Positions 1-32,585 of a stretch of DNA of 32,585 bases are shown here, piece after piece. The DNA comes from a bacterium. Lineage in GTDB: Bacteria; Sysuimicrobiota; Sysuimicrobiia; Sysuimicrobiales; Segetimicrobiaceae. A program made the translations under genes and the position numbers. A model generated the notes under the pieces. That model saw only the letters and a list, made by a program, of their open reading frames with translations. It was not told the origin of the DNA and ran no database searches. Numbering within the stretch: position 1 is the first letter of the stretch; each line of letters starts with the position of its first letter. The stretch spans positions 1 to 32,585 of the forward strand of contig DASSXJ010000129.1 of assembly GCA_035703895.1 (NCBI GenBank), in the 5' to 3' direction.

Positions 1-878
1 CGGAGGAGCTTGTTGTCGAACGGCGGCTTGGTCACGTTGAGCCAGATCCCCGACCAGGAGAACGCGCCGTGCTCGAGCAGTTTGAACCGCGCCCCAGGTT
101 GGGCCGCCTCCTGCGCCAGCTGCTTCGCCTGGGGAAGCGGGACGATGTTGATGATATCGACGTCCCCGGATTTCAGGTTCGCGATGCGGGCATTGTTGTC
201 CACGATGGCTCGAAAGATGATTCGATCGAGGTACGGCTGCCCTTTCATCCAGTAGTCGGGGTTGCGCTCCAGCGTGACGTGGTCTTGGGGCACCTTCTCG
301 ACGAAGCGGAAGGGCCCCGTCCCGACGGGGTGGAGCGCGAAGTTCGTGCCCGCCTTTTGCGCCTCGGCCGGCGAGACTATCATGCCGGCACGGTCGGTCA
401 GGACGTAGAGCAGCGGGCTGTAGGGCTTCTCCAGGCTCAGCGCCACCGTGTAGGGGTCCACCACAGTCACCTTCTGCACCGGTTGGACCTCGCTGCGGCG
501 GGCCGAGGGGAACTTCGGGTCCTGCATCCTGTCGAAGTTAAACTTCACCGCCTCGGCGTTGAACGGGGTCCCGTCGTGAAACTTCACGCCCTGCCGGAGA
601 TTGAACGTCACGGTCTTCCCATCGGCACTGATCGTCCAGGACGTCGCCAACATCGGGATGATCTTGAGGTTTTCGTCGGTATCCACGAGCTTGTCGTAAA
701 GGCTTTGATAGACTTGCCGGTCCACCGCCGCCGTGGAGCGATGCGGGTCCATGTTGGGAGGGTCCGAGTCGAGCGCGGCGCGCAGGGTGCCGGCCCCCTT
801 GATCCCCTGGGCGGAAGCCATCGCCAGCAGGCCGGCCACCATCAACACGGACAACGTCAGCGCTCCCCATCGGCGCAT
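1..878 (-). CDS. ABC transporter substrate-binding protein, family 5 (peptide/nickel type), N-terminal part
   Basis: About 292 residues are visible before the gene leaves the window, so it is partial (the family is usually about 500-550 aa). Residues 1-23 form a signal peptide ending near MASAQG with no lipobox Cys, so the protein is predicted to be exported rather than lipid-anchored. Family-5 (SBP_bac_5) landmarks follow in order: a segment like DSDPPNMDPHRS, then VYQSLYDKLVDTD, LATSWTISADGKTVTFNLR, GVKFHDGTPFNAEAVKFNF, and later HPVGTGPFRFVE with ERNPDYW. These proteins deliver oligopeptides, glutathione, nickel or sugar oligomers to an ABC importer; the ligand cannot be told here. The ATG at 878 follows a GAAGGGGGTGG ribosome-binding site. 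It lies 74 bases after the isomerase-like gene on the same strand; permease genes, if present, would be outside the window. Confidence 0.92.
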   Translation of the reverse strand, partial: MRRWGALTLSVLMVAGLLAMASAQGIKGAGTLRAALDSDPPNMDPHRSTAAVDRQVYQSLYDKLVDTDENLKIIPMLATSWTISADGKTVTFNLRQGVKFHDGTPFNAEAVKFNFDRMQDPKFPSARRSEVQPVQKVTVVDPYTVALSLEKPYSPLLYVLTDRAGMIVSPAEAQKAGTNFALHPVGTGPFRFVEKVPQDHVTLERNPDYWMKGQPYLDRIIFRAIVDNNARIANLKSGDVDIINIVPLPQAKQLAQEAAQPGARFKLLEHGAFSWSGIWLNVTKPPFDNKLL

Positions 879-952
879 CGTGCCACCCCCTTCACCCGCT
901 CGAAAGCGTGGTGGTATTCACGTTAGGGATACGGAATCCTTCCCCCGCCCGT

Positions 953-1777
953 TCAGCCGAAATGCTCCCGGCAAAACGTGACGGCGCTGGCGAGACGCTC
1001 GCGCACCCTCCCATCGTCTCCCGCCCCGGCGGAGCCGGGCTCGAGCTCGACGGCGATCACGCCTTCGAACCGCCGGCGACGGAGGGCGGCCAGGAACGGG
1101 CCGAGTGGAAGCGACCCCTCCTGGGGCAGACGGTGCTGATGGCCGTCATAGTTCGAGAGGTGCACATGTGCGACGCGATCCGCGAGCACCTCATACATCT
1201 CGAGGAGGTCCACACCCCAAGTGCCCACGTGCGTGGTGTCGAGCGTGATCTCGGAAAAGTGCCGGAGGTCGCGGATGTCGTTCATGTCAAAGAGATTGAC
1301 GAGGCGAGGGCCGAGGCGGTGCCGGGGCATGTTCTCGACCGCGATGGTGAGCCCCACCCGCGTCCTGTACGCCTCCAATTCTGTCGCCAGCCACCGGTGG
1401 TACCGGGATTTCGCCGGAATGGGCGTGAGCACCGCGATGTTGATGAAAGGCGGGTAGCGGAGCGTGACCCACCGGTACCGCAGCGGCGGATGGACCACGA
1501 CGGTGCGCGCGCCGACGGCTCGGGCGAGCTCAACCGTCCGGCGAAGCCGGCCCACCTCGTCCTCGTCCCATCCCTGGATCCCGGGCCGAAACGGGGCATG
1601 CACGCTGAGGATCGGGATCGCGGCCTCGCTCGCGACTTCGTTGAGGTACGCGGGATCGCGCGTATCCCACCGGTCGTCGACCATGATCTCCAGGCCGTCG
1701 AACCCGGCAGCGGCCGCCAGGTGCGCCACCCGCGCGGTGCCGTAGGTGAACAGGGACCCGGTCGACAGGGCGATCAT
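953..1777 (-). CDS. Sugar phosphate isomerase/epimerase-like TIM barrel protein
   Basis: A 274-residue protein of the xylose-isomerase-like / AP endonuclease 2 TIM-barrel superfamily. The strand-end motifs that carry metal ligands in this family are present in order: SVHAPF (about 58-63), VVHPPLRY (about 95), VENMPRHRLGP (about 147), LDTTHVGTWG (about 178-187), HVHLSNYDG (about 204) and VELEPG near the C terminus. Members bind a divalent metal and isomerize or epimerize sugars, or degrade inositol derivatives; others are dehydratases or endonuclease IV. Full length for the family. It starts 21 bases after aconitase and precedes the substrate-binding protein, so a role in processing an imported carbohydrate is possible, but the substrate is unknown. 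Confidence 0.82.
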   Translation of the reverse strand: MIALSTGSLFTYGTARVAHLAAAAGFDGLEIMVDDRWDTRDPAYLNEVASEAAIPILSVHAPFRPGIQGWDEDEVGRLRRTVELARAVGARTVVVHPPLRYRWVTLRYPPFINIAVLTPIPAKSRYHRWLATELEAYRTRVGLTIAVENMPRHRLGPRLVNLFDMNDIRDLRHFSEITLDTTHVGTWGVDLLEMYEVLADRVAHVHLSNYDGHQHRLPQEGSLPLGPFLAALRRRRFEGVIAVELEPGSAGAGDDGRVRERLASAVTFCREHFG

Positions 1778-1786
1778 CGTCCGCGG

Positions 1787-1806
1787 TCCTAGGCGATCCT
1801 AGGCGA
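1787..1806. repeat. Perfect 10-base tandem duplication over the aconitase stop codon
   Basis: The unit TCCTAGGCGA is present twice in a row on the plus strand (1787-1796 and 1797-1806). The repeat covers the aconitase TAG (1799-1801) and part of the 21-base gap to the next minus-strand gene. Each unit contains the palindrome CCTAGG. It looks like a simple replication-slippage duplication that left the reading frame intact because it falls at the stop. Confidence 0.8.
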
Positions 1807-3742
1807 TCGGGCGCGCTTTCGTATGGGCCAGTTTGCCGCCCTCGAGCAGGTACGCCCGCTCGCGGCGGTTGAGATTCAATGCGACGTTGAACGACGTCTT
1901 TTGGGTTACGTTGTTGACGGCCAGGCGCTCCGCGCCGGACTCGACCAGACGGCGGATCTCCGGGATCTCCAGGACATCCCCCAGGCGGATCGTGCCGTGG
2001 TCAGCGGGATTCAGGAACGTCATCGGCACGATGCCCCAGTTGATCAGATTCGCCAAGTGGATGCGGGCGAAGTCCTTGACGATCACGCCGACCACCCCCA
2101 GGTACATCGGCGCGATCGCAGCGTGCTCGCGGCTGCTCCCCTGTCCGTAGTTGCTCCCGCCCACGATGAAGCCGCCTCCCTTGGCCTTGACCCGGGCGAC
2201 GAACTCGGGGTCCACGCGGTTGAACACGTAGTCGGACAGTTTGGGAATGTTCGACCGGAATCGCAGAATCTGCGCCCCGGCGGGCATGATGTGGTCCGTG
2301 CTGATGTTGTCGCCGAGGACGATCAGCGCCTCGCCGCGGAGCCGCTCCGCGAGAGGCCCCTTGAGGGGGATGCCGGTGATGTTCTCGCCCTTGATGATGG
2401 TCAGCCGCGGGGCCTCCCCCGCCGGCGCGGGAGGGACAAGGCTCGAGTTGTCCTGGTCGAGCCGGTCCGGGACTTTTTGCGTCGGAGCCGCAATCCCGAG
2501 CTTCCTCGGATCTGTGATCACGCCCGCGATTGCGGTGGCCGCGGCCACCTCGCTCGAGCTCAGGTAGACCTCGTCGTCCTTCTGGCCTGTGCGGCCCTTG
2601 AAGTTCCGGTTGATGGCTCGGAGGACCTTCATGCCCTTCGCCGGCACGTGCCCCACCCCGATGCAGGCCCCGCACGTGGCCGCCTCGACGTTGACCCCGG
2701 CGGCGATCAGGTCGGTCAGCAGCCCTTCGCGGGCGAGGATTTCGAGATCCAGACGGCTGCTCGGGTGGATGAAGAAGGTGATGTCCGGGTGCACTTTGCG
2801 GCCTTTCACGATCTCCGCCACCGCGCGCATGTCCATGTACGACCCGTTGGTGCAGGACCCGACCATGACCTGGTCGACCTTGACGCCCTCGGTCTGCGAA
2901 ACCGGCACGACCTTGTCAGGGTTGCTGGGGAGCGCCACGAGCGGCTCGATGCGGCTCAGGTCCAGTTCCGTCGACTCGTCGTAGTCCGCGTCGGCGTCCG
3001 GGGAGACCCCCTGCCAGTCCTTCTCGCGGCCGATCCGTTTCATGTAGTCCCGGTTCACCGCGTCGGATGGGAAGATTGACGTGCTCGCCCCGAGCTCGGC
3101 GCCCATGTTGCAGATGGTGATGCGCTGCTGAATGTTGAGGCTCTGGACCCCGGGGCCGACGTATTCGAACACCTTGCCAAACCCGCCCTTGGCCGTGTTC
3201 TCGCGCAGCATCTCGAGGATGACGTCCTTGGCCGTGGACCACGGACGGAGCGTGCCGGTCAAATGGACGCGGACGACGGCGGGCATATCGAAGTAGTAGG
3301 GTCCGCCGCCCATCGCCACCGCGACGTCGAGACCCCCGGCGCCCATCGCGTAGACTCCCATGCCGCCGATGTGAGGCGTATGGCTGTCGGCGCCGAGCGC
3401 GGTGTCCCCCGGGCACGCGAAGTGCTCCTGGTGGATCTGGTGACCGATCCCCGCCCCGGGCTTCGCCCACCACATGCCATACTTGCGTGCGGCGGTGGAG
3501 AGATAAATGTGGTCCTCGGTGTTTTCCTCGCTGACCTGCAGCACGTTGTGATCGCCGTACACGCACGCCACCTTGCACCGCACGCGCTCCAGCTGCATCG
3601 CCTCGAAGTGCATCATCGCCGCGGTGCCGGTGATGTCCTGGACGAGGATCTCGTCGATGCGGATGCCGATCTCCTGGCCCGCGACCATCCGGCCGTCTAT
3701 GAGGTGCGCCCGGAGGATTTTTCGGGTCAGGTTCTCACCCAT
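1799..3742 (-). CDS. Aconitate hydratase (short, about 650-residue type)
   Basis: Interconverts citrate and isocitrate through cis-aconitate in the TCA cycle, using a [4Fe-4S] cluster. The protein is 647 residues, matching the short aconitase subgroup rather than the about 900-residue AcnA. Cluster ligands are visible as Cys297 (VGSCTNGS) and Cys357/Cys360 (ATCGACIGVG). QDITGT lies at 36-40, GADSHTPHIGGMG at about 118-128, and the C-terminal swivel domain begins near 460 with GDNISTDHIMPAG and the substrate-binding GSSREHAA. The ATG at 3742 follows a GGGGGAG ribosome-binding site. It is 49 bases after the UroD-like gene, and a TATAAT element in that gap could give it its own promoter. Because aconitase and LeuC/homoaconitase are related, another hydro-lyase is possible, but the fused swivel domain and length favour aconitase. 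Confidence 0.93.
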   Translation of the reverse strand: MGENLTRKILRAHLIDGRMVAGQEIGIRIDEILVQDITGTAAMMHFEAMQLERVRCKVACVYGDHNVLQVSEENTEDHIYLSTAARKYGMWWAKPGAGIGHQIHQEHFACPGDTALGADSHTPHIGGMGVYAMGAGGLDVAVAMGGGPYYFDMPAVVRVHLTGTLRPWSTAKDVILEMLRENTAKGGFGKVFEYVGPGVQSLNIQQRITICNMGAELGASTSIFPSDAVNRDYMKRIGREKDWQGVSPDADADYDESTELDLSRIEPLVALPSNPDKVVPVSQTEGVKVDQVMVGSCTNGSYMDMRAVAEIVKGRKVHPDITFFIHPSSRLDLEILAREGLLTDLIAAGVNVEAATCGACIGVGHVPAKGMKVLRAINRNFKGRTGQKDDEVYLSSSEVAAATAIAGVITDPRKLGIAAPTQKVPDRLDQDNSSLVPPAPAGEAPRLTIIKGENITGIPLKGPLAERLRGEALIVLGDNISTDHIMPAGAQILRFRSNIPKLSDYVFNRVDPEFVARVKAKGGGFIVGGSNYGQGSSREHAAIAPMYLGVVGVIVKDFARIHLANLINWGIVPMTFLNPADHGTIRLGDVLEIPEIRRLVESGAERLAVNNVTQKTSFNVALNLNRRERAYLLEGGKLAHTKARPIA

Positions 3743-3783
3743 AACACTCCCCCCTCTGGGTGCGCTCGACGTTGGGCTTTTTT

Positions 3784-3789
3784 ATTATA
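3784..3789 (-). promoter_or_regulatory. Candidate -10 element upstream of aconitase
   Basis: On the minus strand the 49-base gap before aconitase contains a perfect TATAAT followed by an A-rich stretch. Transcription would start near 3777, giving a leader of about 35 nt that ends in a GGGGGAG ribosome-binding site. There is no recognizable -35 hexamer at 16-18 bases upstream, where the sequence is all GC, so this is only a tentative internal promoter within the longer minus-strand run. Confidence 0.3.
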
Positions 3790-3791
3790 CG

Positions 3792-4772
3792 CTATTGCGC
3801 CGCGTGCGCGGCGGCGATCGCCGCGCGGATGTTGGCCTCGGGGGTATCCACCGGCATCACACAGCCTGTCGTGACGATGTGGCCTCGGCCCCCGGTCTGC
3901 GCGATGGCGTCGCGCACCTCCTCGGCGACCTCCTCCGGGGATTTCTTGGCGAGGGTGTTCCAGGCATCGATGCCGCAGGCCAGCGCCGTGCTCACCAGAG
4001 CCCGAGCCTCGGCGATCTTGGGCGGAGTCTCGCGCGCGTGCCAGTTGATGATATGGACGGGGTAGTCGGGGAACAGATCGAACATGATATGGACGCCGTG
4101 AATGTGGAGGAACGTTAGGCCGGTGGAGGCGGCCTCGAGCACCTGCAGGTCATAGGGGCGGCCGAACTCTTCGTACTCCTCCCGGGTCAAGAGGTCCGTG
4201 GTCGCCATCTGGGTGGAGAAGAAGATCCCGTCTGCGCCGGCGCCCATCACCGCGCGCACGAAGTCGGCGGTCACCTCGGCGATGACCTGGAGCCCGGCGT
4301 GGAGCTCTTCCGGATCCTCGCGCAGATACCGGACGCTGGCGTGCTCGCCCGCGAGGGTGCGGGCAATACTGAGGGGGCTGAACACCGTCTCCAGCACGTG
4401 CACCTCGGCCCCCACGGCCTCGGCAACGGCCCGGATGGCCTGGGTCTCGCGGCCGTACACGCCCTGGCTCACGTCGAGCCGCCGCAGACGCCGCCAATCC
4501 GTTGGCTTCTTGATCGGCCGGTCGGTGTAGTGGCGAACCCCCTCGCGGTTCGCCTTGTATCCGGCCCGGAGCCCCCAGTCATCTCCGTAGTACCCGCTCG
4601 CCGGCGTGACCTTCAGCAGGTCCACATCGAAGGCTTTGTAATGCGCGATGTGGGCCTGCGCGAGTTTGTCGGCCCGCTGGTCGTCGCCGGGGAAGTGACG
4701 CCAGACCGCAGCCGGGATCTGCTCCGGCCGTTCGCCTCTCGCGGCGGCTTCGATGAGTTCACGATGGGTCAT
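3792..4772 (-). CDS. Uroporphyrinogen decarboxylase (UroD) superfamily protein, function unknown
   Basis: A 326-residue (beta/alpha)8 protein of the URO-D superfamily. The N terminus reads MTHRELIEAAARGERPEQIP and VWRHFPG, where true heme-pathway UroD has its conserved RQAGRY-type motif; that motif is absent, so it is more likely a corrinoid-methyltransferase-like or uncharacterized member than HemE. Other family segments are ADGIFFSTQMAT, LTREEYEEFGRPYDLQVLEA, LHIHGVHIMFDL and HIINWHARETPP. The ATG at 4772 overlaps the TGA of the preceding dehydratase gene by four bases, which decides this start and implies translational coupling. No methyltransferase partner or corrinoid protein lies next to it, so the substrate is open. 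Confidence 0.78.
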   Translation of the reverse strand: MTHRELIEAAARGERPEQIPAAVWRHFPGDDQRADKLAQAHIAHYKAFDVDLLKVTPASGYYGDDWGLRAGYKANREGVRHYTDRPIKKPTDWRRLRRLDVSQGVYGRETQAIRAVAEAVGAEVHVLETVFSPLSIARTLAGEHASVRYLREDPEELHAGLQVIAEVTADFVRAVMGAGADGIFFSTQMATTDLLTREEYEEFGRPYDLQVLEAASTGLTFLHIHGVHIMFDLFPDYPVHIINWHARETPPKIAEARALVSTALACGIDAWNTLAKKSPEEVAEEVRDAIAQTGGRGHIVTTGCVMPVDTPEANIRAAIAAAHAAQ

Positions 4773-5875
4773 CGCTCGGTCCTCCCGGCGGGCGACGGTC
4801 CCGGCGCGGCGGTCCCCGGCGCAGGCGCATCCGTCCCCGCGCCCCGCAGGAGCCCGGCGGCGCGCCGGACCCGGGCCTCGTCTTGATAGATCGCTGCCAG
4901 CGTCTCGAGGGTGATGTTCCCTCCGCTCAGGATCAGGACGACCGTCTTGGCCCGGAGACGGTCTCCGAGGCGCAGGGCCCCTGCGAGACTTGCCGCGCCG
5001 GCGCCCTCGGCGGTCTGGCGGACGGCCTCGGCGAGGAGCAGGATCGCCACCTTCATCTCCTCGTCGCTCACCAGGACGATATCGTCGAGGTGCCGGCGGA
5101 GGATCGTCATCGGGAGCGCAAACGGCACCCTCGTGGCGATCCCTTCGGCGAAGGTCTCCATTCGATCGAGCGTGACCATCCCGCCCTCCTTGAGCGACCG
5201 GTAGACCGGCGGGGCTCCCTCGGCCTGCACGCCGATGACCCGTACTCGGGCGCTCAGGGCCTTTGCGGTGATGCAGTGTCCGCACGCGCCGCTGCCGGCG
5301 CCGATCGGCGCGAGGATCACATCGACGTCCGGGACCTCCTCCATCACCTCCAGGCTGGCGGTCCCGACGCCGGCGATCAAGAGCGGCTCGTTCGCGGAGT
5401 GGACGTAGCGATACCCCTCCTGCGCGGCGGTGCGCTCGACCCACTCGCGCGCTTCGTCGAAGTCGCGCCCCTCGAGCACGACCTCCGCGCCCAGGGCGCG
5501 CATCGCGGCCACCTTGAGCGGGTTGCTCGCGCGCGGCGCGCCGATCACGACCCGGATCCCGAGGAGCCGGGCGGCGTAGGCGATCGACTGTCCGTGGTTG
5601 CCGGTGCTGGCGGTGATGACGCCGCGCGCCCGCTCCTCCGGCGAGAGCTGGCTGAGGAGGTTGATCCCGCCGCGTACTTTGAACGCGCCGGTCGGCAGGA
5701 TGTGTTCACACTTGACGTAGACCCGGGCGCCGAGCAACCGGTCAAGCGCGGGCGCGGGCACGAGGGGCGTGCGCGGCAGGTGAGGGGCGATCACCCTGCG
5801 CGCCCGGTAGACGTCGTGCACCGTCGGCAGGGGCCCGGGCCAGAGAGGGTCAGACATTGGCGTGGTCTTCGTCAA
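4769..5875 (-). CDS. PLP-dependent threonine/serine dehydratase-like enzyme
   Basis: A 368-residue fold-type II PLP enzyme. The Schiff-base lysine is Lys66 in TGAFKVRGG, the substrate loop is STGNHGQS (90-97), and the phosphate-binding loop is PIGAGSGACG (190-199), which differs from the GGGGL loop typical of catabolic threonine deaminase. SGGNITLE near 317 is the C-terminal cofactor motif. There is no ACT regulatory domain, so it resembles the short catabolic (TdcB-type) form; deamination of threonine or serine to a 2-oxoacid and ammonia is the likely reaction, though a racemase or another beta-elimination is possible. Residues from about 340 form an Ala/Pro-rich tail. It follows the Nramp gene by 22 bases and is coupled to the UroD-like gene by ATGA. 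A second in-frame ATG six codons in is an alternative start. Confidence 0.82.
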   Translation of the reverse strand: MTKTTPMSDPLWPGPLPTVHDVYRARRVIAPHLPRTPLVPAPALDRLLGARVYVKCEHILPTGAFKVRGGINLLSQLSPEERARGVITASTGNHGQSIAYAARLLGIRVVIGAPRASNPLKVAAMRALGAEVVLEGRDFDEAREWVERTAAQEGYRYVHSANEPLLIAGVGTASLEVMEEVPDVDVILAPIGAGSGACGHCITAKALSARVRVIGVQAEGAPPVYRSLKEGGMVTLDRMETFAEGIATRVPFALPMTILRRHLDDIVLVSDEEMKVAILLLAEAVRQTAEGAGAASLAGALRLGDRLRAKTVVLILSGGNITLETLAAIYQDEARVRRAAGLLRGAGTDAPAPGTAAPGPSPAGRTER

Positions 5876-5897
5876 GATCTTCCCGGCTGCCTGCCGC

Positions 5898-7172
5898 TCA
5901 GCCGCCGACGTGGAAGACTTGGGTCACGACCAGCGCCAGCGTCAGGACGATCATCACGATCACCGTCACCCACGCGATCACGTTGAAGAGCCGGGAGTTG
6001 GTGTACGCTCCCATGAGCCGCTTGCGATTGACGAGGAGGAGCATGAAGATCAGGATGAACGGCAGGAGGACGCCGTTGGCGACCTGGGAGAGGAACAGAA
6101 TCTTCAGCAGCGGCGCGCCCGGGAGCAGGACCACCGCGCAGGCACCGACGATGAGGGCGATGTAGAGGCCGTAGAACACCGGGGCCTGGCGGATCGTGCG
6201 GTCGACGCCCGATTGAAAGCCCAGCGCCTCGCAGACGTAGTACGACGTGGCCAGGGGCAGCACCGACGCGGAGAAGATCGACGCGTTGATCAGGCCCACG
6301 GCGAAGAGGGCCCCCGCGTACTGGCCGGCCAACGGGAAGAGCGCGAGCGCGGCGTCCTTGACCGTCTCCACATGGAGATGATGCGCGAAGATCGTTGCGC
6401 CGCAGGCCACGATGATGAACCAGGCGACAACGTCGGTCATAATCGAGCCGATCAGGACGTCTGCCCGCGTATAGCCGTACTCTTTAACGGTGATCCGCTT
6501 CTCCACGACCGCGGACTGCAAATAGAACTGCATCCAGGGAGCGATGGTCGTACCGACGACCCCCACGAGCATGATCACGTAGTCGGCATGCCAACTAAAG
6601 GAAGGGGTGACCGTGGCCCGGGCGACCTCGCCCCAGTTGGGATGCGCCAGCGCCCCGGATATGAGATAGGAAATGTACAATGCGCTCGCGGCCAAAAAGA
6701 CTCGCTCGACCGACCGGAACGTGCCCTTGACGACAAGCAGCCAGACGGCCAGCGCCCCGATCGGCACGAAGACGTACTTGGAGATCCCGAAGATCTCCCC
6801 CCCGGCCGCGAGCCCCGAGAACTCCGCCATCGTGTTGCCGAAGTCGGCGAGCAGCAAAGCGAGCATGACGAAGGTGGTGGTGCGGACCCCATACCGCTCG
6901 CGGATGAGGTCGGCCAGCCCGTGACCGGTCACGGCGCCCAGCCGGGCCGCCATCTCCTGGACGACATAGAGCGCGATGGTGATCGGGATCAACGTCCAGA
7001 GCATGACGTAGCCGAACCCTGCGCCCGCCAGCGAATAGGTGGCGATCCCCCCGGCATCGTTGTCGACGTTCTGCGTGACGATACCCGGTCCCATGATGGC
7101 GAGGAAGATCATAAGCCGGCGCGTCGCCGAGGCGCTGGCCACGCGCCTCAAGATCGGGGGCGAGAAGCTCAT
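5898..7172 (-). CDS. Nramp-family divalent metal transporter with non-canonical metal site
   Basis: A 424-residue integral membrane protein with about 11 hydrophobic helices and the Nramp (SLC11) layout. In TM1 the family DPGN motif is replaced by DAGG (Asp39-Ala-Gly-Gly42, within NVDNDAGGIAT), keeping the Asp but losing the Asn. In TM6 the usual Met-Pro-His is Ala211-Pro-Trp (TTIAPWMQFYLQ), so the thioether ligand that favours Mn2+/Fe2+ is absent. This pattern resembles, as far as I recall, the Nramp-related magnesium transporters, so Mg2+ or broad divalent specificity is plausible. Its ATG at 7172 overlaps the stop of the MgtE-N/CBS gene by four bases, strongly suggesting that the two proteins work as a unit. 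Confidence 0.88.
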   Translation of the reverse strand: MSFSPPILRRVASASATRRLMIFLAIMGPGIVTQNVDNDAGGIATYSLAGAGFGYVMLWTLIPITIALYVVQEMAARLGAVTGHGLADLIRERYGVRTTTFVMLALLLADFGNTMAEFSGLAAGGEIFGISKYVFVPIGALAVWLLVVKGTFRSVERVFLAASALYISYLISGALAHPNWGEVARATVTPSFSWHADYVIMLVGVVGTTIAPWMQFYLQSAVVEKRITVKEYGYTRADVLIGSIMTDVVAWFIIVACGATIFAHHLHVETVKDAALALFPLAGQYAGALFAVGLINASIFSASVLPLATSYYVCEALGFQSGVDRTIRQAPVFYGLYIALIVGACAVVLLPGAPLLKILFLSQVANGVLLPFILIFMLLLVNRKRLMGAYTNSRLFNVIAWVTVIVMIVLTLALVVTQVFHVGG

Positions 7173-8470
7173 CCGGTGCCCGAGCCCTCGCGGACCGCTT
7201 TGCGGCGGAGGAGATCGATCCCACCGCCGAGCTTGCGGGGCCCGTATTTCTCGAGCAGCAGGTCGATGAGGTGATCGATGGTCACGATCCCCACCATGCG
7301 GCCGTCCTCTTCCACCACGGGGACCGCCAGCAGGTCGTACTTGACGAGCGCGCCGGCGACATCCTCGGCGCTGGTGTTCGCCCCGACCGTCACCACATCG
7401 GTGCGCATGAGTTGGGAGATCGGGGTCTCCGGCGGCGAGATGAGGAGCGCGCGGATCGAGAGCACGCCCACGAGGTGGCCGTGCTCGTTGACGACATACA
7501 AGTAATAGATCGTCTCGGAGTCGGGCTTGGACTCCCGCAGGCGCGCGATGACCTGCTCGACGGTCATCGCCACCGGCAGGGCGATGAACTCGGTGGTCAT
7601 CTTGCCCGCCGCGGTTTCGGGCTCGTATTGAAGGAGCTCCCGGACCTCCTCGGCCGCGCCGGCCTCCATCAAGGAGATCAGCTCTTCGGCGCGTTCCTCG
7701 GGCAATTCCCCGAGGACGTCGGCGGCCTCGTCCGGTCTCATCTCCTCCAAGATGTCGGAGGCCCGCTCGCTCGGCAGTTCCTGGATCACGGTGGCCTGGA
7801 CCTCGGGCTCTGCCTCCTCGAGGACGTCGGCCGCGTCCTCATCGGGCAGCGCCGTCATCACCTCGACCCGCTCGTCCCGATCCAAGTCCTCCAGGAGCTC
7901 TGCCAGGTCCGCCGGATGGATATCCTTCAGTTTCTCCCGGGAGATGCTGAGCTTGAGCGGGGTCATCGTGCCCCCCAGCACCGCCACCAGGTTCCACGGG
8001 ATCACGCGCGAAGGCAATGGCCGGCCGACACGCTCGAGCGCGCGGCACACAAACGGCTCGAGCCCGAGCCGCCGCAGCAGCGATCTGGTGCCGACGTCCG
8101 CGCCGATCACGCGGACCTCGTTGCCGACCTGGCGCAGCTCCAGGTCGTTGACCCGGACCACCTTGATGTCGTCGGTATCCACGACCTGCGTGTCGAGGAT
8201 GTCCTCGCGGAGGAGGATCTCGTCGGGCTGAAGCGGCCTCGGGGCCAAGCTGGGCCGCTCGACGCGCAGCCGGATCCCGGCGGCGGTGAACTCCGAGACG
8301 GCGCTCCAGGGGATGACCGCGACGCGGCTGCGGTCGCCGTTTAAGAGGATGCCGGTGATCCGCGGAAATTTCTCGGCCCCATGGTAAATGATGAGATCGG
8401 CGATGGTGTCAAACGCCTCCCCGGCCGCGTCATAGACGGGTTTCCCGATGATTCCGCTGAGGTACAGCAT
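7169..8470 (-). CDS. PRC-barrel / MgtE N-terminal domain / CBS-pair regulatory protein
   Basis: A soluble 433-residue protein. Residues about 1-75 and 88-165 are two PRC-barrel-like beta domains, each with a matching motif (VIPWSAV at 52-58, VIPWNLV at 156-162). Residues about 182-285 are the acidic superhelical MgtE intracellular N domain, full of repeats like LPDEDAADVLEE and MRPDEAADVLGELPEERA, ending in the hallmark YEPETAAGKMTTEFIALP. Residues about 300-405 are a CBS pair. The Mg2+-channel transmembrane domain of MgtE is absent: the protein ends at GSGTG after a basic segment. In MgtE these domains bind Mg2+ and close the pore. Here they are co-translated (ATGA) with the Nramp-type permease downstream, so gating that permease is the obvious hypothesis. 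The start has only a weak ribosome-binding site. Confidence 0.85.
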   Translation of the reverse strand: MLYLSGIIGKPVYDAAGEAFDTIADLIIYHGAEKFPRITGILLNGDRSRVAVIPWSAVSEFTAAGIRLRVERPSLAPRPLQPDEILLREDILDTQVVDTDDIKVVRVNDLELRQVGNEVRVIGADVGTRSLLRRLGLEPFVCRALERVGRPLPSRVIPWNLVAVLGGTMTPLKLSISREKLKDIHPADLAELLEDLDRDERVEVMTALPDEDAADVLEEAEPEVQATVIQELPSERASDILEEMRPDEAADVLGELPEERAEELISLMEAGAAEEVRELLQYEPETAAGKMTTEFIALPVAMTVEQVIARLRESKPDSETIYYLYVVNEHGHLVGVLSIRALLISPPETPISQLMRTDVVTVGANTSAEDVAGALVKYDLLAVPVVEEDGRMVGIVTIDHLIDLLLEKYGPRKLGGGIDLLRRKAVREGSGTG

Positions 8471-8525
8471 GGCAGGTGCAGATTCCGCTTCCGCGCACGC
8501 TCTCCTGCCGGATCCACAGAGATTT

Positions 8526-8547
8526 CATCCTCGACAACGCGAGGATG
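8526..8547. promoter_or_regulatory. Inverted repeat overlapping a promoter -35 (candidate operator)
   Basis: A perfect 8-base inverted repeat, CATCCTCG - 6 bases - CGAGGATG, lies in the 99-base gap between the divergent MgtE-like and inositol-monophosphatase-like genes. It covers the candidate -35 hexamer (8531-8536) of the plus-strand promoter, so a bound dimeric repressor would block it. As RNA read in the minus direction it would form a hairpin about 56 nt before the MgtE-like start. It is too short for the known Mg2+ riboswitch classes. Confidence 0.5.
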
Positions 8548-8559
8548 GGTGCGTATAGT
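8531..8559 (+). promoter_or_regulatory. Candidate sigma-70-type promoter for the inositol-monophosphatase-like gene, leaderless
   Basis: TCGACA (8531-8536, five of six matches to TTGACA) and TATAGT (8554-8559, five of six to TATAAT) are separated by exactly 17 bases. Transcription would start about 8566, only a few bases before the ATG at 8570, so the mRNA would be leaderless or nearly so. This agrees with the lack of a Shine-Dalgarno sequence before that ATG. Confidence 0.55.
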
Positions 8560-8569
8560 GGCGTGTAGC

Positions 8570-9412
8570 ATGCCGGTCCTCTCCCCACACACGATGGCCG
8601 CGCTCCGTGCCGCGTGCGCCGCCGCGGAGATCCACCGCGCCTTCTTCGGCAACGTGGCCAGGGTCGAGTATAAGGGCAAGAACGATCCCGTCACCGAGGC
8701 GGACCGCGCCGCGGAGGCCGCGATCATCCGGATCATCCGCGACGCCTACCCCGATCACGGGTTTCTCGGCGAGGAAGGCGGACGGCAGGGCGGCGGGCCG
8801 TACACCTGGCTCGTCGACCCGCTGGACGGCACCTTCAACTACGCCCACGCGATCCCGTGGTTCGCGGTGAGCATCGCCCTCGAACACGAAGGACGCATCC
8901 AGGCGGGCGTCATTATGCACACGATGCTGGGTGAGGTCTACGTCGCGGAGGCGGGCCTCGGCGCGTGGGCCGCCTCGCTGCGAGAGTTGCCGGCGGCACC
9001 ATCCGGACCGGGAGATCTCGCGCTGTGGCGCCGGCTGCGGGTTCGGAGCACGGCGCGGCTCGACGGGGCGACGCTGTCGACCGGATTCCCAAACAGCGTC
9101 GCGGAGGACCGGCTCAACCTCGACCACTTCACCAACCTCGTGCTCAGGGCGGCAAAGATCCGCGCCATGGGCTCGGCCGCGCTGGGCCTGGCCGCCATCG
9201 CGCTCGGGCAAACGGAGGGCTACTGGGAACTCGGCCCGAGCGCGTGGGACTTCGCCGCCGGGGCGCTGCTCGTCGAAGAAGCCGGCGGCCGGGTCAGCGA
9301 CCTGAGAGGCCGGCGGCTCGATCCGTACCGCCACCAGATCCTGGCGACCAACGGCGTGATCCACGACGAGGTGGTCGCGGTCCTCGCCATGGGGCGAAGC
9401 GGGCTGGACTAA
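8570..9412 (+). CDS. Inositol monophosphatase family phosphatase
   Basis: A 280-residue Mg2+-dependent, Li+-sensitive-type phosphatase fold, full length for the family. Metal ligands are visible in FLGEEGG (65-71) and in the signature WLVDPLDGTFNYAH (80-93), with the C-terminal WDFAAGALLVEEAGG motif near 226. KNDPVTEADRAAE at 38-50 is the conserved mobile-loop segment. Substrates in this family include inositol-1-phosphate, histidinol phosphate, fructose-1,6-bisphosphate and PAP; the sequence does not decide between them. The ATG at 8570 was chosen because a good promoter places the transcript start right before it; in-frame GTG codons at 8549 and 8558 are alternatives. Its stop overlaps the stop of the convergent ABC permease. 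Confidence 0.88.
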   Translation: MPVLSPHTMAALRAACAAAEIHRAFFGNVARVEYKGKNDPVTEADRAAEAAIIRIIRDAYPDHGFLGEEGGRQGGGPYTWLVDPLDGTFNYAHAIPWFAVSIALEHEGRIQAGVIMHTMLGEVYVAEAGLGAWAASLRELPAAPSGPGDLALWRRLRVRSTARLDGATLSTGFPNSVAEDRLNLDHFTNLVLRAAKIRAMGSAALGLAAIALGQTEGYWELGPSAWDFAAGALLVEEAGGRVSDLRGRRLDPYRHQILATNGVIHDEVVAVLAMGRSGLD

Positions 9413-10899
9413 GGCGCGAGCTCGGCAAGCTTCCCGTGCTGCAGGCGCACGAACAACCCCGCCACCGCCACCTGGATGCCCAACCCCGCGAGCCAGAGCG
9501 CCCATCCGGCCTCCCACGCCGCCGGGCTGAGGCTCAGCACCATGGGCGGGAGGAACACGCCGGCCGTCGCGAGGCCGGCCGGATCGCCGGACGTCCAAGC
9601 ATGGAGGGTGGTCACGAGGACCCCTGCGCAGGTGTAGAACACCGCGAGGTAGAGCATCCCCTGCCGAATCGGCCGGCCGCGGCCCCGGACGAGATTCATC
9701 CATTGAAGGAAGAGCAGATCCCGGGTGAGCCAAACCGCGATGACTGCGACCCGAAAGAGCACCAGCGCGAGATTCCACTCCGCATCCGGCGGGCGGATCA
9801 CCTGAACAATCGCCACGGGCACGAGCCCGGCCACGATCGATCCGCCGAAGACGTACGGAGCCGGCCACAGGGCGGCGGCCCACCCGCCGGCCCTCGCGCT
9901 CTGCGCGCGCAGCCGGCGTATCGTGTCCCGATTCCTCAGGAGCGCCAGCCCGAGCGCGAAAAAGAGCGCGGCGTTGAGCCCCAGGAACGTGTTGACGGCG
10001 TTGAACGGGGCAAAACTCGACCAGCGGAAGAAGCCGAGGAAGATGAGGTTGATCCAGAGCGCCAGGCCGAGTGATTGGGCCGGGGTGAAGATCTGGTAGA
10101 CGGCCGGGTCCCGCTTGATGTTGCGCACGACCGCGAGCAGGAACCAGCCCGTGAACACCAAGTAGAGTACGACGAGCACGTACACGTGGTGCACGGGCCA
10201 GCCAAACAGGACGTCGATCAGCAACCGAGGGGCGAAGATGACATTGTTCTGCGCGAGCCCCGGGTCCACCGCCCACGACACCTGCGTGGTGATGTCTGAG
10301 GCGACAAGGGGGCTCAGCGAACCGAGATTCAGGACGAAGCCGGTGGCCAAGACCGGCCCGGTCCACAGGGTCAGGAGGATCAGGATCACCCCGAGCGTGG
10401 CCACGCCGCGCTCGACGAGCAGCGAGAGCAGCAAGGCAAAGGCGTGGACCGTCACGGCCCCCAGGATGAGGATGACGTAGCCGGCGAGCACGAAGGGCGG
10501 GCGGGCACCCCCGACGACCGCCCCCACTACCGCGGCCGGCACGAGACAGAGCGCGATGAAATACATAAGCGCGGGGGCCCCCAGCAGTTTGCCCATCGTG
10601 AGCTCCAACGGGCTCAGGCGCGTGACGCGCTGGAAGTCAAAGGTATTCAATTCCTTCTCGCGCTGAACGGCCTGCAGGGCCGCGAACCCGCCCCCCAACA
10701 CGAGGACCATGGCCTGCACCCACAACGCCTGATGCAGGAAATCCACCCCCCACCGAGCACGGTCGATCCCAAGAAAGCGGTAGGATTCCGAGAACCCCAC
10801 GACCAAGGAGAGGACCATGCAGATCGCCGCCACGGCGATCATCCGTTCCCCGCGTAGCTGGGCGCGGACGTTACGGATCAGTTCCGGGTTGGCCCGCAT
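9409..10899 (-). CDS. ABC transporter permease (ABC-2-like), function unknown
   Basis: A 496-residue membrane protein with about ten or more hydrophobic segments. The N-terminal helix is followed by a large non-hydrophobic loop, then QREKELNTFDFQRVTRLSPLE, a pattern seen in ABC-2 permeases where a cytoplasmic helix after the first helices faces the ATPase. Paired hydrophobic helices continue to the C terminus. It starts four bases after the ATPase gene, so the two form one exporter-type ABC system; without a binding protein, import is unlikely. The cargo is unknown. Its TAG (9409-9411) shares bases with the TAA of the convergent phosphatase gene, leaving no room for a separate terminator. Confidence 0.82.
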   Translation of the reverse strand: MRANPELIRNVRAQLRGERMIAVAAICMVLSLVVGFSESYRFLGIDRARWGVDFLHQALWVQAMVLVLGGGFAALQAVQREKELNTFDFQRVTRLSPLELTMGKLLGAPALMYFIALCLVPAAVVGAVVGGARPPFVLAGYVILILGAVTVHAFALLLSLLVERGVATLGVILILLTLWTGPVLATGFVLNLGSLSPLVASDITTQVSWAVDPGLAQNNVIFAPRLLIDVLFGWPVHHVYVLVVLYLVFTGWFLLAVVRNIKRDPAVYQIFTPAQSLGLALWINLIFLGFFRWSSFAPFNAVNTFLGLNAALFFALGLALLRNRDTIRRLRAQSARAGGWAAALWPAPYVFGGSIVAGLVPVAIVQVIRPPDAEWNLALVLFRVAVIAVWLTRDLLFLQWMNLVRGRGRPIRQGMLYLAVFYTCAGVLVTTLHAWTSGDPAGLATAGVFLPPMVLSLSPAAWEAGWALWLAGLGIQVAVAGLFVRLQHGKLAELAP

Positions 10900-10903
10900 C
10901 CCG

Positions 10904-11857
10904 TCACGTGGTCTCGCCGGTGGAGAGGCGTGAGACGACCCGCTCGAGCGTCTCGACGATCTCCTCGACGGCGTAGACGGCGGCGCCTTCCAGCACGAGG
11001 GCTTTCACGATCCCGGCCAGCTCGGTCTCGCCCCCGGCGAACTCGAACCGCACCCCGATCCCATCGGGCGCCACGTTGGAGACCCACGGCTGGGTGCGGA
11101 GCCACGCCTCCAGCGGAAACATCGGAGAGGCGATCTTGACGCGCACCCGGCGGCCGGCGCCGGCGTCGCGGACGATCTGCCCGATCCGGCCGATGCGCAG
11201 CACGCGGCCCTTTTCGATGATCGCCACCCAGGTGCACATCTCCTCGAGATCGGCGAGCAGGTGCGAGGTGATGAACACCGTCTTGCCTCTGCGGTTCAGT
11301 GCTTTGATGAGCGCCTTGAAATCGATCCGGGATTTCGGATCGAGCCCCACCGCCGGCTCGTCCAGGACCAGCACGGGTGGGTCGTGAAGGATCGCCCGGG
11401 CGATCCCGAGGCGCTGTTTCATGCCCCGGGACAACCCGGCGATGAACGCGTCCCGTTTGTCTTCCAGGCTGAGTGTCCGGAGCGCGTCATCGATCCGGCC
11501 GGGGATGGTCGTCTGCGGCATCTTGTAGGCGTGGGCAAAGTAGTCGAGGTATTCCCAGACCTTCAGATCGTCGTAGAGCGAGAAGAAATCGGCGAGGTAG
11601 CCGATGAGGCCCTGCGCGGCCTCGGGGTCCCGCTCCACGTCGATCCCGTGGACCATCACGCGGCCGGAGGTCGGGGCGAGCAGGCCGCAGATCATCTTCA
11701 GCGTGGTGGTTTTGCCTGACCCGTTCGGGCCGACGAGCCCGAAGACCTCGCCCGCTGGGACGCTGAGCGTCAGGCGGTCGGCGGCGACGACCTGCCCCTG
11801 CCCGTCCACTGGAGACGGCAGGTCGTAGATCTTCGAGAGATCCTCGAGCCGAATCGC
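10904..11857 (-). CDS. ABC transporter ATP-binding protein (start uncertain)
   Basis: The nucleotide-binding subunit for the permease gene four bases downstream. Walker A is VGPNGSGKTTTLK, the signature is LSRGMKQRL, Walker B is VLVLDEPAVGLD, and the switch His is in ITSHLL. The Q-loop glutamine is replaced (GYLADFFSLYDDL), a variant I associate with one ABC-2 subgroup. A C-terminal domain of about 80 residues follows. The first standard start codon in frame is GTG at 11809 (301 aa), but conserved strand-1 sequence AIRLEDLSKIYDLPS is encoded upstream of it, to at least 11857. No ATG, GTG or TTG occurs in frame between there and the upstream stop near 11953; only CTG at 11917 and ATT at 11854 are possible. 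The coordinate given marks the conserved sequence, not a proven start. Confidence 0.85.
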   Translation of the reverse strand, partial: AIRLEDLSKIYDLPSPVDGQGQVVAADRLTLSVPAGEVFGLVGPNGSGKTTTLKMICGLLAPTSGRVMVHGIDVERDPEAAQGLIGYLADFFSLYDDLKVWEYLDYFAHAYKMPQTTIPGRIDDALRTLSLEDKRDAFIAGLSRGMKQRLGIARAILHDPPVLVLDEPAVGLDPKSRIDFKALIKALNRRGKTVFITSHLLADLEEMCTWVAIIEKGRVLRIGRIGQIVRDAGAGRRVRVKIASPMFPLEAWLRTQPWVSNVAPDGIGVRFEFAGGETELAGIVKALVLEGAAVYAVEEIVETLERVVSRLSTGETT

Positions 11858-11909
11858 CTCTCCATCCGGCGATCGGGGGTCGTTTGAAGTCTGCCCTGCT
11901 GGCGGAGCG

Positions 11910-13010
11910 CTACTCAGCGGCGATGAGACGGACGTCGCGGGGGAGTTCGCTCAAGCGATGCGCGCCGTCCTTCGCGATGTAGACGATCTCCTCCAACCGC
12001 ACCCCAAACTCGCCGGGAAGATAGATCCCCGGCTCGACCGAGAAGACCATGCCTTCCTCGATCGGCTGCGTATTCAGGTGGGTGACGCTCGGCAGTTCGT
12101 GGCCCGTGAGGCCCAGTCCGTGGCCGACGCGGTGGACAAAGTACCTGCCGTAGCCCGCCCGCTCGATCACCGCCCGCGCCGCAAGATCCACGTCCTTGAG
12201 CAGAGCACCCGGACGTGCGGCCGCCATCCCGGCGGTCACGGCGGCGTCAACGGTCCGGTGGACCTCCACGTACTTCGGCGTAGGGGTCCCGACAAACGCC
12301 ACGCGCGTGATATCGGAGGCGTAACCCTCGAGTCGCCCGGCGAGGTCCATCGTGACCGAGTCACCCGGGCTCAGGGCCCGGGTTCCGGAGTGATGGTGCG
12401 GAAATGCGCCGTTCGGACCGGAAGCGATCGAGGTAAAGAGCACTTCGTCCGAGCCGGATCGCTTGAACGACGCCGCGGCGGCTTCGCCGATCTCCCGCTC
12501 GGTCGCGCCCACTCGGCACGCGGCCCAGGCATCGCGCACGGCCTGGTCGGCGTGCCGGCTGCTCCGCTTCAGCACGTCGATCTCTTCGGCCGACTTCCGC
12601 ATCCTGAGCGGTGCGAGCACGAGCGAGCCGAGCGCGAGCGCCGCGTCCGGATGCGCGCGCTGCAGGGTCAAGACGTAATCCGCCCGCATCGTGTCCGACA
12701 CCGCGATCCGGCGCGGCGACCGGCCCCCCAGGACTTTAGCCGCTCCGGCCAGAGCGTCCGCAGGCCCCTCGGCATCGGTATAGGCGAACGTCGGCAGGGT
12801 CACGTGCTGCGCGGCGTCGGACGCGTTCAGCGACGGCACGACGAACGCCGCGGCGCCGGAGTTCACCAGCAGATAGCATGGGCGCTCGTCGGGGTGCGGC
12901 GCGTAGCCGAGCAGATAGCGCATGTCATCGTCGGGCGAGACCGCGAGCAGATCGATCCCATGCTCGTTCATCAGGCGGCGGGCCGCGACCATTCTGGCTG
13001 CGTAGTCCAT
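11910..13010 (-). CDS. M24 family metallopeptidase (Xaa-Pro peptidase-like)
   Basis: A 366-residue two-domain creatinase/prolidase fold: an N-terminal domain (about 1-135) and a pita-bread catalytic domain. All five metal ligands are present: Asp222 (VTMDLAG), Asp233 (YASDITR), His297 (GHGLGLTGHE), Glu326 (SVEPGIY) and Glu340 (VRLEEIV). It likely cleaves the bond before proline in dipeptides or short peptides in the cytoplasm. Two ATGs lie close together (13016 and 13010); the GGGAGGG ribosome-binding site abuts the first and sits at normal distance from the second, so 13010 is preferred. It is the first gene of a minus-strand group with the ABC exporter genes, and diverges from endonuclease III. 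Confidence 0.9.
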   Translation of the reverse strand: MDYAARMVAARRLMNEHGIDLLAVSPDDDMRYLLGYAPHPDERPCYLLVNSGAAAFVVPSLNASDAAQHVTLPTFAYTDAEGPADALAGAAKVLGGRSPRRIAVSDTMRADYVLTLQRAHPDAALALGSLVLAPLRMRKSAEEIDVLKRSSRHADQAVRDAWAACRVGATEREIGEAAAASFKRSGSDEVLFTSIASGPNGAFPHHHSGTRALSPGDSVTMDLAGRLEGYASDITRVAFVGTPTPKYVEVHRTVDAAVTAGMAAARPGALLKDVDLAARAVIERAGYGRYFVHRVGHGLGLTGHELPSVTHLNTQPIEEGMVFSVEPGIYLPGEFGVRLEEIVYIAKDGAHRLSELPRDVRLIAAE

Positions 13011-13102
13011 AGTCATCCCTCCCAGCGTGTATTCCGCTTTCGTCTGCAAACGTAGACCTCCTTCCGGCGCGGAGCACGAGCCGCCGCCAACCGACCCGCA
13101 AA

Positions 13103-13131
13103 TTGACACCTCCAGAGGCCCACGCTAGAGT
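13103..13131 (+). promoter_or_regulatory. Candidate promoter of the nth-fabI pair, leaderless
   Basis: A perfect TTGACA (13103-13108) and TAGAGT (13126-13131) are separated by 17 bases. The predicted transcript start (about 13138) coincides with GTGATG, so translation would begin at or within three bases of the 5' end. No Shine-Dalgarno is present between the -10 element and the ATG. Confidence 0.6.
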
Positions 13132-13140
13132 GAGCACGTG

Positions 13141-13908
13141 ATGAAGCGCGCGGCCGGCCGGACCGGCACCGGCCTTCCGCCCGAATCGCCGCTCGCCCGG
13201 GCGCGGCGTGCCCAAGCGATCGCCCGGAGGCTCGCCCGCCGGTACCCAGACCCGGCGATCCCGCTCCGCCACTCCTCCCCGTTCCAGTTGTTGATCGCGA
13301 CGATCCTATCGGCCCAAAGCACGGACGCCTTGGTCAACGAGGTGACAAAGACCCTCTTTCAGCGCTACCGCACGCCGGCGGACTTCGCTGGGGCACGCAG
13401 GGAGGACCTCGAGCGGGCGATCCACAGCACGGGATTCTTTCGGTCGAAGGCGCGGGCGATCCAGAACGCCAGCCGTCTGCTCGTCGAACGGTACGATGGA
13501 GAAGTCCCGCGGACGATGGAGGAACTCGTCACATTGGACGGCGTGGGCCGCAAGACGGCCAACGTCGTTCTCAGCGTCTTCGGCGTGCCCGGGATCGTCG
13601 TGGACACCCACGTGCGGCGACTCTCCCGCCGGATGGCGCTCACGCCCCACGACGACCCCGAGAAGATCGAGCGGGATCTGATGGCCCTGCTCCCGCGGGC
13701 GGAGTGGAGCGCGTTCTCGCTGCGCCTGATCTATTTTGGCCGAGAGATCTGCGATGCCCGCCGCCCCCTCTGTCAGACCTGTCCCCTCCGGGACCTCTGC
13801 CCGTCGGCGCGGTACGGCGGAACGCCGCCGTGGATGGGGGCGCGAGGAGCGGGACGCCGGGGAGGGCAGGCGCGGCGTGTGGCCGGACCAGGAAGGAGCG
13901 CGCGATGA
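13141..13908 (+). CDS. nth: Endonuclease III (DNA glycosylase/AP lyase)
   Basis: Removes oxidized pyrimidines from DNA and nicks the abasic site in base excision repair. The 255-residue protein has the helix-hairpin-helix with the catalytic lysine (LDGVGRKTANVVL, Lys138) and the catalytic aspartate (VDTHVRRLSRR, Asp155). A [4Fe-4S] cluster loop with spacing C-X6-C-X2-C-X5-C is formed by Cys204, 211, 214 and 220. LSAQSTD (56-62) is the Nth-specific motif near the N terminus. There is a basic N-terminal extension and a Gly/Arg-rich tail of about 30 residues after the cluster. ATG 13141 is preceded directly by an in-frame GTG (13138), either of which could start a leaderless mRNA. The stop overlaps the fabI start. 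Confidence 0.95.
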   Translation: MKRAAGRTGTGLPPESPLARARRAQAIARRLARRYPDPAIPLRHSSPFQLLIATILSAQSTDALVNEVTKTLFQRYRTPADFAGARREDLERAIHSTGFFRSKARAIQNASRLLVERYDGEVPRTMEELVTLDGVGRKTANVVLSVFGVPGIVVDTHVRRLSRRMALTPHDDPEKIERDLMALLPRAEWSAFSLRLIYFGREICDARRPLCQTCPLRDLCPSARYGGTPPWMGARGAGRRGGQARRVAGPGRSAR

Positions 13909-14675
13909 ACGGACTGCTGGACGGCAAGACGGCGCTCATCATGGGGGTGGCGAACCGGTGGAGCATTGCGTGGGCCGTCTCCCGGGCGTTTGCGCGGGAG
14001 GGCGCGCGCTTGGTCTTCACCTTTCAGGGCGACCGCCAGGAAAAAGACGTGCGGGACCTCGCGGGCACGCTGTCCGGCTCCATCGTCCTTCCCTGCGATG
14101 TGACCCGCGATGAGGAGCTGGCCGCCCTCGCGGCGGCGATCACAGACCACGGCCTCACACTGGACGCGTTCGTGCACAGCATTGCGTTCGCCAACCGGGA
14201 GGATCTCGGCGGCGCGTACATGGATACGTCCCGGGCCGGATTCGCGCTGGCCCTCGACGTGAGCGCGTTCTCGCTCGTCGCCGCGGCGCGCCACCTCACG
14301 CCCGTCCTCACCCCAGGGGCTGGCATCGTCACGCTGACCTACCTCGGGTCCACCCGCGTGATGCCCAACTACAACGTGATGGGCGTCGCGAAGGCGGCGC
14401 TCGAGGCCTCGGTCCGGTACCTCGCCAGCGACCTCGGTCCCCGGGGCGTTCGCGTCAACGCCATCTCCGCCGGACCCATCAAGACCGCTTCGGCCCGGGC
14501 GATCCAGGGATTTAGCCGGATCCTCGACGTGATGGAGGAGCGATCGCCGCTCCGCCGCAACACCGACCCGGCGGAGGTGGCGGACGCGGCGGTCTTCCTC
14601 GCCAGCCCGCTCGCGCGCGGGATCACGGGCGAAGTGCTGTTCGTGGACAACGGCTTCCACATCGTGGGCGTCTGA
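13905..14675 (+). CDS. fabI: Enoyl-[acyl-carrier-protein] reductase, FabI type
   Basis: Catalyses the last, NAD(P)H-dependent step of each fatty-acid elongation cycle. The 256-residue SDR protein has the FabI-type nucleotide motif GVANRWSIAWAVSRAF (14-29), and the active-site Tyr146, Tyr156 and Lys163 in LTYLGSTRVMPNYNVMGVAK, i.e. the Tyr-X6-Lys spacing that separates FabI from ordinary short-chain dehydrogenases. NAISAGPIKT and FVDNGFHI complete the family pattern. The start ATG overlaps the nth TGA by four bases and follows GGAAGGAG, so the gene is translated with nth. Pairing of lipid synthesis with DNA repair appears to be positional rather than functional. Confidence 0.95.
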   Translation: MNGLLDGKTALIMGVANRWSIAWAVSRAFAREGARLVFTFQGDRQEKDVRDLAGTLSGSIVLPCDVTRDEELAALAAAITDHGLTLDAFVHSIAFANREDLGGAYMDTSRAGFALALDVSAFSLVAAARHLTPVLTPGAGIVTLTYLGSTRVMPNYNVMGVAKAALEASVRYLASDLGPRGVRVNAISAGPIKTASARAIQGFSRILDVMEERSPLRRNTDPAEVADAAVFLASPLARGITGEVLFVDNGFHIVGV

Positions 14676-14687
14676 CCCGCTCCGCTG

Positions 14688-16517
14688 CTACTCTGCGAAG
14701 ACCAGCGTCACCGGAGCGGACGCGTTGTAGATCATGGCGATCGTTTCGCCCACGCCGAGCTTAAAGGTCCCCGCCGTCGATCCGGCGTCCGCGCCATTAA
14801 TCATGATCTGCGATACGTCGCCTCCCGTGACCACGATGGTTTTGGGCGTATGGCGAATCGTGTACACGGTCCCGCTGGTCGGCGCGCCGCTCCCTGATGC
14901 CACGGTGTTCGTGAGATCCGTGCCGGTCGATGGCCACGGATTGGAGATCCCGCCCACCGGATTGTATCCAAAGTTATCGACCACCACCGATCCAACGCCC
15001 GCGAGCGCCACGCCGCCGCCCAGGTGATTCCCCGCAATTCGCCAGTCATCGGAGGTGCCGCGCATGGCAATGGCCGGACCCAGGAGGCTCGCGCCGATGT
15101 TGTTGCCGGAGATGAGCACGCGCGAGGCATTCGTCAGTTGAATGGCCGCTCCGGGCACGACAGAACTCACGTTTTCAATGATGTTCCCGGTAATGACGAT
15201 GTCGTTGTTCGATCCGCCGTTCGCGACGGCCGATCCTGCGCAGTTCTTGATCACGTTTCCCGTGACCGCGTGGTTGGAGGTGCCGGCCGAATCGAAGTAG
15301 ATCCCCGTGCCCGCCCTGTTGCCGACGATGGCTGTGACGTTCGCGATCATGTTGCCGCTAATGACGGCCCCGCTCGAAACCGGCCCGAAGATCATGATCC
15401 CTCTGCCGACCGCCTGCAGCACCGAACACCCGATGATGGAGCAGTTGCGGCCGCGCATCTGAAAACCGTATGCGCCAGAGGTCGCGGGCGCCGCCGGCAC
15501 GCCGCCATCAGCGACGCAGCCGATGAACGTCACGTTTTCAGCCGGCTGGTGCGTATCGAAATGCCCGGTATCGGACAGCATCGACGTGCAATGCGCCACC
15601 ACAATATTGCGCTGCACGCCGTTTTGGTTTGTGCCACTGCTTCCCCCCGTCGTCACCGCGTGCCGGGTATGGGAGAAGCGGCAGCCGCTGATGCTCACGT
15701 TTTGCGACGCCCCACCGACCGTCATCCCGTAGCGCTCGTTGGCGGGGTTCGGAGGATTGATAGGCACGATGTCGCTGATGTGGTGAATGAAGCATCCCGA
15801 CATCGCCGAGTTGCGGACCGATTGCACCTGAATCCCGGTGTAATAGGCGTGGTGCACCTCCACCCGGTCGATCTGCAGGTTCTCGACGAATCGAAAATGC
15901 GTGAAGCCCGCCCTCAGGTTCGAAAACGGAGCCAGCGTGGTGATCGAGCAGTCCGAGAGCGTGATGTTCTGCAACATCGTGATGCGAACCACCTTCGCCG
16001 CATCCGCCTGCGTGTACGCATCAAAGATCTGATCGTCCATCGTGAGCGCGCCCGCCGTCGGGTCCACCGCCACGAGCTGCTTCACCTCGCCGGCGTGCTT
16101 CGTGGGCACCTCCGTATCCACGCTTTTATTCGAAAACAGCAGCACGTAATCGCCGGCCGCGAAGGAGGCGGCGTCGGCCGGCGAGACTTGGATCGTGAGA
16201 TCTCCCCTCGCCGTATCCGCGACGAGCGCCCGCGGGGTGCCGTCGGAGGCCGTGCTGAATGCCTCCAACGCCGGAGTGTTCCCGGTCATCGAGGCATCAG
16301 CAACGAAAACGGTGATGCCCATTCCTTCCCCCTGGATGTGCACATTGCTCGTGGTGATTCGGATCGTGTTGGTGATCGGGGGATAGACGCCCGCCTTCAC
16401 GAAGATTTTTCCTCCTGACGCGGGCAGCGCGTCAATCGCCGGCTGTAACGACGTGAAGTCCCCTTTGGAGGGATCCGGGCTTACCACGAACGTGGATTCG
16501 TATCGGTCGATGGACAT
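14688..16517 (-). CDS. Right-handed parallel beta-helix protein, pectate-lyase/tailspike-like
   Basis: A 609-residue protein. Residues about 18-60 (DFTSLQPAIDALPASGGKIF then VKAGVYP) are the typical lead-in of pectin-lyase-fold proteins. From about 150 to 520 there are many short Asn/Gly-rich coils of the type NITLSDCSI, NVSISGCRF, NVTFIGCVA, NCSIIGCSV, AVISGNMI, DIVITGNII and RVLISGNNI, each one rung of a beta helix. The C-terminal 80 residues form a separate small domain. There is no signal peptide or membrane segment, unlike secreted polysaccharide lyases, so a phage-tail-like or structural role, or export by another route, is possible. The start at 16517 is fixed by a TAGGAGGCGATCC ribosome-binding site; the frame stays open upstream but lacks such a signal. 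GC content looks lower than in flanking genes. Confidence 0.8.
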   Translation of the reverse strand: MSIDRYESTFVVSPDPSKGDFTSLQPAIDALPASGGKIFVKAGVYPPITNTIRITTSNVHIQGEGMGITVFVADASMTGNTPALEAFSTASDGTPRALVADTARGDLTIQVSPADAASFAAGDYVLLFSNKSVDTEVPTKHAGEVKQLVAVDPTAGALTMDDQIFDAYTQADAAKVVRITMLQNITLSDCSITTLAPFSNLRAGFTHFRFVENLQIDRVEVHHAYYTGIQVQSVRNSAMSGCFIHHISDIVPINPPNPANERYGMTVGGASQNVSISGCRFSHTRHAVTTGGSSGTNQNGVQRNIVVAHCTSMLSDTGHFDTHQPAENVTFIGCVADGGVPAAPATSGAYGFQMRGRNCSIIGCSVLQAVGRGIMIFGPVSSGAVISGNMIANVTAIVGNRAGTGIYFDSAGTSNHAVTGNVIKNCAGSAVANGGSNNDIVITGNIIENVSSVVPGAAIQLTNASRVLISGNNIGASLLGPAIAMRGTSDDWRIAGNHLGGGVALAGVGSVVVDNFGYNPVGGISNPWPSTGTDLTNTVASGSGAPTSGTVYTIRHTPKTIVVTGGDVSQIMINGADAGSTAGTFKLGVGETIAMIYNASAPVTLVFAE

Positions 16518-16633
16518 GGATCGCCTCCTACTGGACTGATCTTGACATTCCGAAGCGCCGGCGCAAGTGCAGGGTAGCGTCTGAGCAGCCTGTCGAGGTC
16601 GGAGCGCGACATCGTGATGAAAAGGATGATGCC
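16518..16633. other. Short gap between beta-helix gene and small membrane gene
   Basis: Holds the strong ribosome-binding site of the beta-helix gene. A 43-codon minus-strand reading frame from ATG 16612 to TAA 16481 overlaps the beta-helix start (it begins MSRSDLDRLLRRYPALAPAL); it lacks a clear ribosome-binding site and is not called as a gene. Confidence 0.4.
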
Positions 16634-16858
16634 TTATTGGCGACCGGCACTCAACGACTTCGTTATGGTCGCCCATCCCAGTATGCCGAGCACGATTGAC
16701 ACAATAGCTACCAAGGTAACCGCCGGTCTTCCGATGTAGCCGGGAGCATTCGGTGCCACCCCACACGCGATACAGATGACGCCTCCTGGCGTAATCAGAA
16801 GAATCCCTATCAGGATCATCCACACCCAGGCAAGAACGAAATTGATGAACTGCAACAT
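16634..16858 (-). CDS. Small two-helix membrane protein, unknown function
   Basis: A 74-residue hydrophobic protein. Helix 1 (about 2-23) includes FINFVLAWVWMILIGILLIT, a glycine-rich turn with two cysteines follows (GGVICIACGVAPNAPG), and helix 2 (about 45-66) is VTLVAIVSIVLGILGWATI. I do not recognise the family. The ATG at 16858 is supported by a perfect AAGGAGG Shine-Dalgarno whose core lies in a hairpin loop. It lies upstream of the beta-helix gene on the same strand in a lower-GC patch. Small hydrophobic proteins near tailspike-like genes can be immunity proteins, holins or toxins, but nothing in the sequence decides this. Confidence 0.65.
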   Translation of the reverse strand: MLQFINFVLAWVWMILIGILLITPGGVICIACGVAPNAPGYIGRPAVTLVAIVSIVLGILGWATITKSLSAGRQ

Positions 16859-16859
16859 G

Positions 16860-16877
16860 ACCAACCTCCTTGTTGGT
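16860..16877 (-). promoter_or_regulatory. Hairpin presenting the Shine-Dalgarno in its loop
   Basis: The minus-strand leader of the small membrane protein reads ACCAAC-AAGGAG-GTTGGT, directly before C-ATG. The two arms pair perfectly over six bases, and the six-base loop is exactly the Shine-Dalgarno core. Such a structure could be the binding site of a translational repressor or simply expose the site for ribosomes. Confidence 0.55.
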
Positions 16878-17261
16878 GGAGATAAGAATGTACGTTGGCT
16901 TTGGTCAGCGCGGAAATTCAGCCGTGAGGCCACCTCCTGACGGATCGTGCCTGGAGCGGCGAACGCGGGGGTCGATGGGCACCAGAGAATGATTCGAGTT
17001 GGGTTGCGTATTTGCGCAGATAGACGAATATCCTGCTGAATCGGGCTCACGAAGCGAGAAAATCAGCGACGAGGCTTGTCGATTGCACGCAGTGTTGCGC
17101 GAACTTCTCTGGAAGCCTAAGCGGGAAGTCGCTGCTCCGCGAGGTCAGAACCTTTTGCCGGAGATTCCCCAGAAGTTCACGCAGCGAACACCGCCCGCGA
17201 TGCTCCGCAGTGTGATGCACTCCAACCCATCAAAGTCGTCGGCCGGCCGCCCTGCATACAG
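16878..17261. other. About 380 bases without a convincing gene
   Basis: This stretch separates the small membrane gene from the end of mutY. It is less GC-rich than the surroundings and contains only short open frames with no codon bias, ribosome-binding site or recognisable motif. It presumably holds the promoter of the minus-strand small-protein/beta-helix pair; TACATT and TTATCT near 16883-16895 (minus strand) are poor -10 candidates. I see no tRNA, direct repeat or IS end. Confidence 0.5.
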
Positions 17262-17939
17262 TTATGCGCGGATCAGTGGATACGACGCGCAGACCCGCGT
17301 GAGCGGGCACGCGGCACACCGGGGCCTGCGCGCCGTGCAGACGGTCGCGCCGAGATCCATCAACGCCTGATTGAAATCGTAGACCTGCCCGGACGGCAGC
17401 AGCGCCTCGGACAGCGCCCAGAGGTCCCCGTCGGTGGGCGTTGCACGGTCCCCCAGGAACACCCGCCGGAGGACTCGGCGCACGTTCGTGTCGAGGATCG
17501 CCGCATGTTTGCGGTACGCGAAGCTCAGCACCGCCCCCGCGGTGTAAGGGCCGATGCCCTTCATCGCAAGCAGCGCCTCGCGCGTATCGGGGATCCGCCC
17601 CTCGTGGCGGCGGAGGGCGGCACGGGCGATCTCGCGCAGGCGCACCGGCCGGATGTTGTAGCCAAGCGGGGACCACGCCTCCCGCACCTCGCGCAGGGTC
17701 GCCTGGGCGAGGGATTCCAGCGACGGATATTTCGCGAGCCATTCCGCGTACTTCGGGACGACGCGATCCACCTGCGTCTGCTGCAGCATGATCTCGGAGA
17801 CGAGAATGTGATAGGGATCGCGGGTGCGCCGCCACGGCAGATCGCGCCGGTGCCGGCGGTACCACGCCAGCAACCGGCGCTGGAACGTCCTGCGCCTCGC
17901 GGCGGGGACCGAGGGGGCCGGGCGCGGGAGGCGGGTCAC
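17262..17939 (-). CDS. mutY: A/G-specific adenine glycosylase, short form without NUDIX-like domain
   Basis: Removes adenine mispaired with 8-oxoguanine. The catalytic region is complete: LPWRRTRDPYHILVSEIMLQ with the catalytic Glu49, MKGIGPYTAGAVLSF with Tyr132 where Nth has its lysine, Asp150 in LDTNVRRVLRR, and a [4Fe-4S] loop of Cys201, 208, 211 and 217 (C-X6-C-X2-C-X5-C). The protein ends eight residues after the last Cys at 225 aa, so the C-terminal 8-oxoG-reading domain of standard MutY (about 350 aa) is missing. It could instead be a T:G mismatch glycosylase of the MIG type. The GTG start at 17939 overlaps the stop of the upstream beta-propeller gene by GTGA, which decides the start; the frame remains open upstream only as an antisense shadow. 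Confidence 0.87.
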   Translation of the reverse strand: MTRLPRPAPSVPAARRRTFQRRLLAWYRRHRRDLPWRRTRDPYHILVSEIMLQQTQVDRVVPKYAEWLAKYPSLESLAQATLREVREAWSPLGYNIRPVRLREIARAALRRHEGRIPDTREALLAMKGIGPYTAGAVLSFAYRKHAAILDTNVRRVLRRVFLGDRATPTDGDLWALSEALLPSGQVYDFNQALMDLGATVCTARRPRCAACPLTRVCASYPLIRA

Positions 17940-19273
17940 GCCGCTTTCGGCCGGGGCCGGCGAGAACGCAGCCGCGCCAGGACCGCGAGCGCCAGGAGGG
18001 TCACGAGGACGGCCCAAGCCGTGTCGCGAGAAACCAGGGGCGTCGCGGTCACCGCCGCCCCGGATCCGAGCCGGAGATACCGGACCGAGAACCGGCCCTG
18101 CGCGGTGTGGGTCCAGATGACATCGGCCCCGTCCCCCGATGCTGCGACGCTCGGATACGTGTTGCCGCCGTCGCTCGCTAGGGGGACCGCGGGTTCCCAT
18201 CGGGTGGTGAACCGGCGCGCGAAGACGTGGCCGTCATCGGTGTCCCAGACCACGTATACGACTCCGGAGGGCGCTACGGCCAGGGAAGGATGGCGCGCCG
18301 GCGACGTCCGTTCCGAAAGATCTGCGGAATCGCTCCATCCACCGGCATTGCGCTGCGAGACCTGGACCACGGAGGCCTGCCCGTCGTGGCGTTCCCACGC
18401 GACTACCACCTGCCCTCCCGCCCCCACGGCCAGGTCGGGGTTGAACGCATCCATGCGCGTCGCGAGCACCGTGTCGGGCTCGCTCCACGCGGCACGACGC
18501 TCCGCGTATCGGACCTGGTAGGCGCGGCCGTCGAACTGGAACCAGACCGCGTGCAATCCGCCGGTATGGTCGGCCGCAAGGGCTGGGTTGATGGAGTCCG
18601 GCTGGCCCGTAGAGATGAGCTGGGGCGGCGACCAGACCCGGCCGTCGAACCCGGTATAAAAAATCTCGTAGATCGAGCCGTGCCGCGACGACGCGGGCAG
18701 CGAGCCTTGGCGAATTCCATACCACACGACGTGAGGCAGGCCCGCTGTGTCGAGGGCCAGCCCGGGAAACCCCGCGTATCCCAGGCTGGGAGAGATCCGT
18801 TCCGCTTCGGAGATCCAGCGATCCTGCCAGACCCGATGGTAGATCTTGCCGACACCGTCGTCGTACCTCGTCCACACGACATGGAGCCGGCCCGCGGTGT
18901 CGCGGGCAAGCGCGGGCAGCCGGGAGGGAATCGCTCCACTGCTCGCCTGGGACGGCACCGTCCAGGCTCTCCCGCCATCCCGAGATTGGACCAGGACGAT
19001 CTGCGGCACGTCGGCGACCTTTGCCACGTACGCGGCCTGCAATGTGCCCGACGGATCGCGGATGAGCTTCACCTGGTTATTCGACGAGGTGGCGTCCTCC
19101 GTGACCCCATCGGCAACCAGCGCCGATGCCGGCCGTGTCGGGGCGGGGCTGCCACGCAGCGCAGTTGGGTAGAACAGTTCGACCAAGAGCACCACGGCGA
19201 TCAGGAGGACGGGACCGCGCACGGCACACAGATTGGCGGGAGCCGGAGCGCTTCCCTGCCTTTGCGAATCCAT
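17936..19273 (-). CDS. Exported beta-propeller protein (sialidase/BNR-like repeats) with C-terminal membrane anchor
   Basis: A 445-residue predicted surface protein. An N-terminal hydrophobic segment (about 20-38, PVLLIAVVLLVELFY) acts as signal sequence or anchor. The middle has at least six repeats of about 50 residues with the form LARDTAGRLHVVWTRYDD, LALDTAGLPHVVWYG, LAADHTGGLHAVWFQFDG, LAVGAGGQVVVAWERHDG and LAVAPSGVVYVVWDTDDG, which resemble Asp-box/BNR propeller blades. A C-terminal helix (AWAVLVTLLALAVLARL) followed by RSRRPRPKAA looks like a stop-transfer anchor. No sialidase catalytic residues are evident, so it is probably a binding or scaffold protein. ATG 19273 has a modest GGAG; a GTG 17 codons later (19222) would give a more compact signal peptide. 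Confidence 0.75.
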   Translation of the reverse strand: MDSQRQGSAPAPANLCAVRGPVLLIAVVLLVELFYPTALRGSPAPTRPASALVADGVTEDATSSNNQVKLIRDPSGTLQAAYVAKVADVPQIVLVQSRDGGRAWTVPSQASSGAIPSRLPALARDTAGRLHVVWTRYDDGVGKIYHRVWQDRWISEAERISPSLGYAGFPGLALDTAGLPHVVWYGIRQGSLPASSRHGSIYEIFYTGFDGRVWSPPQLISTGQPDSINPALAADHTGGLHAVWFQFDGRAYQVRYAERRAAWSEPDTVLATRMDAFNPDLAVGAGGQVVVAWERHDGQASVVQVSQRNAGGWSDSADLSERTSPARHPSLAVAPSGVVYVVWDTDDGHVFARRFTTRWEPAVPLASDGGNTYPSVAASGDGADVIWTHTAQGRFSVRYLRLGSGAAVTATPLVSRDTAWAVLVTLLALAVLARLRSRRPRPKAA

Positions 19274-19308
19274 TCGCTGCGCCGCTCCGCATGCCGCACA
19301 TCGTGCCG

Positions 19309-19314
19309 TATAAT
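19309..19314 (+). promoter_or_regulatory. Candidate -10 element for gamma-glutamyltransferase
   Basis: A perfect TATAAT ends eight bases before an in-frame ATG (19323), the same spacing as the two leaderless promoters at 8554 and 13126. The region 17 bases upstream (TCCGCA) matches the -35 consensus at only three positions. If used, the mRNA would be leaderless from 19323; otherwise it gives a leader of about 65 nt to ATG 19389. Confidence 0.4.
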
Positions 19315-19388
19315 GGACGGAGATGTTCGCGCCCGTGTGCGAGGCGCGTGATCGGGAGGCCCACGATGGCGCCGTTGGACCACGATCG

Positions 19389-21023
19389 ATGAGGGGGCGC
19401 AGCCAGGGGCAGGGCCGGAGCATGGTGCTGGCGCGGCGCGGCCTCGTCGCGACCGACCACCCCCTCGCGTCGGCGGCCGGTCTGCACGTGCTGGAAAATG
19501 GCGGAAACGCCATCGACGCCGCCGTCTGCACGGCCGCGGTGCTGGGCGTGGTCACCCCCATGATGACCGGGATCGGGGGGGACTCGTTCATCCTCTATTA
19601 CGAAGCCCGGACGAATCGCGTGGCCGCCCTCATCGGCAGCGGCGCGGCGCCGCGAGGAGCGACGCCCGAATATTTCACGGACCGCGGCCATCAGACGATG
19701 CCGCTCCGCGGGATGCTCTCCCCATCGGTCCCGGGCGCAGTGGACGCGAGTGCGACCGCGCTCGCTCGGTGGGGAAGCGGCCGGTGGACGCTCGGGCAGC
19801 TCCTCACGCCGGCGATTCACTATGCGGAGGCGGGATTCCCTATCACTGAGAAGGTGGCCGAGTGGTTCGATGAGGCCGCCCCGGTGCTCGCGCAGTACCC
19901 GTCATCCGCGCGCGTCTTCCTACCGTACGGCCGCCCGCCCCGGGTAGGCGAGAGTCTCGTGCAGGCAGACCTGGCGCGCTCCCTGCGCACCATTGCCGAG
20001 GAGGGTCCGCGGGCGTTCTACGAAGGGGCGCTCGCGGAGGCGATCGCGGCGTACGCCGCCGCCCACGGCGGCCTCCTCGGGACCGCTGACCTCGCCGCGC
20101 ACGCGAGCGAGGTCACGACACCGCTCAGCACCACCTTCCGCGACCTCACGATCCACTGCACACCGCCGCCCTCTCAAGCGTTCGTGCTGCTCGAGATGCT
20201 CAACATCCTCGAGCACGACGACCTGGGCGCGCTCCCCTGGGGATCGGCGGACGCGGTCCACCTGATGGTTGAGGCAAAGAAGCTGGCCTTCGCCGACCGC
20301 CTCGCGTACGTCGGGGATCCGCGATTCGTATCCAACCCGATGGACCGGCTGCTCGACAAGGCGTATGCGCGTGAGCGGCGCCGGACGATCGATCTCAAAC
20401 GAGCGCGGGAGACGGTCGGGCCGGGCGCGCTCCGCGAGCAAGTCGGCGAGACGACTGCGTTCGCCGTCGCGGACCAAGAGGGCAACGTGGTCAGTTACAT
20501 CACGAGCCTGTCTGCGGCCTTCGGGTGCGGAGAGATCGTCGAGGGCACCGGGATCCTGTTGAACAACCGCGGCGGACGCGGCTTCAGCCTGGAGCTGGGC
20601 CATCCCAATCTCCTCGCGCCGGGCAAGCGCACGATGCACACGCTCATGGCGTTCCTGGCGACGCGGGGCGGGCGCCCGCAGCTGGCCTGGGCGACACGGG
20701 GCGGCGACGCGCAGGCACCGTGGAACTTCCAAGTGTTTAGCAATATCGCGCACCACTGCATGAACGTCCAGGAGGCGGTGGAACGGCCCCGCTGGTTCAG
20801 CTTCCCGGCGACCGATCCCTCGACGATCCGGTCCCCGTTTGAACTGCGAATGGAGGCGGGGTTCCCGCCCGAGACATACGAGGGCCTTCGGGAGCGCGGC
20901 CACCGCGTCGTTGCGCCCCGTCCCTCCATCGGTGGGGTGCAGGTCATCCAGGTCGACCACGACGACCGGGTCTACTTCGGCGGATCCGACCCGCGGCCCG
21001 ATGGGCAGGCGGTCGGGTACTAA
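19389..21023 (+). CDS. ggt: Gamma-glutamyltransferase family protein
   Basis: An Ntn-hydrolase that self-cleaves at a threonine to give two subunits and transfers or hydrolyses gamma-glutamyl groups, for example of glutathione; relatives act on cephalosporins or other N-acyl substrates. The protein is 544 aa from this start. Family motifs are GGNAIDAAVCTAAVLGVV, MMTGIGGDSF, SVPGAVD, and the processing site GETTAFAVADQEGNVVSYIT, where Thr355 (this numbering) is the expected nucleophile. AFGCGEIVEGTGILLNNRGG is the usual lid region. There is no signal peptide, unlike the periplasmic E. coli enzyme, so it may be cytoplasmic. ATG 19323, 22 codons upstream and directly after a TATAAT, is a serious alternative start; MVLARRG at 19422 is too late because the preceding residues belong to the conserved N terminus. 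Confidence 0.88.
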   Translation: MRGRSQGQGRSMVLARRGLVATDHPLASAAGLHVLENGGNAIDAAVCTAAVLGVVTPMMTGIGGDSFILYYEARTNRVAALIGSGAAPRGATPEYFTDRGHQTMPLRGMLSPSVPGAVDASATALARWGSGRWTLGQLLTPAIHYAEAGFPITEKVAEWFDEAAPVLAQYPSSARVFLPYGRPPRVGESLVQADLARSLRTIAEEGPRAFYEGALAEAIAAYAAAHGGLLGTADLAAHASEVTTPLSTTFRDLTIHCTPPPSQAFVLLEMLNILEHDDLGALPWGSADAVHLMVEAKKLAFADRLAYVGDPRFVSNPMDRLLDKAYARERRRTIDLKRARETVGPGALREQVGETTAFAVADQEGNVVSYITSLSAAFGCGEIVEGTGILLNNRGGRGFSLELGHPNLLAPGKRTMHTLMAFLATRGGRPQLAWATRGGDAQAPWNFQVFSNIAHHCMNVQEAVERPRWFSFPATDPSTIRSPFELRMEAGFPPETYEGLRERGHRVVAPRPSIGGVQVIQVDHDDRVYFGGSDPRPDGQAVGY

Positions 21024-21056
21024 ACCGGACCCAGGCTCGAGCACGGGAGGGCAGAG

Positions 21057-21656
21057 ATGGCCGATCTCAAACATGAGCGGACGCTGATCCTAATCAAGCC
21101 CGACGGGATCCAGCGGGCGCTGTCCGGCACGATCCTGGCTCGGTTCGAGCAGGCCGGGCTCAAGATCGTCGGGCTGAAGATGATGCAGGCCCAACGCGCC
21201 GTGCTCGAGCGCCACTATCCGGCCGACGAGGCGTGGGTGCGGACGGTCGGAGGGAAGACGCGCGAGGCGTTCGAGAGTTACGGCCTGGACGTCAAGGCGA
21301 TGATGGGGACGGACGATCCGGTCGCGATCGGCCGCCAGGTGCGCGGCTGGCTGATCGAGTTCATGCAGACGACCCCGGTGATCGCCGCGGTGCTGGAGGG
21401 CGTGCACGCGGTCAGCATCACGCGAAAGATTGTCGGCAAGACGCTACCGGTCTTTGCCGAGCCAGGGACGATCCGGGGGGATTTCTCGACAGATGCCCCG
21501 ACCGTGGCGAACGCCGGCCGGCGCCCCGTCCGCAACCTGATCCACGCCTCCGGCACCGTGGAAGAAGCGGAGCACGAGGTCACGCTGTGGTTTACCTCCC
21601 AGGAGCTCTACGCCTACCGGCGGGCCGACGAGGAGGTCATGTTCGGGAAGGAGTAG
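21057..21656 (+). CDS. ndk: Nucleoside diphosphate kinase, long form with insertions
   Basis: Transfers phosphate between nucleoside tri- and diphosphates through a phosphohistidine. The start HERTLILIKPDGIQR (6-20), LARFEQAGLKIVGLKM, the PGTIRGDF motif (136-143) and the active-site His163 in NLIHASGTVEEAEHEVTLWF are all clear. At 199 residues it is about 50 longer than usual: an insertion of about 30-35 residues lies between HYP (53-55) and LIEFMQTTPVIAAVLEG (99-115), and about 12 more lie between PGTIRGDF and the active His. The usual HGSDS around the catalytic His is HASGT. The ATG at 21057 follows GGGAGGGCAGAG, 33 bases after the gamma-glutamyltransferase gene, so they may be co-transcribed. 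Confidence 0.9.
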   Translation: MADLKHERTLILIKPDGIQRALSGTILARFEQAGLKIVGLKMMQAQRAVLERHYPADEAWVRTVGGKTREAFESYGLDVKAMMGTDDPVAIGRQVRGWLIEFMQTTPVIAAVLEGVHAVSITRKIVGKTLPVFAEPGTIRGDFSTDAPTVANAGRRPVRNLIHASGTVEEAEHEVTLWFTSQELYAYRRADEEVMFGKE

Positions 21657-21674
21657 GCCCTGCGAATCCGACGA

Positions 21675-22943
21675 TTACTGGCCGGTGCCGGCCACGGTCA
21701 CCACCACGGCGGTGGCGAGCCGGCCGGACACCTCGAGCAACTTGGGGTCGACGCGGTCCACCGTGTCTTTCGGGGTGTCGTAGTATAGATCGTCGGGACG
21801 GAAGAGAAACACGACCGGGACCCCCACCCGCTCGAAGTTCATGTGGTCGCTCCCGGGGGAACGCGCCACCTGCGCTTTGATCCCCAGCTGCTCCGCCAGC
21901 CGCGCGGCGACCATGACCAGGGAGTCGGTGCCGCGATAGGTCGCCAGTTCCAGGCGCTCCCCGACGCCCTCCATGTCGAGGTTCACCATTCCAATCACGG
22001 GATCGGATCCCATGTGGTTGACGTAGTAGTCTGAGCCAAACAAGCCCATCTCCTCGGCCCCGAAGAAGACAAACCGTACGGTTGCCGCAAGCGGCATCCG
22101 ACGGAGCACCTCGGCGATCTCCAGCGCGACCGCGACGCCGGACGTATTGTCGTTCGCGCCCGGAGCATTATCGACCGTGTCGCGGTGTGCCCCGACCACC
22201 AGCACGCGGTGCGAGTCCCTGGCTCCGGGCTTGGTGCCGATGATGTTCCACGTCGTCCGGGTCTCGCTCACCGTCTCGACGTTCAGGTGCGCGGTGACCG
22301 GCCCGGAGCGCGCCAGATCCGCGAGTTGCAGCCCTTCGGTACCGGACAGGGCCACAACGGGGATCTTCGTGTCGCGACCCACGAGGCCGCCGAACTCCTC
22401 CGCCCGAGAATTATAAATGATGGCGGCCACCGCGCCGGCCGCCGCCGCGTTCACGGCCTTGTCACGGAATGGCAGAGTCCCCCGTAAGATCAGCGCGATC
22501 TTTCCCGCGAGCGGCTTCCCCCTGACGTCCTCGGGGCGGCCGATCCCGACGTCGACGAGTTCCGCGGCGATTCCGCCGGGAGGCGACGAGGGCGAGTACA
22601 GCATCGCGCGCGGGTGGAGGGTGAGCGTCGAATGCGACGGCAAGGTCAACCCGACTGCGCGCACGCCGAAGTAGGGGAATTGGAACGCCTGCCACTCGAC
22701 CCGATATCCATCGCTCTCGAGCTGACGCGCGATATACGTGGCCGAGGTCCGATCCTCAGGGGTGCCGGCGACGTGCGGCCCGATCCGCTGGGAGAGCGCC
22801 AGCACATGCTGGTAGGCGCGAGCGCCACTCACGTCGCGTAACAGGTCCGAGGGGACTGCCGGCTGACCGGGGACGCTCCCCGGCGCCATCAGCGGGACGA
22901 CCAAGGCCAGGATGCAGGCGACGACCACGACCCGTTGCTTCAC
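21675..22943 (-). CDS. Secreted M28-family zinc peptidase with PA domain
   Basis: A 422-residue exported aminopeptidase-like protein. Residues 1-27 are a signal peptide (VVVVACILALVVPLMAPGSV). A PA (protease-associated) insert spans about 125-215 with LAGKIALILRG and AGAVAAIIYNSR. The M28 domain begins at about 232 with TTWNIIGTKPG and contains His253 (VGAHRDTV), Asp265 (GANDNTSG), Glu297/Glu298 (FGAEEMGLFGS) and Asp323 (NLDMEG). The fifth ligand is normally His in YHTP-X-DT; here the sequence is YYDTPKDT, giving Asp389. GSDHMNFERVGVPVVFLF precedes it as usual. GTG 22943 is preceded by AAGGAGTGCGCC, which fixes the start. It converges with ndk and diverges from the MFS gene. Confidence 0.85.
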   Translation of the reverse strand: MKQRVVVVACILALVVPLMAPGSVPGQPAVPSDLLRDVSGARAYQHVLALSQRIGPHVAGTPEDRTSATYIARQLESDGYRVEWQAFQFPYFGVRAVGLTLPSHSTLTLHPRAMLYSPSSPPGGIAAELVDVGIGRPEDVRGKPLAGKIALILRGTLPFRDKAVNAAAAGAVAAIIYNSRAEEFGGLVGRDTKIPVVALSGTEGLQLADLARSGPVTAHLNVETVSETRTTWNIIGTKPGARDSHRVLVVGAHRDTVDNAPGANDNTSGVAVALEIAEVLRRMPLAATVRFVFFGAEEMGLFGSDYYVNHMGSDPVIGMVNLDMEGVGERLELATYRGTDSLVMVAARLAEQLGIKAQVARSPGSDHMNFERVGVPVVFLFRPDDLYYDTPKDTVDRVDPKLLEVSGRLATAVVVTVAGTGQ

Positions 22944-22997
22944 GGCGCACTCCTTGCGCTGAACCTCGTGCTCCCACGGTACGGAGCGCCTCCCGAA

Positions 22998-24305
22998 ATG
23001 TCAATGCTCGGGCGACCCCTGACGCCACGCCAAGGGGTGGCCGCGCGCACCGTCGAATTCGTGACTGTGAACCGCCGTATCCTTGCCGTCCTCAGCTTCG
23101 GCCACCTGGCAACCGACCTCTCCCAAGGAGCAATCCCCGCGCTCCTCCCCGTGTTCAAGGCGCTGTTCCACCTCTCGTACACCGGGGTCGGCTTTATCGT
23201 CCTCATGTCCAATATTAGCTCCTCGATCATCCAGCCGGCGTTCGGGGCGCTCAGCGATCGTCTCGGAATTCGCTGGATGATGCCGCTTGGCGCGCTGCTG
23301 GCCGGAGTGGGGATGACCCTGGCCGTGTTCTCCCCAGACTACGTCGTGCTGGTGTCGCTGGTTCTCGTTTCGGGCGTCGGCGTGGCGGCGTTCCACCCCG
23401 AGGGGTACCGGTTCGCGGGGCTCGCGGCAGGCAAGCGGCGCGCGACAGGAATGTCCTACTTCTCGGTGGGGGGCAACATCGGATACGGCCTCGGGCCCGC
23501 GGCGGCCACGCTGGCCCTCAGCCTCGCCGGAGTCTACGGCATGGGTTACCTGATCGCATTCAGCATCCCCGCGGCGATCCTCATGTGGCGGATGGTGGAC
23601 CCGAAGCAGCGCGCGCGCCTCGAAGCCGATTGGGTCTCGCCGGCCTCCACTACCACGGGCGCGGCGACCGGCTCGACCGCCCCAAAGGACTCCAACTGGA
23701 TCCTATTTCTCCTGATCGTGTTCGTGGCCCTGAGGTCCTGGATCTCGAGCGGCACGGCGAATTTTATTCCCCTGTACTACACGGGGATACGCCACCTGGA
23801 CCCGCGGTATGGCGGGCTCATGGTGAGCCTCTTCCTCGGCGCCGGCGCGGCAGGCACGCTCTTCGGCGGTATCGCGGCCGACCGATTCGGGCGCCGGAAC
23901 CTCCTCATCTTCTCGATGGCGATCCTGCCCCCGCTCCTGTTGATGCTCACCCGGACGGGCGGACTAGTGACGTGGGCCGCCGCCACGATCGGGGGGATGG
24001 CGGCGGTGAGCACCTTCGCGGTCGTAATGGTGATGGCGCAGGACCTGATTCCCGCGCGGATCGGCATGATCTCCGGCCTCATCATCGGGTTCGCGGTGGG
24101 GATGGGCGGGATCGGCGTCACCCTGCTCGGCGCCATCGCCGATCGATGGGGGCTGCAGACGGCGATGGACATCACCGCGTTCCTGCCGGTCGCGGGGCTC
24201 GTCATCGCGCTGGCGCTTCCGTCCGAAAGAGCGAGCCGAGCCCGGCCCGACCGGGCGCCCGATGCGGAAAGGCGGGCAGCAGGAGAATCGTTGGATTATA
24301 GATAA
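22998..24305 (+). CDS. MFS transporter, fosmidomycin-resistance (Fsr)-like family
   Basis: A 435-residue, 12-helix major facilitator protein. The first helix, RRILAVLSFGHLATDLSQGA, and IPALLPVFKALFHLSYTGVG are characteristic of the Fsr branch, as are ISSSIIQPAFGALSDRLG (the loop 2-3 motif) and AAFHPEGYRFAGLAAGKRRA in the next loop. The second half has GGIAADRFGRRNLL, its own loop motif. Fsr proteins export drugs such as fosmidomycin; the native substrate here is unknown. The N terminus before RRILAV is not conserved, so a GTG at 23061 (MTVNRRIL) may be the true start; neither has a strong ribosome-binding site. Confidence 0.85.
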   Translation: MSMLGRPLTPRQGVAARTVEFVTVNRRILAVLSFGHLATDLSQGAIPALLPVFKALFHLSYTGVGFIVLMSNISSSIIQPAFGALSDRLGIRWMMPLGALLAGVGMTLAVFSPDYVVLVSLVLVSGVGVAAFHPEGYRFAGLAAGKRRATGMSYFSVGGNIGYGLGPAAATLALSLAGVYGMGYLIAFSIPAAILMWRMVDPKQRARLEADWVSPASTTTGAATGSTAPKDSNWILFLLIVFVALRSWISSGTANFIPLYYTGIRHLDPRYGGLMVSLFLGAGAAGTLFGGIAADRFGRRNLLIFSMAILPPLLLMLTRTGGLVTWAAATIGGMAAVSTFAVVMVMAQDLIPARIGMISGLIIGFAVGMGGIGVTLLGAIADRWGLQTAMDITAFLPVAGLVIALALPSERASRARPDRAPDAERRAAGESLDYR

Positions 24306-24326
24306 CCCGAGGCTCCTGGAGAACAT

Positions 24327-25244
24327 ATGATGACACCCGCCGACGCTCACAAAGGACGGGGCGGCCGCCGGCAGTTACTAAAGGGCGGCCTCGCCGCCGT
24401 CGTGTGGCTGTTCGCCGGTCGGGCGCAGGCGGCCCCGCCACGGGCTCCGACCCCGGCGCCTGCGCCACCGGCACCGCCGCGTCCTCCACGCCCGGGCGAT
24501 CCACCCGACAAGCAGACGGAGTCGGGCATCACCGTCCAACCCACCGACCCGGCGATCACGGCCGGCGCGGTTGAGTATCCCGGTGTCACCGGGCCGCTGC
24601 TCGGCTACCTCGCCGCCCCCAAGGGATCCGACGTGTATCCTGGAGTGCTCGTCCTCCACGACTTGGCGGGCCTGACCGAACATTTCAAGGACATCGTCCG
24701 CAGGCTCGCCAAAGCGGGTTTCGTCGCGCTGGCCCTGGATCTCGCGTCGCGGGCCGGAGGGACGGGGAAACTCGGCGATCCCGTGAAGGTCAACACCACC
24801 CTGCAAGGACTGGGCCCGATGCAGTTCCTCCAAGACCTGAACGGGTCGGTGCGCTATCTCGAAGCCCTCCCGTTGGTGGCCAAGACTCGGATTGGCGCCC
24901 TCGGATTCGGGGTGGGGGGGAACCTCCTCTGGCTGGTCCTCACCGGCAACGCCGACGTCAAGGCCGCCGTGTCCGTCTCGGGGACGATTCCGTCGGACCG
25001 GGTCGTCTCGAACCTGCAGGCGGCCGTGCTGTCCATCTACGGCGAGAACGATCGAAGGGATGAAGAGGCGATCACCGACTTCGACAACGCGATGAAGAAG
25101 GCCGGGCTGGCGTTCACGCTGAAGGTGGAGCCCAAAGCCGGGCGCAACTTCTTCAACGACACGACCCCCGCGTACGTCCCCGCAGCGGCGAAAGACGCCT
25201 GGGGGATGGCCCTCGACTGGTTCGCGCTACATCTCAAGGGATAG
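24327..25244 (+). CDS. Tat-exported dienelactone-hydrolase-like protein lacking the catalytic nucleophile
   Basis: A 305-residue protein starting with a likely twin-arginine signal (GRRQLLKGGLAAVVWLFAG, residues 13-31, cleavage after AQA), then a Pro/Ala-rich linker (37-60). From about 65 the alpha/beta-hydrolase fold of the dienelactone hydrolase family is clear: LLGYLAAPKG, PGVLVLHDLAGL, GFVALALDLASR. The nucleophile elbow, normally G-X-Cys-X-G-G, is GFGVGG (193-198), so position 195 is Gly. Asp242 (YGENDRRDE) is kept, but the His of GAxHxFFND is Arg273 (KAGRNFFND). Two of three triad residues are thus gone and hydrolase activity by the usual mechanism is unlikely. ATGATG at 24327 follows GGAGAACAT. 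It is followed three bases later by the KDPG aldolase gene. Confidence 0.83.
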   Translation: MMTPADAHKGRGGRRQLLKGGLAAVVWLFAGRAQAAPPRAPTPAPAPPAPPRPPRPGDPPDKQTESGITVQPTDPAITAGAVEYPGVTGPLLGYLAAPKGSDVYPGVLVLHDLAGLTEHFKDIVRRLAKAGFVALALDLASRAGGTGKLGDPVKVNTTLQGLGPMQFLQDLNGSVRYLEALPLVAKTRIGALGFGVGGNLLWLVLTGNADVKAAVSVSGTIPSDRVVSNLQAAVLSIYGENDRRDEEAITDFDNAMKKAGLAFTLKVEPKAGRNFFNDTTPAYVPAAAKDAWGMALDWFALHLKG

Positions 25245-25247
25245 CGG

Positions 25248-25892
25248 GTGAGCATCGCGGCCAAACCCGCGGCGGCGCTCGATGCGATCGTCCGCGCAAG
25301 GGTCGTGCCGATCATCCGGACCGCGTCCCGCGAGTGGGCGGTCCAGGCGGCCGAGGTGCTGGCCGCGGCTGGCCTGACGGTCATCGAGGTGACGTTTACA
25401 GTCCCCGACGCGGCGCAGGTCATTCGTGGCCTCCGCGCCCGGTTTCCGCATGTGCTGATCGGTGCGGGCACAGTGACGCATCCCCAAACGGCCGAGGAGG
25501 CCGTCGACGCCGGCGCCCAGTTCCTCTTGAGCCCATCGCTCTCCCCCGGCATGGTCGAGGTCGCGCACCGCAGGGGGGTCCTTGCGGTCCCGGGAGCCTT
25601 TACGCCGACCGAGGTGGTCCAAGCGCTTGATCTCGGCGCGGAGATGGTCAAGATCTTCCCCGCCGAGACCGGGGGCCCTCGCCACATCCGAGCGATTCTG
25701 GCGCCGCTCCCCCACGCTCGATTGCTGCCGACCGGCGGGGTCACTCCTGAGAACATTGGCGAGTGGTTCCGGGCGGGCGCCGTGGCGGTAGGGATCGGCA
25801 GCGCGCTCGTCGGCCCGGGTGACCGGCCGGTCGACGCGGCGGCCCTGCGGGCGCGCACCGGCACGATGATCCAGGCCCTTGCCGCGCGCTAG
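25248..25892 (+). CDS. eda: 2-dehydro-3-deoxy-phosphogluconate (KDPG/KHG) aldolase
   Basis: Splits 2-keto-3-deoxy-6-phosphogluconate into pyruvate and glyceraldehyde 3-phosphate in Entner-Doudoroff and sugar-acid catabolism. The 214-residue class I aldolase has VVPIIRT at the first strand, the general base Glu47 in VIEVTFTVPDA, GAGTVTHPQTAEEAVDAGAQ, the Schiff-base Lys135 in MVKIFPAE, and PTGGVTPEN. It is the expected length. The GTG start at 25248 lies three bases after the stop of the upstream gene. The downstream KDG kinase would supply its substrate, making this a two-step route from KDG to central metabolism. Confidence 0.92.
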   Translation: MSIAAKPAAALDAIVRARVVPIIRTASREWAVQAAEVLAAAGLTVIEVTFTVPDAAQVIRGLRARFPHVLIGAGTVTHPQTAEEAVDAGAQFLLSPSLSPGMVEVAHRRGVLAVPGAFTPTEVVQALDLGAEMVKIFPAETGGPRHIRAILAPLPHARLLPTGGVTPENIGEWFRAGAVAVGIGSALVGPGDRPVDAAALRARTGTMIQALAAR

Positions 25893-26883
25893 GCCCGGCC
25901 GCCGATCCGGCGCCTCGCGAACCAGCGCGCCGGCGGTCGTCGGGATCGGCGAGACCCTCCTCCGTCTCGCCCCGCAGGGCGGAGACACCCTCGAAACCGC
26001 GCCGGCGCTTGCGGTTCAGGTCGGCGGTGCGGAGGCCAACGTCTGCGCCGGGCTGGCGCAGCTCGGTGTGCCGGCAGCCTGGATCTCTCGGTTGCCTGCC
26101 AACCCCCTCGGGCGGCGGATCGCGACCACGATTCGCGGCTACGGCGTCAACGTCGACGGCGTCCTATGGGCGGCGGCCGAGGGCCGCGTCGGCCTCATGC
26201 TGGTGGAGCCCGGAGCCGGACTGCGGGCGGCCGAGGTATTGTATTACCGGCTCGACTCCGCATTCGCGGGGATCGAGCCCGATGCGGTGGCCTGGAACAT
26301 CCTTCACGGCGCGCGCATCGTCCACCTCACGGGGATCACGCCGGGGCTCGGCCCGAACGCGGCCCGGCTCGTCGCGCGCGCCATCGCGGAAGCCCGTCGA
26401 CGAGACGTGCGGATCTCCTTCGACGTCAACTACCGCGCCAAGCTATGGACTCCGGCGGCTGCCCGAAAAAGGATCGAACCGCTCCTTCGAGGCCTCGACA
26501 TCATCATCCTCAACGATCGGGACGCGTCCGCGGTGTTCGGCGAGCGCGGCGAACCCGAAGAGGTCGCGCGGGCGCTCCGCTCGCGGTTCCGCTGCGGCGT
26601 CCTCGTGCTGACGCTCGGCGCCCTGGGGGCACTGGCCGTGGATCGGGCCGGCACACACCGCGCGAACGCGTATCCGACGGAGATCATCGACCGGATCGGG
26701 CGGGGCGACGCGTTTGTCGCGGGATTCCTCTACGGCTACATGAGACGGGACGCCGCCACGGGCCTGCGGTATGGGGCGGCGATGGCGGCGCTCAAGCAGA
26801 CGTATCGCGGGGACGTATGCCTGGCGACGCCGGAAGCCGTCGAGGCCGTGCTCCGGGGGGAGTCAGGCGCCTTCCACCGTTGA
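25879..26883 (+). CDS. kdgK: 2-dehydro-3-deoxygluconate kinase (PfkB family)
   Basis: Phosphorylates 2-keto-3-deoxygluconate to KDPG. The 334-residue ribokinase-type protein has the N-terminal VVGIGETLLRLAP, the sugar-binding VGGAEANVCAGLAQLG (48-63), the KDG-kinase-like SFDVNYRAKLW, and the C-terminal signature DRIGRGDAFVAGFLYG. In the anion hole GAGD is GRGD (274-277), with the catalytic base Asp277 kept. The only standard start in frame ahead of the first strand is TTG 25879, which overlaps eda by 14 bases; this is unusual but leaves no alternative. Adjacency to eda supports KDG rather than another sugar as substrate. Confidence 0.87.
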   Translation: MPRARPGRRSGASRTSAPAVVGIGETLLRLAPQGGDTLETAPALAVQVGGAEANVCAGLAQLGVPAAWISRLPANPLGRRIATTIRGYGVNVDGVLWAAAEGRVGLMLVEPGAGLRAAEVLYYRLDSAFAGIEPDAVAWNILHGARIVHLTGITPGLGPNAARLVARAIAEARRRDVRISFDVNYRAKLWTPAAARKRIEPLLRGLDIIILNDRDASAVFGERGEPEEVARALRSRFRCGVLVLTLGALGALAVDRAGTHRANAYPTEIIDRIGRGDAFVAGFLYGYMRRDAATGLRYGAAMAALKQTYRGDVCLATPEAVEAVLRGESGAFHR

Positions 26884-26890
26884 TCCGAGC

Positions 26891-27523
26891 TCAGCGCACG
26901 AACAGGAAATTGCTGTACAAGATCTCCAGCGTCGCGTCGAACCGGCTCGTGCGGACCAGCTGATGGGCCAGGAGCCAGGCGCCGTTCTGGCGCGTGTACC
27001 GCTGCTCGCTCTCGATCGTTCCCCAGTTGTATTCCAAGGTACCGTCGGTGATGAGTCCGCGCTCGTAATCAATCCACCCGATCATGGAGCGAGGATTGTT
27101 GTTGGCGTCCCGGGCTTTGCCCTGCACCAAGTAGTAGTGCTCGCGCTCCACCAACTTCTCGCCGAGGACATGGAAGTCGAACCGGCCGAGAAACGCCTCC
27201 ATGGGCTCGCTGGCCTCGAACAACTGGCCGAGGACGTACTTGTTGACGGCCCAGCAGAGCAGGCCCGCGCTGCTCTGGTCGATCTTCACGGACTGACGGC
27301 CGCCCGCCATCTGCATCGTCCCGGTGAACTCGCAGTCGGGGGCTTCGCTCTGCGGCTTCCTGACCCTCAGCTTGAACACGACCTCCGCGGACTTCACGTC
27401 GGGAGTGTCGGCGTTGGCGTTGAGCACTCGGTGCAGAATCTCGGGCACCGACGGCTGCGCCGCCGCCGTGCCCGCGAACAGGAGCACGACCAGCGCCGTC
27501 GCGATCACGTGTCTCATCTTCAT
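26891..27523 (-). CDS. Secreted protein of unknown function, LolA-like
   Basis: A 210-residue protein with a clear signal peptide (MKMRHVIATALVVLLFAGTAAAQP). The mature part begins SVPEILHRVLNANADTPDVKSAEVVFKLRV, a pattern seen at the start of LolA/LolB-type and outer-membrane lipoprotein-sorting proteins, followed by beta-rich segments (FTGTMQMAGGRQSVKID, FDFHVLGEK, SMIGWIDYERGLI, LEYNWGTIESEQRYTRQNG). These suggest the half-barrel fold that carries lipids through the periplasm, but I cannot assign it with confidence. A minus-strand TACAAT at 27570-27575 could be its -10. It converges with kdgK and diverges from the heme A gene. Confidence 0.65.
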   Translation of the reverse strand: MKMRHVIATALVVLLFAGTAAAQPSVPEILHRVLNANADTPDVKSAEVVFKLRVRKPQSEAPDCEFTGTMQMAGGRQSVKIDQSSAGLLCWAVNKYVLGQLFEASEPMEAFLGRFDFHVLGEKLVEREHYYLVQGKARDANNNPRSMIGWIDYERGLITDGTLEYNWGTIESEQRYTRQNGAWLLAHQLVRTSRFDATLEILYSNFLFVR

Positions 27524-27768
27524 CGTGTCGGTCCCTCGCACATGCGTGACCATCGATGCGACCTTCCCGATTGTACCGCAGCGATGGCGGCCCCGGTGAG
27601 CCGGATCCGGCACCCTCCTTCGTTCGACGGATTCCACGCGTGTGTCGAGACTTCCCGCCAGAGTGCGACGACAGGAGAGGACGGCGACGCCCGTCGAATA
27701 GGGGAAGACTCGGGCGCAGGCCGCGTCATCCGACTCCCTCACTCGAGCACTTCATCCAAGGAGGCCGC

Positions 27769-29658
27769 ATGACCCGCGATACGCATGTCCTGACGCGAGC
27801 CTACCGGGCGCTCGCACTGGCGACTGCGGCCGCGGCGTACCTGCTGATCCTGCTGGGGGGCCTGGTCCGCATCAGCGGCGCCGGCCTCGCCTGCCCGGAC
27901 TGGCCGCTTTGTCACGGCCTTGTGATCCCGCCGCTTACGGGGGCTGTGCTGATCGAGTACACACATCGCCTGGTCGCCGCATCCGTGAGCCTGCTCGTTC
28001 TCTTGACCGCGATCGCGGCGTTCTTGGTCCGAACGCAGCTCCCCCGCGCGGCGGCGACGTCGCTGTGGGTTCTGGCCATCGTCGCCGTCCAGATCGTGCT
28101 CGGAGCGCTCACCGTCACGCTCCACCTCACCCCGGCGCTCGTCACCATCCACCTCGGCGTTGCCAATCTGTTTCTGGCCGCGCTGCTTCTCCAGGCGGTG
28201 GGAGCGCTGCGCGGGGCCGCCGACGCCCCCCCCGCGGCCGCTTCCTTCCGCCGGCTGGTCTTCGCGGCGCTCACGGCGACGTACGTGATGATCCTCATCG
28301 GCGGGTACGTGGCCTCGAGCGGGGCCGGGCTCGCCTGTCCCGATCTCCCGTTCTGCCGTGGGACCGCGCTCATGCCCGCGGACGCGGGCGCCGCCGTGCA
28401 CATGCTGCACCGAGTGTGGGCGCTCGTCGTGCTCGCGCTCGTGCTGGCGACGGCGGCCGCCGCTTCGAAGATCGGGGGACGGTCCGTCGTGGCAGCCGCG
28501 CGCCTCGCGGAGGCGCTCGTGCTCGTCCAGTTCACCCTAGGCGTCGCCAACATCGTCACGCATCTCGCACCGGTGGTGCGCGGAGCCCATCTCGGCATCG
28601 CCGCGCTGCTCTTCGGGACCCTGGTCGTGCTGAGCCGCCTGACCGCGGCGGCGCCCCAGGGCGCCCCGAGTCCGGCAGGATCGCGGGAGGGCCGGCGGAC
28701 GCTCCCGATCGCGGGGGGCTCGATCGACGGACCGACGCGCGCGCTCCCCTGGGGGGCCGCAGGCACGCCGCCGGCGAAATTGCGGGCCGCCGCGAGGGCG
28801 CTCCGGGATTACGCCGCGCTCATGAAACCCCGCATCATCATGCTGCTACTCGTGACCACGGCCACGACGATGATCATCGCCGCGCCCCACCGGGTCGCGC
28901 TCGGGGTACTGCTGCTCACCTTGCTCGGGGGCACGCTCGCCGCCGGGTCTGCCAACGCCTTCAATATGTACGCCGACCGAGACATCGACGCCGTGATGCA
29001 GCGGACGTGTTTACGCCCGGTGCCGTCAGGGCGTCTCCGCCCCACTCAGGCGCTCGGATTCGGCGTCTTGACGGGGCTCCTCTCGGTCGTCGTGATGGCG
29101 TGGGGGGTGAACATCCTCAGCGCCGTGCTCTCCACCGCGGGCATCGCGTTCTACGTTGTGGTCTACACGCTGTGGCTCAAGCGGACCACGCCGCAGAACA
29201 TCGTGATCGGCGGCGCGGCCGGAGCGGTGCCGCCGCTTGTCGGCTGGGCGGCGGCGACGGGGCACGTCGCGCTGCCCGCCGTCGTGCTGTTCGCGATCGT
29301 GTTCTTTTGGACGCCTCCGCACTTCTGGGCGCTTGCGTTGGGCAAGATCGAAGATTATCGCGCGGCGGGGATCCCGATGCTGCCGGTGGTGCGCGGGGCC
29401 AGAGAAACCCGGCGCCAGATCCTGCTCTACTCTGTCGTGCTCGCCGGCACCACGCTGTTGCTGTACTTTCCCCTGCACACCTGCGGCACCGTCTACCTCG
29501 CGGCCGCGCTTGTCCTGAACGGGCTGTTCGTCGCGCTCGCGGTTGCGGTCGCGACGGGGCGAGCCGCGTGGGCGCCGCCCGCGCTCTTCGGCTACTCGAT
29601 CATCTATCTCGCGCTGCTCTTCGGCGCGATGGTCGCGGACCGGCTGATCCTCGGCTGA
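27769..29658 (+). CDS. ctaA-ctaB: Fusion of heme A synthase (CtaA/COX15) and protoheme IX farnesyltransferase (CtaB)
   Basis: A 629-residue bifunctional membrane protein making heme A for cytochrome oxidase from heme B. Residues about 10-290 are CtaA: two four-helix halves, each with a Cys pair in the first outer loop (Cys42/Cys48 in ACPDWPLC; Cys190/Cys196 in ACPDLPFC) and heme-ligand histidines (His66, His128, His214, His274). A linker of about 50 residues rich in Ala/Pro/Gly follows. Residues about 345-629 are CtaB (UbiA family): LMKPRIIMLLL, the first Asp motif Asn399-X3-Asp403-X3-Asp407 with RPVPSGRL, and the second FFWTPPHFWALALGKIEDYR. Heme O synthesis (CtaB) precedes heme A synthesis (CtaA), so the fusion can channel the intermediate. 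The ATG at 27769 follows AAGGAGGCCGC, which fixes the start. No oxidase subunit genes are next to it. Confidence 0.93.
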   Translation: MTRDTHVLTRAYRALALATAAAAYLLILLGGLVRISGAGLACPDWPLCHGLVIPPLTGAVLIEYTHRLVAASVSLLVLLTAIAAFLVRTQLPRAAATSLWVLAIVAVQIVLGALTVTLHLTPALVTIHLGVANLFLAALLLQAVGALRGAADAPPAAASFRRLVFAALTATYVMILIGGYVASSGAGLACPDLPFCRGTALMPADAGAAVHMLHRVWALVVLALVLATAAAASKIGGRSVVAAARLAEALVLVQFTLGVANIVTHLAPVVRGAHLGIAALLFGTLVVLSRLTAAAPQGAPSPAGSREGRRTLPIAGGSIDGPTRALPWGAAGTPPAKLRAAARALRDYAALMKPRIIMLLLVTTATTMIIAAPHRVALGVLLLTLLGGTLAAGSANAFNMYADRDIDAVMQRTCLRPVPSGRLRPTQALGFGVLTGLLSVVVMAWGVNILSAVLSTAGIAFYVVVYTLWLKRTTPQNIVIGGAAGAVPPLVGWAAATGHVALPAVVLFAIVFFWTPPHFWALALGKIEDYRAAGIPMLPVVRGARETRRQILLYSVVLAGTTLLLYFPLHTCGTVYLAAALVLNGLFVALAVAVATGRAAWAPPALFGYSIIYLALLFGAMVADRLILG

Positions 29659-29674
29659 ACCCGCTCCCCACGGG

Positions 29675-30175
29675 TCAACCGCTCTGGCGGTACCGTGGGT
29701 GCCACTCCCGCCCGGTCCACGTTGTCACCTTTCGCGGGGTGATCCGGATGAGGTACCGGGGCCGATCATCCGTCCGGGCCGCGTATTCCGCGCCCTGCGA
29801 TCCCATGTACCGCACGACCATCCGCGCCACGATCGCCTTGATCCGTGGGCTCCGCGACGGCGCCACAGGGCCTTCGAGAATATCCGCGGTGCCCTGGAAC
29901 AGGACGCGTGTGTGGGACAGATGCTGGTCATCTGCCACGTGGAACGCGACATGCGGATCCGCTTGGATGTGGCGAACATACGCCGCCCGTTCCCGCGCGA
30001 CGATGTCGACGGTCCGCTCATGCGGGTGGTACTCGAACCACACCGGGGTCACGTGAGGGACCCGCTCCGACGTCGTCGTCGCCAGCCGCCCGTTCCACGG
30101 CGCGGCCAAGAACTCGGCGATCTCCTGATCGGTCAGGCCGCCGTTCCGGCCTTCCCACGAGGGGGACGTGATCAT
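29675..30175 (-). CDS. PPOX-class flavin/F420-dependent protein
   Basis: A 166-residue split-barrel protein of the pyridoxamine-5'-phosphate-oxidase-like superfamily. Typical segments are the N-terminal helix LTDQEIAEFLAAPWNGRLAT, then VPHVTPVWFEYH, YVRHIQADPHVAFHVAD and VLFQGTADILEG, ending with PRYLIRITPRKVTTWTG. Members bind FMN, F420 or heme and reduce or bind diverse substrates; the cofactor here is not determined. The ATG at 30175 is fixed by a strong AAGGAGGTATCGG ribosome-binding site; the frame stays open upstream without support. It converges with the CtaA-CtaB gene (16-base gap). Confidence 0.83.
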   Translation of the reverse strand: MITSPSWEGRNGGLTDQEIAEFLAAPWNGRLATTTSERVPHVTPVWFEYHPHERTVDIVARERAAYVRHIQADPHVAFHVADDQHLSHTRVLFQGTADILEGPVAPSRSPRIKAIVARMVVRYMGSQGAEYAARTDDRPRYLIRITPRKVTTWTGREWHPRYRQSG

Positions 30176-30366
30176 CCGATACCTCCTTGGCGGACCATTG
30201 GTGCCGGCCCGTTGGTCCTCGCTTACCACGCCCCCGCCGCCGCTCCCTGCGTCCCCGCGGTTGGGAGGAATCCTCGGGCGTGCCAGCAAACCCACCTCCT
30301 ACCTGCCGTGACCCGTGCGCACCGCACAGCCGTGGCGCCGGGTTGCCGGCGTGAGGGGGGATCACC

Positions 30367-30777
30367 GTGGCCGATCACACCGAGCATCTCAAGAAGGTTC
30401 CGCTGTTCGCGGGGATCCCGGAGGCACAACTCCACCGGATCGCAAACGGCGTCAAGGAGCGCAAATTCGAGCGCGGGGCTTCGATCGTCTCGGCCGGCGA
30501 CCCCGGGCATGGATTCTATCTCATCGTTCACGGCGAGGCCGAGGTCAAGCGGGACGGCCGGACGATCCGCACGTTAGGGCCGGGCGATTATTTCGGGGAA
30601 CTGGCGCTCGTCCGGGAAACGCCCCGTACCGCGACGGTCGTCGCGAAAGAACCCACGACCTGCCTGGCGCTGACGCGGTGGGACTTCAAGGGCATCCTCG
30701 ACGCCAACCCGGCGATTGCGATTCGCCTCCTGGAGACGGTAGCCAGCCGCATTCAGGAAGACGAAGCAACCCGCTAG
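30367..30777 (+). CDS. Single-domain cyclic-nucleotide-binding protein (first of a convergent pair)
   Basis: A 136-residue protein that is essentially one cNMP-binding (CAP N-terminal) domain: VPLFAGIPEAQLHRIA (11-26), GHGFYLIVHGEAEVKRDG (48-64) and the phosphate-binding cassette FGELALVRETPRTATV (76-91) with the expected Glu and Arg. There is no helix-turn-helix, kinase or channel domain, so it may be a sensor subunit or adaptor acting on another protein. The GTG start follows GAGGGGGATCACC. It converges on a second domain of the same kind eight bases away. Confidence 0.85.
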   Translation: MADHTEHLKKVPLFAGIPEAQLHRIANGVKERKFERGASIVSAGDPGHGFYLIVHGEAEVKRDGRTIRTLGPGDYFGELALVRETPRTATVVAKEPTTCLALTRWDFKGILDANPAIAIRLLETVASRIQEDEATR

Positions 30778-30785
30778 CGGGAACG

Positions 30786-31214
30786 TTACGCCGAGATCGC
30801 CGCCTCCGCCTCGCGGACCCGCCGCGACAACGTCGCCATAATGATTAGCGCGAGAGACGGCGCCGCGAGCATCAAGGCCCAGAACTCGCGGTGGCCCAGG
30901 ACCAGCAGTCGCATGTCGGTCGCAGCCTCCACGCTTGCCGAGCGCGGGCCGCCGTCGATCAGGCTCATCTCGCCGAAGAACTTCCCCGGCCCCAACCGCA
31001 CCGTCCGTCCGCGGCCGGCCCTCACGGTTGCGTAGCCCTCGATGATCACGAACAGTTCATGGCCGATCTCGCCTGCGGTCGCCAGCCGCTTTCCCGCGGG
31101 GACGCCCAGGTCGTCCGCGAGCCGGCCGATCCGCTCGAGTTGTTTCCGAGAGAGACCCTGAAAGAGTGGAACCTTTTGCAGTAGGACCGTCTTGCTTGAC
31201 CGCCCGAACACCAT
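30786..31214 (-). CDS. Single-domain cyclic-nucleotide-binding protein (second of a convergent pair)
   Basis: A 142-residue protein resembling the neighbour on the opposite strand: LLQKVPLFQGLSRKQLERIG (11-30), HELFVIIEGYATVRAGRG and the cassette FGEMSLIDGGPRSASVEA (80-97), which includes the Arg91-Ser-Ala that contacts the cyclic phosphate. A C-terminal helix (FWALMLAAPSLALIIMATLSRRVREAE) ends the protein; no DNA-binding domain follows. The ATG at 31214 has a GGGAGAGGGC ribosome-binding site. The gene lies 71 bases after the start-distal end of the reductase-family gene's neighbour region and on the same strand as it, so it might be read from the same transcript or, more likely, its own, because the reductase gene ends at 31285. 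Confidence 0.83.
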   Translation of the reverse strand: MVFGRSSKTVLLQKVPLFQGLSRKQLERIGRLADDLGVPAGKRLATAGEIGHELFVIIEGYATVRAGRGRTVRLGPGKFFGEMSLIDGGPRSASVEAATDMRLLVLGHREFWALMLAAPSLALIIMATLSRRVREAEAAISA

Positions 31215-31284
31215 GCCCTCTCCCCCCCGCGCCGCCCTCGTGGCGTGATTCACGGTTCTGGCCGGGCTTTCCTCCGCCCACCGG

Positions 31285-32508
31285 CTACCTGATGAGAGCG
31301 AGCGCCCTCTGCACGATCCGCTTCACGGATATGTCGGCTGAGACGTCGCGGTTGCCGAGCACGATGTCCACCAGCAGCATCTTAAGATCTTCACGGCGCG
31401 CGGCCACGCGCACGAGCCGGTTGAGGAGCAACGCGTTGAGCGAGGCGTCCCGCAGGCGCCGGCAAAAGGTGAACAGCCGCTCAAATCGTCCCCGCAGGAG
31501 GCGGTCATACTCCGCAAGATCGGATCGAGACGGTCCGCCGTTGCGGAGTGCCGCAGCGACGGTGTCGGCCGCGATCTGCGCGGACTCAAGCGCGTAATCG
31601 ATCCCCTCGCCGGTGAGCGGGTTCACGAGGCCCGCCGCTTCGCCCACCAGCACCACGCGGTCGCCCGACGTCGGCGCGTCGGGAAAATCGACCCTGAGCG
31701 GATAGCCCCGCACCGGTTGGCTCCGGCGCGCCCCCTCTAACTGTCCGGCCATCGCTCGCCCCTTGACGAAGGCGTCAAAGGCCACCCGGGAATGCGCGGG
31801 CCGGCGGCGGGCCTTGAGCCTCGATGGGAAATATCCGACCCCCACGTTGGCGGAAGTCGCAGAGAGCGGGAACACCCATCCATACCCCGGCAGAGGCACG
31901 CCGTCGAACCGGATCTGGATGCGGTCGCTGAGGCCGGAGGCATCCTCGTAGTAGGCGCGCGCCGCCAGCATCATCTGCGGCGTTTCGGACAGGAGTCCAA
32001 GCTTCCTGAGCAGCCCCGTTGAGGCGCCGGTGGCCACAATGGCGATTCGGGCACGGAGCGAGAGCGGCCGCCCCATGCGCGTCCCCTCGATCACAACCCC
32101 CTGCGGGGACTGTTCTATACCGGTGACGAGCACCCCGCTCTCGAACCGTGCTCCACCCTGGACGGCGCGCCGCCGGATGATGTCGTCGAGCCTCATCCGC
32201 GGAACCACAAGCATCGACGTCGGGAGCCCGCCGGAGCCCGGGAGCGACGCTCCTGTTGAATATCCGTTGGGTGCGAGGATCTCAACCCCTCTGATCCGTT
32301 GCCCCTCCCGGGCGAGGTCGCCGAGGACCCCCAAGTCGTCGAGCACGCCGACGGCGCGCGGAGTCAGGCCGTCTCCTCAGGTCTTGTCGCGAGGAAACTC
32401 GGATCTGTCGAGGAGCACGACCTCAAGCCCGCGACGGCTCAAGTAGTATCCGGCCGCGGACCCTCCCGGGCCCGCGCCGACGATCGCCACGTCGCATGAC
32501 TCGCGCAT
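31285..32508 (-). CDS. Geranylgeranyl-reductase-family FAD oxidoreductase with in-frame TGA at the conserved Cys
   Basis: A 407-codon gene. It starts at ATG 32508 after AGAGGTGGCGCTG. Residues 6-35 form the FAD-binding Rossmann motif (DVAIVGAGPGGSAAGYYLSR then VVLLDRS). Codons 37-50 read EFPRDKT-stop-GDGLTPRA: TGA (32377-32379) stands at codon 44, where this family has the conserved Cys of K-X-C-G-D-G. Beyond it the frame is intact, with PGYGWVFPLS, the second FAD motif VGEAAGLVNPLTGEGIDYAL, and a normal C terminus. Relatives reduce isoprenoid double bonds in archaeal or bacterial lipids and quinones, or oxidize other hydrophobic substrates. The TGA could encode selenocysteine, mark a pseudogene or be a single base error (TGC to TGA). 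If translation stops there, only a 43-residue fragment is made. Confidence 0.85.
32343..32359 (-). promoter_or_regulatory. Hairpin compatible with a bacterial SECIS after the in-frame TGA
   Basis: Counting from the base after the TGA in the mRNA, bases 18-24 (GCGCGCC) pair with 28-34 (GGCGUGC) over seven base pairs (one G-U), leaving a GUC loop. The loop begins 24 nt after the UGA and its first base is G, as expected from general bacterial SECIS rules (stem of at least four pairs, loop of 3-14 nt at 16-37 nt). A competing six-pair stem, GACGGC with GCCGUC, starts four bases after the UGA. In GC-rich DNA such hairpins are common by chance. Confidence 0.35.
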
Positions 32509-32585
32509 CAGCGCCACCTCTTCGTCGGAGAAGCGGGATGCCCCTACAAAAAACACAACGGCCGCCGAGGCACTCTGCCGCGGCG

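Follow-up and report, generated by a model that had tools for sequence, protein, structure and literature searches.

What can the regulatory part of a magnesium channel do when the channel itself is missing? This question is raised by two adjacent genes found in a bacterial DNA stretch of 32,585 nucleotides (the whole stretch analysed, referred to here as the window), one of which encodes a soluble MgtE-like protein, hereafter the sensor, and the other an Nramp-type permease. The permease gene and its ion-site motifs are located as follows.

5898–7172, minus strand: NRMT-class SLC11/Nramp permease of 424 aa (PF01566 Nramp, E 2e-97; EleNRMT 7qia, E 2e-115)
7047–7058, minus strand: ion-site motif of TM1, D39-A-G-G42 (DxxG), corresponding to D55/G58 of EleNRMT (PMC8806188)
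6534–6551, minus strand: ion-site motif of TM6, T208-T-I-A211-P-W213 (TxxA), corresponding to T224/A227 of EleNRMT (PMC8806188)

The sequence-only reading of this locus attributed the permease to the Nramp family, which agrees with its Pfam match, but a generic Nramp/Mn2+ transporter was dropped on the basis of the ion site, which carries instead the signature of NRMT proteins, defined as DxxG in TM1 plus TxxA/T in TM6 (Ramanadane et al. 2022, PMC8806188). Besides D39xxG42 and T208xxA211, the glutamate of TM3 (E117) and the glutamine of TM10 (Q363) are retained, as they are in EleNRMT, and W213 replaces the first TM6 histidine of H+-coupled Nramps, those histidines being absent. Among solved structures the permease is closest to EleNRMT (E 2e-115 versus 1e-29 for MntH), which carries Mg2+ without proton coupling and transports Mn2+ as well (PMC8806188); its structure was solved with nanobodies and without a soluble partner of the sensor kind. 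Thus the permease can be assigned to the NRMT class by its residues, and by homology it is predicted to transport Mg2+ in a proton-uncoupled manner. Two other Nramp paralogues of the same genome have no NRMT signature. Their ion sites, DPAG with GATLTPY (G000:C75:1087-2262) and ENDAPS with GATVTPW (G000:C100:7458-8675), fit neither NRMT nor classical MntH.

The upstream gene has a composite structure, for the sites of which the numbering of Thermus thermophilus (Tt) MgtE is used after verification.

7169–8470, minus strand: sensor gene, 433 aa, domain order PRC-PRC-MgtE_N-CBS-CBS, without membrane segment (ORF list, Pfam, hydropathy, AF2)
8246–8470, minus strand: PRC barrel 1, residues 1-75 (Pfam PF05239, E 2.5e-8, PRC match at residues 2-71)
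7976–8233, minus strand: PRC barrel 2, residues 80-165 (AF2 model compared with tandem-PRC structures)
8063–8203, minus strand: the most conserved stretch of the sensor, residues 90-136, RDxLDxQIVDxxGxKVVRVND...VDVGxRGLLRRLG, a candidate docking face (55-sequence alignment)
7616–7921, minus strand: MgtE intracellular N domain, residues 184-285, holding D215, D247 and D251 (PF03448, E 3e-30)
7247–7597, minus strand: CBS pair, residues 292-408, with D379 and D403 corresponding to Tt D226 and D250 (PF00571 twice)
7169–7246, minus strand: C-terminal tail in place of the MgtE plug helix, followed by the stop; no EATED motif, E258/D259 ligands absent
7169–7172, minus strand: ATGA, in which the permease start (ATG) overlaps the sensor stop (TGA)

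Essentially no membrane segments were registered in the sensors by hydropathy count, as had been stated earlier for the upstream gene. In the AF2 model of the sensor (pLDDT 88.7) the MgtE-like part superposes with TMt 0.88 and rmsd 1.9 on 2yvy, the N-CBS cytosolic domain of MgtE with bound Mg2+. PF05239 is matched by 51 of 55 sensor relatives, and Pfam recognises one PRC domain only, missing barrel 2 of the window sensor. Nevertheless the earlier assertion of two such domains is correct, since a separate AF2 model of residues 1-165 (pLDDT 91.5) matches almost over its whole length the tandem-PRC proteins CdpB1/B2 (8qzo, E 3e-5, 187 alignment columns). Reaction-centre H subunits and RimM PRC structures were also found among the structural matches of this model. 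The PRC-barrel fold is therefore what the N-terminal half of the sensor has in common with CdpB1/CdpB2 and the H subunit, which are archaeal division and photosynthesis proteins without an MgtE part. A cross-match of Pfam FliG_M was detected in 46 of 55 sensors within the superhelical MgtE_N region (residues 240-266, window 7673-7753).

The full gating machinery of MgtE, ascribed to the protein by the sequence-only reading, is there only in part. The N domain, the motif YEPETAAGKMTTEF found in the translation and the CBS pair are all present, so that the sensor has the MgtE_N and CBS components of an MgtE channel, but the machinery is incomplete because the plug-helix Mg2+ ligands E258/D259 are missing; as for the membrane domain of MgtE, PF01769 has no match in the entire window genome. 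In MgtE the ions are bound at Mg4 (D91/D247), Mg5 (D226/D250), Mg6 (D95), Mg7 (E59), Mg2 (E258) and Mg3 (D259) (PMC5882242). Of 100 clade A sensors, 85 are acidic at E59, 91 at D91, 99 at D95, 38 at D226, 82 at D247 and 60 at D250, which means only partial retention of the Mg5 ligands, and clade B has no D91 (0/6). At Tt E59, D91, D95, D226, D247 and D250 the window sensor carries D, D, D, D, H and D, its D215, D247 and D251 aligning with the first three positions and its H400 occupying that of Tt D247. The plug pair is absent in 106/106 sensors, while both its residues are acidic in 15 of 16 full-length MgtE. From this retention of E59, D91, D95 and D247 in most sensors and the loss of E258/D259 it follows that the N-CBS clamp is largely kept and the sites coupling it to the channel are gone. 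Compared with the MgtE channel of T. thermophilus (PDB 2yvy, 2zy9), the sensor thus shares the N domain, the CBS pair and most N-CBS Mg2+-site positions, but it has neither plug ligands nor a channel, carries two N-terminal PRC barrels and is a separate chain.

The highest conservation falls outside the MgtE part, in the second PRC barrel, a domain that MgtE does not have. D93, Q95, D98, R106, D109, R133 and R134 are invariant in the 55 sequences; clade B shares D98, D109, D125 and R133, while D93, Q95 and R106 are mostly features of clade A. We infer that this motif may dock the sensor onto the permease.

The junction of the two genes reads ...GGCACCGGATGAGC..., and the four-base overlap of sensor stop and permease start reported previously is indeed seen as ATGA at bases 7169-7172; of 102 pairs examined, 34 have an overlap of this length. 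No complex of this kind was known to the sequence-only reading, which has to be corrected, since the mgtE-nramp pair was described and co-expressed, and thus published as a gene pair, already in 2014 by Shin et al. (PMC4072509). There NrmT was named, an MgtE-N-like gene was located beside most NrmT genes, and a role of this partner in cytoplasmic feedback or as a chaperone was proposed. With its MgtE-N-like gene adjoining an NRMT gene, the window pair is therefore a further member of the group described there. In the same study Mg2+ was transported by two NrmT proteins on their own, with no need of the partner, and for the A. capsulatum pair co-expression of the partner gave no better Mg2+ rescue.

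The window's phylum was sampled by 43 genomes, 31 with NRMT and 12 without it, and a full-length sensor was detected in 30/31 of the former and 0/12 of the latter, the sole exception being G016, where NRMT lies at the end of a contig. Among 149 evenly sampled genomes of Acidobacteriota the two sets turned out to be identical (41/41 versus 0/108), so that over two phyla 0 of 120 genomes without NRMT carry the sensor. Fisher P for these comparisons (8e-10 and 1e-37) ignores kinship of the genomes, which are not independent samples, and therefore overstates the significance. One borderline Nramp match (G149), sensitive to the threshold, has neither an NRMT signature nor an adjoining sensor. Genomic linkage was estimated for 80 NRMT loci from many phyla of bacteria and archaea: 62 are tandem pairs with the sensor, four have it nearby (three on the opposite strand, one at 3.8 kb), five are cut by contig ends, and nine have no local sensor. 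All nine genomes of the last group encode a sensor elsewhere, with one case (L059) being ambiguous, as its sensor adjoins a second, distant NRMT and is itself placed by score in the other clade. Linkage is thus common, yet not required for co-occurrence. The gene order is mostly sensor first in clade A and permease first in clade B (34-38% permease identity). Pairs were also registered on plasmids of three phyla (L160-L165, from Alicyclobacillus, Citrobacter and Actinomycetota); all six full-length plasmid sensors inspected adjoin an Nramp gene with NRMT residues in TM3, TM6 and TM10, although four actinobacterial permeases have DAGA instead of DAGG in TM1. Natural fusions of sensor and permease were not found in about 110 loci. 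An apparent one (L016) was rejected, as the sensor is split there across frames, which looks like an assembly error. Taken over the window's own phylum, Acidobacteriota, many other phyla and plasmids, the neighbourhood search proposed together with the initial suggestion shows that the pairing is kept, and the NRMT-sensor association across phyla is strongly supported.

Which ion is handled by the unit can be judged from the distribution of other Mg2+ transporters, for which the MgtE channel and CorA were surveyed. In the window's phylum full-length MgtE with its channel domain was found in 1/31 NRMT genomes versus 11/12 others, and in Acidobacteriota MgtE-type matches were detected in 3/41 versus 81/108, so that the NRMT-sensor unit and full-length MgtE are nearly mutually exclusive. 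Within the phylum only G014 combines full-length MgtE with the NRMT-sensor pair. Neither the MgtE channel nor CorA is present in the window genome or in the remaining 11 of its family, and all 12 of the high-quality phylum genomes without both transporters have NRMT, which appears to be the main Mg2+ importer in such lineages. Of 13 loci scanned, five, representing several lineages, have an M-box Mg2+ riboswitch upstream of the pair, and four of these riboswitches are close to the sensor gene. There is none in the window or in the 43 genomes of the phylum, which distinguishes it from some members described by Shin et al. (PMC4072509), although this element is not a required feature. Mg2+ is probably the main substrate of the window unit. 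The alternative, that the pair serves for Mn2+ or some other divalent metal, to which the sensor would likewise respond, seems unlikely, though it has several arguments on its side. NrmT of A. capsulatum looked mainly specific for Mn2+, a mutant defective in Mn2+ transport being rescued better than one defective in Mg2+ transport (PMC4072509), and Mn2+ is also moved by EleNRMT. In addition, the plasmid pairs of Citrobacter and Cellulomonas adjoin heavy-metal P-ATPase/ArsR genes, so that metal resistance, and not Mg2+ nutrition, may be the function of some pairs. However, replacement of MgtE by NRMT across the phylum, including the genomes without both MgtE channel and CorA, Mg2+ riboswitches ahead of the pair in several lineages and the retained hard-ligand NRMT site all argue against this alternative.

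Accepting Mg2+ as the substrate, one can assume that the pair forms a two-component uptake unit, in which the NRMT permease, proton-uncoupled by homology, would admit Mg2+ driven by the electrochemical gradient. At high internal Mg2+ the ions would occupy sites between the N and CBS domains of the sensor, bringing it into a closed state like that of MgtE, in which it would damp the permease in trans. The tandem PRC barrels may stand in for the plug helix and membrane domain that the sensor lacks, holding it against the cytosolic face of the permease. Since EleNRMT moves Mg2+ without proton coupling (PMC8806188), uptake of this kind would track membrane potential unless braked, which gives physiological sense to the feedback, and MgtE handles uncoupled uptake through the same N-CBS clamp. 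Based on these data we consider it rather probable that the sensor acts in trans as a Mg2+-dependent brake on NRMT, an uncoupled transporter. The more specific version, where the PRC-MgtE_N-CBS protein is a dedicated and separable gating subunit of NRMT, with a Mg2+-closed clamp docking via the second PRC barrel and braking an SLC11 protein, has in our estimation about an even chance. The physical complex, the negative sign of regulation and the docking role of PRC domains are all conjectural steps in this scheme. The absence of fusions, the partial Mg5 ligands, the lack of D91 in clade B and the histidine of the window sensor at Tt D247 speak against the brake, as do the partner-free Mg2+ transport of two NrmT proteins and the Mn2+ preference of the A. 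capsulatum one. Mutants of MgtE regulation rescue Mg2+ auxotrophs, yet are hypersensitive to Co2+/Ni2+ (PMC5529423), and because they still rescue, the negative rescue result of Shin et al. 2014 for the A. capsulatum partner is not contrary to a brake, though it does not show one either. Thus, in the claim that an MgtE-type sensor controls an unrelated permease, the pairing stands across phyla, the permease itself falls into the Mg2+-transporting NRMT class, and control retains the probability given above.

We know of no earlier regulatory subunit in the SLC11 family. If the scheme is true, the sensor of one transporter family has been re-used by an unrelated one, and the pair illustrates how gating modules can be passed from one transporter to another of no kinship with it. 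Near-obligate pairing across many phyla suggests a separate brake on Mg2+ uptake, and its persistence in unlinked genes, together with the candidate docking motif, makes the role of the partner directly testable. In the passages of Shin et al. (PMC4072509) considered here we found no description of the obligate pairing in trans, the exclusion of MgtE, the PRC2 motif or the missing plug ligands, and literature searches on Rv1232c and on PRC combined with MgtE gave nothing useful.

It seems unlikely that the soluble protein never contacts the permease, being instead a Mg2+ chaperone or serving another target. PRC barrels are present in the ribosome-maturation factor RimM, RimM and CdpB structures match the PRC part of the sensor, the sensor gene can be unlinked from NRMT, and a chaperone was listed as an alternative by Shin et al. 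2014 (PMC4072509). A general target is, however, unlikely, since in the two phyla no genome lacking NRMT had the sensor. Its structural matches also include reaction-centre H subunits, whose PRC barrels dock onto a membrane protein from the cytoplasm. Even less can be expected from the assumption that the soluble protein senses mainly adenine nucleotides, i.e. the energy state, with Mg2+ binding being secondary. CBS pairs often bind nucleotides, and of the MgtE ATP-site residues Y170 is kept in 68/100 and R187 in 65/100 sensors (with K in 13 more), the window sensor having both, but the ribose/adenine ligands D188, N203 and F227 are not conserved, whereas the Mg2+-site positions D95, D91 and D247 are. 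Finally, mere co-inheritance of linked genes without functional coupling is very improbable, since both genes are retained when unlinked, have opposite order in two clades and travel on plasmids of three phyla, even though related genomes are not independent and the distance correlation of the pairs (r 0.69), which fits shared history, cannot separate co-evolution from vertical descent.

Several genes surround the sensor-permease pair. A PALP-family (threonine/serine dehydratase-like) gene (4769-5875, minus strand) begins about 22 bases past the permease stop and is followed by a URO-D family gene (3792-4850, minus strand); both may belong to the sensor-permease transcript. On the other side, about 100 bases away, an inositol-monophosphatase-family gene (8570-9412, plus strand) diverges from the sensor gene, with a sigma-70-like site on the plus strand (8531-8559) between them. 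Enzymes of this family are Mg2+-dependent.
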